From contig CANRCT010000016.1 of the NCBI GenBank assembly GCA_947629175.1, positions 1 to 61,841 of the forward strand: a stretch of DNA of 61,841 nt, read 5' to 3'. How positions within the stretch are numbered: the stretch's first letter is position 1; the number at the start of each line of letters is the position of its first letter. The stretch is from an uncultured Muribaculaceae bacterium (GTDB lineage Bacteria > Bacteroidota > Bacteroidia > Bacteroidales > Muribaculaceae). The position numbers and the translations under genes are program-made. The notes below the pieces were generated by a model. It ran no database searches and was not told the DNA's origin. It saw nothing but the letters and a program-made list of their open reading frames with translations. Positions 1 to 61,841 of the stretch are shown here, in pieces.

Positions 1-1061
1 CTCAGCAGCAGGAGCTATATCGACTGGTCTCTGAGTGGGTAACTCGCGATTTGGGTAACGCATGACGAAAACAGGAAATTCAGCCACTCCAATAGGCTGC
101 GACGACGATTCGAGAGCATATTGGGCAAGCACATTGTCTTTATCCTTGCAGATCAGCAAACCGATCGTAGGATTGTCCTCCTTGGTTTTCAGTATGTGAT
201 TTACCGCCGTCATATATGTGCCGAGTTGACCTATGTCGCCAGCACCAAATGTCCCGGTTTTTACCTCTATGACACAATAGGCGTGTAGTTTTATGTTGTA
301 GAAGAGCAAATCAATGAATTGCTCCGTATGCCCGACTTTAAGACGATATTCTTCACCGACATAGGCAAAACCGGAACCGAGTTCAAGAAGAAAACGCGAG
401 ATATTGGCCATCAAAGCTTTCTTTAGTTCGCGCTCTTTGTATGGCTCAGCCATTTCGGTAAAGTCGAATATATATATAGGTCTTTTGTCAGTTCCTGTGC
501 AAGATCGCTGTCAGGAGCGGGCAACAAGCGAGAGAAACTCGTCAGAGCTTTGCCCTGACGAAGATGCAGACTCGTGTCCATAAATGATTTCAAGACATTT
601 CGCGACCAACCTTCTTCAACCATTTTATGAACATAAAATAATGCGGTTTCTCGTTCTCTTTTTTCGAAATATTTATCTATTAAAGTTCGATGATGCCCCC
701 ACGGAACAGAAAAGATAATATCGTCATGGATATCTTGCGATATGCCCACAAGTTGTGGGCAATTTGCAGACTCCTCACGATAAAGAAGATACAGCTTCTT
801 CATGTATTGTAAATTCTGCCTGGAAAAACCCTCGGCTTCAGGTATGGCAGCCTTCAAATCCTGACTGAGATTTCGATAAAATCCACTACCGTAAACATTT
901 TCGGCATCACGAGCCACGATGTCACGGCCGAGCGACCAATAGAAGCGCAGCATCTCTCGGTTTACTTGCGTGGCAGCCTTGATCTGGCTACGACGGTAAC
1001 GTTCTTTTAGATCCTGAATCCACCGGTAATATCCGGCATCGGTTTTAGTCAGTTTGCTCAT
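1..1061 (-). pseudogene. YhcG/DUF1016-family PDDEXK nuclease, frameshifted and cut by the window edge
   Basis: The N-terminal frame starting MSKLTKTDAGYY has the helical DUF1016 domain typical of YhcG-like proteins. It runs to about position 479, then falls out of frame and ends at 423. The minus strand in the other frame continues smoothly from about 465 to position 1 with the nuclease domain: FIDLLFY followed by VIEVKTG gives a D..ExK pattern, as in PDDEXK enzymes. Removing two bases (one TA) from the dinucleotide tract at 468-478 rejoins the frames. An upstream ATG at 1181 would add 40 residues unlike the family, so 1061 is preferred. YhcG proteins are often found with restriction or defence genes, but their exact role is unclear. 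The C-terminus lies outside the window. The gene is either switched off by slippage, decayed, or affected by a sequencing error. Confidence 0.85.
468..478. repeat. AT-dinucleotide tract at the frameshift point of the YhcG nuclease
   Basis: Five and a half AT units lie inside the coding sequence, exactly where the reading frame is lost. Tracts of this kind can gain or lose units by polymerase slippage. One unit fewer restores the open frame. The tract is short for a phase-variable repeat, so error or one-off mutation is also possible. Confidence 0.7.
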
Positions 1062-1305
1062 GCGAAAAATGGCGAACGGCGATTGATTTCCGTTGACAAA
1101 TGCAAATTTACGAAATTTATGAACATCAAGCTCGTTATCCACTGACATTCCATCCCTCGCCAATCTCACGATAGCATCCATGTCGTACTAAAAAAATAGC
1201 TGTCCGATAAAAATTGTATTAACGAAATTTTTATCAGAAAACTGACATCTTGTAAAAAGATGCGGTGAACCGAGTTCGTTAATAATTTGCAGCCGAGGGG
1301 CGAGG

Positions 1306-1349
1306 GGAAATTTTGCATTGTGGGGAGAATGATGTAATTTTGTATCGGG
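1306..1349 (+). promoter_or_regulatory. 44-bp direct repeat, copy 1, carrying a Bacteroidota promoter for the DUF3791/DUF3990 cassette
   Basis: This 44-bp sequence is identical to 2441-2484. It holds a TTTG at 1312-1315, a 19-bp spacer and TAATTTTG at 1335-1342, which matches the Bacteroidota -33/-7 promoter. Transcription would start near 1349, about 59 bp before the first gene of the cassette at 1408. Confidence 0.8.
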
Positions 1350-1407
1350 GCAGCAACGTCGTTAGCAGCCTGATCAGCCTCATCATTGGCATACAATCCC
1401 ACTCATT

Positions 1408-1626
1408 ATGGATGTCAAGACTCTCGAATTCGTAACATATTGCATCAGCAAATTAGCGCAGACGCTTAAGATGAGCCAGCGTGAGGTTTACCGACGCCTG
1501 AAACAGTCGGGGATTCTCTATGATTACATCGTGCCGTCATACGACGTGCTTCACACCTTCAGTTCGCGCTATCTCGTTGAAGATCTCACAGATTACATGA
1601 GGGAGAAAGGAGTGTTGCCGCAATGA
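1408..1626 (+). CDS. DUF3791 domain protein
   Basis: A 72-residue protein with the pattern of the DUF3791 family: FVTYCISKLA near the start, then a KMSQREVYRRLKQSG helix and a YDVLHTFSSRYLVEDL segment. No signal peptide or membrane span is visible, so it is probably cytosolic. Its stop overlaps the start of the next gene by 4 bp, which suggests translational coupling with the DUF3990 protein. Small DUF3791 proteins are repeatedly found next to DUF3990 proteins; by analogy with toxin-antitoxin pairs it may be a partner or antidote, but that is inference. It is the first gene after the promoter in the 44-bp repeat. Confidence 0.8.
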   Translation: MDVKTLEFVTYCISKLAQTLKMSQREVYRRLKQSGILYDYIVPSYDVLHTFSSRYLVEDLTDYMREKGVLPQ

Positions 1627-2093
1627 GACTCTATCATTCATCCAATATATCCGTGGTAAGGCCTGATGTGATTCATTCCAGAGACTTTCTTGATTTCGGC
1701 AAAGGCTTTTATCTGACTTCGATTCACGACCAAGCTGTAAGATATGCACAACGCTTTATCCGACGTCAGCGGGAGGCATGGGTCAATGCATATGAGTTTA
1801 ATTTCGACTCTTTGGAATGGAAAATCCTGAAATTCGACTGTTACAATAAGGACTGGCTCAATTTCGTCGCCAACTGCCGTGCCGGAAATGATACTACTGA
1901 TTTTGACCTCGTCATTGGAGGCATAGCCAACGATAAGGTAATCCAGACGCTTGACCGATTTTTCGAAGGAGAATTATCGGAGAACGAAACGTTAGGGCTG
2001 CTTAAGTATGAGCGACCCAATATCCAGTATTGCATCCGCTCTCAAAAGATGCTGGATAACTGTTTGAAACACATAGAAAGCCGACAATTATGA
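1623..2093 (+). CDS. DUF3990 domain protein, possible ADP-ribosyltransferase-like effector
   Basis: A 156-residue protein that opens with LYHSSN, followed by DFLDFGKGFYLTS and an AVRYAQRF helix. This is the hallmark layout of DUF3990, in which a His near strand 1 and the GFYLT strand resemble the binding elements of ADP-ribosyltransferase folds. Enzymatic activity is inferred, not shown. It overlaps both neighbours by 4 bp (the ATGA arrangement), so the three genes form one translationally coupled unit. A toxin-like role held in check by one or both flanking DUF3791-type proteins fits the layout. Confidence 0.8.
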   Translation: MRLYHSSNISVVRPDVIHSRDFLDFGKGFYLTSIHDQAVRYAQRFIRRQREAWVNAYEFNFDSLEWKILKFDCYNKDWLNFVANCRAGNDTTDFDLVIGGIANDKVIQTLDRFFEGELSENETLGLLKYERPNIQYCIRSQKMLDNCLKHIESRQL

Positions 2094-2311
2094 CTGACGA
2101 AAGCAAATTGGCATTTCAGGCCAGCAAAAGCGCTAACATAATAAAAAGCCTGTGCGAACTCTATGGATTGTCGTTACAGGAGGCTACCGATGTCTACTAT
2201 CAATCCGACACATCTGAACTAATAGAAGATGGCGTTGCCGATTTACAATGCCGAAGCGACAAGTACCTCGCATCCGTCATATGGGAAGAATATCACGAGT
2301 TTCAAGAATAA
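2090..2311 (+). CDS. Second small DUF3791-like protein of the cassette
   Basis: A 73-residue protein with a helix AFQASKSANIIKSLCELYG and the ending DKYLASVIWEEYHEF, which resembles the C-terminal part of DUF3791 proteins. It is clearly different in sequence from the first DUF3791 protein at 1408, so it is not a recent duplicate. It overlaps the DUF3990 gene by 4 bp and is the last gene of the cassette. The next 293 bp contain no gene but hold the second 44-bp repeat and the suf promoter. Confidence 0.7.
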   Translation: MTDESKLAFQASKSANIIKSLCELYGLSLQEATDVYYQSDTSELIEDGVADLQCRSDKYLASVIWEEYHEFQE

Positions 2312-2440
2312 TACAACAACGAAATCAGACCGCTGAAAATCCCGAGACGTAATCAACATCTGGCCGCATCACGGAAGTTCCCACCACAGACTTCCGCGGT
2401 GCGGCCACTGTTTTTGCAACATGCCGTGATCGCCCGGAGT

Positions 2441-2484
2441 GGAAATTTTGCATTGTGGGGAGAATGATGTAATTTTGTATCGGG
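2441..2484 (+). promoter_or_regulatory. 44-bp direct repeat, copy 2, carrying the suf operon promoter
   Basis: Identical over 44 bp to 1306-1349, with TTTG at 2447-2450 and TAATTTTG at 2470-2477 separated by 19 bp. Transcription would begin near 2484, leaving a leader of about 120 nt before sufB. The two copies are 1135 bp apart and bracket the DUF3791-DUF3990-DUF3791 genes. Confidence 0.8.
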
Positions 2485-2604
2485 CTTGCTGTAGGCAAGT
2501 CTGCACGGCGCATCAGGCAGCGCCATGGCGGTTTCGTCGACAAAGATATCGTCATGGCGGGAAACGTCAACAATGACGCCGCGCAGGTTGTTACACTAAA
2601 GATT

Positions 2605-4077
2605 ATGAGACACGACGACCCAACACCTGCATCGCAGCACAAAGCGCCGGCCGACGCTCTGGCACAGTCCGGCGAATACAAATACGGCTTCTCCACCGAC
2701 ATCGACACCGACATACTGCCCCCGGGGCTGTCGGAGGACACCATACGGTTTATCTCGGCGCGCAAGCATGAGCCGCAGTGGCTCCTCGACTTCCGCCTGA
2801 AAGCCTACCGCAAATGGCTGACAATGAAGATGCCCGACTGGGCGCATCTCGACATTCCTCCTATCGACTATCAGGCGATAAGCTACTACGCCGCGCCGGT
2901 CAAGAAGGAGGGGCCGAAGAGCCTCGACGACGTGGATCCGCAGCTGATCGACACGTTCAACAAGCTCGGCATACCCCTGCAGGAGCAGAAACAGCTCGCA
3001 GGCATGGCCGTCGACGCGGTGATGGACTCCGTCAGCGTCAAGACCACCCACCGGCAGCTGCTGGCCGACAAGGGGGTGATATTCTGCTCCATCTCCGAGG
3101 CGGTCAGAGAGCACCCCGATCTGGTGCGCCGCTACCTGGGATCGGTAGTCCCGGCATCGGACAATTTCTTCGCCGCGCTCAACTCGGCGGTATTCTCCGA
3201 CGGCTCGTTTGTCTACATCCCCAAGGGGGTGCGCTGCCCGATGGAACTCTCCACCTACTTCCGCATCAACGCGCAGGGCACAGGCCAGTTCGAGCGTACG
3301 CTGATAGTGGCCGACGACGATTCCTACGTCAGCTATCTCGAAGGCTGCACCGCCCCGATGCGCGACGAGAACCAGCTCCACGCCGCCATAGTGGAGATCG
3401 TGGTGGAGAATCATGCTGAAGTGAAATATTCGACCGTGCAGAACTGGTATGCCGGCGACCGCGACGGCCGTGGCGGAATATTCAACTTCGTCACCAAGCG
3501 CGGACTCTGCCGCGGCCGCGACTCGAAGCTGTCGTGGACGCAGGTAGAGACCGGTTCGGCCATCACATGGAAATACCCCTCGTGCGTGCTCGCCGGCGAG
3601 GGCGCCACTGGCGAATTCTACTCCGTGGCCGTCACCAACAACCGTCAGCAGGCCGACACCGGCACGAAGATGATACATCTGGCGCCAAACACGCGCTCCA
3701 CCATAGTCAGCAAGGGCATATCGGCCGGACGGAGCCAGAACTCCTACCGCGGCCAGGTGAAGGTCGTAGCCTCGGCCCACGGATGCCGCAACTACACGCA
3801 GTGCGACTCCCTGCTGCTCGGCCCCGACTGCGGCGCCCACACGTTCCCCTATATCGACGTTATGAACGACACATCGGTAGTGGAGCATGAGGCCACGACG
3901 TCGAAGATCAACGAAGACCAGATATTCTACTGCAACCAGCGCGGCATACCCACAGAGGAGGCCGTCAGCCTGATCGTCAACGGCTACGCCAAGGAGGTGA
4001 TGAACAAGCTCCCTATGGAGTTTGCCGTCGAAGCTCAGAAGCTGCTGCAGATATCGCTCGAAGGGAGCGTAGGATGA
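2605..4077 (+). CDS. sufB: Fe-S cluster assembly scaffold subunit SufB
   Basis: A 490-residue SufB. It forms the cytosolic SufBCD complex on which iron-sulfur clusters are built with sulfur from SufS. Family features are plain: [17 protein letters not shown], the beta-helix core, [14 protein letters not shown] and the C-terminal [16 protein letters not shown] segment, in which SufB carries its late Cys and Glu residues. An in-frame ATG at 2554 would add 17 unrelated residues; the start at 2605 (MRHDDPT) fits the family better. It is the first gene of sufBCDS and is driven by the promoter in the second 44-bp repeat. Confidence 0.95.
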
Positions 4078-4125
4078 CAGTCGCTCCCATCCCCTCACAT
4101 CCATAACCGAAAAACAATCGCCAAA

Positions 4126-4884
<759 letters not shown>

Positions 4885-4891
4885 CCACACC

Positions 4892-6232
4892 ATGGACGCT
4901 CTCAGACAATATACAGATCTCTACGACGCACACCGCGAGGCGGTCGACGCCCACGCCCCGGAGCTCCTCAACGCCCTGCGGCCGGCGGCGCGCGAGGCCC
5001 TGGAGGGGGCCCGGCTCCCCGACACCCATACGGAGGGATATGAGCGCACCTCGCTCGAAGAGATGATGGCGCCCGACCGCGGCGTCAACATAATGCGCGT
5101 AGGGCAGGCGTTCGACCTCTCGACCGCCATACGGTGCGAGCTCCCCAACGTATCCACCCTGCAGGCCTATCTCGTGGGCGACACATTCGTGCCCACCGAA
5201 GGGCTTGAGCGCCGGCTGCCCGAGGGGGTGATATTCACCTCCCTCGCCCGTGCCTGCGAGCTCTGGCCCGATCTGATAAAGCCCCGTCTCGGCGCCCTGG
5301 CCGACCTGAACGACACTCCTACCGCGCTCAACACCATGCTCGCGCAGGACGGCGTCGTGGTGCGTATTCCTGCCGGACTGCATCTCGAAAAGCCGCTGCA
5401 GCTCGTCAACGTGTTTGACGGCACGGAGCCTCAGATGGCCGTTCGCCGCCTGCTGGTCATAGTTGAGAAAGATGCCTCGGCGATGCTTCTCACATGCGAC
5501 CACACCCGTCCCGACACCCCGTCGTGCCTCTCGCTGCAGGTGACGGAGATCTGGCTTGACCACGGCGCACAGCTCGACTTCTGCGACATGGAGGAGACAT
5601 CGGCCGACAACGCCCGCTGCTCGCGCGTCTACGTCAGCCAGCACTCATCGTCGCAGCTTCGCGCCAACGTGGTCACACTCTCCTGCGGCACCACGCGCAA
5701 CGACCTGCGCACCGACATCAACGGCGAGCACTGCCTCACCCACATCAACGGAATGGCTATCTGCACCGAGCGGCGCCATGCCGACAACTGCTCCGTGCTG
5801 CGCCATCTCCATCCCCGCTCGCGCAGCCGGCAGCTCTTCAAATACGTGCTCGACGACTACGCCCAGGGCGCCTTCGAAGGCTCGATACTCGTGACTCCCG
5901 AAGCTCCGTTTACCGAAGCCTACCAGAGCAACCGCAACATACTCGCCTCAGCTACAGCCCGGATGCACTCGCGGCCGCAGCTTGAGATCTACAACGACGA
6001 GGTCAGCTGTTCCCACGGCGCCGCCACCGGACAGCTCGACGAGCAGGCGCTCTTCTACATGCGCACCCGCGGCATACCTGAGCGCGAGGCGCGGCTGATG
6101 CTCATGCAGGCTTTCATGGCCGACGTCATCGACTCCGTGGCCATCCCCGGACTCGCCGACCGCCTGCGCCATCTGGTGGAGATGCGTTTCAGAGGCGATA
6201 CGGCAGTGTGCGGCGACTGTCCGGCAAAATAA
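4892..6232 (+). CDS. sufD: Fe-S cluster assembly protein SufD
   Basis: A 446-residue SufD, the SufB paralogue that completes the SufBC2D scaffold. The C-terminal beta-helix core is recognisable: CSHGAATGQLDEQALFYMRT with the conserved His, and YQSNRNILASATARMHSRP. The N-terminal third is helical and poorly conserved, as is usual for SufD. It follows sufC after 7 bp and is followed by sufS after 17 bp, so the four genes form one transcript. Confidence 0.95.
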   Translation: MDALRQYTDLYDAHREAVDAHAPELLNALRPAAREALEGARLPDTHTEGYERTSLEEMMAPDRGVNIMRVGQAFDLSTAIRCELPNVSTLQAYLVGDTFVPTEGLERRLPEGVIFTSLARACELWPDLIKPRLGALADLNDTPTALNTMLAQDGVVVRIPAGLHLEKPLQLVNVFDGTEPQMAVRRLLVIVEKDASAMLLTCDHTRPDTPSCLSLQVTEIWLDHGAQLDFCDMEETSADNARCSRVYVSQHSSSQLRANVVTLSCGTTRNDLRTDINGEHCLTHINGMAICTERRHADNCSVLRHLHPRSRSRQLFKYVLDDYAQGAFEGSILVTPEAPFTEAYQSNRNILASATARMHSRPQLEIYNDEVSCSHGAATGQLDEQALFYMRTRGIPEREARLMLMQAFMADVIDSVAIPGLADRLRHLVEMRFRGDTAVCGDCPAK

Positions 6233-6249
6233 ACCCTCCGACATCCGCT

Positions 6250-7479
6250 ATGGAAAAGAATACACAGCTCGACACCGCCGACATACGGCGCCAGTTTCCG
6301 GCTCTTGACCGCAGGATCTACGGCCATGAACTGATATATCTCGACAACACCGCCACCACCCAGACACCGGCCGCGGTAATCGATGCCGTGCGCGACGGCT
6401 ACCTCGACTCGAAGGCCAACGTACACCGCGGTGTGCATACTCTGTCGCAGGAAGCCACCGCGCGTCAGGAAGCCACCCGCGCCCTCGTGGCCCGCTATAT
6501 CGGCGCCGCCGACACGGCCGAGGTGATATTCACGCGCGGCACCACCGAATCCATCAATCTCGTGGCCTCATCCTACGGACGACTGCTCCACGAAGGCGAC
6601 GAGATAGTGCTCACCGTCATGGAGCACCATTCAAATATCGTGCCCTGGCAGCTTCTCGAAGCCCGGCGCGGAGTGAAGATACGTGTCGTGCCGATGGACG
6701 ACCGCGGTGTGCTCGATCTCGACGCCTACCGTCGCCTGCTCAACGAGCGCACCCGTCTGGTGGCCGTCACCCAGGTCAGCAACGTGCTCGGCACGGTCAA
6801 CCCCGTGGCCGAAATGATCGCCGACGCCCACAGGGCCGGAGCCGTAGTGCTCGTCGACGGCGCCCAGGCGATAGCCCACATGCGTGTCGATGTCAAGGCC
6901 CTCGACGCCGACTTCTACGTATTTTCATCCCACAAGATGTATGGCCCGTGCGGCATAGGGGTGCTCTACGGGCGCCGCTCGCTGCTTGAGGAGATGCCCC
7001 CCTATCAGGGAGGCGGAGAGATGATCAAGACCGTAAGTTTCGACGGCACTGTGTTTGCCGACCTGCCTTTCAAATTCGAGGCCGGTACGCCCGACTTCGT
7101 CGACATCGCCGCCCTTGCCAAAGCCATCGAATGGCTTGAGGCAACGGGAGTGGAGCGTATCGCCGCGCATGAGGAACGACTTCTCGAATACACCACCGGG
7201 CGCATGCAGGAGATACCCGGCATGCGCATATTCGGCACAGCCCCCGGCAAAGGCGCCATCATATCATTCCTGATAGGCCGCGCCCACTCCTACGACACCG
7301 GACTGCTGCTCGACAAGCTCGGCATAGCCGTGCGCACCGGCCACCATTGCGCCCAGCCGCTGATGGAGCGTCTGGGAGTCAGCGGTACCGTCAGAGCCTC
7401 CTTCGCCGCCTACAACACCTTCGCTGAGGCCGACGCTTTCATCGCCGCCCTCCGCCGCATAGCCCCCATGCTCGCCTGA
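6250..7479 (+). CDS. sufS: Cysteine desulfurase SufS
   Basis: A 409-residue PLP enzyme that releases sulfur from cysteine for cluster assembly. The PLP lysine lies in FSSHKMYGPCGIG (Lys229), and the persulfide-forming cysteine in RTGHHCAQP (Cys367), the group II desulfurase form. The start at 6250 is chosen over an in-frame one at 6208 that lies inside the sufD end. No sufE or sufU is in the operon, so the sulfur-acceptor partner must be encoded elsewhere. It is the last gene before a strong hairpin at 7511. Confidence 0.96.
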   Translation: MEKNTQLDTADIRRQFPALDRRIYGHELIYLDNTATTQTPAAVIDAVRDGYLDSKANVHRGVHTLSQEATARQEATRALVARYIGAADTAEVIFTRGTTESINLVASSYGRLLHEGDEIVLTVMEHHSNIVPWQLLEARRGVKIRVVPMDDRGVLDLDAYRRLLNERTRLVAVTQVSNVLGTVNPVAEMIADAHRAGAVVLVDGAQAIAHMRVDVKALDADFYVFSSHKMYGPCGIGVLYGRRSLLEEMPPYQGGGEMIKTVSFDGTVFADLPFKFEAGTPDFVDIAALAKAIEWLEATGVERIAAHEERLLEYTTGRMQEIPGMRIFGTAPGKGAIISFLIGRAHSYDTGLLLDKLGIAVRTGHHCAQPLMERLGVSGTVRASFAAYNTFAEADAFIAALRRIAPMLA

Positions 7480-7510
7480 ACAAGGTATCCCTTTTGGCCT
7501 CACAACAATA

Positions 7511-7554
7511 CATCAGCCCCTCGCAACGGAGATCTCTGTTACGGGGGGCTGATG
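7511..7554. terminator. Hairpin between convergent suf operon and fimbrillin-like operon
   Basis: Arms catcagcccc (7511-7520) and ggggctgatg (7545-7554) are complementary. The hairpin lies 30 bp after sufS and 40 bp beyond the end of the opposing operon, so it can serve both directions. The T-run is weak. Confidence 0.65.
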
Positions 7555-7597
7555 ATTTCTCTGGCCTGAGAGGTGAGAATTACACGTGGCCGGGGCT

Positions 7598-9730
7598 TTA
7601 CTTCTTCTTATTGTGACCCTTTTCGGAAGTATAATAGTCTTCCATGTCGACAGGTATGTCGCGGTTGTTCCATTCATCCACAACCACACGGAAGTCGATG
7701 GCCTTGGTCAGCACAGGATCTCCCTGCTTCTTGCCAACCCAGCGCTTCTTGGAGTTCATCGTGCCCGGGTCGCGCAGGCGACACTGCTGAGAAGGTATGA
7801 TATCATACTCTCCGGCGTATTTCTGTCCGGGAAGAGCCTTCCAGTTGTCGCGGCAGGCGGTAGAGAGCTGTCCGCCGTTGTCGATACCCACACCGCCGAG
7901 ACCGAAGTCGAAGTCGTCGGGAGGATAGATGCCTGCGCCACTGTTCGGCCCCATGAACTCAAGTATGTAGGTATACTTGTAGCCGGGCTCCCACTTGTCG
8001 TCGATAGGCACGCATACCCAGGCGAACTGCTTGAAAACGTCTCTCCATCCCACACTGTAGTCCACATTGGGATAGCGGTAGTTGACATTATCGAGAGGCT
8101 TGCCGGTATCCTTGTCGTAGATCACTCCGTCGGCATCCACGCGATTTCCGAAATTGTCGATACGCTGCGTCTGATCCGGATCGCTGTACATCGGTTGACC
8201 GGTCTCATTGTTGACCGGGAATCCGTCGGCATCCAGCCGGTTGCCGAGATGGTCGCGTGCCACCCCGTCAGGATCCACAGGATTGCCGTTGAGATCCCAC
8301 TTCTCCGGGTCGGTATAGGGGAAGAGGATATGGCGGTGCATATGGTTTTCGTCGCCGTGAACCATCCACACCTGGATGGCGAGAAGTATGTATGCGCCGT
8401 GGTTGTTGGGCTTGCCGTCCTCATCGTAGAACTGCAGCTTCGGATCCTCCTCGCGGTTCTTGTTGTAAGGCACAAGCTGCTGCGGGAGCAGAAGCATGTT
8501 GGTGGAGTCCATGCCCTCATACTCGATATTCTTGTTTGTCAGAAGGTTGCTGACATAGGGTGAGGCCTTGATATTGTCCGTTACGAGGTGGTCGCAGATG
8601 CCGTCGCCGTCGTAGTCGGTGTGATGACCGGGAGTCGGATCGGGCCAGTTCTCGTCATCGGGCTTGTCGGAGCCGGTGCCGGGATCTGTGCCGGGATCAG
8701 TTCCCGGATCGGTTCCCGGATCGGTCGTCTCGCCGTCGCCATCGGCTCTCGAACCGTGACGGCTCTGGGTAGTGGCGCCGGAATCGTCGCCGGAATCCCC
8801 TCCTTCGCCGGAATCCCCTCCCTCATCTCCCTCGTCGGGAACTACAGGCAGCTCGGTGGGATTGTTGATCGAGCGGCCGAGCATCACCGGCTTCGGGAAG
8901 AACCAGCCGTAATGGCTGCGGTTGCAGCCAATATGACGTTCTGACGGATCCACGAGCTTGTCGGGATCGACGATATCGCTGTCATCGAAATTCTGGCGTC
9001 CGGGGAGAGTCCAGTAGAGCTGGTCGTCGCCGATGCCCTCAACCTTGGGCTGCGGGAAGGTGACGTCGCCGTTGTTGATGATGTTGCAGAACCATGCTCC
9101 GGCCACGTAGACGCGCGTATTGTTGTTGGGCGAATAGGCCTTGAGCTCGATCTGTGAAAGGGCGTGGTGGAAATGAAGCTCCACGCCGCTCACCTCGTCG
9201 TTGTAAGAACGCTTGTGCTCGATGATCAGGTCTTCCTGATCCTGCGGACGGTCATACGGGCGGAAGTCATGGATCATCTGCTTCACGGCGCTGATGTCGA
9301 TGCGTCGTCCCTCCTCGTGCGTGGCGCTGTGAGGAAGGAAATTGTCGCGGCTGTAGTGGCCGTTGATGCCCGAGATGAAGCGGTAGGCGTAATAGTCGAC
9401 CCACGCAGCGTCGCGCGGATAGAAATACGGGCCTCCCTCGATCAGCCAGTTGAGGGCGTAATAGTTGGCCTCGATGGAGTCGGGATCGACCTTAGTCACG
9501 AGCAGATCGTGGAAGAATTCCAGACCGTCGGGACAGTAGGCGTAGATACGGAACGAGTCGAGATTTTCCGTAGTATGTATCAGCGAGGTGCGACTGTGGG
9601 TGTTGACCGAGGTGGTGAATCCGATAGGATTGCCACGGTCCTCATTCGTGATCACATCGTCGACACAAGCTGTCAATGCGCTACACATGACCAGCCCTAC
9701 GGCGAAGAGCAAAGTGGAGTAACGTTGCAT
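7598..9730 (-). CDS. Large fimbrillin-like (Mfa-like) cell-surface lipoprotein
   Basis: An exported lipoprotein of about 710 residues: MQRYSTLLFAVGLVMCSALTAC ends in a lipobox cysteine followed by VDDVITNEDRG. The early segment GNPIGFTTSVNTHSRTS matches the opening of fimbrillin-family (Mfa-like) proteins. The middle has acidic, low-complexity linkers (GEGGDSG, then four DPGT units), and the latter part has repeated Asp/Gly/Asn units (NGNPVDPDG, GNRLDADG, GNRVDADG) that look able to bind calcium. A start at 9766 is possible and adds 12 residues. It is the last gene of a three-gene operon and may be a tip or minor pilin-like adhesin. Confidence 0.75.
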   Translation of the reverse strand: MQRYSTLLFAVGLVMCSALTACVDDVITNEDRGNPIGFTTSVNTHSRTSLIHTTENLDSFRIYAYCPDGLEFFHDLLVTKVDPDSIEANYYALNWLIEGGPYFYPRDAAWVDYYAYRFISGINGHYSRDNFLPHSATHEEGRRIDISAVKQMIHDFRPYDRPQDQEDLIIEHKRSYNDEVSGVELHFHHALSQIELKAYSPNNNTRVYVAGAWFCNIINNGDVTFPQPKVEGIGDDQLYWTLPGRQNFDDSDIVDPDKLVDPSERHIGCNRSHYGWFFPKPVMLGRSINNPTELPVVPDEGDEGGDSGEGGDSGDDSGATTQSRHGSRADGDGETTDPGTDPGTDPGTDPGTGSDKPDDENWPDPTPGHHTDYDGDGICDHLVTDNIKASPYVSNLLTNKNIEYEGMDSTNMLLLPQQLVPYNKNREEDPKLQFYDEDGKPNNHGAYILLAIQVWMVHGDENHMHRHILFPYTDPEKWDLNGNPVDPDGVARDHLGNRLDADGFPVNNETGQPMYSDPDQTQRIDNFGNRVDADGVIYDKDTGKPLDNVNYRYPNVDYSVGWRDVFKQFAWVCVPIDDKWEPGYKYTYILEFMGPNSGAGIYPPDDFDFGLGGVGIDNGGQLSTACRDNWKALPGQKYAGEYDIIPSQQCRLRDPGTMNSKKRWVGKKQGDPVLTKAIDFRVVVDEWNNRDIPVDMEDYYTSEKGHNKKK

Positions 9731-9776
9731 TTTATTGATATTTAGATATTTTGTTTTAATTCTCATTCTGACTGTA

Positions 9777-10838
9777 TCATTGCATCGGTATGATAATCGG
9801 CGGTGTAGGCAGCCAGGGATCGACCACGGGGCCGAGCTCGTTCATGCCGCAGACATCCATGTCGCGCACCACGATCTTAACGTATTTCTCACCGTCCTGC
9901 TCATCGACCTGGCCGGTGACATCCCACTCGAAGAACCGGCGCTCCTCCTGCTCGTTGATGACGTAGCAGGCGAGCTTGTGTTTCGACCATGTCGCCGGAT
10001 CCGACGGGCAATGGGGGAAGGCGTAGAAATGCCCTTCAAGCACATTGTCATCGGTAGGTATTAGCGAGAACGGTATGATGTTGTTGTCGTCGCCCTGGCC
10101 CGGCACCTCCATCTTGTGGATTCTCACCTGCGAGGCGAGGCCCGACAGAGTGCCGCTTACTTTCAGCACAGTCTCCAGACAGCCGATATTCTCGATTATC
10201 ACGTGATAGTGGATCACTACCGGACGCGGATACATCGTGACGACCTGAGTGACTCCCACCTGACCGTGGATGTTATAGTCCTCTATGGTGTGACCGTAGA
10301 TACCCTCTTCCGACGACTCCTTGACACCCTCATTGTATGTGCCTTCGGCGCGCTTTATGTCGCCCTCGTCGGAGAAATCGCCTCCGCCGTCGGCTCTCAC
10401 ATCCATGCCGGCCAGTATATAGCTGTCGCGCGTCTCCACTGTGAAGGTAGTATGAGAGTCCTGGCCACTGAAATGATAGCTTTCGGTGTCGGAGTTGAGG
10501 CAAAGGAAGTGGTAGTCGCCGGCCGGAAGCGTGATGGTGCCTCCCTTGGATCCGGCGAAGTCAAACCGATGAGGCTGGCCGCCATCCTTGGGATAGGCGT
10601 AGAAAGCCATGGACCGTACCGTATACTCCGCCTCTGGAGCATCCCACCAGGCGAACTCCACGCGAAGCATTCCGTCGTGGGGATGATGCCAGCAGAACGG
10701 CTTGTGTTCGCAGGCCACAGAGGCCGTCAGCACTATGAGCAGCGCCATCAGGCGCCGGGCCATCCCGCTGTGTCTGCGAAGCGATATATGTGATAGTAGT
10801 CTGCGTGTCATATTGCTGATAGGGTCTGCTTCATTCAC
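9777..10838 (-). CDS. DUF5119 lipoprotein of a fimbria-like operon
   Basis: A DUF5119 protein: a hydrophobic leader MARRLMALLIVLTASVAC with lipobox cysteine is followed by EHKPFCWHHPH and LRVEFAWWDAPEAEY, then GGTITLPAGDYHFLCLNSDT, which are the family hallmarks. The start at 10838 overlaps the upstream gene by 4 bp; ATGs at 10811 or 10763 would give a more standard signal peptide. DUF5119 proteins normally occur with fimbrillin-type genes, and that is the context here. The protein is probably anchored to the outer membrane and handles or anchors fimbrial subunits; the exact function is unknown. Confidence 0.8.
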   Translation of the reverse strand: MNEADPISNMTRRLLSHISLRRHSGMARRLMALLIVLTASVACEHKPFCWHHPHDGMLRVEFAWWDAPEAEYTVRSMAFYAYPKDGGQPHRFDFAGSKGGTITLPAGDYHFLCLNSDTESYHFSGQDSHTTFTVETRDSYILAGMDVRADGGGDFSDEGDIKRAEGTYNEGVKESSEEGIYGHTIEDYNIHGQVGVTQVVTMYPRPVVIHYHVIIENIGCLETVLKVSGTLSGLASQVRIHKMEVPGQGDDNNIIPFSLIPTDDNVLEGHFYAFPHCPSDPATWSKHKLACYVINEQEERRFFEWDVTGQVDEQDGEKYVKIVVRDMDVCGMNELGPVVDPWLPTPPIIIPMQ

Positions 10839-12202
10839 TTGTCAGTGTCATCGTCGTGATTTTCATTGCCATGGCCGAGAAGCCATACAAGCGACACTTC
10901 CACACGCGTCGGACCGATCATCTTGCGGCGGCGTGTCTCTTTCCAGACGTAATGGTTGTCGATAGGCACATATTTGTAGAACTGTCCCCAGCTGTAGCCG
11001 ATGCCTATGGTGAAGTCGATGTTGAATCTCTTCTTTATAGGCATGGAATAGCCGTAGGCTATGCCTGCGGCATGGCTCCAGCGGCGTGCCTGATAGCCTT
11101 TGTGGCCGAGCTCGAAGTCGTAGGTGATGAGCTGGAAATACGGGCCGATATGGTGTCCGGTCATAGGCTTCTCCTCGGCCTTGCTGCCAAACCATCTCTT
11201 TACCGTCAGATCGCCCCCATAGACGCGCCAGTACCAGTGGATGCGGTCGCTCTTCCACCATGCATACTCCCAGTTGATCTCGGCTGACCATTTCTTTCCC
11301 ATATAAAAGTCCACGCCGATGTTGGGTATCAGAGCGGCGTCATAGAGCATGTTGGTGCTGAGGGTCATGTAGAACGGCCTGTCGGGGTGATGGTAAGGCA
11401 TGGGAGGGGGCACTATCTCATGGACGATATTGAGCCTCTGCGGGCCTATCACGAGAGCCGGCAGCGGCGGACGCGGGTGCTCATATATGATCTGCACCTG
11501 CGAGGCGCGCAGCGAGGGATAATACTTGTTGTAGAGATACATCCAGGGGATGGCCCAGTGAAGCTTCTTCAGGCGCGGCATACGGTCGTCGGGGGTTCCG
11601 GGAGTATCAATGATGCGGAGCACCTCCTCGCGGTCGGGCACGTCGGGATCGGCAAGCACTATGCGTTTCAGTCCGCACCAGTCGACGCCCGGATACTCGG
11701 CCGTGATCATCGACGGATCAAGCTCTATGGGCGAGTTCTTCACCATATATTCGGTGATGCGTGCGGCGCGCTGTTCGGAGAGCCATTTGTTGAACCGCGT
11801 GGTGCCTTCGGGCGATGCGCCGCCCATGATCCGGATAGCACGCACCCGGAGCGAGGAGTCGTTGCTGATACGGTAGAGTTCGCCCAGAAATTCATCAAGG
11901 CGCTCGGCATTGCGCTGGTAGTGAGGGAGCAAATTGACTTTTGACTGATGGAAATAGATGCGCACTCCGACGGTGTCAATGCGTCCGCCGTCCGACTCTA
12001 TGCTTACGGTGACGCTGTCGTCGGGACATACCTCAGGTGTCGGAGAATACAGTTCGCCCTCCCTGGCGTTCTGTGCCCATGCCGGTGATATGGCGCCAAG
12101 AAGCATGAAAAGCACTCCGCAGATCCATCCGCGATGTACGGACGACGACCTACAGCTGCCAAAGTAATTACAATCAGAGTTTTTATCCTCGTATATTTTC
12201 AC
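10835..12202 (-). CDS. DUF3575 outer-membrane protein with OmpA-like domain
   Basis: A 455-residue exported protein. A signal sequence ends near SPAWAQ (about residue 43). Residues 75-165 resemble an OmpA C-terminal domain (SNDSSLRVRAIRIMGGASPEG, then NKWLSEQRAARITEYM), which may contact peptidoglycan. The C-terminal half (FYMTLSTNMLYDAALIPNIG, GHHIGPYFQLITYDFELG) is a DUF3575 barrel. It is the first gene of the operon with DUF5119 and the fimbrillin-like lipoprotein. A possible -7 box TATATTTG on the minus strand lies at 12313-12320. Such proteins probably form the outer-membrane base of the surface structure; that is inference. Confidence 0.8.
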   Translation of the reverse strand: MKIYEDKNSDCNYFGSCRSSSVHRGWICGVLFMLLGAISPAWAQNAREGELYSPTPEVCPDDSVTVSIESDGGRIDTVGVRIYFHQSKVNLLPHYQRNAERLDEFLGELYRISNDSSLRVRAIRIMGGASPEGTTRFNKWLSEQRAARITEYMVKNSPIELDPSMITAEYPGVDWCGLKRIVLADPDVPDREEVLRIIDTPGTPDDRMPRLKKLHWAIPWMYLYNKYYPSLRASQVQIIYEHPRPPLPALVIGPQRLNIVHEIVPPPMPYHHPDRPFYMTLSTNMLYDAALIPNIGVDFYMGKKWSAEINWEYAWWKSDRIHWYWRVYGGDLTVKRWFGSKAEEKPMTGHHIGPYFQLITYDFELGHKGYQARRWSHAAGIAYGYSMPIKKRFNIDFTIGIGYSWGQFYKYVPIDNHYVWKETRRRKMIGPTRVEVSLVWLLGHGNENHDDDTDK

Positions 12203-12372
12203 GTCCCTGTATTTACTTTTTCCTGCTTTGCTGCAACTTTTCCCTCATAAATAATCCCCTGCCGGACATAAAGAAAAAAGCGACGGCTTTCCTTACACTT
12301 GTATTCCGAGTGCAAATATAAAGCAAGAGTTCTAAAAAAATGCTATTGTGTCTGATTTTTAACACAAAAAAA

Positions 12373-12394
12373 GTGATAATCGATGCATTATCAC
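12373..12394. repeat. Perfect 8-bp inverted repeat upstream of the fimbria-like operon
   Basis: GTGATAAT and ATTATCAC are separated by 6 bp. The repeat sits between the end of the SRP RNA gene and the possible promoter of the DUF3575 operon. It could be an operator for a dimeric regulator. There is no T-run, so it is not a convincing terminator. Confidence 0.5.
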
Positions 12395-12414
12395 TAATTA
12401 TTGCAATAAAAAAA

Positions 12415-12511
12415 GGGTAAGCTATCTACATCGCACCGCTACGACCCGGTACCGCTGCTTCGATCAAGACCTGACGGAGTTCCCGGGGAGCTGGTCGTGT
12501 AGGACTTACCC
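12415..12511 (-). ncRNA. ffs: Signal recognition particle RNA (small bacterial 4.5S type)
   Basis: On the minus strand the RNA begins and ends with complementary GGGTAAG and CTTACCC. The middle folds back on itself and carries the SRP apical domain, with GTCAGGTCTTGATCGAAGCA matching the conserved GGTC..GAAGCAGC loop bound by Ffh. The length of about 97 nt fits the small bacterial SRP RNA. The end is followed by a T-run on the minus strand, consistent with intrinsic termination. Confidence 0.9.
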
Positions 12512-12515
12512 GCTG

Positions 12516-12547
12516 CAAAATTAGTCTTTTTATCTGAAACAGCCAAA
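12516..12547 (-). promoter_or_regulatory. Promoter of the SRP RNA gene
   Basis: On the minus strand, TTTG (12544-12547), a 20-bp spacer and TAATTTTG (12516-12523) form a full Bacteroidota promoter. The expected start, about 6-7 bases beyond the -7 box, falls on the first base of the RNA near 12511. Confidence 0.85.
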
Positions 12548-12593
12548 TTTATTTCGCCACGGCAACCCGAGGCGCGCCTATGCCGTACGTCTG

Positions 12594-13295
12594 TTAAAGG
12601 TCAAAAACATTGAAATCCATCGTGATAAGATCAAATGTAAGCAGCCGGTCGACGAGCATATCGCCTGCCCCGGTTATGATCTTGATCACTTCGGCCGCCT
12701 GTAGCGAGCCGGCCACACCTACGGCGGCATTGAGTATTCCGCGCCGTGCGCATCCGCAGTCGGCGGCGTCGCGCGACTCCGGGCCGAATATGTCGCGAAG
12801 CGTGCGATGACCCGGGAGCTGAGTGAAAATCTGGCCGCTGAACCGGTCGACGGCCGCATAGGCGAGAGGCCGCCCCATGCGGGCACAGGTGTCGCTCAGC
12901 AGCAGGCGGGTAGCGAAATTGTCGGTGCAGTCGGCCACTACATCGTAGCCGTCAAGCAGCGTCACGATATTATCTGCGTCTATCATCATGGGATGCTCCA
13001 CCACCCGCACGGCCGGATTGATGCGCTCCATGGCTCTGCGGGCGCTATCGGTCTTCCTGGAGCCGACATCGGCTGTGCCATGCATTATCTGGCGCTGAAG
13101 ATTGCTGATACTGACAGTATCGGCGTCGGCGATGCCTATCGTTCCGACTCCGGCCGCGGCGAGATAAAGCGCCACAGGCGAGCCGAGGCCTCCGGCTCCG
13201 GCTATCAGCACACGCGCCGAAGATATCGCCCTCTGGCCTGACAGATCTATCTCGCAGAGATTAAGATGTCCCGTGTATCTTTCGATGTCGTCCAT
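12594..13295 (-). CDS. ThiF/MoeB/HesA-family sulfur-carrier adenylyltransferase
   Basis: A 233-residue E1-like enzyme. The nucleotide-binding GAGGLGSPVALYLAAAG, the ADADTVSISNLQRQ segment with catalytic Asp, Arg and Gln, and DCTDNFATR are all present. These enzymes adenylate the C-terminus of a ThiS- or MoaD-like carrier so that it can receive sulfur. A CGC pair lies at about residue 180, but no second CxxC is seen near the end, unlike zinc-binding MoeB. It follows bioB by 17 bp on the same strand; no ThiS or MoaD gene is nearby, so thiamin versus molybdopterin cannot be decided. Confidence 0.85.
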   Translation of the reverse strand: MDDIERYTGHLNLCEIDLSGQRAISSARVLIAGAGGLGSPVALYLAAAGVGTIGIADADTVSISNLQRQIMHGTADVGSRKTDSARRAMERINPAVRVVEHPMMIDADNIVTLLDGYDVVADCTDNFATRLLLSDTCARMGRPLAYAAVDRFSGQIFTQLPGHRTLRDIFGPESRDAADCGCARRGILNAAVGVAGSLQAAEVIKIITGAGDMLVDRLLTFDLITMDFNVFDL

Positions 13296-13312
13296 AATGC
13301 GTCGGAATGATT

Positions 13313-14278
13313 TCAGAATTTCAGGCCCGCGTCGGCGGCAAGCTTACGGTCGGCCTCTACGGTAGAACCGGTGGTGGTCAGCATGTCGCCTGTGATGGCT
13401 CCGTTGATGCCGGCGCGTATGGCGCGAAGCTGCCCTTCGCGGCTGAGCGCCGCCCTGCCCCCGGCAAACCGGAGCGTCACCCTGGGGTGGATAAGCCGGA
13501 AAAGCGCTACCGTAGTGACGATCTCGTCCTCCGTAAGAGGCGAAGCATCCTGCAGCGGCGTGCCCGGAATGGGGCAGAGTATGTTGATGGGGATCGACAC
13601 CGGATCGATCCGTCGGAGAGTCAGCGCAAGCTCCACCCTCTGACGGCGCGTCTCGCCCATGCCGATAATGCCGCCCGAGCATATCTCCAGCCCCTCGGCG
13701 CGCGCTGCCTCGATCGTGGCGAGCTTCTGCTCCGTGGTATGTGTGGAGCATAATTCGCCGAAAAACGACGGTGCCGTCTCCAGATTGCAGTGATAGCGCG
13801 TCACTCCGGCCTCGCGCAGACGCCGCAGCTCCTCCGGGCCGAGCAGCCCCATAGAGGCGCACAGGCCGAGACCGCCCTCATCGCGGAGAGCCTCGATATG
13901 GCCGCATGCCTTCTCAAGCTCTGCGCCTCGCATGGCCCGTCCGCTCGTGACGAGCGAGAAGCGCCCTATGCCGTGGCTGCGGCTGCGATGGCCCGCTTCC
14001 AGACAACGCTCTCGTCCGATCACCGGATAGACGTCGGCGCCGGTGGAATAATGCGCCGACTGTGCGCACCATTTGCAGTCCTCCGGACAGCGACCGCTCC
14101 GGGCGTTGACTATCGAGCAAGTGTCGAAACGCCGCTCCACAAGAGCCGCGGTGACTCTTTCGGCAGCATTCCACAGGTCGGGAAGCGATTCCAAAGGTAT
14201 GTCGGCGAGAGCCAGCGCCTCTTCATCGGTGAGCTGTCCGCCGGCTATGATGCGTCGGGATATTTCATTAAAATCCAT
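13313..14278 (-). CDS. bioB: Biotin synthase BioB
   Basis: A 321-residue radical SAM enzyme that inserts sulfur into dethiobiotin. The SAM cluster motif is CPEDCKWC (Cys64, Cys68, Cys71), followed by the BioB-typical YHCNLETAPSFF and SGGIIGMGETRRQR. The start at 14278 (MDFNEIS) is chosen because longer starts (14308, 14359) would run into the upstream MATE gene, which ends at 14301. Other biotin genes are not in the window. Confidence 0.95.
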   Translation of the reverse strand: MDFNEISRRIIAGGQLTDEEALALADIPLESLPDLWNAAERVTAALVERRFDTCSIVNARSGRCPEDCKWCAQSAHYSTGADVYPVIGRERCLEAGHRSRSHGIGRFSLVTSGRAMRGAELEKACGHIEALRDEGGLGLCASMGLLGPEELRRLREAGVTRYHCNLETAPSFFGELCSTHTTEQKLATIEAARAEGLEICSGGIIGMGETRRQRVELALTLRRIDPVSIPINILCPIPGTPLQDASPLTEDEIVTTVALFRLIHPRVTLRFAGGRAALSREGQLRAIRAGINGAITGDMLTTTGSTVEADRKLAADAGLKF

Positions 14279-14300
14279 ATCAAATATTAAGTTAGGACTG

Positions 14301-15755
14301 TCATACATTAGGATCGGGCTGAGGGGGAGGCCCGGGCTCGCCCGAAGTGTCGAGGCCATGACGGAGCCACGCGCCGGATATCAGACGCCACAGAAATATG
14401 GCGCCTCTGAAACAGAGCTCTATGCACATGGCCAGCCATACTCCGGCAAGCCCCATGGTGGGCGCAAGAAGAGCGGCTATGGGAAGACGCACAAGCCAGA
14501 TGCTCGAAAAATTCATCACCGCGGGCACCACTGTGTCGCCCACGCCCACCATCACGCCATAAGCCACTATCGAAGCGGCGAACATCGGTTCGGCCCACGC
14601 TTCGATGCGCAGCGCCTCGGCGCCGAGCCGGCATATCTCACCGACCGGACTGAAAAGCTCCATGACGGCCGGAGCGCATACCCAGAGGACACCTCCCATT
14701 ATGGTCATGACTATCATGCCGAGAACTACGGTCAGATAGCCGAACTGGCGGGCGAGCCGCGGACGTCCGGCGCCATAGCTCTGACCTGTCAGCGTGGTGG
14801 CCGCATCGGCCAGTCCGTAGCCGGGCATGTAGCAGAGAGCCTCGGCCGTGACAGCAAACGAGTTGGCGGCTATGGCCATCACTCCGAGGGGAGCCACGAT
14901 GACTGTGACCATGATCTGCGCTCCGCATATCACCGCATGCTCAAGCGACATCGGCGCCGACACTTTCAGGGCGTTGCGCATCACCTTGCGGCGCGGACGG
15001 AACGAACCGCGGTCGGTGGCCCTGCGGCCGAATATGGCCAGCCCGCGCTGACGGCATGTGACGTACCAGAGCGCGAGAGCCGCACAGACGATCTCGGCCG
15101 CCACCGTACCCAGCGCGGCCCCGAGCACTCCCAGACCCGCGCCCGGCAGCGTCAGCTCCGCTCCCCCGATACTAACCTCACGCGAGGGGAATATCAGCAG
15201 GAAATTGAACACTACGTCGAGGGCGCACATCATGACGTTGAGTCCGCCCGGCACCTTCATGTTACCCGACGCCCTCATCACCGCGCAGCCGAGATAATTG
15301 AGAGTCAGCACAGGCAGAGCCGCCACGAACACCATGAAGTAGACCGATGCCTTGTGGTTGACCTCCGGAGTGCCCCCCAGCCATCCGGGCAGCGGGAAAG
15401 CTATGGCCATGCCTATCAGCGCCACTATCGCCCCGAAAGCTGCCGAGGCCGTGATACCCTGCCGCAGGATAGCCCTGGCGGTTGAATAGTCGGCGGCTCC
15501 GACTCTGTGGGCCACCTGGACGGAAAATCCCATCGTGGCTGCGGAGCATGTGCCCCAGAAGAGCCAGAGGCTGGTGCTTACCAGTCCGACAGCCGCGCTG
15601 TCGGCAGCGCCGAGATGACCCACCATGGCGGCGTCGATATACTGCATGAGTATGCTCGAAAGCTGCGCCATGATGGCGGGCCATGACAGACTCGCCGTCA
15701 GCAGCATCCGCTGACGTAGCGAGAGCGGCGCGCCCGACTGGATAAGCTTTATCAT
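14301..15755 (-). CDS. MATE-family efflux transporter
   Basis: A 484-residue polytopic membrane protein with two MatE repeats and about 12 hydrophobic spans. The first repeat begins SWPAIMAQLSSILMQYIDAA and the second SAPMSLEHAVICGAQIM, with GTPEVNH and QSYGAGRPRLARQFGYL loops typical of NorM-like exporters. It probably exports cationic compounds using a sodium or proton gradient; the substrate is unknown. It lies between malY and bioB on the same strand with gaps of 16 and 22 bp. Confidence 0.9.
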   Translation of the reverse strand: MIKLIQSGAPLSLRQRMLLTASLSWPAIMAQLSSILMQYIDAAMVGHLGAADSAAVGLVSTSLWLFWGTCSAATMGFSVQVAHRVGAADYSTARAILRQGITASAAFGAIVALIGMAIAFPLPGWLGGTPEVNHKASVYFMVFVAALPVLTLNYLGCAVMRASGNMKVPGGLNVMMCALDVVFNFLLIFPSREVSIGGAELTLPGAGLGVLGAALGTVAAEIVCAALALWYVTCRQRGLAIFGRRATDRGSFRPRRKVMRNALKVSAPMSLEHAVICGAQIMVTVIVAPLGVMAIAANSFAVTAEALCYMPGYGLADAATTLTGQSYGAGRPRLARQFGYLTVVLGMIVMTIMGGVLWVCAPAVMELFSPVGEICRLGAEALRIEAWAEPMFAASIVAYGVMVGVGDTVVPAVMNFSSIWLVRLPIAALLAPTMGLAGVWLAMCIELCFRGAIFLWRLISGAWLRHGLDTSGEPGPPPQPDPNV

Positions 15756-15771
15756 CGCAGAAACGGAGATT

Positions 15772-16947
15772 TTACCCTATGAACTTCTCCAGCCCCGAAC
15801 AGAGGCGGTCGAGCCCCTCGGCGAGAGTGGCCCGGGGACAGGCGAGATTGACGCGCAGATACCCTTCGCGGCCATACATCTCGCCGGCATTGACCCACAC
15901 GCCGAAATCAGACCTGAGTTTCTCCTCAAGCTGCTCCGACGTATATGCGGTTATGGCGCTGACATCGACCATCGGCAGATAGGTGGCCTCAAGCATCGTG
16001 ACGGGACACTGAGGGAGGCGCTTCGCCATCGTGTCGGCGAAAAAGCGGTAGTTGTCCCATATATAGTCGCAGAGGTCATCGATCCAGTCGGCTCCTTCCT
16101 GAGTGTAGGATGCCTTAAGGGCGTCGACTCCGAAGCATGTAAGGTCGCACACCTCGTTGACATTGACCGCACGGTCGACCGCCTCGCGCACAGCCCCATC
16201 GGGGCATATGATATTGGAGGTATGGAGTCCGGCGGTATTGAACGCCTTCGACGGCGAAGTGCACACGACAGCCGAGGAATCGATCGTGCCGTATGGCACG
16301 TATTCGCATCCGGGCATGACTATCTCGCAGTGGATCTCGTCGCTGACCACACGGACGCCGTTCTCGCGGCATATCTCGGCGACCTGCTCCAGCTCCTCCT
16401 CGCGCCATGCGCGTCCGGCCGGATTGTGGGGATTGCAGAGTATCATCAGCTTCGCGTCGGGGCGGGCGGCAAGCTCGGCCAGGCCGTCGAAATCCATTTC
16501 GTAAGTAAAGCGGCCGTCAGGCAGATCTATGCGCTGCAGCGGATTCTCCAGCAGCACGCAGTCATTGTTGCGCACCGAAGAGAAGAAACAGTTATAGACC
16601 GGTGGCTGTATGATCACACCCTCGCCAGGTTTAACCAGCGCCTTGATGATGGCCGACAGAGCCGGCACTACTCCGGGCACCGGTATGACCATCGACCTGT
16701 CGATCATGTAGCCGTGGCGACCCTCGAACCATCCTTCGAGAGAATCCATGTAGTCCTCGTCGGCGAACGAATAGCCGTAGACGCCGCTCTCGGCGCGCCG
16801 TATCATGGCCTCGCGCACCACCGGGGCCGTCTGGAAGTCCATGTCGGCCACCCAGAGAGGTATTACTTCACGCTCGGTATATGAATCCCACTTTATCGAC
16901 GCCGTATTGCGGCGGGGATTGATTCTGTCGAAATCGGATGTGCTCAT
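15772..16947 (-). CDS. MalY/PatB-type PLP-dependent C-S lyase (cystathionine beta-lyase family)
   Basis: A 391-residue fold type I PLP enzyme. The opening DFDRINPRRNTASIKWD and WVADMDFQTAPVVREAM are hallmarks of the MalY/PatB group, and CTSPSKAFNTAGLHTSN holds the PLP lysine. These enzymes cleave cystathionine or cysteine to a thiol (or sulfide), pyruvate and ammonia. It overlaps the DUF3737 gene by 4 bp, so the two are co-translated. It could act in methionine synthesis or cysteine breakdown; the sequence does not separate these. Confidence 0.9.
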   Translation of the reverse strand: MSTSDFDRINPRRNTASIKWDSYTEREVIPLWVADMDFQTAPVVREAMIRRAESGVYGYSFADEDYMDSLEGWFEGRHGYMIDRSMVIPVPGVVPALSAIIKALVKPGEGVIIQPPVYNCFFSSVRNNDCVLLENPLQRIDLPDGRFTYEMDFDGLAELAARPDAKLMILCNPHNPAGRAWREEELEQVAEICRENGVRVVSDEIHCEIVMPGCEYVPYGTIDSSAVVCTSPSKAFNTAGLHTSNIICPDGAVREAVDRAVNVNEVCDLTCFGVDALKASYTQEGADWIDDLCDYIWDNYRFFADTMAKRLPQCPVTMLEATYLPMVDVSAITAYTSEQLEEKLRSDFGVWVNAGEMYGREGYLRVNLACPRATLAEGLDRLCSGLEKFIG

Positions 16948-17795
16948 TTCTGCTTGGTTATTGTGATTTTGCAGTCGGCCGGGGCCTTTATATTCTCATC
17001 GATAATGATTTTGCCTATCGCCGGGGCCTCAATCGAGCCCGAAGTAGGATTCTTCACTGATGTCACCGGACTGTCGATCACGGCTTTCAGCGAGCTCTCC
17101 TCGAAAGCGAGATCGCAGTCGGGATCAAAAGTGCAATGGTCAAGCACGAGGTTGCGGGCATAGCAGAGGGGCTGAGTGCCCGATATATGACAGCGCACGA
17201 GCCGCAGATTCTCGGAGTGCCACCCGAGATATTCGCCATGCAGCTCCGAGTCGTAGACGGTGACATTCTCGGTGTTCCAGAAAGCGTCCTTCGACTCGAT
17301 ATGCGCATTGCGTATCTCCACATCGCGGCAATACTGGAAGGAATAATTGCCCTTCTGACGCCAGCGGTCGATGCGGATGTCGCTGCAATGCATGAAGAGA
17401 TAGTCGGCATTGGCCACCTCGCAGTCGCGGCAGATGATGTTGCGGCAGTGCCAGAGGGTCTCCTGCGCATCCGGAATCCTGACGCCCGACAGGCTGAGGC
17501 CATCCATCTCACGAAACATCTTGGGCGCCTCCACCAAAGTGTCGGTCATCACCAGAGCCGAACTGTACCAGAGGGCAGCACGTGCTCCCGGAGTGAACGT
17601 GCATCGGCTTATACGGAAGCGGTCGACGTGCCAGAACGGATATTTCCCCTCAAATGTGCATCCGACGGCCTCAATGTCGCTGCACTCCTTCAATGCCGAT
17701 TCGCCGGCATGGACTGTCACATTCTCAAGTTTCAGACCGTGGGAGGCAAACAATGGTCTCTCCCCGCCAAATTCTTCGTTCTTTATCTCTTTCAT
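16944..17795 (-). CDS. DUF3737 family protein (right-handed repeat fold)
   Basis: A 283-residue DUF3737 protein built of repeats of about 20-22 residues with alternating Cys, Trp and Asp positions (GCTFEGKYPFWHVDRF, RDCEVANADYLFMHCSDI, YDSELHGEYLGWHSENL). The pattern suggests a right-handed beta-helix. It has no signal peptide. The biochemical function is unknown. It is the first gene of a minus-strand run and is coupled to the MalY-type lyase by a 4-bp overlap. Confidence 0.85.
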   Translation of the reverse strand: MKEIKNEEFGGERPLFASHGLKLENVTVHAGESALKECSDIEAVGCTFEGKYPFWHVDRFRISRCTFTPGARAALWYSSALVMTDTLVEAPKMFREMDGLSLSGVRIPDAQETLWHCRNIICRDCEVANADYLFMHCSDIRIDRWRQKGNYSFQYCRDVEIRNAHIESKDAFWNTENVTVYDSELHGEYLGWHSENLRLVRCHISGTQPLCYARNLVLDHCTFDPDCDLAFEESSLKAVIDSPVTSVKNPTSGSIEAPAIGKIIIDENIKAPADCKITITKQK

Positions 17796-17930
17796 AGCAT
17801 ATGCTTTTTCTTTTCAGACTACAAAATTACTCATTCTTTTCGCTTTTAACCCGAAGAATGATAAAAATGGCGCATTCTGACGGGCATTCAACGAAAATTA
17901 CATTAAATTTGCACTACCATATCCACCACC

Positions 17931-18821
17931 ATGTCATTTTCCCTTCACCCGACAGTGAGCCAAATATCATATTATATACGCCTTACCGTCTGCCTGGCCA
18001 TCCTGGCCGCGGCCGGATGTGTCGGTGCCCGCGCGCAGATAGTCCGTACCGATTCGGTCGCGGGCGGAGTCATCAGTTCCGACAGTATCCGGAAGGCATT
18101 CGACAACGGCCCGTATTTCGGCCTGTACAAGGACAATTATTTCATTTTCGGCACCTCTGTGGGCCAGCGCCCCACAAGGGAGAATTCCAATATCAAATTC
18201 CAGATATCAATATCGCAGCGTCTCACCAAGCAGGTGATGCCGCTCCACAGCTATCTGTTTCTGTTCTACACCCAGAAGTGCTTCTGGAACGTGCTTGAGA
18301 ACTCCATGCCCATGACCGACCTCAACTTCAACCCGGGCATCGGGCTTGCAAAACCGCTGTTTGTCAAAAACCGGTATATCGGCAAAGCCTTCCTGCTGGC
18401 CGAACACGAGAGCAACGGCCGCGACGGCACCGCCTCACGCTCCTGGAACAAGATATCGTTCGGAGGAAACATCATCATAGGCCCCCAGGTGCAGGTGCAT
18501 GCAAAATTCTGGATACCAATTATCGACGGCGTGGAAAACAAAGACATACTCGATTATTGCGGCATATACCAGATGGGCACATCGTTCACCACCCTCAACC
18601 GACGCTTCGGCGCCTCGGTGATACTCACCAAGCGCAAGGGATGGCGACTCAACTACAATACGATAATAGAGCTAAACTATAGGATATTTCCACGCGACAA
18701 CCAGTATCTTTTCCTGCAGTATTACAACGGCTACGGAGAGGGACTGCTCGCCTACAAGGAATTCCACACCCAGCTCCGCGTGGGCATCGTCATCAAGCCC
18801 ACACTGTTCTCCGACTATTAA
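17931..18821 (+). CDS. pldA: Outer-membrane phospholipase A (OMPLA)
   Basis: A 296-residue exported beta-barrel enzyme that hydrolyses acyl chains of phospholipids in the outer membrane. A signal peptide spans about residues 1-36. The catalytic signature AEHESNGRDG...SRSWNK gives His159, Ser161 and Asn173, the OMPLA triad, and KFQISISQRL and LFYTQKCFWN are barrel strands of the family. A -7 box TAAATTTG at 17904-17911 lies 19 bp before the start. It precedes a phosphatase fusion by 14 bp, so lipid cleavage and phosphate release may be linked. Confidence 0.92.
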   Translation: MSFSLHPTVSQISYYIRLTVCLAILAAAGCVGARAQIVRTDSVAGGVISSDSIRKAFDNGPYFGLYKDNYFIFGTSVGQRPTRENSNIKFQISISQRLTKQVMPLHSYLFLFYTQKCFWNVLENSMPMTDLNFNPGIGLAKPLFVKNRYIGKAFLLAEHESNGRDGTASRSWNKISFGGNIIIGPQVQVHAKFWIPIIDGVENKDILDYCGIYQMGTSFTTLNRRFGASVILTKRKGWRLNYNTIIELNYRIFPRDNQYLFLQYYNGYGEGLLAYKEFHTQLRVGIVIKPTLFSDY

Positions 18822-18835
18822 CCATTCACACATTT

Positions 18836-20677
18836 ATGATGAGATCATTCGTGGTATTTATCGCGGCGGCCGCAATGCTCGCCGCCTCCGTTCCTTCAGC
18901 TTCCCAGGAGCAGCTGAAGGCAAGGATCATGAGCTACAACGTCAGAAACGGAGTGGGCTACGACAATAACCGCGACATAGCCCGCACAGCCAACGTCATA
19001 CTGCGCCAACAGCCCGACGTCGTGGCCATACAGGAGGTAGACAGCGTGACCGGACGCAGCGGAGGCCGCTACGTGCTCGGCGATCTGGCAGCAGCCACCG
19101 GCATGCACGCCACTTTCGCTCCGGCCATAGACTACGACGGCGGCAAATACGGCATAGGCATGCTGAGCCGCGAAGAGCCCCTGAGCGTGAAGAGAGTCGC
19201 TCTGCCGGGCCGGGAGGAGGCCCGCGCGCTCCTTATCGCCGAATTTCCCGCATATGTGGCGGCATGCACGCATCTATCGCTGACGCCTGCCGACGCCGAA
19301 GCATCGGTAGCCATCATCAGGGAGGCGGCCCGCGCGGCCGGCAAACCGCTGATACTGTGCGGAGATTTCAATTCATATCCCGACTCCCCCGTGATAAAGC
19401 ATCTTGAAGAGAGCTTCAAGCGCGTTTGCGACGACAAGCCGACATTTCCCGCACCCGAACCCAAGGAGAAGATAGATTTCATGATGATCAGCAAGGATTC
19501 CGGAGCCAGATGCCTCGGTTACCGAGTGGTGGAGGCTCCGGTGGAGAGCGATCACCGGCCTGTTGTAGCCGACATATATCTGCCCGTACCGGCCGATCGG
19601 ATCATATACCACCAGCCATATCTGCAGAACATGAGCCAGGATGGCGCGGTGACCGTAATGTACCAGACCCGGCCGATATGCACAAGCTCAGTGGAATACG
19701 GTACGGACACCATCAACACTCTCTCCGAGCGTCAGCTCATCGGAGGCCAGGAGGCGGTGCATGACATCGAGCACCGTGTGCGTCTGACAGGCCTGAAACC
19801 GGGACAGCGCTACTTCTATCGCGTCAGAGCCCGCGAGATCACCGAAAACCAGGGATATTACAAAAGCTTCGGCAACGAAAGCGTCACCCCCTGGCACACA
19901 TTTACCGTCCCCTCCCCTGCCCAAAAGGATTTCACAGCCGTAATAGTCAACGACATGCACTGTTTTCCGGCCACAATATCGGCAATGGCCAAAGTGGCCA
20001 TGCAGCAGAATCCCGACTTCGTAGTGTTTAACGGCGACTGCATGGCCGAACCGGGCTCGCGCAGCCAGGCCATACACGACATACATCTCATGGCCGACGC
20101 GTTCGGTCTCGCCGACCGTCCGGGAGTATTCATCAGAGGCAACCATGAGATACGCAATGCTTATTCATCCGGGCAGACATCGCTCGTGGACCGCAACGAC
20201 GGACTCACCTACGGCGCATTCAACTGGGGCGACACACGCTTCGTCACACTCGACTGCGGAGAGGACAAACCCGACACCACATGGGTGTATTACGGACTCA
20301 ACAACTTCAGCCGTCTGCGCCAGGAGCAGACCGAATTCATCAAAAACGAACTGGCTTCCAAGGAATTCAAAAAAGCCGGACGCAGGGTGCTCATTCACCA
20401 CATACCGGTATGGGGCAACACCGACAGCTACCAGCCCTGCACCCGGCTCTGGGCTCCCCTGCTGTCGAAAGCGCCGTTTGACATCAATATCACAGCCCAT
20501 GTCCACGAATACAACCGCATTGATCCAAAGCGGGGCGAGAATCCGTTTCCGGTCATTGTGGGAGGGGGTTACGACCTCGACGGAGCTACAGTGACGGTGC
20601 TTCGCCGGCAAGGCGACAGCATGAGCGTCACTGTGCTCGGAGCCGACGGACGCACGATTGACGCATTCCAGTTCTGA
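18836..20677 (+). CDS. Exported fusion of an EEP-type phosphodiesterase and a purple-acid-phosphatase-like enzyme
   Basis: A 613-residue protein with signal peptide (about 1-24). Residues 28-250 are an endonuclease/exonuclease/phosphatase domain: RIMSYNVRNG, IQEVD, LILCGDFNSYPDS and ESDHRPVVADI contain the Asn, Glu, Asp and His catalytic sites. Residues 255-355 look like the fibronectin-type domain of purple acid phosphatases. Residues 365-580 are a metallophosphatase with VNDMH, NGDCM, RGNHE, HHIP and AHVHEYNR metal-binding motifs. Two distinct phosphoesterases thus share one chain, which suits stepwise release of phosphate from a lipid headgroup, nucleotide or nucleic acid. It directly follows the phospholipase gene. 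Confidence 0.88.
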   Translation: MMRSFVVFIAAAAMLAASVPSASQEQLKARIMSYNVRNGVGYDNNRDIARTANVILRQQPDVVAIQEVDSVTGRSGGRYVLGDLAAATGMHATFAPAIDYDGGKYGIGMLSREEPLSVKRVALPGREEARALLIAEFPAYVAACTHLSLTPADAEASVAIIREAARAAGKPLILCGDFNSYPDSPVIKHLEESFKRVCDDKPTFPAPEPKEKIDFMMISKDSGARCLGYRVVEAPVESDHRPVVADIYLPVPADRIIYHQPYLQNMSQDGAVTVMYQTRPICTSSVEYGTDTINTLSERQLIGGQEAVHDIEHRVRLTGLKPGQRYFYRVRAREITENQGYYKSFGNESVTPWHTFTVPSPAQKDFTAVIVNDMHCFPATISAMAKVAMQQNPDFVVFNGDCMAEPGSRSQAIHDIHLMADAFGLADRPGVFIRGNHEIRNAYSSGQTSLVDRNDGLTYGAFNWGDTRFVTLDCGEDKPDTTWVYYGLNNFSRLRQEQTEFIKNELASKEFKKAGRRVLIHHIPVWGNTDSYQPCTRLWAPLLSKAPFDINITAHVHEYNRIDPKRGENPFPVIVGGGYDLDGATVTVLRRQGDSMSVTVLGADGRTIDAFQF

Positions 20678-20734
20678 ACCACAAAGCCTGCATGTGCGTT
20701 ATGTCTCTGTCAAATCCAACCAACATAACGCATC

Positions 20735-20989
20735 ATGAACAACCGTCTGCAAACAATAGATGACGTCAGAGTAGAAATCAACGACATCAACGGCAAGACC
20801 GTATCCGACTATCAGGGATCGGGCTACCACAATGTGGAAGAAGCCGTAATGGCAGCCTACGAAGGTGGGCCGGCCAATCTGCTCGACATCCGCGACTATA
20901 CTTTCACAGTCAGAAACCTCTCCACCGGCACCATGGGGCGATACCGCATGAATGCCCACGACCATCTGAAAATTCTTCCTGAAGAATAA
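20735..20989 (+). CDS. Small conserved hypothetical protein
   Basis: An 84-residue acidic protein (RLQTIDDVRVEINDINGK, then DYTFTVRNLSTGTMGRYRMN). I do not recognise a named family. No signal peptide or membrane span is present. It follows the phosphatase fusion by 57 bp and ends just before a strong hairpin at 21015, so it probably closes this transcript. Confidence 0.6.
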   Translation: MNNRLQTIDDVRVEINDINGKTVSDYQGSGYHNVEEAVMAAYEGGPANLLDIRDYTFTVRNLSTGTMGRYRMNAHDHLKILPEE

Positions 20990-21014
20990 CCTGTTTATTC
21001 CCATAAGACGCGGC

Positions 21015-21056
21015 CGGCCGCATCCAAGCTCTGGATAGAGCAACAGGATGCGGCCG
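21015..21056. terminator. Hairpin between convergent genes
   Basis: Perfect 11-bp arms cggccgcatcc (21015-21025) and ggatgcggccg (21046-21056) lie between the small hypothetical gene (plus) and the carboxynorspermidine dehydrogenase (minus). No clear T-run on either side, so the efficiency is uncertain. Confidence 0.65.
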
Positions 21057-21091
21057 ACTGTCTGTGTATATCTTTTCTACGGAGCCGTAGA

Positions 21092-22291
21092 TCAGTCCAT
21101 CTCCAGATCAAGATTGAGCACCTCGTGCCAGGGAAGTCCCTGCAGAGAGAGCTGCTCCATGAAGGGATCGGGATCAAACTCCTCGACATTGTGCACTCCC
21201 GGCTTCTTCCAGAGCCCCTTGAGATACATCATGGCGCCTATCATGGCCGGAACGCCCGTGGTGTAGCTGACGGCCTGCATGCCTGTCTCGCGGTAAGCCT
21301 CCTCATGCGAGCAGTTGTTGTAGATGTAGTAAGTGAGGTGCTTGCCATCCTTGTCGAGTCCGGAGATACGGCAGCCTATGGAGGTCTCGCCATGATAGTT
21401 CTCTCCCAGATCCTGCGGATTGGGAAGAACGGCCTTGAGGAACTGCAGCGGCACGATCTTGGTGCCGTTGTAGTCGATCTCGTCGATGCGCGCCATGCCG
21501 ATATCCTGGATCACGCGCAGATGGGTCAGATATTCCTGCCCGAACGTCATCCAGAAGCGTGCGCGCTTTATCGAGGGGAAGTTCTGCACAAGGCTTTCGA
21601 GCTCCTCGTGATAGAGCAGATACGACTCGCGTCCGCCGATATTGGGATACGTCAGATTACGGTGTATCTCGAGCGGCCCGGTGGTCACCCACTTGCCGTC
21701 CTGATAATAGCGGCCGTTCTGCGTGATCTCGCGGATGTTGATCTCCGGGTTGAAGTTGGTGGCGAAAGCCTTGCCGTGATCGCCTGCGTTGCAGTCGACT
21801 ATATCGAGATATTCCATCTCGCTGAAATAATGCTTGGCCGCATAAGCCGTGAACACTCCCGACACTCCCGGATCGAAGCCGCAGCCGAGAATGGCTGTCA
21901 GGCCGGCCTTCTCAAACTTCTCGCGATAGGCCCACTGCCAGGAATATTCGAAGTGGGCTACGTCGCGCGGCTCATAATTGGCCGTGTCGAGGTAGTTGAC
22001 ACCGCATTCCAGACATGCGTCCATGATGGTCAGATCCTGATAAGGAAGAGCCACATTGATGACAATGTCGGGTTTATGACGTCGAAGCAGCGCTACGAGC
22101 TGCTCCACCGAATCAGCATCGACCGAATCGGCCGTCATGTTTTTGGCCCCGATCTTGTCCACTATGGCCTGGCATTTCGACAAGGTGCGCGATGCGAGCA
22201 CGATCTCGCTGAACACCTCAGGATTCTGAGCGCACTTGTAGGCCACTACTGTACCGACGCCGCCGGCACCGATGATTATTACTTTTGACAT
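21092..22291 (-). CDS. Carboxynorspermidine/carboxyspermidine dehydrogenase (saccharopine-dehydrogenase family)
   Basis: A 399-residue NAD(P)-dependent enzyme. The Rossmann motif IIIGAGGVGTVVAYKCAQ at the start and GCGFDPGVSGVFTAYAAKHYF belong to the carboxynorspermidine dehydrogenase branch, which joins aspartate semialdehyde to a diamine in the alternative polyamine pathway used by many gut Bacteroidota. The decarboxylase partner is not in the window. A promoter lies at 22325-22356. Its upstream side is a 1.4-kb gene-free tract. Confidence 0.9.
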   Translation of the reverse strand: MSKVIIIGAGGVGTVVAYKCAQNPEVFSEIVLASRTLSKCQAIVDKIGAKNMTADSVDADSVEQLVALLRRHKPDIVINVALPYQDLTIMDACLECGVNYLDTANYEPRDVAHFEYSWQWAYREKFEKAGLTAILGCGFDPGVSGVFTAYAAKHYFSEMEYLDIVDCNAGDHGKAFATNFNPEINIREITQNGRYYQDGKWVTTGPLEIHRNLTYPNIGGRESYLLYHEELESLVQNFPSIKRARFWMTFGQEYLTHLRVIQDIGMARIDEIDYNGTKIVPLQFLKAVLPNPQDLGENYHGETSIGCRISGLDKDGKHLTYYIYNNCSHEEAYRETGMQAVSYTTGVPAMIGAMMYLKGLWKKPGVHNVEEFDPDPFMEQLSLQGLPWHEVLNLDLEMD

Positions 22292-22324
22292 ATCGCTCTA
22301 TTGGGTTATGTATATTATTGAGCG

Positions 22325-22356
22325 TAAAATTACATTTTTCAATCCTAACTTCCAAA
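22325..22356 (-). promoter_or_regulatory. Promoter of the carboxynorspermidine dehydrogenase gene
   Basis: On the minus strand TTTG (22353-22356), a 20-bp spacer and TAATTTTA (22325-22332) form a near-consensus Bacteroidota promoter, 34 bp before the start codon. Confidence 0.65.
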
Positions 22357-22516
22357 TTTAGCTCCCGGATCAACACGGATTAACATGTCATTTTATCCCG
22401 ACATTTTATCAATATGGCCGTTTCCGGCTATACAAAATATTCACATAGGGGAGTGTCATTACTATCCGCCCCGTTAATACAGTAGTATAAATCATGCATA
22501 TTTTACAGCGAAAACA

Positions 22517-22609
22517 TCAAAAGATAGATACAGGGGTCAAAAGAAGGGTCAAAAAAAGTTCAAAAAGGGTCAAAAGGGGGGGTCAAAAAAAGTTCAAAAG
22601 AGGGTCAAA
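22517..22609. repeat. Array A: G(G/T)TCAAA repeats at about 11-bp steps
   Basis: TCAA cores start at 22517, 22537, 22549, 22560, 22570, 22583, 22594 and 22605, so steps are mostly 10-13 bp with one of 20. Each is followed by an A-run. A-runs repeated once per helical turn are expected to bend DNA. Confidence 0.8.
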
Positions 22610-23098
22610 TTTTTAATAACAATCCTGCCCGCGGCAGCAGTATTTTATTATGGTGGAGGAGATGCTTTCAAAATTTCAGTATCAGATAATATTCATCATA
22701 TTATAAATAAAACAGAAACTACTGATTGTTTCGTCCGACAATAAAAATGTCTCCTTGATATGTCTTCATTCTGTCTTATATGTATTTTATTTTGCTTATT
22801 TTTATATAGTTACATTATATTCCACAAAATATAAATCTGTCTTTCACATATCCTTCATATCTCCTTCTGATTACATATCTCGTAGATAAATACAGATAAA
22901 TATCTTTTGTTACGAAATCATAAAATATAGGTTGACTAAAATATTTTCAAACAAAAACTAAAATTTAGCCTTAAATTGAATCATTCCGTACATTCATATA
23001 TAATGACTCACCCATATATCCATTGTCAGCTTCAACCATGTTTTCTACAACCGACCATCCGGAGCTGGATTTTGCCTAATCAATCTGACTCAATACAT

Positions 23099-23275
23099 GT
23101 TCGAAAAATGTTCGAATAGTGTTCGAATAGTGTTCGAATAGTGTTCGAATAATGTTCGAAAAGAGTTCAAAAGAATTTCAAAAGAAATTCAAAAGGATTT
23201 TGAAAGAACTAAAAGAATTTCAAAGTACCGATAGAATTTAAAAAGGATTAAAAAGGGGTCAAAAAAAGTTCAAAT
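23099..23275. repeat. Array B: GTTCGAATA repeats with an exact 11-bp period, decaying to TTCAAAAG
   Basis: GTTCGA (last copy GTTCAA) starts at 23099, 23110, 23121, 23132, 23143, 23154 and 23165, seven copies exactly 11 bp apart. Degenerate TTCAAAAG-like copies continue at 23177, 23188, 23199, 23208 and 23219, and again as GGTCAAA and GTTCAAA at 23257 and 23268. TTCGAA is itself a palindrome. Because 11 is not a multiple of 3 and TAG stops occur, the array is not a coding repeat. Confidence 0.9.
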
Positions 23276-23472
23276 TAACATATTTATAATCATCACTCAC
23301 ATAAATACAATAATTGTAAATAAACTATATATTCAATTAGTAGTCAACATATACGTACAAAAAGCGTACGAAATTCAACACTGAATTCAACTTATATTTT
23401 CCGATGCTTTATCCGGGATAAAGATTATTGTTTTTAATTCCTTTCCGGAGAATAACTGACATAAGGATTACC

Positions 23473-23565
23473 GGTCACTTAATCGGTCAACTTTTCGGTC
23501 AAAAAATCGGACACCGGTCAAAAAACCGGTCAATAATCCGGTCACCGGTCATATTAAACGGTTCA
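23473..23565. repeat. Array C: CGGTCA repeats spaced 12 and 7 bp
   Basis: GGTCA-type cores start at 23473, 23485, 23497, 23509 (GGACA), 23516, 23528, 23540, 23547 and 23560 (GGTTCA). The steps are 12, 12, 12, 7, 12, 12, 7 and 13 bp. All are on the same strand and share the G(G/T)TC(A/G)A core seen in arrays A and B. Confidence 0.88.
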
Positions 23566-23708
23566 AGAACATTCATTGATATTATTCCGGCAAATATGCA
23601 TTAAATATTTTAATAAGTATACAATTTCATTGCGCTGCGGATCATAATGACGAGGCGCCATGCCGGTATCCGGCACAGCGCCTGCCAATATGGACTGTAT
23701 CTCTAAAG

Positions 23709-24224
23709 TCAGTTGCCTATTATCAGCGAACGGACCGGGAAAAATCCTTTCATGTCTATAAGAGTAGTCATTTTGTTTTCCGTCATCAATATTATTATCT
23801 GATCGAAATAATAACCATCTTTGAACTTATAGAAGCCATAGATAAGCGTGTTGGTCTTTCCTGAAGCGGATTTCATCAGCAACTGAGGTTTACTCTGCAA
23901 TATTTTTCCATATTCAGCGTTGACCCTCTCGCTTTCCGAGGTCTTCTCTTTGACAAATTCGTTCACATAATCCCTGGCTACGCTTGAAGAAGCCTGACTC
24001 TGACAATTGAATATCTGGACTACCTCAAACCGTGCGTCCTTTGAAGATATCGGCAGCCGCGCCATCATATCTTTATATTTCTTATTCTCAAGCATAGCCT
24101 GAGATATATACGTGACCGTAACATTCGGATCATTGACCATTTTTTCGATGAAGACCGGCGAATCTGCCACGCATGGCGATATTATAGCCATGATGAGCGT
24201 AATGATTGTAATTAATCGTTTCAT
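23709..24224 (-). CDS. Small exported protein of an ECF-sigma locus
   Basis: A 171-residue protein with a signal peptide (MKRLITIITLIMAIISPCVA) and a mature part rich in charged residues (VFIEKMVNDPNVTVTYISQAML, KDARFEVVQIF, IIILMTENKMTTLIDMKGFF). The start at 24224 is chosen because the signal peptide begins there; 24272 would overlap the previous gene. It resembles the small periplasmic proteins that follow sigma/anti-sigma pairs in Bacteroidota (DUF4252/DUF6108-like), but I cannot assign a family firmly. It starts 1 bp after the anti-sigma-like gene. Confidence 0.65.
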   Translation of the reverse strand: MKRLITIITLIMAIISPCVADSPVFIEKMVNDPNVTVTYISQAMLENKKYKDMMARLPISSKDARFEVVQIFNCQSQASSSVARDYVNEFVKEKTSESERVNAEYGKILQSKPQLLMKSASGKTNTLIYGFYKFKDGYYFDQIIILMTENKMTTLIDMKGFFPVRSLIIGN

Positions 24225-24225
24225 A

Positions 24226-24726
24226 TTATCTGAAGTTAGGGATTGATGATATCTGATTTTCAATGGATGCATTTACATTCATAGATATTCGGTCGACAGT
24301 CTTGAACGCCGTCAGATTGGCCGCGTCGATACGGCTTTGGGCCATTGCCATGGCTCCGGCGAATATGGTCATGGCCTCGTCGGGATCGGTCACTATACGC
24401 GCTCCACTGCCCTGCCCTCCGCAAGATGCCGTGACCGCCATATCCGGCTCCACATCGCTGCCTGGCAAAATCCATGCACCTACAGTCGCGATGACTGCTA
24501 TTGCGGCCGCTACAGCTGAAATCCATACCGACCAACCCGAAAAACGCCTTCTGACGGGCTTAATTTCGTCCGGAGCAGCCATGGCATATATTTCTCCCAA
24601 GGCACGCATCAGACGGCCGTCAGCCGACTCATCGGCTGCAAGAATGCTCCGGAGCGAGGCTTCCTCTCTACGGTCAGTCTCGCCACCGTAATATTTTTCC
24701 AACAGATAATCCTTAGTCTCCATCAT
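24226..24726 (-). CDS. Single-span membrane protein, probable anti-sigma factor
   Basis: A 166-residue protein with a cytosolic N-terminus (YLLEKYYGGETDRREEASLRSIL), one membrane span at about 65-87 (WSVWISAVAAAIAVIATVGAW) and a periplasmic tail. The N-terminal segment resembles the short helical regions by which small anti-sigma factors hold ECF sigma factors. Its start overlaps the end of the sigma gene by 4 bp, and the exported protein follows after 1 bp. The role is inferred from layout and topology. Confidence 0.7.
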   Translation of the reverse strand: MMETKDYLLEKYYGGETDRREEASLRSILAADESADGRLMRALGEIYAMAAPDEIKPVRRRFSGWSVWISAVAAAIAVIATVGAWILPGSDVEPDMAVTASCGGQGSGARIVTDPDEAMTIFAGAMAMAQSRIDAANLTAFKTVDRISMNVNASIENQISSIPNFR

Positions 24727-25207
24727 GTGAATAATTCTTTAAGTTTTTTGCGTGTACGCGACAATATGGCTCTCACGTTGGCATCGGTCAGCCCCATAAG
24801 GTCGGCTATCTCTTTTGACGACATGCCGGTCATGACGCTCAGTCGCATCACCTGCCTGCTGTTGGCGGGTAGCAAATCGATAGCTCTCATGACGAGTGCG
24901 GCATCGGTCATGCTCTCGGCGCCGGAACATGTCGGGTTTACGATATGTCGGTCGGTTTCGGTATCGATAGCCTGAACAGGCGTCTGCCTGCGCCCTGCTA
25001 TATCCAAAGCCGCATTGCGCACAGCGATATTGAAATAAACGGAAGGCTGTCGACGGTGTCGAGCACGGAGCGACTGCACCATAATTTAAGCAATGCGTCC
25101 TGCACGGCATCGGCGGCCTCCTCACGGTCGGCGAGGATGGCGTAGGCTATACGATACATAACCGGACGGCACTGCTGCGATCTTATTTCAAACTCCTGCT
25201 GTGTCAT
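24723..25207 (-). pseudogene. ECF RNA polymerase sigma factor with a frameshift between regions 2 and 4
   Basis: The first frame from MTQQEFEIRSQQCR gives region 2 (AYAILADREEAADAVQDALLKLW) and reads through VLDTVDSLP. The frame then breaks near 25040-25051, and the second frame continues VYFNIAVRNAALDIAGR and region 4 (LPANSRQVMRLSVMTGMSSKEIADLMGL). One missing base (or two extra) at that point explains the break. The rest of both domains is intact, and the anti-sigma-like gene follows with a 4-bp overlap, so the damage is recent or is a sequence error. Confidence 0.85.
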
Positions 25208-25255
25208 TACATATAATACGACTTTACCGCGCCATGTTTTGTGACAACACAGACA

Positions 25256-25297
25256 GAAAAATGAGTCTGCCACTCCCTCGTCGGGAAAGGCAGACCC
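25256..25297 (-). terminator. Intrinsic terminator after gapA
   Basis: On the minus strand a GGTCTGCC...GGCAGACT hairpin (arms 25265-25271 and 25289-25295) is followed by CATTTTTC, the expected stem plus T-run, 36 bp beyond the gapA stop. Confidence 0.75.
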
Positions 25298-25332
25298 ATG
25301 TTATAATATCTGATATGTCTGTAAGCTACGGA

Positions 25333-26361
<1,029 letters not shown>

Positions 26362-26400
26362 TTATGATGAAGCTTTAGAAAAATATTCTTTGCTGCGACA

Positions 26401-26461
26401 CAAAATTAGTAATTATTTTTGAGTCATAAATGTTATTGACGTCTTTTTTTTCTTAATTTTG
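26401..26461. promoter_or_regulatory. Divergent -7 boxes for gapA and mscL
   Basis: TAATTTTG reads on the minus strand at 26401-26408 (toward gapA, 61 bp from its start codon) and on the plus strand at 26454-26461 (toward mscL, 49 bp before its start codon). The -33 elements of both are weak. Confidence 0.6.
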
Positions 26462-26509
26462 TTGTAAGTATGGCGGACAGTGTGCCGCCTTCACCAAAAT
26501 ATTTAATAA

Positions 26510-26950
26510 ATGGCTATATTAAAAGAATTTAAGGAATTTGCCATGCGCGGCAATGTGATCGACATGGCAGTAGGTGTGGTAATCGGCGCCGCGTTCGGCA
26601 AAATTGTATCCTCACTGGTCGACGATATCATCATGCCGCTGGTGGGGGTCGCAACCGGAGGTATGAACTTCACCGACTTCAAATGGGTGATACAGAAAGC
26701 GGTGACCGACGGACAGGAGATCATCACTCCCGAGGTGTCGCTCAACTGGGGCTCGTGGGTACAGACAGTGGTGGACTTCCTCATCGTGGCATTCTGCATC
26801 TTCATCATGGTGAAATTCATCAACCAGCTCCGCCGCAAGAAAGTGGAGCAGCCGGCTCCGGCGCCCGCTCCCGAACCTACCAAGGAAGAGGCGCTACTGA
26901 CCGAAATACGCGATCTTCTCAAGGCGCAGAACTGCGAGAAAAAGCAGTAA
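26510..26950 (+). CDS. mscL: Large-conductance mechanosensitive channel MscL
   Basis: A 146-residue inner-membrane channel that opens under high membrane tension. The N-terminal helix [20 protein letters not shown] leads into TM1 with the conserved Gly and Val pore face. TM2 is [18 protein letters not shown], followed by the RRKK cluster, a Pro/Ala linker and a charged C-terminal helix ([13 protein letters not shown]). The start gives the canonical N-terminus [10 protein letters not shown]. Confidence 0.95.
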
Positions 26951-26967
26951 TACTCCCACCATCCGCT

Positions 26968-27609
26968 CTATTTCCGGCCGAAGTCGGCCGGTATCTCACC
27001 CCACTCCTCGGTAGGCCATTTGACCACCGGGTTGCGGGGTGTGTGCGTCTGCAGCCATGTCTCGGCGCGCTGCAGCAGCTCTCTGACCCTGGCGTTGGCG
27101 GCCGCAGGCTTTATCTGGGTGCGTGCGTGGCGGTCACGCACCCACGCCTGGGCCGTACGGCTGTCGGAATAAATGGTCACTCCCGTACGTCCCTGACGTT
27201 CGAGCAACGCCAGCGCGTGCACTATGGCCAGAAACTCGCCGATATTGTTGGTGCCACCCTCAAGAGGCCCGTAGTGAAAAAGCTCGCGGCCTGTCGACAG
27301 ATCCACCCCGCGGTATTCCATCGGCCCGGGATTGCCCGAACATGCGGCGTCGACACAGATAGCGTTCATGTTTATGCCCGGAATAGCCGCATAATTGACA
27401 GTCATGGCCGGACGGGAAGCGATGGCCGAGATGACAGCCATGTCATCGGCCCGGGTCTCCTCGCGATAGGCGGCTATCGCCGACTCAAGAGAGGAGAAAC
27501 TTTTGAATCGCGCGCCGGGAAAGCCATCGGTCTGAAGCTGACACTCCTCCCATGAATCATACACACCGGTATCGCGCCCGGCCCATACCACATAATATTT
27601 CTTTGCCAT
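26968..27609 (-). CDS. Ribonuclease H with N-terminal viroplasmin-like RNA-binding domain
   Basis: A 213-residue protein. Residues 1-50 (KYYVVWAGRDTGVYDSWEEC) form the small caulimovirus viroplasmin-type domain that binds RNA-DNA hybrids. Residues 75-210 form an RNase H fold with acidic sites in ICVDAACSGNPG, EFLAIVHAL and IYSDSRTAQAWV. The start at 27609 lies 4 bp after the preceding stop and gives the usual MAKKYY opening. It removes RNA from hybrids in the cytosol. It ends convergently with mscL. Confidence 0.9.
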   Translation of the reverse strand: MAKKYYVVWAGRDTGVYDSWEECQLQTDGFPGARFKSFSSLESAIAAYREETRADDMAVISAIASRPAMTVNYAAIPGINMNAICVDAACSGNPGPMEYRGVDLSTGRELFHYGPLEGGTNNIGEFLAIVHALALLERQGRTGVTIYSDSRTAQAWVRDRHARTQIKPAAANARVRELLQRAETWLQTHTPRNPVVKWPTEEWGEIPADFGRK

Positions 27610-27613
27610 AGTG

Positions 27614-28783
27614 TCAGGAAAGTGTAAGGTAAATATCAAGATCCACGGCTCTCACTCCGGCCACCTCAGCCACGTGCCTGTCGACAGCCTTGCCCAGAAA
27701 AGTCATTGCCGCCCGCTGCATGCCGGGCATCAGCTTCAGGGCATTGACCAGTCCGTCGGAAGCCGTTATATCGCTGAAAAAGGTCAGGAAAGTATTGCTC
27801 AGCGCCATGGCGGCAGTGCGCGGCACAGCGCTTCCGGCATTGACATAGCAGCAGCGCACCTCTCCTATCTCCGCCACGGCATCGGCAAGATCCACGCATC
27901 TGAGCGAAGGAAACACTTTGCCGGGACATGAAGTAAGGTCAAATATCACTACCCCGCGCTTCATGTCCTCCACCACATCGGCTCCGAGAACCGGATGGGC
28001 CGAAGTATCGGTCACCACCACTATATCAGCTGCACGCAATGCTCCGCGCAACACCTTCGGATGAAGCGACGAGCCGACGGCCCATGCGCCGAGATCGCGC
28101 GTGGCCTCTCGCAGACTGTAGACATCGTCGTCAAATATCCTCACCATGGCGCCTGCGCCTGAAGCCGAACGAGCGGCAGCGCATGCAGCTATTCCGGATC
28201 CTATCACCGTGGCCTCACACGGCACTATTCCGGCCACTCCTCCGAGCAGTATCCCCTTGCCATGGACAGGATCGGCCAGTAGAGCCGACGCGATAGCCAC
28301 CGCAGCGCGACCGTCTATCTCAGAGAGAATATCGGCAAAGGGAGCATTACCGCGGCTGTCGGTGATGCGGTCGATGGCTATGGTGATGATATTGTTGTCG
28401 AGCAGAGCCTTTACGTCGCGCCTGACGAGCTGATGGGCGAAGCTCATGGTAAGAAGCATGGCGCCGCGGCGCATCATTTTCACAGAGTCGGCGCTGACCG
28501 GCCGGAGATGGATCACTATGTCGGCGGCAAAAGCCTCGCTGCGGCTTACCACAGAAGCTCCGCAACGCGTATAGGCAGCGTCGGAATAATGTATCGGATT
28601 GCCGGCTCCCTCCTCCACACGCACTTCAAATCCACGCTCCACCATTATGGCCACAGCTTCAGGAGTCAGTGGAAAACGACGCTCGCCTCCCGCCTCACAT
28701 CGCGGCAGACCTATTGAGAATATCCGTCGCGGGCGTTTCATGGCTACGGGCGACGGAGCTGTATCTATTGCAGGTGAATTCAT
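27614..28783 (-). CDS. Alanine dehydrogenase/PNT-family NAD-binding protein, divergent
   Basis: A 389-residue relative of alanine dehydrogenase and transhydrogenase alpha. The opening FSIGLPRCEAGGERRFPLTPEA matches the family start, and TVIGSGIAACAAARSASG is a Rossmann motif. Where alanine dehydrogenase normally has its substrate lysine (KVKEP), this protein reads IHLRPVS, and the usual active-site His motif is replaced by SFAHQLVRRD. The activity may therefore differ from alanine deamination. It overlaps aroK by 4 bp and precedes RNase H by 4 bp. Confidence 0.7.
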   Translation of the reverse strand: MNSPAIDTAPSPVAMKRPRRIFSIGLPRCEAGGERRFPLTPEAVAIMVERGFEVRVEEGAGNPIHYSDAAYTRCGASVVSRSEAFAADIVIHLRPVSADSVKMMRRGAMLLTMSFAHQLVRRDVKALLDNNIITIAIDRITDSRGNAPFADILSEIDGRAAVAIASALLADPVHGKGILLGGVAGIVPCEATVIGSGIAACAAARSASGAGAMVRIFDDDVYSLREATRDLGAWAVGSSLHPKVLRGALRAADIVVVTDTSAHPVLGADVVEDMKRGVVIFDLTSCPGKVFPSLRCVDLADAVAEIGEVRCCYVNAGSAVPRTAAMALSNTFLTFFSDITASDGLVNALKLMPGMQRAAMTFLGKAVDRHVAEVAGVRAVDLDIYLTLS

Positions 28784-29325
28784 TTGACCGGTATTAAAGG
28801 CAGATTGAGCTGTGAGATGAACCGTGTGGCCGTATCGGTCACTTCTGCTTCATCCTCAAGAAGGTCGGATTCAAAAGTGATGGCAGCCTTGCTGTAGAAC
28901 GGCATTCTCCGGGCAAGAGCGCTTACGATGAACTCCCTGAGCTCCTCCGAGTCCATGCCAGCTATGAGCGGACGCTTGTGGCGCCCGCGCATGAGCCGTG
29001 TGTGGAGCCTCGGAAGCGACGCGTTGAGAAACACCGTGGTGCCTGAGGCATTCATTATATCCATGTTGTCAAAAAAACACGGAGTGCCTCCTCCGCATGC
29101 CACTATCACATCCTGAAATTCCGATATTTCTCTGAGCATCATTCTTTCGAGCTCACGGAATCCCTGTTCGCCGCGTGAGGCGAATATCTCCCTGACACTG
29201 GAATGGAAACGTGTCTCTATGAAATTGTCAAGATCCACAAACTGCAGACCTGTCATCCTGGCCACATTGCGCCCGAGAGTCGACTTGCCGCAGCCCATGT
29301 AGCCTATAAGAAATATCGGTTTCAT
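28780..29325 (-). CDS. aroK: Shikimate kinase
   Basis: A 181-residue cytosolic kinase that phosphorylates shikimate in aromatic amino acid synthesis. The P-loop GYMGCGKSTLGRN, the DLDNFIE shikimate-binding Asp, the FRELE segment and VACGGGTPCF are present. It starts 14 bp from a large inverted repeat that carries its -7 box. It is the first gene of an aroK, alanine-dehydrogenase-like, RNase H operon. Confidence 0.95.
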   Translation of the reverse strand: MKPIFLIGYMGCGKSTLGRNVARMTGLQFVDLDNFIETRFHSSVREIFASRGEQGFRELERMMLREISEFQDVIVACGGGTPCFFDNMDIMNASGTTVFLNASLPRLHTRLMRGRHKRPLIAGMDSEELREFIVSALARRMPFYSKAAITFESDLLEDEAEVTDTATRFISQLNLPLIPVK

Positions 29326-29338
29326 CGTAAGATTTTGT

Positions 29339-29379
29339 GCAAACTTACTTAAAATATCCGACTTTTTAAGTAAGTTTGC
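29339..29379. promoter_or_regulatory. 16-bp perfect inverted repeat containing divergent -7 boxes
   Basis: GCAAACTTACTTAAAA (29339-29354) and its exact complement (29364-29379) flank 9 bp. Each arm contains TAAGTTTG, a Bacteroidota -7 box, one facing aroK (29340-29347, minus) and one facing the DUF2851 gene (29371-29378, plus). The -33 elements are not evident. A dimeric regulator bound here would cover both start sites. Confidence 0.7.
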
Positions 29380-29399
29380 CCCTAAAGCTTGAGCGACCG

Positions 29400-30686
29400 A
29401 TGGAAAAACTGATGCAATATGTATGGCAGCATCGTCTGTGGCGTCAAAACGACATGCGCACAGTCGACGGACGACGCGTCCAGGTCATCGACCCCGGCCG
29501 CCTCAACACCGACGCCGGCCCCGACTTCTTCAATGCCAAGATATGCATCGACGGGCGCATGTGGGCCGGAAACGTAGAGATACATGTCAAAGCCAGCGAC
29601 TGGCACCGCCACGGCCATTCGTCGGACAGCGCCTACGATTCGGTAGTGCTGCATGTGGTGGATCGCGACGACGCGGTCATACGCCGACGCGACGGCCAGA
29701 TCATACCACAGCTGCGCATGCCCTGCGCGGCCGACCTCCATATCAAGTACGGCGCTCTTGTGGGAGCCGCCGACCGCGGATTGCCGTGCGCCGCAGCCAT
29801 AAAGGATATGCCGCCCGTATACCTTACCGACTGGATATCCACCCTTGGCTTCGAACGGCTCTACAATAAGGCCGAGCGACTGGAGGAGACACGCCGTCGG
29901 TTCGGAGGCGACTGGGAGCAGGCCGTATATGTCAGCGTGGCGCGATGCCTCGGATTCAGCACCAACAGCGAGCCTTTCGAAAGGCTCGCCATGAGTCTGC
30001 CGCTTATGTTCATCGGCAAGCATGCCGACTCTCCTTTGGCTGTGGAGGCGCTTCTTTTCGGCCAGAGCGGTCTTCTTGACAAATATAAGGATACTGATCC
30101 ATATGCCGCACGTTTGAGCCGGGAATACGCTTTTCTGGCCCATAAATTCGGTCTTCGGGCTCCCGAAAGCCTCGGATGGAAAATGGCGCGGATGCGTCCG
30201 GCCAACTTCCCCTACAGGCGCATAGCTGTGCTCGCAGCCATGCTGCGCTCAGGCTTCAGGATGACCTCTCGCCTTCTTGCCATACGCACGATAGACGATG
30301 CCATGACCATATTCAATCCGCCCATGGAAAGCTACTGGGCCACACGATATGTCTTCGGTCAGGGGGGCGAACGTCAGCTGCGGGCCATGAGCCGCGAATC
30401 AGTCATAATAATGACCATCAACTGCGTGGCTCCTCTCATGATGGCCTACGGCACTCTCCACGGCGACACATCGCTCACCGACCGTGCGTCGGATCTCCTT
30501 CACTCGCTTCCAGCCGAAAGCAACAGTATAGTGACGATGTTTGAATCATCGGGAATGCATGCATCCGATGCATTCATGAGTCAGGCCATGGTGGAACTGC
30601 GACGCTGCTACTGCGAACAGCGCAAATGCCTCTATTGCCGCATAGGTCACCGCATGCTCGCCGAAAACGCACGCCGCAAGGAATAA
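29400..30686 (+). CDS. DUF2851 family protein
   Basis: A 428-residue protein of the Bacteroidota family DUF2851: MQYVWQHRLWRQNDMRTVDG, PGRLNTDAGPDFFNAKI and WAGNVEIHVKASDWHRHGH are its signature. The Asp/Glu/Lys pattern around GNVEIHVKASDW resembles a nuclease-like core, but no activity is established. The C-terminus has a Cys-rich stretch (CYCEQRKCLYCRIGHRML). The start at 29400 follows the divergent promoter by about 20 bp; an ATG at 29376 would overlap the -7 box. It converges on asnA. Confidence 0.88.
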   Translation: MEKLMQYVWQHRLWRQNDMRTVDGRRVQVIDPGRLNTDAGPDFFNAKICIDGRMWAGNVEIHVKASDWHRHGHSSDSAYDSVVLHVVDRDDAVIRRRDGQIIPQLRMPCAADLHIKYGALVGAADRGLPCAAAIKDMPPVYLTDWISTLGFERLYNKAERLEETRRRFGGDWEQAVYVSVARCLGFSTNSEPFERLAMSLPLMFIGKHADSPLAVEALLFGQSGLLDKYKDTDPYAARLSREYAFLAHKFGLRAPESLGWKMARMRPANFPYRRIAVLAAMLRSGFRMTSRLLAIRTIDDAMTIFNPPMESYWATRYVFGQGGERQLRAMSRESVIIMTINCVAPLMMAYGTLHGDTSLTDRASDLLHSLPAESNSIVTMFESSGMHASDAFMSQAMVELRRCYCEQRKCLYCRIGHRMLAENARRKE

Positions 30687-30697
30687 ACCACGCTATA

Positions 30698-31732
30698 TCA
30701 TAAAAGCTCTATTCCGGCCGCACGGCAGGCCTCGATCTGCTCCGGAGGCCATATGCTTGCCTGCACCTCGCCTATATGGGCTTTCTGGAGCATGAACATG
30801 CACAGACGGCTCTGTCCTATGCCGCCTCCGATCGAGAAGGGGAGCTCGCCGCGCAGAAGCGACGCGTGAAAGGGGAGTGAGGCACGTTCTTCACAACCAC
30901 GCAGTGAAAGCTGCCGGCGGAGTGATTCCGGACTGACACGAATACCCATCGACGATATCTCGAAAGATCGGCCGAGCACGCTGTCCCACAGTATTATGTC
31001 GCCGTTAAGACCGAAATGGCCCCCTTCGGTGGGAGTGATCCAGTCGTCATAGTCGGGCGCGCGTCCATCGTGGGGTTCGCCTCCGTCGATAGGGGCGCCG
31101 ATGCCTATGAGGAACACAGCTCCATAGCGGCGCGCCGCCTCGTCCTCGCGTTCTTTGGCCGACAGTCCGGGATATAGCCGCAGAAGATCATCGGCATGCA
31201 GGAAAGTGATTTTTTCGGGCAGGCGGGGAGTTATGTGCGGAAAACGTGAATAGACAGTCGCTTCGGTAGCCTTCAGCGAGGCATATATTTTTTCCACGGT
31301 GGCGCGCAGAAAGTCGAGATTGCGGTCCGATTCGTTTATGGTCATCTCCCAGTCCCACTGATCGACGTAAAGAGAGTGGAGATTGTCGAGATCCTCGTCG
31401 GCTCTGATGGCATTCATGTCGGTATAAAGTCCGAATCCCGGAGCTATACCGTAGGCCCCGAGTTTCATTCTCTTCCATTTGGCAAGAGAATGCACCACCT
31501 CGGCCCGACGGCCGCCCACGGCCTTTACCTCGAAGCTTACAGGACGCTCCACTCCGTTGAGATCGTCGTTCAACCCGGTCCCGGCGAGCACGAACAGCGG
31601 GGCAGTGACACGCCGCAGATTGAGATTGGCCGACAGACGCTGTTGGAAATCATCCTTAATCATCTTGATGGCAACTTCCGTCGTTTCGGGAAGAAGCTTG
31701 CGCTTGTAGCTTTTTGGTATGATCAGTGACAT
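30698..31732 (-). CDS. asnA: Aspartate-ammonia ligase (asparagine synthetase A)
   Basis: A 344-residue class II synthetase-like enzyme that makes asparagine from aspartate, ammonia and ATP. Typical AsnA segments are LNLRRVTAPLFV, LNGVERPVSFEV, EVVHSLAKWKR, YVDQWDWE and GGGIGQSRLCMFML (motif 3). It is transcribed alone from a good promoter at 31761-31791 and converges on the DUF2851 gene with an 11-bp gap. Confidence 0.96.
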   Translation of the reverse strand: MSLIIPKSYKRKLLPETTEVAIKMIKDDFQQRLSANLNLRRVTAPLFVLAGTGLNDDLNGVERPVSFEVKAVGGRRAEVVHSLAKWKRMKLGAYGIAPGFGLYTDMNAIRADEDLDNLHSLYVDQWDWEMTINESDRNLDFLRATVEKIYASLKATEATVYSRFPHITPRLPEKITFLHADDLLRLYPGLSAKEREDEAARRYGAVFLIGIGAPIDGGEPHDGRAPDYDDWITPTEGGHFGLNGDIILWDSVLGRSFEISSMGIRVSPESLRRQLSLRGCEERASLPFHASLLRGELPFSIGGGIGQSRLCMFMLQKAHIGEVQASIWPPEQIEACRAAGIELL

Positions 31733-31760
31733 ATTTTTGACGTTTTGCTATGTGTGCATG

Positions 31761-31791
31761 CAAATTTACTACATTATGATTATATATCAAA
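31761..31791 (-). promoter_or_regulatory. Promoter of asnA
   Basis: On the minus strand TTTG (31788-31791), a 19-bp spacer and TAAATTTG (31761-31768) form a full Bacteroidota promoter 29 bp before the start codon. Confidence 0.8.
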
Positions 31792-32316
31792 GTTTTCAAT
31801 AAATATATAATTTATATAAGTTACATAGCGCCCTCTTACGTTACATACTGGTCACCACTTCTTCGGGCCGTCTCTGCGGGATTTCTTACAACGATATTTT
31901 CTTATTTGAAAAATTAAAATCTTCAAAAAAACAAATCCGAAGAAAAATAATAACCGATGTAAATAGCGGCAATAACTTTTAGACCATATTCTTGCATCAT
32001 AAGGTTATTGAACTCAAGTAGAGCGATATCTATACTTTATCAACATCCCTGATAGCTGAAATTCAGGTGTTAGACATGTTTATCTACACTGTGTTGATAA
32101 CCGTCTCAGTTAATAAAAAGCAGCTTTTCACGGTGTGGAAAAATGCTGATAAAGGGTATGAAAAAGGTTATAAAAACTCTCGTCATCTTTTTTGCAATGG
32201 ATATGGCTGTGCTGCATTGTAAAAACGGGGATGATATGCAAATATATTTGCTGAAAAGTTGTCGGACTGTTTTCAACAACCTTTCAACACCTTTTTACAG
32301 CAATACTGACATCGGA
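31792..32316. other. Gene-free AT-rich stretch with clustered DnaA-box-like 9-mers, candidate origin
   Basis: About 525 bp without a gene. Within 32037-32152 lie five 9-mers one or two bases from TTATCCACA: TTATCAACA (32037), TTATCTACA (32080), TGTTGATAA (32092, reverse), TGTGGAAAA (32134, reverse) and TGCTGATAA (32144, reverse). A very AT-rich segment (31781-31824) next to it could unwind. The 3' end (32250-32300) resembles the region after upp. Assignment as oriC is inference; see findings. Confidence 0.5.
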
Positions 32317-33267
32317 TTATTTCGACATCTCAAGCATCCTGACGATGGGGCGCCGGGCGCGCTCGGCCAAGGAAGTGTCTACCTCCACTGCCGGCGACAT
32401 GTCGGCAAGACAGCGGCGAAGCTTTTCGAGGGTATTGAGTTTCATGTAGGCGCATTCGTTGCATCCGCATGAATCCGACGGGGGAGCGGCTATGAACTCT
32501 TTGTCGGGGCACTGGCGGCGCATCTGATGCAGTATGCCGCTCTCCGTGGCTACTATAAAGCGCTTGGCATGACTGTCGCGGGCATGCTGCAGCAACACTG
32601 CCGTGGAGCCGACCTTGTCGGCTATGGTCTGGAGCGGTTTCTTGCATTCGGGGTGCACGAGGATCTCGGCGTCGGGCATCTGTCTCTTCAGATCGAGTAT
32701 TTTCTCTATTGAGAAGCGTTCATGCACATGGCAGGCGCCGTCCCAGAGCACCATATCGCGTCCGGTAAGGCTGTTGATATACTCTCCGAGATTGCGGTCG
32801 GGCCCGAATATTATCTTTTCGTCAGCCGGCAGAGAGTTGACTATTTTGAGAGCGTTGCCTGAGGTGACCACTATGTCGGTGAGAGCCTTGACGGCCGCCG
32901 TAGTATTTACGTAGCTTATCACGGTGTGTCCCGGATGCCGGCGGATGAATTCCTCGAATTGCGGGGCGGGACAGCTGTCGGCAAGCGAACATCCGGCTTC
33001 CGGATCGGGCACGAGCACGGTTTTTTCTGGGCAGAGTATCTTGGCAGTCTCTCCCATGAAGTGTACGCCGCACATCACTATCACCTTCTGGTCGACATCC
33101 TGGGCTATACGGGCAAGTGCCAGCGAATCGCCTATGAAATCAGCCACATCCTGTATTTCAGGATTGGTGTAGTAATGAGCCATTATCACCGCGTCTTTCT
33201 CTTTCTTGAGTCTGCTGATCTCTTCTTGCAGACGGGCAGTCACTTCGGGATTGTTACTGACATCCAT
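32317..33267 (-). CDS. nadA: Quinolinate synthase NadA
   Basis: A 316-residue iron-sulfur enzyme that condenses iminoaspartate with dihydroxyacetone phosphate in NAD synthesis. It shows HYYTNPEIQDVADFIGDSLAL, GVHFMGETAKIL, the cluster cysteine regions PEAGCSLADSC, DGACHVHERFS and SCGCNECAYMKLNT, and HPECKKP. No nadB or nadC is adjacent. A long leader of about 200 nt may precede it (see 33268). Confidence 0.96.
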   Translation of the reverse strand: MDVSNNPEVTARLQEEISRLKKEKDAVIMAHYYTNPEIQDVADFIGDSLALARIAQDVDQKVIVMCGVHFMGETAKILCPEKTVLVPDPEAGCSLADSCPAPQFEEFIRRHPGHTVISYVNTTAAVKALTDIVVTSGNALKIVNSLPADEKIIFGPDRNLGEYINSLTGRDMVLWDGACHVHERFSIEKILDLKRQMPDAEILVHPECKKPLQTIADKVGSTAVLLQHARDSHAKRFIVATESGILHQMRRQCPDKEFIAAPPSDSCGCNECAYMKLNTLEKLRRCLADMSPAVEVDTSLAERARRPIVRMLEMSK

Positions 33268-33483
33268 GATTTATATTATGTAGGATATAAGATTTACTAT
33301 ATAATACCGAAACAAGAGTAATAATGTCTGTAGGAAATGTGGATAACGTTTAATGACGTATTGTCCTTAATGACATTATTTACATGTTTCTTACACTGAC
33401 AACAGTGTTATAAACATCTGTTCGTGCTGCAAGGCAGCGGTTTAGACGGTTTATTAACATGATGTCAATTTCTTGCAAAGTTA
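33268..33483 (-). promoter_or_regulatory. Long nadA leader with -7 box, hairpins and a perfect DnaA-box 9-mer
   Basis: On the minus strand TAACTTTG at 33476-33483 is the nearest clear -7 box, giving a leader of about 200 nt. The leader contains the hairpins GCTGC/GCAGC (33426-33438) and ACACTG/CAGTGT (33393-33408). TGTGGATAA at 33338-33346 equals TTATCCACA on the minus strand, the canonical DnaA box. It could be a regulatory leader, part of an origin region, or both. The -33 element is weak. Confidence 0.4.
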
Positions 33484-33582
33484 ATAAATATTTGAGAATA
33501 CGGCGTGATAACGGGTGAAAAATACTTGTAGAATACCGGATAATAAGTTATGTTTTATCTTCCGGTCTTATCCGGTTCCGGC

Positions 33583-33638
33583 AAAAAAACAACATGCTGA
33601 AAAGCTGTTGAATTGATTTCAACATACTTTTCAACATG
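33583..33638 (-). terminator. Terminator after upp
   Basis: On the minus strand CATGTTGAAAAG (33627-33638) pairs with CTTTTCAGCATG (33593-33604) with one mismatch, and a run of seven T follows at 33583-33589. Confidence 0.65.
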
Positions 33639-33665
33639 TTTACTGACATTGATGCGAAGCCAGGC

Positions 33666-34316
33666 TTACTCCTTCACTCCGTAGGCAAGATCGCCGGCAT
33701 CGCCCAGACCTGGCACTATATAGGAATGGGCGTTGATCTCATCGTCGACTGTCGCTAACCAGAGAGTGGTGTCGGCCGGGAAGGTGCGCTCCACATATTC
33801 TATCGCCTGACGCGAAGCTATGACTGACGCCACGTGGAGACGTGCAGGATTGCCTTTCGTAAGGAGAGCGCGGTAGCTGAGCTCCATCGACGAACCTGTG
33901 GCGAGCATCGGATCGACGATAACAAGTGTCTTGCCGTCGAGCCGCGGCGAAGCTATGTATTCTATGAACACGTCGAAATTATCTTTTTCCCTGTATTTGC
34001 GATAAGCCGAGACGAAAGCGTTTTCGGCATCGTCGAAATACGACAGGAATCCGTGATGGAAAGGCACTCCGGCGCGGAATATTGTGGCGAGCACCACTTT
34101 GTCGGCTATATTGCGGCAGGTGGCGACGCCAAGCGGAGTGGTGACGTCCACTTTGTCGTAAGTCAATGTCTTGCTTATCTCATAAGCCATTATCTCTCCT
34201 ATGCGTTCGAGATTTCTGCGGAAGCGCATCCGGTCGGTCTGACGGTCGACCGACCGCAGTTCGGCCACATACTGGTTGATAAGCGAGGGTGTCTCTTCGA
34301 AATTGATTACTTTCAT
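33666..34316 (-). CDS. upp: Uracil phosphoribosyltransferase
   Basis: A 216-residue PRPP-dependent salvage enzyme that converts uracil to UMP. The PRPP-binding loop is LVIVDPMLATGSSMELSYRAL, and the C-terminal uracil-binding end IVPGLGDAGDLAYGVKE is complete. RAGVPFHHGFLSYFDDAE is typical of the family. It is followed by a probable terminator. Confidence 0.93.
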   Translation of the reverse strand: MKVINFEETPSLINQYVAELRSVDRQTDRMRFRRNLERIGEIMAYEISKTLTYDKVDVTTPLGVATCRNIADKVVLATIFRAGVPFHHGFLSYFDDAENAFVSAYRKYREKDNFDVFIEYIASPRLDGKTLVIVDPMLATGSSMELSYRALLTKGNPARLHVASVIASRQAIEYVERTFPADTTLWLATVDDEINAHSYIVPGLGDAGDLAYGVKE

Positions 34317-34353
34317 TTATGTAGCTTGGTTAAGGGAGTTGTGTTTACTGATT

Positions 34354-34659
34354 TTATACTATACGGATGTGTATTTTCCCGGCCGACTGGTTTCTGACTC
34401 TGACAGCTTCGGCATGCGACCCGGCCTTTTTAGCTTTCAGGGCTTTTTCAAGCGCGTCAGTATCGTCGGTGTCGGTGTTGTCAACGCTCAGTATCACGTC
34501 GTTGGGCCGAAGATCTATGTCGGGATTGGAGTTGGCTATCACGTCTATTGTTCCCGGAGCGGAGTCGTCACCGCGAGGCGATACGTAAATGTCTGTCTGC
34601 GTTGCAGCCATTACGCTGCAGGCACACGATGCTATCAGTGATATCAGGAATTTTCGCAT
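34354..34659 (-). CDS. Small exported protein consisting of one PDZ-like domain
   Basis: A 101-residue protein: signal peptide MRKFLISLIASCACSVMAA, then a segment NPDIDLRPNDVILSVDNTDT and an AL-rich helix (DALEKALKAKKAGSHAEAV) ending in a strand, which together resemble the ligand-binding half of a PDZ domain. No protease domain is attached. The start at 34659 is chosen for the signal peptide. A -7 box TACTTTTG lies at 34663-34670 on the minus strand, so the message would be almost leaderless. Partner and function are unknown. Confidence 0.65.
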   Translation of the reverse strand: MRKFLISLIASCACSVMAATQTDIYVSPRGDDSAPGTIDVIANSNPDIDLRPNDVILSVDNTDTDDTDALEKALKAKKAGSHAEAVRVRNQSAGKIHIRIV

Positions 34660-34742
34660 GCACAAAAGTAAAAAATTATGTTGATACTTGTATGTGCAGT
34701 TACTGACAATGTATCGACAGACGTGTATATGATTCCGGTGGA

Positions 34743-35345
34743 TTACAGGCCTGTCAGGCGGCCGAGATTGCGGAAGGGGAGTGACGGATCGGCCGGATAT
34801 ATGCGTGCGGCGATGGATTCTATAGGCATGTCGCTTTCGTCGGTCTCGGCGAGAATGAGCGATGGGGAAATGGCAGCGGGTACGTCGGCATTGAACCGCT
34901 CGCCCAACGAAAGATAGATGCCGCGCGCTGTAAGCTGCGCAGCCACCCGGCTGTTGCCGCGGAATCCATGGATTATCCATGGCTGTCCGGGATCATATTC
35001 CTTATGGAGCCGCAGGATTGTGTCAAGGTCCTTAACGTTGTGGATTATAAGTGGTTTCGACAGACGTTCGCTCAGTTCGATATGTTGCCTGAAAAGGCTT
35101 TCCTGAATCTGCTGGGAGCCTCCACGCAGGCGGTCTATGCCGGTCTCTCCTATGGCGATTATCTCCCGGCGGTTTGCAGTCTCAACAAGCTTTGCGGACA
35201 GATATACGACATTTTCGCCGGCCGTCAGCCATGGATGGATCCCTACTGAATAGTGACGCGACGGATCGAATCCGGTGAAATCCGGGCCGACAGAGATTAT
35301 GCCGTCGGCCGACAGCAGATTGTGGGTATGGGCGTCGCGTATCAT
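34743..35345 (-). CDS. TatD-family metal-dependent hydrolase (short form)
   Basis: A 200-residue TIM-barrel hydrolase. It shows the metal ligands AHTHN near the start, [42 protein letters not shown] and ETDESD. It is shorter than typical TatD (about 260 residues), as is common for the Bacteroidota form. It probably acts as a nuclease. It overlaps yidD by 4 bp and closes the LOG-DUF4271-hemD-rnpA-yidD-tatD run. Confidence 0.88.
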
Positions 35346-35572
35346 GGCACCGGATCATATCCCGATCCTCCCCAGGGATGGCATCGGAGCAGTCGGCGCA
35401 GTGTCAGCCAGCTGCCACGCAGCGGGCCATGTTTTTTCAGCGCTTCGAGGGCATACTGGCTGCAGGTGGGAGTGAAACGGCATGATGGAGGCAACATCGG
35501 CGATATGCAGCCGCGGTAAAAATACACAGGCAGCGACATAATCCATGCGATGAAATCACTGATCGCTTTCAT
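35342..35572 (-). CDS. yidD: Membrane protein insertion efficiency factor YidD
   Basis: A 76-residue protein with an N-terminal amphipathic segment ([18 protein letters not shown]) and the family core [21 protein letters not shown] followed by [12 protein letters not shown]. YidD assists insertion of inner-membrane proteins. The start at 35572 lies inside the 3' end of rnpA (17-bp overlap), the classic rnpA-yidD arrangement. Confidence 0.95.
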
Positions 35573-35987
35573 TGCCTTGGGCGGATGGCGACAGGGTCTG
35601 CTGTATACGGGAGAGTGTTTTTTCCATGGCGCGGTGGGTGCGGTCATAGTCAGTCAGTCCCTGACCTACATAAATAAACGCGATATCGACCGTCGCATCG
35701 TCTGACAACGCCGCTTTGCGTGTCAGCCGGTAAGCCTCACGGCAGCGACGGCGCATCTTGACGCGGTCGACGGCATGGCGCAGCCGTTTTTTAGGTACCG
35801 ATATCAGGAAACGCGGCCCTCTCCACGTATCGTCGTCAGGCCGGTGAGATACTCTCCACACTGTGCGCCAGGGATAGGCCATAATGAAGCAGTTCCCACC
35901 GTCGGTCTTTCCCGACGGTGAGAACAGTGTGTCGATAGCCTTCTGGCTGCAGAGTTTTTCCTTTTTGTGGAGCTTCAGCGATATCAT
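35556..35987 (-). CDS. rnpA: Ribonuclease P protein component
   Basis: A 143-residue basic protein that binds RNase P RNA for tRNA 5' maturation. It shows [39 protein letters not shown] and the conserved basic helix [14 protein letters not shown]. The start at 35987 is chosen because the upstream extension is unlike any RnpA. rpmH, often the upstream neighbour, is absent here; hemD precedes it instead. Confidence 0.92.
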
Positions 35988-36004
35988 CGGTCTGTTGTGG
36001 CTGT

Positions 36005-36766
36005 TCAGGCCTGTGCTTCCTCGGCTTTGGCCTCCTCGCGCAGATAGTTGTCGAGCGCTGCGGTCATAGAGGGAGCCGCTACTGTGGGAGCTTCCACGTC
36101 GAGGCGCAGACCGGCATCCTTCACGGCCTGTGCGGTCGATAGTCCGAAACATCCTATCTTTATATCGTCCTGCTTGAATTCCGGAAAGTTCTTGAGGAGC
36201 GACGCTATTCCGGCTGGACTGAAGAAAAGGAGCATGTCGTAGTCGAACTTCTCGTTCGGATCAAACACGGTGCTGACGGTGCGATACATCACGGCTTTGG
36301 TATAACGTATCTTGGCTGAGTCGAGCAGGCCGGTATCCTCTTTATGTACGTCGCTGACGGCATAGAGGAAATTTTCCTTGTTGTGTTTTGTCAGGAAGGG
36401 GATGAGTTCCTCCATCTTGCCGGTGTTGCCGTGGAATATCTTGCGTTTGCGGTAAAGTGTGTATTTCTGCAGATAGAGCGCTATGGATTCTGTGGTGCAG
36501 AAATATTTCATCGTGTCGGGAATGGTGACACGCATCTCTTCGCAAAGACGGAAGAAATGGTCGACGGCAGTGCGTGCGGTGAATATTATTGCCGTATAGT
36601 CTGATATGGATATTTTCGACTGGCGGAACTCTTTTGCCGTCAGACCTTCCACTTTGATAAATGGTCGGAAATCAATATCCACTCCGTATTTCTGTGCGAT
36701 TTCGAAGTAGGGCGACTTGTCGGATGTAGGCCGGGGCTGTGATACTAATATTTTCTTGACTTTCAC
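36005..36766 (-). CDS. hemD: Uroporphyrinogen-III synthase
   Basis: A 253-residue HemD of the Bacteroidota type (VKKILVSQPRPTSDKSPYFEIAQ, YTAIIFTARTAVDHFF, YDMLLFFSPAGIASLLKNFP, IGCFGLSTAQAVKDAGL). It closes and inverts ring D in tetrapyrrole synthesis. It has an acidic/Ala-rich tail. It lies 17 bp before rnpA and 26 bp after DUF4271. No other heme genes are present. Confidence 0.88.
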   Translation of the reverse strand: MKVKKILVSQPRPTSDKSPYFEIAQKYGVDIDFRPFIKVEGLTAKEFRQSKISISDYTAIIFTARTAVDHFFRLCEEMRVTIPDTMKYFCTTESIALYLQKYTLYRKRKIFHGNTGKMEELIPFLTKHNKENFLYAVSDVHKEDTGLLDSAKIRYTKAVMYRTVSTVFDPNEKFDYDMLLFFSPAGIASLLKNFPEFKQDDIKIGCFGLSTAQAVKDAGLRLDVEAPTVAAPSMTAALDNYLREEAKAEEAQA

Positions 36767-36792
36767 GCTATGCTATGGATAGTTTGACAGAC

Positions 36793-37656
36793 TTATATTT
36801 CTACAAAATTGCGGTTTCGGTATAGAAACACTATGGGTGCAATTTCCAAGGTGCAAAGGTACGAAATAAAGTAGATTAAGGAAAAAATATTGGTATAAAA
36901 AATCCTAAAACCTTTGAATATAAATATCATACGCCCGATTATATACAACAGGCTTCCGATCCATAAAACGACTTCGGAGAGTCCGGGATTGAAAAGGAGC
37001 GCGAGCGCCGGAAGCAGTAGCGAGAGCCCCAGAAACGACTGCGAGGCATTGAATCCCCTGACCCACTGGCTGCGTCCTGACCGGCTGGAGAACACATAGC
37101 CGACCAGATTATAGCCCGTAAGCTGCACGGCGTAGAATACGGCCGCCAGAAGCGTGCACAGGCCGGTGGATACAAATATGTCGGGACAGTCAAGGCCCGA
37201 TACGCGCCATGCTCCGGCTATCAGTATCCCTTCGGCAAGACACATAGTGGCTATCAGGCCGCCGGTGAGAAGCGATTCGTTGACGGTATGGTCGTCGAAA
37301 ACGTTGGAGTGCCGGCGCACCGTCAGCAGATCCTTGAAGAATGTCTTGATAAAGATGGAATGATTGCGTGTGAAGAAGGCTATAATCAGAAACAGACCTA
37401 TCAGCATCGCCATGACGCCGCTGTCGTATCCCGGCAGCATCTGACGCGGCTCTCCGAGGATTCCTTCGGAATATGATGCGGAGGGTGACGTCAGCAGCCG
37501 TGATACGACGTCGGAAGGGGCTTCCTCCTCAGTGCACACCGCAGCGAACGGCCATCCCTCTATGGCTGCCGCCGTGACGGTGATGCTGTCGGTGGTCGAC
37601 GGCGCTGTGGCGGAAGCGGGTCCGAACGGTACTGTGAATATGCTGTCGTCTTCCAC
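36793..37656 (-). CDS. DUF4271 inner-membrane protein
   Basis: A 287-residue Bacteroidota-specific membrane protein. An N-terminal soluble segment of about 75 residues is followed by a span AMLIGLFLIIAFFTR and five or six further spans, including GYNLVGYVFSS and LYIIGRMIFIFKGFRIFY, characteristic of DUF4271. Function unknown. It sits between the LOG-type gene and hemD, an arrangement common in Bacteroidota. Confidence 0.85.
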   Translation of the reverse strand: MEDDSIFTVPFGPASATAPSTTDSITVTAAAIEGWPFAAVCTEEEAPSDVVSRLLTSPSASYSEGILGEPRQMLPGYDSGVMAMLIGLFLIIAFFTRNHSIFIKTFFKDLLTVRRHSNVFDDHTVNESLLTGGLIATMCLAEGILIAGAWRVSGLDCPDIFVSTGLCTLLAAVFYAVQLTGYNLVGYVFSSRSGRSQWVRGFNASQSFLGLSLLLPALALLFNPGLSEVVLWIGSLLYIIGRMIFIFKGFRIFYTNIFSLIYFISYLCTLEIAPIVFLYRNRNFVEI

Positions 37657-37663
37657 CTGTTTC

Positions 37664-38221
37664 CTATTTTCCCGATATGCTTATCTCCACAGCTTCTTCG
37701 GGTGTGGATGCCGTATGCCATAAGTCATGACTGCCTGGACGCATGAAACGCTGATCTATGGTGCGCTCAAGCATAGCCAGAAGCGGATCATAATAACCGG
37801 CTACATTCAGTATGGTCACATTGCCTTGAAACAGTCCAAGCTGGCGCCAGGTGATGATCTCAAGCAATTCCTCAAGAGTGCCTACTCCTCCGGGGAGGGC
37901 TATGGCCGCGCTGCAGAGGGAGGCCATGGTCTGTTTCCGCTGATGCATTCCGGGGGTGATGATCATACGTCCGAGCTCAGGGTGCTGCCATTGGCGCTCT
38001 ACCATGAACTCGGGGAGTACGCCGACAGTCATTCCTCCCTCCGAGCTGGCGCCTTCGATGGCTTCGGCCATCAGGCCGCCGCGTCCGCCGCCGCACACGA
38101 GCGGACGCCCGGCGAGAGCGATGAGTCGGCCGGTGAGCCGGGCCGCTTCCTTATATACGGTGGCGATTTTGCTGCTTGAGGCGCCGTAGACGCATATAGC
38201 GTCGGTGATAGCTGTTTCCAT
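37664..38221 (-). CDS. LOG-family nucleotide phosphoribohydrolase
   Basis: A 185-residue Rossmann-like protein with CGGGRGGLMAEAIEGA and PGGVGTLEELLEIITW, the LOG (lysine decarboxylase-like) signature. Such proteins cleave a base from nucleoside monophosphates such as cytokinin ribotides or AMP. The start at 38221 (METAITD) is preferred to 38233, because the -7 box at 38231-38238 overlaps the latter. The message would have a very short leader. Confidence 0.88.
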   Translation of the reverse strand: METAITDAICVYGASSSKIATVYKEAARLTGRLIALAGRPLVCGGGRGGLMAEAIEGASSEGGMTVGVLPEFMVERQWQHPELGRMIITPGMHQRKQTMASLCSAAIALPGGVGTLEELLEIITWRQLGLFQGNVTILNVAGYYDPLLAMLERTIDQRFMRPGSHDLWHTASTPEEAVEISISGK

Positions 38222-38230
38222 ATCTGTCTG

Positions 38231-38262
38231 CAAAGTTACAAAACCTCCTCATTATTATCAAG
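38231..38262 (-). promoter_or_regulatory. Promoter of the LOG-DUF4271-hemD-rnpA-yidD-tatD run
   Basis: On the minus strand CTTG (38259-38262), a 20-bp spacer and TAACTTTG (38231-38238). Its position decides the start codon of the LOG gene. Confidence 0.7.
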
Positions 38263-38376
38263 TCGGTATTGTCGGCTCCATGCTTGAAAACGCGTTGCCG
38301 GAACAGTATGTATATGTCGGGAAAATCGTCGTCGGACAAAAAATTTCAGGTGAAAATAAAATTTCTTGATAAAAAA

Positions 38377-38408
38377 TTTGGTGGAATGAAAATCACGTCG
38401 TAACTTTG
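38377..38408 (+). promoter_or_regulatory. Promoter of tRNA-Asp
   Basis: TTTG (38377-38380), a 20-bp spacer and TAACTTTG (38401-38408) form a full Bacteroidota promoter. Transcription would start near 38415, about 50 bp before the mature tRNA. Confidence 0.8.
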
Positions 38409-38463
38409 CACTCGCAAAACGGCAGTAACGCCGTCAGGCGCCTCTCCGAGGGTTAAACATTTT

Positions 38464-38537
38464 GGTGCGGTAGTTCAGCTGGTTAGAATACTAGCCTGTC
38501 ACGCTAGGGGTCGCGGGTTCGAGTCCCGTCCGCACCG
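38464..38537 (+). tRNA. tRNA-Asp (anticodon GTC)
   Basis: A 74-nt cloverleaf. Acceptor arms GGTGCGG and CCGCACC pair fully; the anticodon stem CTAGC/GCTAG encloses CTGTCAC with anticodon GTC; the T arm GCGGG TTCGAGT CCCGT is standard. The discriminator is G, as expected for Asp. CCA is not encoded. A promoter and a terminator flank it, so it is a single-gene transcript. Confidence 0.97.
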
Positions 38538-38551
38538 CAGAGGAGAGAGGA

Positions 38552-38598
38552 GAATGAGTAATTGTTGAGCTTCGGCCCACGTTACTCATTCTTTTTTT
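38552..38598 (+). terminator. Intrinsic terminator of tRNA-Asp
   Basis: Perfect 10-bp arms gaatgagtaa (38552-38561) and ttactcattc (38582-38591) are followed by seven T. Confidence 0.9.
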
Positions 38599-38633
38599 GT
38601 GTTATTATGTCAGAAATGGGGTTGCCCTGATGG

Positions 38634-39908
38634 TTAGTACATGTTTTTGTCGGGCGACAGACGGTGTGTCAGCAGCGCGAATATGCTCACGAGCGCTGTC
38701 AGCGATAGAAATACTATCGCAGTGGAGTGGAGAATATTGCCCATTCCGACGAGAGGCGCCACGACCGCTCCCACGGCATATCCCGACACACCGAGTATTG
38801 CTGAAGCCTCCCCGGCATGTTGACGGCCTTCGTTCATGGCGAGTGTGTTGGTAGTGGAGAATATCAGCCCAAGGCCCAGCAGACTCAGATCCATGCATGC
38901 CTCAAACAGCAGCAGGCTGTGGACATGCCACAGCGAGAAGGCCTGCGCGACGATGCCGATACCTAAGAGTGCCGCCCCTGTCACAGATGCCTTTTTGAGC
39001 GGGTGAAACTTCAGTGCGAGCATAGATCCGCTTACCACAAACAGTGCGTTGAATCCTATGACAAGTCCGTAGACGGTCTGCGACAGTCCGTAATGGGTCT
39101 GGAGGATGAACGGGGCTGCGGAAATGTAGGAGAAGAGCAATCCGAGAGCAGTTCCCTTGAAGCACACATGGATCATGAAGCGCCGGTTGGCGAGCAGCAG
39201 CCGGTAGCCGCCGAACAGGCTTATCAGGGAGCCTGCCGACCGGCGTGAGGCCGACAGAGATTCCTTGAGCCGCGGGGAGAACAAAAGTATTATCATGGCG
39301 AAAGCCGCGAGGAGTATGAAGACTCCTTTCCAGCCGAAATGCTCAGCCGTCACTCCGCCTATCACCGGTGCAGAAGCTGGCGCCACGCCGTTGATGGCTC
39401 CGATAAGGGCCATCAGTTTGGCGAGCGGACGGCCCGAATATACGTCGGCGGGTATGGTGCGGGCGAGGAAATATCCTCCCGATGCTCCCATCCCCTGAAA
39501 CAGCCGGCAAAGATTGAAGAAATGTATCGTAGGTGAGAAGATGCTGACCACAGCCGCCACCACAAACAGCGACATCGATGCTATCAGCACCGGACGGCGT
39601 CCGTATTTGTCGCTGACCGGGCCGAGGATGATCTGTCCGATGCCAAGTCCGATCATTCCCATTGTCAGACCCAGCTGGCCGATTGACACCGTGCATCCGA
39701 AAAACTTCACCATAGCGGGAAGGGCGGGGGAGTACATGTCGTTGACAAACGATCCCATGGCGCTGAGTCCCACAAGGTATGTCATGAGAAACCAGTAATA
39801 GCGTGGGTTGGCGGACAGCGCCCTGCTCATAGCGGAAGTGTTTGCGGCGTCCGTAGCTGAAGTAGATATGTTTGTTTCAGACTGTTTGTTGTCGATAGGT
39901 TCAGTCAT
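38634..39908 (-). CDS. Bcr/CflA-type multidrug MFS exporter
   Basis: A 424-residue major facilitator protein with 12 expected spans. FVNDMYSPALPAMVKFFGC, GQIILGPVSDKYGRRPVL and FQGMGASGGYFLARTI are hallmarks of the Bcr/CflA drug-export group. The start at 39908 (MTEPIDN) avoids an upstream extension that crosses the divergent MATE promoter. It probably exports drugs by proton antiport. It ends convergently with tRNA-Asp. Confidence 0.9.
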   Translation of the reverse strand: MTEPIDNKQSETNISTSATDAANTSAMSRALSANPRYYWFLMTYLVGLSAMGSFVNDMYSPALPAMVKFFGCTVSIGQLGLTMGMIGLGIGQIILGPVSDKYGRRPVLIASMSLFVVAAVVSIFSPTIHFFNLCRLFQGMGASGGYFLARTIPADVYSGRPLAKLMALIGAINGVAPASAPVIGGVTAEHFGWKGVFILLAAFAMIILLFSPRLKESLSASRRSAGSLISLFGGYRLLLANRRFMIHVCFKGTALGLLFSYISAAPFILQTHYGLSQTVYGLVIGFNALFVVSGSMLALKFHPLKKASVTGAALLGIGIVAQAFSLWHVHSLLLFEACMDLSLLGLGLIFSTTNTLAMNEGRQHAGEASAILGVSGYAVGAVVAPLVGMGNILHSTAIVFLSLTALVSIFALLTHRLSPDKNMY

Positions 39909-39970
39909 ATTCCCGGAAATGAATTGGATCATAATAACTTTATTATAACAATCTCCGTAGTAAATTGGGT

Positions 39971-40003
39971 TTTGAAATATTCGCGGATAATATTGTAACT
40001 TTG
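39971..40003 (+). promoter_or_regulatory. Promoter of the 40.0-kb MATE gene
   Basis: TTTG (39971-39974), a 21-bp spacer and TAACTTTG (39996-40003), 24 bp before the ATG at 40028. Confidence 0.75.
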
Positions 40004-40027
40004 CAATGGAAAAAGAAATCGTCAAGG

Positions 40028-41422
40028 ATGTCAACAAGAGTCAGGACTGCCGGACAGGTCGATATGCTCAACGGCCCTTTGGCCGGGAAAATATTCGTTT
40101 TCACGCTACCGCTGATAGCGAGCGGCATCCTGCAGCAATCGTTCAACGCCGTGGATGTGGCCGTCATAGGTCATTATTCAAGCAGTCAGGCCATAGCTGC
40201 CGTCGGCAGCAACGGCCCTATAATCAGCATTCTTGTCAATCTTTTTTTAGGCATAGCCGTAGGCGCCAACGTTGTAATAGCAAACTATCTCGGCCAGAAG
40301 TATCCCGAGGCTGTGCGCCGTTCGGTGTCGACGGTCGCGGTAGTATCACTCCTGTCGGGAGTGTTGCTGCTTTTGCTTGGTGTGAGCCTGGCGCGGCCTA
40401 TACTTGAGGCCATGTCGGCGCCCGACGATGTGATAGATCTCGCGGCGCAGTATCTGCGCATTTATTTCTGCGGCATGCCGTTCACAATGATCTACAATTT
40501 CGGGTCGGCTATCATGCGCTCGGTCGGCGACACCCGCCTGCCGTTTTATTCACTGCTCGTCGCTACGCTTTGCAACTTTGTTCTCGACTGGCTGTTTGTG
40601 GCTGTGTTCGGCATGGGCGTCGATGGTGTTGCGTGGGCCACGGTGATAGCAAACGCGGTGAATGCTTTCATCATTGTGGTTTTTCTCATGAGAGAACCGG
40701 ATCCGCTGACTCTTCATCTGCATATAAGCCGCCGGGGTTTCTCGCTGTCAGATTTCCGCAAGATGCTTCAGATAGGCATTCCTGCAGGCCTGCAGGGCAT
40801 GGTGTTTTCCATATCCAACATTTTTATCCAGTCGGCGATCAACGGGTTTGGATCCGATGCTGTTGCCGGATCCGCCACGGCTCTCACATATGAGGCTTAT
40901 TGTTATTATATAGTTGCCGGATTCAATGCTGCCGCCATCGCTTTCACCGGTCAGAACTATGGAGCCGGTCGGCTCGACCGCTGCCGCAGAGTGGTGGCTC
41001 TGTGTATGATGATGAGCGTAGGGCTGTGTGCTGCTGCCAATGCTCTCGTCGTGTGGCAGGAGGATTTTTTCATAGGCGTATTTACTTCCGATGCGGAGGT
41101 GGCGCGCTATGCGATGATGAGGTTTCATACCGTGCTCGTCTTTCAGTGCCTGGCGAGCAGCTATGAGGTGAGCGGATCATATATGAGAGGCCTCGGCCAT
41201 TCCGTGAGCCCTATGGTGCTGACGATTTTCGGTACGTGTGTGCTTCGCCTTGTATGGGTATATACAGTGGCCCGGGCTTATCATTCTTTTGATGTACTTC
41301 TGATGATCTACCCGATATCATGGATCATAACAGGAGCGATGGTGGTGACGGCCGCAATACGTCTCCAGCGGCGTCTATTGCGTGAGAGTCGCAAAAATGT
41401 CGATCTCACTCTTGGAGCATGA
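40028..41422 (+). CDS. MATE-family efflux transporter
   Basis: A 464-residue polytopic exporter with two MatE repeats: MLNGPLAGKIFVFTLPLIASG, QQSFNAVDVAVIGHYSSSQA, GSAIMRSVGDTRLPFYSLL, and the second repeat IGIPAGLQGMVFSISNIFIQ with GQNYGAGRLDRCRR. It is a different lineage from the MATE gene at 14301. The start at 40028 follows the promoter; earlier in-frame ATGs lie upstream of or inside it. Substrate unknown. Confidence 0.9.
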   Translation: MSTRVRTAGQVDMLNGPLAGKIFVFTLPLIASGILQQSFNAVDVAVIGHYSSSQAIAAVGSNGPIISILVNLFLGIAVGANVVIANYLGQKYPEAVRRSVSTVAVVSLLSGVLLLLLGVSLARPILEAMSAPDDVIDLAAQYLRIYFCGMPFTMIYNFGSAIMRSVGDTRLPFYSLLVATLCNFVLDWLFVAVFGMGVDGVAWATVIANAVNAFIIVVFLMREPDPLTLHLHISRRGFSLSDFRKMLQIGIPAGLQGMVFSISNIFIQSAINGFGSDAVAGSATALTYEAYCYYIVAGFNAAAIAFTGQNYGAGRLDRCRRVVALCMMMSVGLCAAANALVVWQEDFFIGVFTSDAEVARYAMMRFHTVLVFQCLASSYEVSGSYMRGLGHSVSPMVLTIFGTCVLRLVWVYTVARAYHSFDVLLMIYPISWIITGAMVVTAAIRLQRRLLRESRKNVDLTLGA

Positions 41423-41618
41423 TTGACCCTAACGCTCCCGGAGTATTATCACGACGTCGTTGTTTTTAGGATTCAATATTTGCGTATGGATTCAGGCATG
41501 ATTTTGAATTTTTGATTGTCAGAATGTTAATTTTAGGTTATTCTATTGATAAACAGATGTGTATGATGATTTTGGCGTTCGTCGCATTTTAATCTAAAAA
41601 ATTGATATACGGGGGATA

Positions 41619-41649
41619 TTGCTATTTTTTTTGTTTTTGACTACTTTTG
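41619..41649 (+). promoter_or_regulatory. Promoter of the ybeY-mnmG-apt run
   Basis: TTG (41619-41621), a 20-bp spacer and TACTTTTG (41642-41649), only 9 bp before the ybeY ATG at 41658, so the message is nearly leaderless. Confidence 0.65.
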
Positions 41650-41657
41650 TGCTGGTT

Positions 41658-42080
41658 ATGAAACAGATTTCATGGAACAGCCAGGGCATGGATATGCCCG
41701 CACTCGATTTTGCCGCCGTCGAGAAATGGATAGTCGACGTAGCGGCCCGGCAGGGCAGGGGAGTGGGGCAGATAGGCTACCTTTTCTGCGATGACGAAAA
41801 GATACTGGAGGTCAACCGCCAGTTTCTCGATCATGATTACTATACCGACATAATCACTTTCGATTATTCCGACGAGCGCACAATATCAGGCGACATAGTC
41901 ATATCGCTTGATACTGTCCGCTCAAATGCCGAACAGTATGGTCAGCCATACGGACGCGAACTGATGCGCGTCATAATCCACGGCATTCTCCATCTGTGTG
42001 GTATCGACGACAAGGGTTCGGGCGAACGTGAGATAATGGAGCGTCATGAAGATGAATCCTTAGCGTTGTTCGGGCTATGA
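41658..42080 (+). CDS. ybeY: Endoribonuclease YbeY
   Basis: A 140-residue metal-dependent RNase for rRNA maturation and ribosome quality control. DHDYYTDIITFDYSDE and ISGDIVISLDTVRSNA are family blocks. The metal site reads HGILHLCGIDDKG: His108 and His112 are present, but the position of the third His is Asp118, as is often seen in Bacteroidota YbeY. An in-frame ATG at 41619 would place the promoter in the coding region, so 41658 is used. It overlaps mnmG by 4 bp. Confidence 0.93.
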   Translation: MKQISWNSQGMDMPALDFAAVEKWIVDVAARQGRGVGQIGYLFCDDEKILEVNRQFLDHDYYTDIITFDYSDERTISGDIVISLDTVRSNAEQYGQPYGRELMRVIIHGILHLCGIDDKGSGEREIMERHEDESLALFGL

Positions 42081-43960
42081 TGACTTACTATGATATAATT
42101 GTTGTCGGTGCCGGTCATGCCGGATGCGAAGCGGCTGCTGCTGCGGCACGCTTGGGTTCGTCGACTCTGCTTATCACCATGGATATGGACAAAATAGCTC
42201 AGATGAGCTGTAATCCGGCTGTGGGTGGTATCGCCAAGGGTCAGATAGTTAGGGAAATAGATGCTTTGGGCGGTCAGATGGGAATCATTTCCGACACAAC
42301 TGCTCTGCAGTTCCGCATGCTCAACCGATCAAAAGGTCCGGCGATGTGGAGTCCGCGGGTGCAGTCTGACCGCATGAAATTTTCGGCTGCATGGCGCAAG
42401 GTGCTTGAATCAACCCCCAATCTCTATTTGTGGCAGGACAGTGTAAGCAGGCTGCTGATTGAGGATGGCAAGGCCAAGGGAGTTGAAACTGTTCATGGTG
42501 CCCGGTTCACATGCGGCGCGGTAGTGCTTACTGCAGGCACTTTTCTGAACGGCCTGATGCATATCGGACGGCATCGATTCCCGGGAGGTCGAATTTCCGA
42601 ACCTGCATCGACAGGGCTGACGGAGCAACTTAGAGATGCCGGAATACGGACAGACCGGATGAAAACGGGTACACCCGTACGCATTGACGGACGGAGTATC
42701 AACTGGTCGAAAACCGTCAGACAGGATGGAGATGACGACGAGCTTCACAAGTTCTCATATATGCCGTCGTCGCGTCGGATTCTTCGGCAGCAACCATGTC
42801 ATCTTGTGTATACCAATGAGGCTACACATGAAATCCTGCGTCAGGGTCTGCCCGACTCGCCTCTCTACAACGGGCAGATTCAAAGCATCGGGCCGCGGTA
42901 TTGTCCGAGTATCGAGACGAAGATAGTCACATTCGCTGACAAGACGGAGCATCAGCTTTTCATAGAGCCGGAGGCAGAGGATGGCAATGAATACTATCTT
43001 AACGGGTTCTCGTCGTCGCTTCCGATGGATATACAGCTAAGGGCGCTGAAGACTATCCCGGCTTTTGCCGATGTGCAGATATATCGTCCGGGTTATGCGA
43101 TTGAATATGATTTTTTCGATCCCACTCAGCTTCACCACACCCTCGAAAGCCGGGTGCTTGCAGGGCTTTTCCTCGCCGGTCAGGTAAACGGTACGACCGG
43201 TTACGAAGAAGCGGCGGGGCAGGGCATCATAGCCGGTATAAATGCTCATCGGATGGTCAAGGGTTTGCCGCCATTTACTCTCGCACGCGACGAGAGCTAC
43301 ATAGGGGTGTTGATAGACGATCTTGTCACGAAGGGTGTCGATGAACCATACCGGATGTTCACCTCGCGTGCTGAGTACCGCATATTGCTCCGTCAGGACG
43401 ACGCCGACATGCGTCTCACCCCGCGAGGCCGTGAGATCGGACTGGTGAGTGACGAGAGATTCGCACTGATGCTTTCAAAGCGGCAGCAGCGCGACTCACT
43501 GATAGATTTTGTATCAACATACAGTGTAAAGGCAGCCGACGTCAATCCGCTCCTCCAGCGCATCGGCGACACTCCGCTCCGACAGGGAGTGAAGCTCGTC
43601 GACCTTGTTCTCCGCCCGAAGCTGACGATTGCTTTGCTTTCAGACTGTCTGCCAGCATTGGCTGATTTTATCGGGAAGAATGTAGAGCTTGCGAGGCGCG
43701 ATGAGATCATAGAAGCTGCGGAGATACTTCTTAAGTATGGTGGGTATATCGACCGTGAGAGGCAGATAGCCCAGAAACTGCGCCGTCTTGATGAAGTGAA
43801 ACTGCGCGGGCGTATTGATTACAGTTCGGTTAATTCTCTCTCAACCGAAGCCCGTCAGAAGCTTTCAAGAATAGATCCGGCTACGGTCGGTCAGGCATCA
43901 AGAATTCCCGGTGTATCACCAAGCGATATCAATATTCTGCTATTGTTGCTCGGCAGATGA
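42077..43960 (+). CDS. mnmG: tRNA uridine-5-carboxymethylaminomethyl modification enzyme MnmG (GidA)
   Basis: A 627-residue FAD protein that, with MnmE, modifies the wobble uridine of certain tRNAs. The FAD motif DIIVVGAGHAGCEAAAAAARLG, MSCNPAVGGIAKGQIVREIDALGG, GTFLNGLMHIG and the C-terminal SRIPGVSPSDINILLLLLG are diagnostic. Base composition is noticeably more AT-rich than uvrC downstream. A parS-like site follows the stop codon directly; gidA is a classic origin-proximal gene in many bacteria. Confidence 0.97.
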   Translation: MMTYYDIIVVGAGHAGCEAAAAAARLGSSTLLITMDMDKIAQMSCNPAVGGIAKGQIVREIDALGGQMGIISDTTALQFRMLNRSKGPAMWSPRVQSDRMKFSAAWRKVLESTPNLYLWQDSVSRLLIEDGKAKGVETVHGARFTCGAVVLTAGTFLNGLMHIGRHRFPGGRISEPASTGLTEQLRDAGIRTDRMKTGTPVRIDGRSINWSKTVRQDGDDDELHKFSYMPSSRRILRQQPCHLVYTNEATHEILRQGLPDSPLYNGQIQSIGPRYCPSIETKIVTFADKTEHQLFIEPEAEDGNEYYLNGFSSSLPMDIQLRALKTIPAFADVQIYRPGYAIEYDFFDPTQLHHTLESRVLAGLFLAGQVNGTTGYEEAAGQGIIAGINAHRMVKGLPPFTLARDESYIGVLIDDLVTKGVDEPYRMFTSRAEYRILLRQDDADMRLTPRGREIGLVSDERFALMLSKRQQRDSLIDFVSTYSVKAADVNPLLQRIGDTPLRQGVKLVDLVLRPKLTIALLSDCLPALADFIGKNVELARRDEIIEAAEILLKYGGYIDRERQIAQKLRRLDEVKLRGRIDYSSVNSLSTEARQKLSRIDPATVGQASRIPGVSPSDINILLLLLGR

Positions 43961-43961
43961 T

Positions 43962-43977
43962 TGTTTCACGTGGAACA
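43962..43977. other. parS-like ParB-binding site
   Basis: TGTTTCACGTGGAACA fits the 16-bp consensus TGTTNCACGTGNAACA recognised by chromosomal ParB. It starts 1 bp after the mnmG stop codon, outside any coding region. No other copy matching the consensus was noticed in the window. Chromosomal parS sites normally cluster around the origin. Confidence 0.8.
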
Positions 43978-44007
43978 GCAATTAGTCAATTAAAATCAAG
44001 CTATTAT

Positions 44008-44526
44008 ATGGAATATGTAAAGACCAAAATCCGCGATATCGTGGATTTCCCGAAAAAAGGAATAATCTTCCGTGATCTTACAACAGCGTTCAAGGATCCC
44101 CGGGCTATCCACATTCTGGGCTGGAATCTGTCGCAGCTCTATCGCGACAAGGGTGTGACAAAAGTCGTAGGCATAGAGTCGCGTGGCTTCATCTGCGGCT
44201 CGATCCTTGCGTATGAACTCGGGGCGGGATTCGTGCCGGCCCGTAAGCCGGGAAAACTTCCGAGCGAGGTGGTGTCGGCATCCTACGACAAGGAGTATGG
44301 CACCGACACGATCGAGATACACCGCGACGCCATAACTCCCGACGACGTCGTGGTGATCCACGACGATGTGCTCGCCACCGGAGGCACCATGGCGGCGGCA
44401 TATGAGCTGGTGAAGCGTATGAACCCGCGCAAGATCTACGTCAACGCCATAGTGGAGCTCGCCGATCTCAACGGCAAAGTCCGGCTGCCTGAAGATGCCG
44501 AAGTATCGACACTGATCACCTACTGA
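44008..44526 (+). CDS. apt: Adenine phosphoribosyltransferase
   Basis: A 172-residue purine-salvage enzyme that makes AMP from adenine and PRPP. It shows FPKKGIIFRDLTTAFKDP, GIESRGFICGSILAYELGAGF, RKPGKLPSEVVSASYDKEYG and the PRPP loop VVIHDDVLATGGTMAAA. The start at 44008 (MEYVKTK) fits the family; a frame from 43957 would run across the parS-like site. The lower GC of mnmG gives way here to the GC-rich style of the rest. Confidence 0.95.
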   Translation: MEYVKTKIRDIVDFPKKGIIFRDLTTAFKDPRAIHILGWNLSQLYRDKGVTKVVGIESRGFICGSILAYELGAGFVPARKPGKLPSEVVSASYDKEYGTDTIEIHRDAITPDDVVVIHDDVLATGGTMAAAYELVKRMNPRKIYVNAIVELADLNGKVRLPEDAEVSTLITY

Positions 44527-44577
44527 ATCTGTCGGACGGATGTATTTGTCCGTCGTAATAATCAACTCTGACCCGAA

Positions 44578-46425
44578 TTGCCAAAGCACAGAAAATCACA
44601 CGAACTTGAGGAGAAGATAGCCATTCTCCCCACCACCCCCGGCGTCTATATGTATTTCGACGACGAGGGTACGGTCATCTATATCGGCAAGGCGAAGAAT
44701 CTTAAGCGTCGCGTCTCGTCATATTTCAACCGCACTCACGATTCGCTCCGCACCAATCTTCTCGTAAGGGCTATCGCCGATATGAAATATATCGTCGTGC
44801 CCACAGAGCAGGATGCGTTGAACCTTGAGAATTCCATGATCAAGGAGTACAAGCCCCGCTACAATGTGCTTCTGAAAGATGACAAGTCATATCCATGGAT
44901 CGTGGTGACCAACGAGACTTTTCCAAGGGTATTCCTGACCCGTCAGCGCATCAAGGATGGCTCGAAATATTACGGCCCGTATACAGATACCGGATCGGCA
45001 CGCGCAGTACTCGATCTCATCAGGGAGCTTTATCCACTCCGATCATGCCGCGGCCCGATCACCCGCGAAGGGGTCGAGGCAGGCAAATACCGGCTCTGCC
45101 TCGACTATCACATCAAGCGTTGCTGCGGCCCGTGCGTGGGCAAGGTCAGCGCGGAGGAATACGCGCGTCATATCGAGCGCGTGAAGGAGATATTGCGCGG
45201 GGATATGTCGGAGTTGCTCGGCCATCTCCGAGGGGAGATGGAGGCATTGTCGGCCGAACTGCGTTTCGAGGAGGCGCAGGCGGTGAAGGAGCGCTATCAG
45301 CTCGTGGAGCGATATTGCGCCAAGAGCGTCATCGTCAGTCAGACGATAGGGGATATCGATGTGTTCGGTGTCGACGACGACGGCGGCGATGAGGTTTTCA
45401 TCAACTATATGCACATGCATTGCGGGGCGGTGGTGCGCAGCGTCACGCTGCAATATCGCCGCTCGATGGACGAGACCGTGGCGCAGCTTCTCTCCTATGC
45501 CATGGCCGAGGTAGAGCGTGAGCTTGGTGTCAGATACGAGGAGGTGATAGTGGCCGAGAAGCCCGATGTGGATATGCCGGGAGTGACCTTTATCGTGCCG
45601 CAGCGTGGCGACAAGAACAAGATCCTTGAAGTGTCGGAGCGCAATGCCCGCCAGCACAAGATCGATATGCTGAAACACATGGAGCGCAATGATCCGGAGC
45701 AGCGTACCGACCGGTTGCTTGAGCGCATGAAGGCTGATTTCCGCCTGACTGAACTGCCGCGCCACATAGAGTGCTTCGATAATTCGAATATCCAGGGTAC
45801 GAATCCTGTGGCATCGTGCGTCGTGTTTCGCGACGGACGCCCGTCGAAAAAAGACTACCGCCACTTCAATATCAAGACAGTCGAGGGGCCTGATGACTTC
45901 GCGTCGATGAAAGAGGTTCTGACGCGCCGTTATACCCGTCTGGTCAACGAGGGCCAGGGATTGCCTCAGTTGATAGTGGTCGACGGCGGCAAGGGGCAGT
46001 TGAGCTCGGCCGTGGAGGCCCTCGACGAGATGGGGCTGCGCGGCACGATCGCCGTGGTAGGCATAGCCAAGCGTCTTGAGGAGATCTATTTTCCCGGCGA
46101 CAGCGTGCCGCTGTATATCGACAAGAATTCCGAATCCCTGCGGGTCGTGCAGCATCTCCGCGACGAGGCCCACCGGTTTGGCATCACGCATCACCGCAAC
46201 CGCCGCAGCCGCTCGCAGACGGTATCGGCTCTTGACTCTATCAAAGGTATCGGCGAGAAGACACGCGAGGCCCTTCTGACACATTTCAAAAGCCTCAAGC
46301 GTGTACGCGAGGCCGATCTCGACGATATTGCAGCTGTAGTAGGCCCCTCAAAGGCCTCGATCGTATATGGCGCTCTTCATCCTGCGGATGACGATATTAC
46401 CACTCAATGCGTTGATAATCAATAA
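44578..46425 (+). CDS. uvrC: Excinuclease ABC subunit C, with a TTG start
   Basis: A 615-residue UvrC, which cuts damaged DNA on both sides of a lesion bound by UvrB. The N-terminal GIY-YIG nuclease is PGVYMYFDDEGTVIYIGKAK; a UVR motif lies near ELRFEEAQAVKERYQLVE; the RNase H-like nuclease starts at CFDNSNIQGTNPVASCVVF; and tandem helix-hairpin-helix motifs end the protein. The frame has a stop at about 44567 and no ATG before the conserved region, so TTG at 44578 is the likely start. Confidence 0.94.
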   Translation: MPKHRKSHELEEKIAILPTTPGVYMYFDDEGTVIYIGKAKNLKRRVSSYFNRTHDSLRTNLLVRAIADMKYIVVPTEQDALNLENSMIKEYKPRYNVLLKDDKSYPWIVVTNETFPRVFLTRQRIKDGSKYYGPYTDTGSARAVLDLIRELYPLRSCRGPITREGVEAGKYRLCLDYHIKRCCGPCVGKVSAEEYARHIERVKEILRGDMSELLGHLRGEMEALSAELRFEEAQAVKERYQLVERYCAKSVIVSQTIGDIDVFGVDDDGGDEVFINYMHMHCGAVVRSVTLQYRRSMDETVAQLLSYAMAEVERELGVRYEEVIVAEKPDVDMPGVTFIVPQRGDKNKILEVSERNARQHKIDMLKHMERNDPEQRTDRLLERMKADFRLTELPRHIECFDNSNIQGTNPVASCVVFRDGRPSKKDYRHFNIKTVEGPDDFASMKEVLTRRYTRLVNEGQGLPQLIVVDGGKGQLSSAVEALDEMGLRGTIAVVGIAKRLEEIYFPGDSVPLYIDKNSESLRVVQHLRDEAHRFGITHHRNRRSRSQTVSALDSIKGIGEKTREALLTHFKSLKRVREADLDDIAAVVGPSKASIVYGALHPADDDITTQCVDNQ

Positions 46426-46465
46426 TAAACAGTATAATTACATAAACCATTAAACGTAAACCGCT

Positions 46466-47827
46466 ATGTTTGAAAAAGATATCTATGTGCGCCGCAGGGC
46501 TGAGCTGAAACGGCGCGTAGGTTCGGGCGCTCTGCTTTTCCTCGGTAACGACGAGTGCGGAAGCAACTACGCCGACAACACTTATCCTTTCCGTCAGGAT
46601 TCGACATTCCTCTATTATTTCGGACTGCCTTACGACGGACTCGCAGCAGTGATCGACATCGACAACGACCGCGAGATCATATTCGGCGATGAGCTTACCA
46701 TCGACCACATCGTATGGATGGGTACTCAGCCCACACTGCACGAGAAAGCCCATCTTGTGGGTGTCGACAATGTGCGTCCGTCGGCCGACCTCAAGAGCTA
46801 TCTCGACCGTTGCTCCCTCGTGAGATATCTCCCCACTTACCGTCCGGAGCATCAGATCAAGCTCTGGCGACTGCTCGGCGTAATGCCCGGTGAGGAAAAG
46901 CCGTCGGAAGAATTCATACGCGGAGTGGTCGACATGCGCAATCACAAGCAGCCCGAAGAGATCGCCGAGATCGAGAAGGCTTGCAATGTCACCGCCGACA
47001 TGCATATCGCCGCAACAAAAGCGATCCGCCCCGGAATGCATGAATACGAGGTAGTGGCGATAATAGAGGAGACTGCGGCCTCGCAGAACTGCGGCCTCTC
47101 GTTCCCCACTATCTGTACGATCAACGGCCAGACGCTCCACAACCATTATCACGGCAATCTGATCAAGGAGGGCGACATGGTGCTCATCGACGCCGGAGCA
47201 GAGCGTCCCTCGGGATATGCCGGCGACATGTCGTCGACTATCTGCGCCGGGCGCAGATACACGTCGCGCCAGAAAGCCGTCTACGACATTCAGGTAGCCT
47301 CGCATCTCGCGGCTGTGGAAATGCTCCGGCCCGGTGTGCCTTTCGTTAAAGTCTATGAGCGTGCATCCGAGGTGATATGTGCCGGTATGCGCGATCTGGG
47401 CATCCTCCACGGCGATCCTGCCGAGGCCGTTGCCGCAGGCGCCCACGCCATGTTCTTCCAGTGCGGTCTGGGCCACATGATGGGCCTCGACGTGCACGAC
47501 ATGGAGAATCTCGGCGAGGAATTCGTGGGCTACGACGGCAAACCCAAAAGCCGCCAGTTCGGCCGCAAGTCGCTCCGTCTTGGCCGCGAGCTTGAAGAGG
47601 GATTCGTGCTGACTATCGAACCCGGTGTTTACTTCATACCCGAGCTTATCGACCTTTGGAAAGCGGAGGGTCGCTTCAAGGAATTCATCAACTATGATGA
47701 GCTTGAGAAATGGCGCCATTTCGGCGGCATCCGCAACGAGGAAGATTATCTCATAACCGCCGACAGCTCGCGTCGTCTCGGCAAGAAGATCCCTCTGACT
47801 ACCGAAGAGGTTGAAGCCATGCGCTGA
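46466..47827 (+). CDS. Aminopeptidase P family (M24B) metallopeptidase
   Basis: A 453-residue Xaa-Pro aminopeptidase-like protein. The N-terminal domain has NTYPFRQDSTFLYYFGLP; the catalytic half has the metal ligands DAGAERPSGYAGDMSST (two Asp), GHMMGLDVHD (His), TIEPGVYF (Glu) and GGIRNEEDYLI (Glu). It removes N-terminal residues preceding proline in the cytosol. Codon use is strongly biased, suggesting good expression. Confidence 0.92.
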   Translation: MFEKDIYVRRRAELKRRVGSGALLFLGNDECGSNYADNTYPFRQDSTFLYYFGLPYDGLAAVIDIDNDREIIFGDELTIDHIVWMGTQPTLHEKAHLVGVDNVRPSADLKSYLDRCSLVRYLPTYRPEHQIKLWRLLGVMPGEEKPSEEFIRGVVDMRNHKQPEEIAEIEKACNVTADMHIAATKAIRPGMHEYEVVAIIEETAASQNCGLSFPTICTINGQTLHNHYHGNLIKEGDMVLIDAGAERPSGYAGDMSSTICAGRRYTSRQKAVYDIQVASHLAAVEMLRPGVPFVKVYERASEVICAGMRDLGILHGDPAEAVAAGAHAMFFQCGLGHMMGLDVHDMENLGEEFVGYDGKPKSRQFGRKSLRLGRELEEGFVLTIEPGVYFIPELIDLWKAEGRFKEFINYDELEKWRHFGGIRNEEDYLITADSSRRLGKKIPLTTEEVEAMR

Positions 47828-47869
47828 CAACCGTCTGCAAGCAGTTTTTCACACCCTCAAGTCAAGCAA

Positions 47870-48775
47870 ATGATGAAAGCATCATCACGCGCAATAGTGC
47901 TGGCCGCCGTCACAGTCCTAAGCTGGTCGACGGTAGCCACCGCTTTCAAGATCGCCCTCGCTTCGATGGGCGTTTTCGAGATGGTATTTGTTTCGGTAAT
48001 GGCGGCCCTGGCAGTCCACGCCGTATGGCTCACTGTCGAAAGAGGCTGGGGCGAACTGCGCCGACTTCCCGTCGCTCTCTGGCTGCGATTCGCCCTGCTG
48101 GGCCTTATCGCGCCGGTAAGCTATTATTTTGTGCTGTTCGAGGCCTATGACTATCTGCCGGCGCAGATGGCGCAGCCCATCAACTATGTGTGGCCCATCA
48201 TCCTGTCGCTGCTGATCGCAGTGATCGACCATAAGCCGATTCCGGCCGCCAAATATGTAGGCATGGCCGTTTCGCTTGCCGGAGTGACATGTATATCTCT
48301 CGGAGGAGGAATGGAGGGGCACGTATCGGTAGCCGGTATAGCGATGGCTATCGGATCGGCGCTGCTCTGGGCGCTCTACTGGATAGTCAACGACAGTCTG
48401 AAATCATCAGTCAGCGAGACGGCCTCGCTCTTTCTGACATTCTTTTTCGGAGCACTTTATCTTGTCGTTATCTCACTGTTCCGACCGCTTGAACCGGTCA
48501 GTGCACAGGGACTCCTCGCCGGCTGCTATATAGGCGCCTTTGAGATGGGCATACCGTTTATATGTTTCGGCATAGCTATCCGCACCACCGATAATCCTGC
48601 CCTCGTCAATCAGCTCTGTTTCCTGGCGCCCTTTCTGTCGCTTTTCTTCGTGGCTGTGATCGTCGGCGAGACAATTCTCCCGTCTACCTACATAGGCCTG
48701 ACACTGATTGTCGGAGGAATCCTCTACAACCAGTATTTTGCCGGACGCAAGTTGCGGCGTCTTCTCCCCCATTGA
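47870..48775 (+). CDS. EamA/DMT-family transporter
   Basis: A 301-residue inner-membrane protein with about ten spans in two EamA repeats (AIVLAAVTVLSWSTVATAFK and VAGIAMAIGSALLWALYWIV). PAQMAQPINYVWPIILSLL and the terminal GLTLIVGGILYNQYFAGRKL are typical of drug/metabolite transporters. Substrate unknown. It follows the peptidase by 42 bp and ends before a bidirectional terminator. Confidence 0.88.
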   Translation: MMKASSRAIVLAAVTVLSWSTVATAFKIALASMGVFEMVFVSVMAALAVHAVWLTVERGWGELRRLPVALWLRFALLGLIAPVSYYFVLFEAYDYLPAQMAQPINYVWPIILSLLIAVIDHKPIPAAKYVGMAVSLAGVTCISLGGGMEGHVSVAGIAMAIGSALLWALYWIVNDSLKSSVSETASLFLTFFFGALYLVVISLFRPLEPVSAQGLLAGCYIGAFEMGIPFICFGIAIRTTDNPALVNQLCFLAPFLSLFFVAVIVGETILPSTYIGLTLIVGGILYNQYFAGRKLRRLLPH

Positions 48776-48872
48776 CACTATATAATCTGCTATTCCGGTT
48801 TTAATTATGGCGAATTCGCCATAGTTAAACTGGATAGTAGGCTATTATTAAATCAGGATATAGACATTTAGA

Positions 48873-48919
48873 GCGAAAGCGTGGTGGTGGCATTTTTCAG
48901 CCGGCCGCCACGCTTTCGC
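48873..48919. terminator. Bidirectional terminator between EamA gene and fucosidase
   Basis: Perfect 12-bp arms gcgaaagcgtgg (48873-48884) and ccacgctttcgc (48908-48919) separate convergent genes. Confidence 0.8.
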
Positions 48920-48965
48920 CATTTATATACGAGACGTATCTATGTGTCCAAGGTTATGAGTTGTA

Positions 48966-50363
48966 TTACTCGGCGCTGTTGCCGGTCGATACCGGAGCTG
49001 CCTCGTTGTCGTTGAACGTCATTACCTGACCCTCTCCAGTGTAAAGCTTCACAGGCTCTTCAAGTTCGAGAGCGAGAACGGTGATCTCCGGATCAAGCAC
49101 CTCGTCGGGGACGTTGATGTAATAGACACCCGGCACCTGGCTCCACGAGATGTCGTTGTACTGTTTCCACGAGAGCTCCTTGTCGGTGCCTACCACGCGC
49201 ACTTTCTTGACACGGCTCTTGAGGCCCTTCACCTCCACCGATTCGTTGGGACGGTAGGGAAGGTAGAGATACAGCACGTCGCCGGCCTGGTTGAGCGATG
49301 TGTAGGCCTGTACATGGCCGGCAGGAATGCCTGCACGTGTGTCATAGACAGCCTCGGCATGCTTTTTGGTCCATCGGCCGAGATCTTTCAGTATCTTCAC
49401 CTCCTCTTCGGGAATGGTGCCGTCGGCTTTGGGGCCGATGTCGAGCAGCAGATTGCCTCCGAGACTTATGCAGTCAACGAGCATGCGCAGTATGGTCGAC
49501 GTGCTCTTGTAGTTGTCGTCTTCGATGCGGTAGCCCCATGAGTCATTGATCGTCATGCATGTCTCCCACCATTTCGACTCCGGGCGCCCTACGGGCACTC
49601 CGAGCTCGGGCGTCGTATAGTCGCCGTAGCCCTGGATGCGGGAGTTGACGATCACGTCGGGGTTGTAGGAGTGGAGTTTTGCCACGACCTGAGGCGCCTT
49701 CCACTCCTCGGCTGAATGCTCCCAGTCGCCGTCAAACCACCACAGATCGGGATTCCACGTCGTCGCGAGTTCCTTCATCTGGGCGTCGTTGAAGTCGAGG
49801 AAACGCTGCCAGCGCTTGGGATCATCCTTGATCTCGTATTTCTTGGGGCCTGCGCGGTATATGTCGGTATAGTCCTTGTGGGGCCAGTCGATCAGCGAGT
49901 AGTAGAAGCCGAGCTTGAGGCCCTGCTTGCGCACTGCGTCGGCAAACGGGCCGATCACGTCGCGCTTTGCCGGTGCCGACTTTACGGCGCTGACTTTGCC
50001 TGCTTTCGTGTCCCAGAGAGAGAAACCGTCGTGGTGTTTGGTGGTGATGACGGTGTAGCGGGCGCCGCTGTCCTTTATCAGCTGTGCCCAATACTCGGGA
50101 TCATAGTTGGCTGCTGTGAATTCGTCGGCCTGTTTCATGTACTCGTCGAGCGTGACGTGTCCGTTGTGGAACGCCCAGCTTTCCGAAGTCTTTCCGGCCG
50201 AATAGGGGCCCCAGTGGATGAAGATGCCGAGCTTGGCTTTCGAAAACCAGTCCATGCGCTTGGCCTGTTGCTGCGGAGTTTCGCCTTCAACGCTCGAAGC
50301 CACTGCAGGCGCGCCGCCCATCGCTGCGATGAGCGCCGCCGTGATAATAGTTTTAAGGTTCAC
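48966..50363 (-). CDS. Exported alpha-L-fucosidase (GH29)
   Basis: A 465-residue glycoside hydrolase with a signal peptide (about residues 1-22). GIFIHWGPYSAG, YTVITTKHHDGFSLWDTKAG and DLWWFDGDWEH are GH29 hallmarks; the Asp in WWFDGDW is the expected nucleophile. A beta-sandwich domain follows from about residue 350. It would release fucose from host mucin glycans or dietary glycans in the periplasm. No susCD pair is nearby, so it is not part of a full polysaccharide locus. Confidence 0.93.
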   Translation of the reverse strand: MNLKTIITAALIAAMGGAPAVASSVEGETPQQQAKRMDWFSKAKLGIFIHWGPYSAGKTSESWAFHNGHVTLDEYMKQADEFTAANYDPEYWAQLIKDSGARYTVITTKHHDGFSLWDTKAGKVSAVKSAPAKRDVIGPFADAVRKQGLKLGFYYSLIDWPHKDYTDIYRAGPKKYEIKDDPKRWQRFLDFNDAQMKELATTWNPDLWWFDGDWEHSAEEWKAPQVVAKLHSYNPDVIVNSRIQGYGDYTTPELGVPVGRPESKWWETCMTINDSWGYRIEDDNYKSTSTILRMLVDCISLGGNLLLDIGPKADGTIPEEEVKILKDLGRWTKKHAEAVYDTRAGIPAGHVQAYTSLNQAGDVLYLYLPYRPNESVEVKGLKSRVKKVRVVGTDKELSWKQYNDISWSQVPGVYYINVPDEVLDPEITVLALELEEPVKLYTGEGQVMTFNDNEAAPVSTGNSAE

Positions 50364-50403
50364 GAGTGATCAGAGTTTAGGGTTATACTTTTGTTTGCTT
50401 ATG

Positions 50404-50435
50404 CAAAGTTAGCAAATCATTGTCAATGATGCCAA
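50404..50435 (-). promoter_or_regulatory. Promoter of the fucosidase gene
   Basis: On the minus strand TTG (50433-50435), a 21-bp spacer and TAACTTTG (50404-50411), 41 bp from the start codon. Confidence 0.7.
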
Positions 50436-50597
50436 TTTTAAGAGGCGGTAATGATGGCTCTTATACTTTATTAAGGGTATGGATTTATTGATTAGGCGTC
50501 GGAAAATCCGTTTCTGTGGGCTCAGACGGTGTTTTCAGCCGTAGTGCCGCATGTAAAATCATTGATTCAGGGTATTACGGGAATCTGCGTAGTTGAG

Positions 50598-50705
50598 TAA
50601 TTTTGTATCGGTTAATCATTTCAGAAAGACAGACTGAAATTTCTTTACTCAAACAAATAACGTAAGCCATCGGGAGGGCGGGACAGTGATTGTTCCGCCC
50701 CCCGG
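50598..50705 (+). other. Possible small RNA or leader with strong hairpin in a 507-bp gene-free gap
   Basis: A -7 box TAATTTTG stands at 50598-50605, in a 15-base context (GTAATTTTGTATCGG) shared with the 44-bp repeats at the left end of the window. About 70 bp later a GC-rich hairpin has arms GGGCGGGACA (50676-50685) and TGTTCCGCCC (50691-50700), extendable outward. No -33 box is evident. The rest of the gap (50436-50597 and 50706-50870) shows no structure that I can name. Confidence 0.35.
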
Positions 50706-50870
50706 CATTTATCGGCATATATTATGGCAGGTGAGCGGTTCGGGAGCCGCGGACAATAAAAAAATCGGATAATTGGATGGGGTTACTGAAAAAAGTAGTA
50801 ATTTTATCAAAAAGTTACAAAGGCGTCGTTCGCCGTATGTTTAATCTTATTCAGAGCCTACCATAACTCG

Positions 50871-52262
50871 ATGAACAGCAATTTCATGAACCGGCTCAGC
50901 CAGTTTTTTGTGAATTTCTTTACGTTGTCGGATCTTGTGCCTCAGTCGGAAGCCGAGGCTGCGATACGTGACGGGGTGACGTTTCGCGGAACGAATATCC
51001 TGATACTGATAGTCGCTATTCTGATCGCCTCGCTCGGTCTGAACACCAATTCCACGGCCGTTATTATCGGTGCCATGCTTATTTCGCCGCTTATGGGGCC
51101 TATCATAGGCATTGGTCTCGGTGTGGGCGTGCATGATTTCGAGCTTATCAAGCGTTGTCTGCGCAATCTGATAATGGCTGCCGGATTTTCGGTTCTTGCC
51201 TCGACGATATATTTCATGATCTCGCCAGTCAACGAGGGGCACAGCGAGCTGCTTGCCCGCACTTCGCCCACGATCTACGACGTGCTGATTGGATTCTTCG
51301 GCGGCGGAGCCGGCATCATCGGGCTCGGGAGCCGCTCCAAGGGCAATGTCATTCCGGGCGTGGCCATAGCGACCGCGCTCATGCCGCCGCTGTGTACGGC
51401 GGGTTACGGACTGGCCACCCTCCAGTTTCATTATTTTCTCGGAGCAAGCTATCTTTTCATCATAAATTCCATATATATAGCTTTCGCTACCTATATCGGG
51501 GTCAAGCTGTTCAAGTATAAGCCGGTGGCGGTGGTCGATGCCGACCGCGCGCATAAGGTGATGCGCATCGTGTATACGTTGGCCATCCTGACGATGCTGC
51601 CGAGCATATGGCTTACCTACAATATGTTTCGCCAGAATAAGTTTCAGGTCAACGCGCAGCGTTTCGTCGCAGAGGAGTGCCGTTTTCCGGCCACTCAGGT
51701 GCTCAGTTCCGACGCTTATACCGATCATGGGGAGAAGTTCATCAAGATAGCGCTTATCGGCAAAGTGCTTCCTGAGGATTCTCTCAACATGGCTCTTTCG
51801 TCGCGCCTCAGCTACTATGGCCTCGGTGGCACCCGGCTGATGCTCGTGCAGGGCGACGCCGTGGCTGCGCCGGATGCCACGGCAGCGGCTACGGATATCT
51901 TCAAGATCACTCAGGCCACCATCAGCTCGCAGCAGCAGCAGATCGACTCGCTGCGGATGCTTGTCCGTCAGGCTGGCACATCGCGTAGTGCCGGGCGCCT
52001 GATCTCGCCGGAGCTGAAAGTGCTTTTCCCTCAGGTTGAGGAGATAGCCATCGCCGAGCCGGTGTTCAGTTCTGTCGATTCGATGCGACTCGACACAGTC
52101 AATGTGGCTCTCGTACGCTTCTCATCGGCCATGAACAAGGCCACCGAACAGAAGTTCCGCGAATATCTCTGCGCGCGCCTGCAGCTTTCGGGAGTCAGCA
52201 TAGTGCCCGTAAGCAAATCAGTGATATCCGAGTCCGACAACACTCAAAATGTGAAGAAATGA
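50871..52262 (+). CDS. DUF389 membrane protein
   Basis: A 463-residue protein of the DUF389 (TIGR00341) family. About six spans at residues 45-250 include GAMLISPLMGPIIGIGLGVG and GVAIATALMPPLCTAGYGLA, the family signature. A soluble C-terminal region of about 200 residues with a coiled segment (ATISSQQQQIDSLRMLVRQ) follows. Function unknown. It starts a four-gene operon and overlaps the glycosyltransferase gene by 4 bp. Confidence 0.87.
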   Translation: MNSNFMNRLSQFFVNFFTLSDLVPQSEAEAAIRDGVTFRGTNILILIVAILIASLGLNTNSTAVIIGAMLISPLMGPIIGIGLGVGVHDFELIKRCLRNLIMAAGFSVLASTIYFMISPVNEGHSELLARTSPTIYDVLIGFFGGGAGIIGLGSRSKGNVIPGVAIATALMPPLCTAGYGLATLQFHYFLGASYLFIINSIYIAFATYIGVKLFKYKPVAVVDADRAHKVMRIVYTLAILTMLPSIWLTYNMFRQNKFQVNAQRFVAEECRFPATQVLSSDAYTDHGEKFIKIALIGKVLPEDSLNMALSSRLSYYGLGGTRLMLVQGDAVAAPDATAAATDIFKITQATISSQQQQIDSLRMLVRQAGTSRSAGRLISPELKVLFPQVEEIAIAEPVFSSVDSMRLDTVNVALVRFSSAMNKATEQKFREYLCARLQLSGVSIVPVSKSVISESDNTQNVKK

Positions 52263-53548
52263 CGCGCCACGACTCTTCTGAATCTTCGCGTCGTCCGCTC
52301 AAAGTCGCCATGATCAGCCATAGCGACACCCTCGGCGGCGCTTCAGTCGTCACCTACCGTCTGATGAAAGCGCTCCGGGCCGAGGGGGTCGATGCACGCA
52401 TGCTGGTTTACTCCCGGTTTACCGACGATCCGTATGTCCGTCAGATCGGTTCGGCGGGGAGCCGTGGAGTCAGGTTTGCCTTGGAACGGATGCATATTAT
52501 GTGTGCCAACGGTTTCAGGCGCGAGGATCTCTTCAAGGTGTCGACAGCAGAGACTGGATTCAATCTTAGCCGCGACAGCTGGGTGCGTCAGGCCGACGTG
52601 ATTTTTCTCGCATGGATCAATCAGGGACTGCTGTCGCTTGCCGACATAGCTTCGCTCGGACGCCTCGGAAAGCCGATCGTGTGGACGATGCACGATATGT
52701 GGTGTCTCACCGGCATATGTCATCACTCGCTCGGGTGTCAGCGTTACAAGGATAATTGCGGTTGCTGCCCGCTGCTCGTAAGCAAGCGGGCCAACGATCT
52801 GTCTCGTCGGGTATGGAACCGGAAGAAGCGGCTGTATGACACTGTGCCGCTCACTTTCGTGGCGGTGAGCCGATGGCTGGCCGACCGTTGCGCCGAAAGT
52901 TCGCTGCTGGGTCATCATGAAGTGCATGTGATTCCCAATGCATTTCCGGTCGATTCATTCTCGACGGAGCCTAAAGGCGAGCTGACCCTTCTCAAAGGCG
53001 ACATTATGGATCGCGACATCATATTGATGGGGGCGGCGCGTCTTGACGATCCAATCAAAGGACTCCCTATGGCCGTCGAAGCTCTCAACCATATATTTGA
53101 CAATCATCCTGAGGTAGCTCAGCGCACTCTCGCGGTATTTTTCGGCGAGCTGCGCTCTCCGACGTCGCTTCACCGGCTGCGTTTCCCGCATTACCATACC
53201 GGACGCATCAACGATCCGAACCTTCTCCGCGATCTCTATGCGCGGTCGAAGGTTGTGGTCAGCAGTTCGCTTTACGAGACTCTACCCGGCACTCTTATCG
53301 AGGGACAGGCTTCGGGTTGTCTGCCCGTCACATTCGGACGCGGCGGCCAGGCCGATATAGTCACTCACCTTAAGGATGGCTATATTGCCCGTTTCGGCGA
53401 TACGCGCGATCTTGCCGAGGGCATATTGTGGGCTTTGGACCGCAAGGCTGACCGTAAGGAGCTCCACGAAAGCGTCAGGCGGCGTTTTTCGGCCACGGCT
53501 GTGGCCGGACGCTTTACCGCGCTGTTCCATTCAATCATCAATAGATAA
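52259..53548 (+). CDS. Glycosyltransferase family 4 (GT-B)
   Basis: A 429-residue GT-B glycosyltransferase. The N-terminal KVAMISHSDTLGGASVVTYRLMKAL and a C-terminal nucleotide-sugar half with SSSLYETLPGTLIEGQASGCLPV are GT4 marks. A Cys-rich patch HSLGCQRYKDNCGCCPLL occurs in a subset of these enzymes. It transfers a sugar to a surface glycan; the acceptor is unknown. It is translationally coupled to DUF389. Confidence 0.9.
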   Translation: MTRHDSSESSRRPLKVAMISHSDTLGGASVVTYRLMKALRAEGVDARMLVYSRFTDDPYVRQIGSAGSRGVRFALERMHIMCANGFRREDLFKVSTAETGFNLSRDSWVRQADVIFLAWINQGLLSLADIASLGRLGKPIVWTMHDMWCLTGICHHSLGCQRYKDNCGCCPLLVSKRANDLSRRVWNRKKRLYDTVPLTFVAVSRWLADRCAESSLLGHHEVHVIPNAFPVDSFSTEPKGELTLLKGDIMDRDIILMGAARLDDPIKGLPMAVEALNHIFDNHPEVAQRTLAVFFGELRSPTSLHRLRFPHYHTGRINDPNLLRDLYARSKVVVSSSLYETLPGTLIEGQASGCLPVTFGRGGQADIVTHLKDGYIARFGDTRDLAEGILWALDRKADRKELHESVRRRFSATAVAGRFTALFHSIINR

Positions 53549-53553
53549 AAATC

Positions 53554-54330
53554 ATGCAGACAGTTTTGTTTCACGATACGATTTTCGGTCCGATCCACAG
53601 CCGGCGTCTCGGCACGTCGCTTGGCGTCAATCTGTCGCCGGTCGACGGAAAAGTCTGTACGTTCGACTGCCTCTATTGCGAGGCCGGATTCAATGCCCAG
53701 GGGCCGGGCAAAAGCGGACTTCCGTCGCGGGCCGATGTGGTGCGTCAGCTCGAAGATAAACTGCGCGCCATGAAAAATGCGGGCGAGACTCTCGACGTGA
53801 TCACTTTCTCGGGCAACGGTGAGCCGACGGTGCATCCCGAATTCGAGGGAGTGATAGACGATACGATAGCCTTGCGCGACAAATATTTCCCCGACGTGAA
53901 GATAAGCGTGCTCAGCAACGCCACCAGGCTCGCCGACGAGGCTGTAGGCCGTGCGCTGCGGCGCGTCGACAACAACATACTGAAGCTCGACAGCGCTCTC
54001 ACTCCTACCATGAGGCTTATCGACCGCCCCGGCTCTCCTGATTTCACGTCGGAGAAGGTAATCGGGCAGATCGCTTCTTTCGCTCCCGACTGCATCGTCC
54101 AGACGATGATACTGCGCGGAAGCCACGACGGTCAGCCGGTTGACAATACCACCGACGAGGAAGTGGAGGCGCTGATTGACGCCTACAGGCTTATCAGGCC
54201 GCGCGAGGTGATGCTCTATTCGATCGACCGCCGTACTCCCGAGCAGGCTCTCGTCAAGGTGGAGCGTGAGGAGCTTGAACGCATAGCGTCGCGGGTCCGC
54301 GAGGCGGGTATCAACGTATTGGTGAGCTGA
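53554..54330 (+). CDS. Radical SAM protein
   Basis: A 258-residue radical SAM enzyme. CTFDCLYCEAG supplies the CxxxCxxC cluster site, with ITFSGNGEPTVHPEF as the SAM-binding GGE-like strand and LKLDSALTPTMRLIDRP further on. The opening FGPIHSRRLGTSLGVNLSP is typical of a widespread small radical SAM group of unknown substrate. It lies 5 bp after the glycosyltransferase and 2 bp before the carboxypeptidase. Confidence 0.88.
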   Translation: MQTVLFHDTIFGPIHSRRLGTSLGVNLSPVDGKVCTFDCLYCEAGFNAQGPGKSGLPSRADVVRQLEDKLRAMKNAGETLDVITFSGNGEPTVHPEFEGVIDDTIALRDKYFPDVKISVLSNATRLADEAVGRALRRVDNNILKLDSALTPTMRLIDRPGSPDFTSEKVIGQIASFAPDCIVQTMILRGSHDGQPVDNTTDEEVEALIDAYRLIRPREVMLYSIDRRTPEQALVKVEREELERIASRVREAGINVLVS

Positions 54331-54332
54331 CC

Positions 54333-55259
54333 ATGAACGACAGCGAAAAGACTCTTATCGTGCCGCAGCCGCTGAAAAAAGGCGACCGTATAGCCATACT
54401 CTCTCCTGCCGGCATCATCAAGCCCGAATTTGTATATCAGGCGATGCAGGTGCTTCAGGACGAAGGCTATGAACCGTTCGTGATGCCTCACGCTCTCGGA
54501 CGCTGGCGCACTTACAGCGGCACCGCAGCGGATCGTCTGTCGGATCTCCGGCAGGCCATCCTCGATCCGTCGGTGAAGGCCATACTTTGCTCTCGCGGAG
54601 GCTATGGAGCCGTGCATCTTCTCGAGGAGCTCGACCGGCTGCCACTGCGCGACAATCCCAAGTGGATTATAGGATACAGTGATATAAGCGCCCTCCATGC
54701 TCTCATGCACCGACATGGCATAGTATCCGTCCATGCTCCCATGGCGAAGCATCTGGCCACGCTCAAAGGGCGCGACGACGACGCCCGCGCTCTCTTCAGC
54801 ATACTCTCCGGCGAGACGCAGCTCTATTCCATTCCGCCAAGTCCTCTCAACCGGCCCGGCGCCGCCGTGGCTCCGCTCGTAGGGGGAAATCTCGCCGTGA
54901 TAGCCGATCTGGTTGCTACTCCGTTCGACACCATTCTGCCTGATACTATACTTTTTATCGAGGATATAGCCGAGCCGATCTACAAGACGGAGCGCATTCT
55001 CTACCAGCTGCGCCTGAACGGTGCGCTCTCGCGGCTGAAAGGACTGATCGTCGGAGCTTTCACCGACTATACGCCCGATGTCGACGGCCATACGATGGAA
55101 GAGATGGTCAGCTCGATGGTGTCGGATTTCAGCTACCCTGTGGCGTTCGGCGTGCCGGTGGGGCATGTCGACCACAATATCCCGCTTCAGGTCAGCCTGC
55201 CGACGCGTCTGGAGGTGACTCCGGAGCAGACCTATATCGTGCAGCCTGCCGACGCCTGA
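54333..55259 (+). CDS. LD-carboxypeptidase (peptidase family S66)
   Basis: A 308-residue cytosolic serine peptidase that trims the terminal D-Ala from recycled murein tetrapeptides. KGDRIAILSPAGIIKPE, AILCSRGGYGAVHLLEELD, GYSDISALHALMHRHGIVSVHAP and GGNLAVIADLVATPF are the family blocks. It ends the DUF389-GT4-radical SAM-S66 operon and converges on tadA with a 13-bp gap. Confidence 0.93.
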   Translation: MNDSEKTLIVPQPLKKGDRIAILSPAGIIKPEFVYQAMQVLQDEGYEPFVMPHALGRWRTYSGTAADRLSDLRQAILDPSVKAILCSRGGYGAVHLLEELDRLPLRDNPKWIIGYSDISALHALMHRHGIVSVHAPMAKHLATLKGRDDDARALFSILSGETQLYSIPPSPLNRPGAAVAPLVGGNLAVIADLVATPFDTILPDTILFIEDIAEPIYKTERILYQLRLNGALSRLKGLIVGAFTDYTPDVDGHTMEEMVSSMVSDFSYPVAFGVPVGHVDHNIPLQVSLPTRLEVTPEQTYIVQPADA

Positions 55260-55272
55260 TGTGGCCGCTTCC

Positions 55273-55722
55273 TTATCGTTTGCGGGCGAAAAAATCCTTC
55301 ATCAGCGCGCTGCATTCGTCGGCGAGGATGCCTGACGTCACTTTAGCCTTGGGATGAAAGGGTGATTGCGCCATCCGGCTGTAGCCCCGCTTGGGATCCG
55401 TGGCGCCGTAAACGATGCGCGGCAGCTGGCTCCAGCCGATCGCGCCCGCGCACATCAGGCAGGGCTCTACGGTCACATAAAGCGTGCAGTCGGTCAGATA
55501 TTTGCCGCCGAGAGTCTGGGCGGCAGCTGTAATGGCCTGCATTTCGGCATGTGCCGTGACGTCGGCAAGCGCTTCGGTCATATTATGGCCCCGGCCTACA
55601 ACAGCGCCTTTGCAGACTACTATCGCCCCGATCGGCACTTCGTCCTCTTCGAGTGCGCGATGGGCCTCGTCGAGCGCCATGCGCATATATCGCTCGTCGG
55701 CCATCTGGTCGGTTTCGTTCAT
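55273..55722 (-). CDS. tadA: tRNA-specific adenosine deaminase TadA
   Basis: A 149-residue zinc deaminase that converts the wobble adenosine of tRNA-Arg to inosine. The catalytic HAE (His58, Glu60) and PCLMC (Cys88, Cys91) zinc motifs are in place, with VVGRGHNMTE upstream. It overlaps the RNase Z gene by 4 bp and ends a minus-strand operon. Confidence 0.94.
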   Translation of the reverse strand: MNETDQMADERYMRMALDEAHRALEEDEVPIGAIVVCKGAVVGRGHNMTEALADVTAHAEMQAITAAAQTLGGKYLTDCTLYVTVEPCLMCAGAIGWSQLPRIVYGATDPKRGYSRMAQSPFHPKAKVTSGILADECSALMKDFFARKR

Positions 55723-56633
55723 AAGAGATCAATTTTTAGTCCTTCGTCGGCGGCGATCACGTTGTCAAACTCCTCGCGCGCCTCACGCAGAAGGAGCGAC
55801 GTGTCGGTGTAGCGGTTGGAGTAGTGGCCGATTATCAGCTGTTTCGCTCCCGCCATGCGTGCTGTCTTTCCGGCCTCGCGGGCAGTGGAGTGACCTCGTG
55901 CGTGCGCCTGCTGCGCCATCGAGTCGTCGTAGGTGGCCTCGTGATATATCACGTCGACCCCCTTGACTGCCTCGGCCACTTCGGGCGAGAACATCGTGTC
56001 GGAGCAATAGGCGTAGCTTACCGACGGATCAGCAGGGGTGGTGAGCCGTTCGTTGGCTATCACGCGACCGTCGGGGGCCGCCCAGTCGGCTCCCTGTTTA
56101 ATGGCATGCAGGTCGGCTACAGGGATGCCGAAAAATTTCACCATGTCTCCGCGAAGGTGTCGGGGTTTCGGTTTTTCCCTGATGATGTAGCCCACGCATG
56201 GCACCCGGTGACGGAGAGGAAATGACTCCACGGTGACGGCATGGTCGTCGACAAGCAGCGTTCTCTCCGGTCCTACGCCCTCGTATTCGATATCGTAGGG
56301 GGCATCGGGACAGAAATAGCTTATGATTTCTCTCATCCTGTCTATCCCTTCGCTGGGCATCGTCACTCTGATACGTCCTCCTTTGTCGTGGAGCGCCATT
56401 GTCGACAGCAGTCCGGGCAGTCCGAGGCAGTGGTCGCCGTGGAGATGGCTTATGAAAATATGTTCGAGGCGGTTGAAGCGTATTCCCATGCGCCTCATCG
56501 CCAGCTGTGATCCTTCGCCGCAGTCGATCATAAGCAATCGGTCGCGGAAGTCGATGATCTGTCCCGACGGATTATGTCGCACCGAAGGGGTGGCGGAGCC
56601 GCATCCGAGTATATCTATCTGGAATTTTGCCAT
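55719..56633 (-). CDS. rnz: Ribonuclease Z
   Basis: A 304-residue metallo-beta-lactamase-fold nuclease for tRNA 3' ends. The metal motif ISHLHGDHCLGLPGL gives His63, His65, Asp67 and His68; CGEGSQLAMRRMGI and the late YHEATYDDSM and HSTAREAG segments match. The start at 56633 (MAKFQIDILG) is required, since an upstream extension would overlap the flippase gene in the wrong composition. Confidence 0.94.
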   Translation of the reverse strand: MAKFQIDILGCGSATPSVRHNPSGQIIDFRDRLLMIDCGEGSQLAMRRMGIRFNRLEHIFISHLHGDHCLGLPGLLSTMALHDKGGRIRVTMPSEGIDRMREIISYFCPDAPYDIEYEGVGPERTLLVDDHAVTVESFPLRHRVPCVGYIIREKPKPRHLRGDMVKFFGIPVADLHAIKQGADWAAPDGRVIANERLTTPADPSVSYAYCSDTMFSPEVAEAVKGVDVIYHEATYDDSMAQQAHARGHSTAREAGKTARMAGAKQLIIGHYSNRYTDTSLLLREAREEFDNVIAADEGLKIDLL

Positions 56634-56647
56634 ATTCCGGGTGTGTT

Positions 56648-58144
56648 TCAGGAGGTTTTGGCGGCGTGGCGCCGCAGTCCGAAATAATTTTCGCGCCGTG
56701 CGGCGAAAAGGATATATCCGAGCAGCAGGGCGGTGCGCAACGTGTAGTCGATCCAGTGGTTGCCCGTGGCAAGCGCCATTGCAGCGCCGTAAAGCGCGAG
56801 GGCGAGGAAGAAATAGAGCGCGAGCGGCCCGAGGCGGTAGCCTATCGGATGCTTGGCGCGTCCGACCATGTAGGAAAGCACCATCATGACGCCGTAGCAC
56901 GTGAAAGCGGCCCATGCGCACCCCATATAACCTATCGCCGGCACGAGGAGATAGTTCATCAGCAGCGTCACTACGAGGCCGATGAGCGAAAAATATGTGC
57001 CCCAGATAGTCCGGTCGGTGAGTTTGTACCAGAGCGAGAGGTTGAAGAATACCCCGAAGAAGAATTCGGCGAGCATTATCACCGGCACCACTTTGAGGCC
57101 CGAGAAGTATTCACGGCCTATGAAGTAGCGTATTATGTCGAGATAATACATCACCCCGAGGAATATCACCATCGAGAAGATGACGAAATAGAGCATCGCC
57201 ACGCGGAACGGCCTGTATTTGTCGCCGGCGGTCTCGTCAGCGCGGTTTTGAGCGAAGATGAACGGCTCGTAGGCGAAGCGGAAGGCCTGGGTGAACATCA
57301 CCATGACGATCGCTATCTTGTAGTTGGCGCTGTAGATGCCGAGTTGGCGCATGCCCTCGGCCGGATCGGCTATGAGCGCCGGCAGGAGTATCTTGTCGAG
57401 GTTCTGGTTCATGATTCCGGCGAGGCCGAGCACGAGCAGCGGGGCGGAATAGGCGAGCATCTCGCGCCATAGCTGCCGGTCGAAGCGCCAGCGGAATCCC
57501 GTGAAGTCAGGGATGAGCAGTATCAGCGTGGCCACAGTGGCTATGAGGTTGGAGAGGAATATGTAGCCTATGCCGAATGTCGGCGAATAGAAGACCGACA
57601 CCGCGTCGGGCCACGAGCGGTAGAGGGCCGGGCAGAGGAGGATGAAAAACAGGTTGAAGCCGATGTTGAGGCCGATGTTGATGAGCTTCAGGGTGGCGAA
57701 GCGCATGGGGCGGTGCTTGTAGCGGAGCCAGCTGAACGGTATGGAGGTGAATGCGTCGATGGCCACCGTGGCGGCCATCATGGCCACATATTCGGGATGA
57801 TCCGGACAGCGCATCGCTCCCGAAAGCCATGGCAGCGACGCCGCTACCATGAGCATGAAGACAGTGGAGCTGCAGGCTATCGACGTCATGGCCGTGGAGT
57901 AGACCACGCGCGGATCGGAATACCGCTCATGGTTGGCGAAGCGGAAAAAACCTGTCTCCATGCCGTAGATGAGCAGGGCGAGCGTCAGCGCCACCCATGC
58001 GTAGATAAAGCTGACGGTGCCGTATTCGGCTTCGGCGAACGTGATGGTGTAGAGCGGCACCAGAAGCCAGTTGAGAAACCGGCCTATGATGCTGCTCAGG
58101 CCGTAGACGGCCGTATCCTTTGCAAGCGATTTCAGTGAGGGCAA
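56648..58144 (-). CDS. Polysaccharide flippase (Wzx-like, MOP superfamily)
   Basis: A 498-residue membrane protein with about 14 spans. It opens SLAKDTAVYGLSSIIGRFLNWLLVPLYT (residues 4-31), which is typical of lipid-linked oligosaccharide flippases. Together with the GT9 enzyme upstream it suggests a role in lipopolysaccharide or surface-glycan export. It lies 29 bp after ruvB and 14 bp before rnz. Confidence 0.88.
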   Translation of the reverse strand: MPSLKSLAKDTAVYGLSSIIGRFLNWLLVPLYTITFAEAEYGTVSFIYAWVALTLALLIYGMETGFFRFANHERYSDPRVVYSTAMTSIACSSTVFMLMVAASLPWLSGAMRCPDHPEYVAMMAATVAIDAFTSIPFSWLRYKHRPMRFATLKLINIGLNIGFNLFFILLCPALYRSWPDAVSVFYSPTFGIGYIFLSNLIATVATLILLIPDFTGFRWRFDRQLWREMLAYSAPLLVLGLAGIMNQNLDKILLPALIADPAEGMRQLGIYSANYKIAIVMVMFTQAFRFAYEPFIFAQNRADETAGDKYRPFRVAMLYFVIFSMVIFLGVMYYLDIIRYFIGREYFSGLKVVPVIMLAEFFFGVFFNLSLWYKLTDRTIWGTYFSLIGLVVTLLMNYLLVPAIGYMGCAWAAFTCYGVMMVLSYMVGRAKHPIGYRLGPLALYFFLALALYGAAMALATGNHWIDYTLRTALLLGYILFAARRENYFGLRRHAAKTS

Positions 58145-58173
58145 GGTCTGCGGGTTTTATTGGTTGGTATGGG

Positions 58174-59220
58174 TCAGAACAGCGACGGCTGGGAGGGATC
58201 TGGAGGCGTGGCGTTGCGGCGGCTGTGGCCGAGATGCGCGTAGGCGAGATCGGTCACCTCTCGTCCGCGTGGCGTGCGCTTGATGAAACCCTCCTTGATC
58301 AGGAACGGCTCGTAGACCTCCTCCAGAGTGCCGGGATCTTCGCCCAGCGCCGTGGCGATCGTGCCGAGTCCCACGGGGCCTCCGTTGAATTTGGTGATGA
58401 TCGTGGTGAGTATCTTGTTGTCGATCTCGTCGAGTCCGTACTTGTCGATGTTGAGCGCTTCGAGCGCAAACCGGGCTATCGGCGGATCGATTATGCCGTT
58501 GCCTTTCACCTGGGCGAAGTCGCGCACACGTCGGAGCAGGGCGTTGGCCACTCGGGGCGTCCCGCGGCTGCGCAGCGCTATCTCGTTGGCGGCTTCGGGC
58601 GTGCATTCCACTCCGATCAGTCCGGCCGACCGCATGATGATGCGCTGAAGCACCTGGTGGTCGTAATACTCCAGATGGCAGTTGATGCCGAAGCGTGCGC
58701 GCAGAGGCGATGTCAGCAGGCCGCTGCGGGTGGTGGCGCCGATGAGCGTGAAGGGCGACAGGGTGAGCTGCACCGACCGCGCTCCGGGGCCTTTGTCGAT
58801 CATGATGTCGATGCGGTAGTCCTCCATGGCCGAGTAGAGATACTCTTCCACGATCGGGCTCAGGCGGTGGATCTCGTCGATGAAAAGCACGTCGTTCTCC
58901 TCCAGCGAAGTCAGGATGCCGGCCAGATCGCCGGGCTTGTCGAGCACGGGGCCCGATGTCACCTTGAAGCCCACTCCGAGTTCGTTGGCCACGATGGCCG
59001 ACAGTGTAGTCTTGCCCAGGCCGGGAGGGCCGTGGAGCAGCAGATGGTCGAGAGCTTCGCCGCGCATGCGGGCGGCTGCCACGAATACCTTTAGATTGGC
59101 CACAATGCCGTCCTGACCGGAAAATGCGTCGAAATGCGAGGGGCGCAGAGCCTTCTCTATATCGCCGTCGCGGTCAGATGCCGCCTGGCGGGCGGCGCGT
59201 ATGTCGAAATCTTCTTCCAA
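58174..59220 (-). CDS. ruvB: Holliday junction branch migration helicase RuvB
   Basis: A 348-residue AAA+ motor. [21 protein letters not shown], Walker [18 protein letters not shown], Walker [13 protein letters not shown], the sensor [18 protein letters not shown] and the winged-helix end [19 protein letters not shown] are all present. It drives branch migration with RuvA. ruvA and ruvC are not adjacent. Confidence 0.97.
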
Positions 59221-59222
59221 AT

Positions 59223-60284
59223 TTACGGGATTATGGATTTTATGCGTGATAATATGTCAGCGGGCTCTATCGAGTCGAGACAGCGGTAATCTTCCCTTCG
59301 GCAGGGACGGTTGCCGAACACCGAGCACGGGCGGCACTCCATCGGGGTCTGCACTGCAAGCTTCGGGTTGAAACCTTGCGGAGTGAATCCCATGGAGGGA
59401 TGCGTGGCGCCCCATACGGTCACCGTAGGCACGCCTGCCAGAGCGGCCAGATGCATGTTGCCCGAGTCCATGGCCACCATGGCGTCCAGACGGCTCATAA
59501 GCGCCATCTCCACGGCGAAACCGTAGCGCGGTTCGGCCACATTGGTCACCCTCGGCAATTCCGAGGCCCACCGGCCGAGAATCCGCTTCTCCTCCTCTCC
59601 GCCGCCGAAAAGGAAGATTCTCACTGACGGATCCTCCGACAGCCGCTCCACCACCTCCCTCATCCTCTCCGGAGGATATATCTTGGCCCTGTGGGCTGCG
59701 AATGGAGCTATGCCTATCCAGCGCTCGCCGGGGGCTTTGGGAGGAGTGATCTCCGCGAATGCCGAGGGATCGGCTCCTCCGGCAAAAAATCGCGCGGGGG
59801 TGCCGCTCAGCTTCAGGCCGAGGCCCTCGAATACGCGTCGGTAACGGCTGTCGGTCGAGGCTATCGGAGCCGGGCACTCGGAAGTGTCGCCCACCAGACG
59901 CGCTTTTTCGCGGCGTCCCTTGCGGATGCGGCTCACTTTTATGCCGTGGAAGCGGCAGAAGAGATCGGCCAGACGGGTGCGGAGCACGTCGTGCAGATCG
60001 GCCATCTCGGTGAATCGGTAGTCGCGGCGCAGGCGGCGCAGAAGCCGCAGCATGCCCCTCGTGCCGCTGTATTCATGCTTCATGTCGGCCCCCACTACCG
60101 TAAGGTTTTCGGGTGGTTCGAGCAGCAGCCGAGCCGTAGGGGCTTTGGTCAGAAATATGAAACGCACGTCGGGATTTGACCGGCAGGCATCGTAGAGCGG
60201 CCCAATGGCCATGGCCACGTCGCCCATGGCCGAGAAACGCACCACGAGCACGCAACGGCTTCCTGACGCGTCATTTTGCGGCAT
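59223..60284 (-). CDS. Glycosyltransferase family 9 (heptosyltransferase-like)
   Basis: A 353-residue GT-B enzyme. [20 protein letters not shown], the sugar-nucleotide segment [19 protein letters not shown] and [19 protein letters not shown] with VWGATHP are GT9 signatures. It probably adds a heptose or hexose to the lipopolysaccharide core at the inner membrane. It overlaps the DUF4254 gene by 14 bp and precedes ruvB by 2 bp. Confidence 0.92.
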
Positions 60285-60882
60285 ACAGCACCGGATTGGT
60301 CGACGGGTCGTTGTACATCTTCATCTGGCGGTAGACCTTCATGTATTTGCGTCCGGCGGCTATGTCGTCGAGCAGCCGGTCGATGGCCTGCGTCAGATCC
60401 TCGCGCTGCGTCAGCAGCACGTCGAGTTTCGCGCGGCACTTGGCCAGATGTTCAGCCGAAGCATCGGCGCGCTCCGTCTCGGCCCGCATGTGGTAGATCT
60501 TCAGCGCGAGTATCGACAGTCGGTCGATGGCCCAGGCCGGGCTCTCGGTGTTGATCGACGCGTCGGGGAGCGGCTTCACTCCTGCATATTTTTCGAGGAA
60601 ATACGTGTCGATCTCCTCTACCATGTCGGTGCGTTCCTGATTGGAACGGTCGATGCGGCGTTTGAGTGCAAGAGCCTCCACCGGATCGATCTCAGGGTCG
60701 CGGATTATGTCCTCCAGATGCCACTGCACGGCGTCGATCCAGTTCTTGGCGAAGAGCGTATGCTCCGCTTCGTGTTCGGCATAAGGATTCTGTGGCTTGA
60801 AGTCCACATCGTCGGTGAGATGGTAGAGCGCTACCGTTTCATCGAATATTCGGTTGCACTGCTGGGCGAAAGTCATGTTCAT
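60271..60882 (-). CDS. DUF4254 family protein
   Basis: A 203-residue helical, cytosolic protein of family DUF4254 (FAQQCNRIFDETVALYHLTD, LFAKNWIDAVQWHLEDIIRDP, RRIDRSNQERTDMVEEID). In Bacteroidota it is regularly found just upstream of GT9 heptosyltransferases, as here. A helper role in glycan synthesis is plausible but unproven. It is the first gene of the DUF4254-GT9-ruvB-flippase-rnz-tadA operon. Confidence 0.88.
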   Translation of the reverse strand: MNMTFAQQCNRIFDETVALYHLTDDVDFKPQNPYAEHEAEHTLFAKNWIDAVQWHLEDIIRDPEIDPVEALALKRRIDRSNQERTDMVEEIDTYFLEKYAGVKPLPDASINTESPAWAIDRLSILALKIYHMRAETERADASAEHLAKCRAKLDVLLTQREDLTQAIDRLLDDIAAGRKYMKVYRQMKMYNDPSTNPVLYAAK

Positions 60883-61073
60883 GTCTGAATGATCGCTATC
60901 GTATATGGTTTATAAAACACAAATGTAGTGAAATTCCTGCAATCTGCCCCTATCTTCCCCCAAAATTCCCCAAAACCGACTGAAGCTGTTGTAATACTTT
61001 ATGATTGTGCGAGTGAAAATAACGTAATGTCTTCTTGCATACACAAGTGGAATGCACGGATGTAAAGCGGTAC

Positions 61074-61246
61074 TTCGCTTAAACTTCGCTTAAATTTTGC
61101 TTTAACAGGATAGAGAAAATTCAGTCATTTGAAATGTAACACAATTGATATTAGTGAGTTATGCTTTTAGTCGGATGGGGATGTTCACTTAAATCTCACA
61201 TTTGTTCGCTTAAATCATACATTATTTCACTTAGATGAAAAAGGTC
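61074..61246. repeat. Phased TTC(G/A)CTTAAA repeats in a gene-free spacer
   Basis: TTCGC, TTCGC and TTTGC cores, each followed by TTAAA-like bases, start at 61074, 61085 and 61096 (11-bp steps). A second group starts at 61184, 61205 and 61226 as three 21-bp tandem units. The spacer 60883-61272 has no gene; the remainder (60883-61070) shows nothing that I can name. Confidence 0.75.
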
Positions 61247-61272
61247 GTTTTAGGTATGTGAGAAAACAATGA

Positions 61273-61791
61273 TTATTGCGCTAAATGCCAAAACTTGTTT
61301 TCCCCTACAAAAATCTTTCCTTCTACTCTTAGGCTGGTAAGTAAATTCCCGACTTTATTCCTTTTTTGAATAGCTGATAGCCTTCCGGGAAGTTTTGGTA
61401 TCAGTAGTTTTTCGAAGTCTGCGCGTCGAAGTTTACCATGCTCCTTCAATGCTCTGAGTATAAGATCACGATACCATTGGTCATCAAAACCGGAAAGGTC
61501 AGTATATTCAGCTTCTTGATGAGTTATGCCTGCAACTTTACGGGAAATGATAACATTGGGACTTCTACCCTCTACGAGTTTTTGCTCGCGAAGCTTTTTC
61601 AAAGCATCTTTGTTTAACGGTTTGCCTCTCTGAACTCTATCAAGCAGTACTACAGTCTGCAAATCAAGAGATCCATTCTCCATGAGAGTTTCTGAATACT
61701 CCCTGTTTATCACTTGTCCCGGAATTTCCAATATAACATGTGATTCGGAAGAATTATCGTAATCACAATACTTCGGAAAGAAATGGACTAA
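61273..61791 (-). pseudogene. 5'-truncated AlbA_2-type (Schlafen-like) regulator, C-terminal part only
   Basis: The frame holds the C-terminal domains usually found in ATP-binding AlbA_2 transcriptional regulators: SHVILEIPGQVINREYSE, DLQTVVLLDRVQRGKPLN, LREQKLVEGRSPNVIISRK and a winged-helix end (LRRADFEKLLIP, NKVGNLLTSLRVEGKI). The frame is open upstream to a TGA at 61792-61794, where the conserved N-terminal AlbA_2 and ATPase parts should continue. No ATG precedes the conserved region; only TTG codons exist. It is a remnant, or it is split by a lesion near the window edge. Confidence 0.7.
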
Positions 61792-61841
61792 TCAATTAAT
61801 CTGTAATAGCATAAATAAGCAAAGTTTAAGAGACAGCAAAA

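Follow-up and report, generated by a model that had tools for sequence, protein, structure and literature searches.

The closest described systems to the locus reported here are intergenic tandem repeats of short units. Arrays of the heptamer TAACTGA have been described in Beggiatoaceae, in some Cyanobacteria, and in five Bacteroidetes; the main genome contains 169 sets, most of which lie just upstream of start codons (PMC4679880). The introduction to the same paper summarizes a survey of minisatellites and long simple sequence repeats between bacterial genes, with units of 1–11 nucleotides. BrickBuilt, from Porphyromonas gingivalis, is a minisatellite within a miniature inverted-repeat transposable element (MITE); its units are 23 nucleotides long, its ends are inverted repeats, and ATCC 33277 carries 19 copies of it (PMC4596501). 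A literature search returned no paper on intergenic tandem repeats in Muribaculaceae, and TTCGAA was absent among the matches listed for 11-bp intergenic tandem repeats.

We analyzed a 61,841-bp stretch of DNA (the window) from an uncultured member of the Muribaculaceae that contains a conspicuous array of 11-bp units. Our analysis makes it likely that this array is a degenerate minisatellite, private to its lineage, that arose by local duplication followed by decay and probably has no function. Like the surveyed repeats, it has a short unit arranged head to tail and occurs sporadically between lineages; unlike them, it is degenerate rather than perfect, and its period lies at the top of the 1–11 nucleotide range. 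The TAACTGA arrays are similar in that seven conserved bases recur head to tail between genes, also in some Bacteroidetes. Those arrays, however, occur as many sets near start codons, whereas here there is one segment, in which the main array lies ~800 bp and a companion (array A, below) ~240 bp from the nearest start codon (at 22291), and the 11-bp step is made up of seven constant and four variable bases. With BrickBuilt, the locus shares tandem repeats that lie between genes in noncoding DNA of a Bacteroidetes chromosome and are flanked by nonrepetitive sequence, but its units are 11 bp long, its ends show no significant inverted repeats, and it is matched once in the genome. An earlier note on this DNA had stated that the array matches no familiar element class from Bacteroidota. 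That was too strong: degenerate minisatellites between genes form a recognized class of element, in Bacteroidetes as well (PMC4596501, PMC4679880), and the present array is an ordinary, if eye-catching, case.

The main array (23098–23173, plus strand) consists of six TGTTCGAAWAR units and one AGTTCAAAAGA unit with a period of exactly 11 bp. Exact copies of GTTCGAA start at 23099, 23110, 23121, 23132, 23143, and 23154 (span 23099–23160). The earlier note had described seven GTTCGA units at an 11-bp step; the step is correct but the count is not, as GTTCGAA occurs six times and the seventh unit, at 23165, reads GTTCAAA. On a strict 11-bp grid from 23098, the units are, in order, TGTTCGAAAAA, three copies of TGTTCGAATAG, TGTTCGAATAA, TGTTCGAAAAG, AGTTCAAAAGA, ATTTCAAAAGA, AATTCAAAAGG, and ATTTTGAAAGA. 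Units with TTTCAAA, ATTCAAA, and TTTTGAA follow the one at 23165, and the grid is kept until ~23207, past which it is lost. The decaying tail (23174–23275, plus strand), with units containing TTTCAAAAGA, ATTCAAAAGG, TTTTGAAAGA, and the like, ends in a GGGTCAAAAAAAGTTCAAA block at 23256–23274. Both the TTCGAA palindrome in each core and the gradual decay into TTCAAAAG units, as had been noted, are borne out. All six plus-strand copies of GTTCGAA in the window lie in the main array, and the minus strand has one copy.

As previously claimed, such an array is not expected by chance. In the best 60-base stretch of the 1257-bp segment that contains it (see below), 54 of the 60 bases matched at period 11; 300 dinucleotide-preserving shuffles of that segment averaged 26.9 matches and never exceeded 33. 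Tandem Repeats Finder scored the main array at 96–108. The main array thus consists of head-to-tail copies of one unit above the chance level, which is the mark of a minisatellite. Variation among the six pure units is confined to the four bases outside GTTCGAA, in two columns, an outcome that by simple arithmetic has a chance of ~0.11; some constraint on the GTTCGAA core of the pure units is conceivable. The array was also rightly held to be noncoding, in that it has no credible frame. The longest open reading frame extending into it is 47 amino acids long, and a hidden small protein was rejected as an explanation because none of the four short frames of the segment, this one included, matched Pfam at an E value of 0.1.

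The segment in question (22392–23648, with ends placed to within about 20 bp) is ~1.26 kb long, has a GC content of 31%, and is devoid of credible genes. It includes the GC-poorest of 4409 1-kb intervals taken in 100-base steps over 462 kb of the genome. To its left is a saccharopine dehydrogenase-like gene (21092–22291, minus strand), whose start faces the segment, and to its right is a minus-strand gene (23709–24272) whose end faces the segment and whose product has a borderline match to DUF4252 in Pfam (23.5 bits, against a curated cut-off of 23.9). Beyond that, a gene for an ECF sigma factor (24723–25273, minus strand) seems to be split, with regions 2 and 4 in two overlapping frames, and is thus either frameshifted or subject to an assembly error. 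At the left end of the segment (22417–22479, minus strand) the sequence weakly resembles Flavo-1, an RNA family of Bacteroidetes (22.9 bits against a gathering score of 42, E = 0.058).

Two further arrays accompany the main one. Array A (22534–22609, plus strand; family D2) is composed of GGTCAAAA and GTTCAAAA units spaced 10–13 bp apart, with a larger period of 34 bp and a score of 124. Array C (23470–23556, plus strand; family D3) has (A)CCGGTCAAAA and ATCGGTCA units, mostly at 12-bp steps. Arrays A, main, and C have related cores in a single orientation within 1.1 kb, and GGTCAAA, between 22300 and 23720, occurs eight times on the plus strand and not at all on the minus strand. Nor are the arrays independent of one another, because the 19-base word GGGTCAAAAAAAGTTCAAA occurs on the plus strand twice in array A (22546–22564 and 22580–22598) and again in the main array's tail (23256–23274), the successive copies being 34 and 676 bp apart. 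A pattern of three KTCAAAA units spaced 11 bp apart, with up to three mismatches allowed, gave nine matches in the whole genome, eight of which were in this segment, and the backwards control gave one. The sole match outside the segment had three mismatches, the same number as the control match.

How does the corresponding region look in related genomes? The first flanking gene of G012 and G005, the two nearest relatives, is 97% identical. BLAST homology to both ends at window position 22370 and restarts at 23653, and in both genomes the two matches are merely 23 bases apart; the same gene pair is separated by a short spacer that has no segment. The comparison is based on the plus-strand loci L012 and L013 and on a BLAST of all 29 relative loci taken whole, of which two had matches beyond the first gene and several of the others hold little sequence there. 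Searched by BLASTN at an E value of 0.001, with at most 12 first-look candidates scored per genome, the segment was matched once, in its own genome alone, among the 34 genomes of the genus, the 33 others being unmatched. The second gene had strong matches in the same 34 genomes to G005 and G012 only, plus three weak ones (E values of 5e-5 to 6e-4). Within the reach of our searches, the segment is thus confined to this lineage. In G018, a member of the same genus, a 12-bp array of five CTGCAAACAAAA units (locus L033) precedes the orthologue of the 21092–22291 gene by no more than ~250 bp; its unit is unrelated.

The genome contains other intergenic arrays. In 462 kb of it, 13 arrays (four from the segment) were reported in 65.6 kb called noncoding, and none in each of three shuffles. 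The corresponding figures were nine in 60.6 kb for five other genomes of the genus and three in 53.2 kb for five genomes from other families of the order, with none in the shuffles (three each) save that G007, G024, and G028 each had a single array in one of theirs; these densities are only indicative because the gene caller was rough and misses low-GC genes, so that "noncoding" runs of 3–7 kb are probably genes. Other intergenic units in the sampled genome included TCACATCCG, TAGCTATAA, GTCGGACGG, and CTTTCAATCTCACCGA, and most units were specific to one locus. By contrast with the other units, a TCGGA word recurs: arrays containing it, at ~9-bp steps, were seen at three places in the genome (16722–16791 and ~19290–19315 in L110 and 1170–1244 in L100), and G012 also has an array containing TCGGA, beside a TAGCTA array. 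The window itself has two short arrays in AT-rich DNA at 61072–61233, one of 11-bp ACTTCGCTTAA units and one of 21-bp TGTTCACTTAAATCACACATT units. Two arrays were compared with the close relatives: a TCACAT array is missing from both G005 and G012, and the TAGCTA array is common to this genome and G012 but missing from G005. These differences are compatible with fast turnover of minisatellites. Together with the uniform center of the main array, its graded decay, and the lack of a BLASTN match in 33 other genomes of the genus, they lend support to the proposal of the earlier note that the array grew by local duplication.

Is the 11-bp period a property of GTTCGAA? Three copies of the word with free gaps of 0–16 bp were found in 14 of 393 genomes of the order (our genome included, as the sole member of its genus in the sample), and the backwards control was found in eight of the 393. 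Among the places listed, the periods of these clusters were 7, 8, 9, 21, and 22, and 11 was seen solely in our genome. Viral contigs gave 86 matching stretches; 80 loci were read, and the steps were equal in 44 of them, ranging from 7 to 23 bp, with three at 11 bp and 11 at 20 bp. Given such a variety of periods, both within the order and among viral contigs, we rejected the idea that 11 bp is tied to the word. The exact three-unit pattern at 11 bp matched 54 stretches in GTDB genomes of many phyla, a scan that could not reveal a preferred period because the pattern itself fixed it.

Several other clusters were met in these searches. G244 and G390, of the same order, have GTTCGAA clusters at 66 and 16 pattern matches, respectively (for example, L165 and L166), and thus a genome-wide family; at the places listed, the step is mostly 9 bp and the units are of the GTTCGAARG type. 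Fourteen of the 54 GTDB stretches come from a single genome, Prolixibacteraceae UBA10471, and have direct TAGTTCGAAGG-type units at 11 bp (L044, L047, L053, L056, L058, L067, L069, L073, L080, L083, L087, L088, L092, and L093). In 12 of these stretches, inverted CTTCGAATAAC-type units come after the direct ones, the other two being cut by Ns or by the end of the locus; the stretches are a dispersed family with an inverted-repeat layout. Palindromic GTTCGAAC triplets at 11 bp were seen in RB_MAG_00020 (L048, L057, L065, L070, L081, L084, L091, L094, and L095) and in Gracilibacteria (L052, L054, and L082). These triplets may lie inside genes, as one frame is open through ~270 bp around the triplet in 11 of the 12 loci.

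An alternative to a minisatellite is that the array is a cluster of protein-binding sites built on a GNTCRAAA-type core, in which units one helical turn apart would allow several copies of the protein to load on one face, possibly as an anchor ~8–10 kb from the replication origin. The exact 11-bp step and the palindromic core would suit such a cluster, and an oriC-like zone lies ~8.5 kb away. This zone (30500–33700) has the minimum of the cumulative GC skew at 30829, AT-rich and apparently noncoding DNA at ~31750–32310 and ~33260–33660, and two DnaA-box-like sequences on the minus strand, TTTTCCACA at 32134 and TTATCCACA at 33338. Protein sites would likewise also give three clusters that have related cores and lie on one strand within 1.1 kb, and to that extent these clusters count against a minisatellite. 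But the one match in the genome outside the segment stands at the control level with its three mismatches, none of the 33 other genomes of the genus had a BLASTN match, and the phasing is loose, with steps of 10–13 bp in array A and mostly 12 bp in array C. A parS-like site, moreover, lies elsewhere, at 43962–43977; parS itself was dismissed as a candidate for the array, the only match in the window within three mismatches being the one at 43962, with one mismatch. We therefore regard a site cluster as unlikely. The multi-site landing platform suggested in the earlier note gains little from a pattern restricted to essentially one genomic segment and from a word that is not tied to 11-bp spacing. 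Because the three arrays share their core and orientation, we do give a low probability to such a platform, and it is distinctly improbable that they are putative sites of an unrecognized GNTCRAAA-core protein making up a lineage-specific nucleoprotein anchor ~8–10 kb from the origin. The suggestion of an iteron-like element also gains little. Plasmid iterons are direct repeats with a step of about a helical turn, as here, but they are typically some 17–22 bp long and sit next to the rep gene of a replicon, whereas the contig that carries this array also has housekeeping genes and, away from the array, an oriC-like zone. A blastn comparison with 72,556 plasmid records gave no match, and the seven frames searched against Pfam between 18.8 and 25.3 kb had no replication initiator domain. 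A LexA box of the GTTC-N7-GTTC type was rejected because no match to the LexA DNA-binding domain (PF01726) was found in the genome, a domain that was matched in 10 of 14 control genomes.

Other readings concern mobility, RNA, and DNA shape. A ~1.26-kb AT-rich noncoding segment with internal tandem arrays, missing from the same spacer in two relatives, resembles a MITE, a non-autonomous mobile element, that harbors a minisatellite in the manner of BrickBuilt. Its ends, however, do not: their best inverted match scores 8, a value reached by 627 of 2000 shuffled pairs, and their best direct match scores 7, reached by 856 of 2000. Terminal inverted repeats were accordingly discarded as not significant, and a MITE is highly improbable for a segment that is not multi-copy, being matched once in its own genome (E = 0.001). 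A mobile origin was likewise rejected in that neither a plasmid nor a phage match was obtained. A plus-strand transcript of 23085–23285 would form a long hairpin from its self-complementary units (z = −6.3, with none of 200 shuffles as stable), the minus strand folds less well (z = −2.0, nine of 200 as stable), and the array DNA also folds better than its shuffles (z = −3.1). That the array outdoes shuffles both as plus-strand RNA and as DNA is a point against a simple minisatellite. Yet the self-pairing of the unit (five consecutive pairs, G-U allowed) is equaled by 1421 of 20,000 random 11-mers, so the hairpin would be one mild coincidence multiplied by copying. Moreover, both flanking genes are on the minus strand, promoter-like matches number nine against a shuffled mean of 8.5, and the terminator-like matches (three against 1.0 in shuffles) are all outside the array. 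An RNA gene was rejected because all four Rfam matches (E values up to 1) were below the gathering score, and an RNA element is in our estimation extremely improbable. Finally, a period close to the helical repeat could signify a structural bend produced by helically phased A-tracts, and an 11-bp periodicity has been reported for bacterial noncoding DNA (PMC516772). In a wedge model with assumed parameters, arrays A and C exceed most shuffles (values reached by seven and one of 200, respectively), and all four pieces tested are in the top 1.1% of bend values for the window. The curvature of the main array, on the other hand, was reached by 66 of 200 shuffles and that of the tail by 82 of 200, and the main array therefore does not exceed its shuffles as phased A-tracts would; its absolute rank in the top 1% of a GC-richer window reflects AT content, because shuffles bend as much. 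The bend proposed in the earlier note is thus left with a very small chance.

A minisatellite that grew by local copying, our preferred explanation, could have come about as follows. An AT-rich noncoding segment would have been present at this spacer in the present lineage, or else would have been lost by the ancestor of G012 and G005. A GNTCRAAA-type word inside the segment would then have been copied head to tail to give three arrays on the same strand, most simply by replication slippage or by short template switches. The GTTCGAATAGT run is probably the newest array because it is the most uniform, and its downstream side would have been blurred by point mutations and small indels. The array can be explained in this way without any function.

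The locus may therefore serve as a calibration case: a striking periodic, palindromic-looking array that beats every shuffle and has a hairpin at z = −6, yet is explained by local copying of one unit. Were a binding platform to prove correct instead, it would add a lineage-specific anchor close to the origin. For the genome at large, the main array is accompanied by several other intergenic arrays, and both of those compared with close relatives differ between them.
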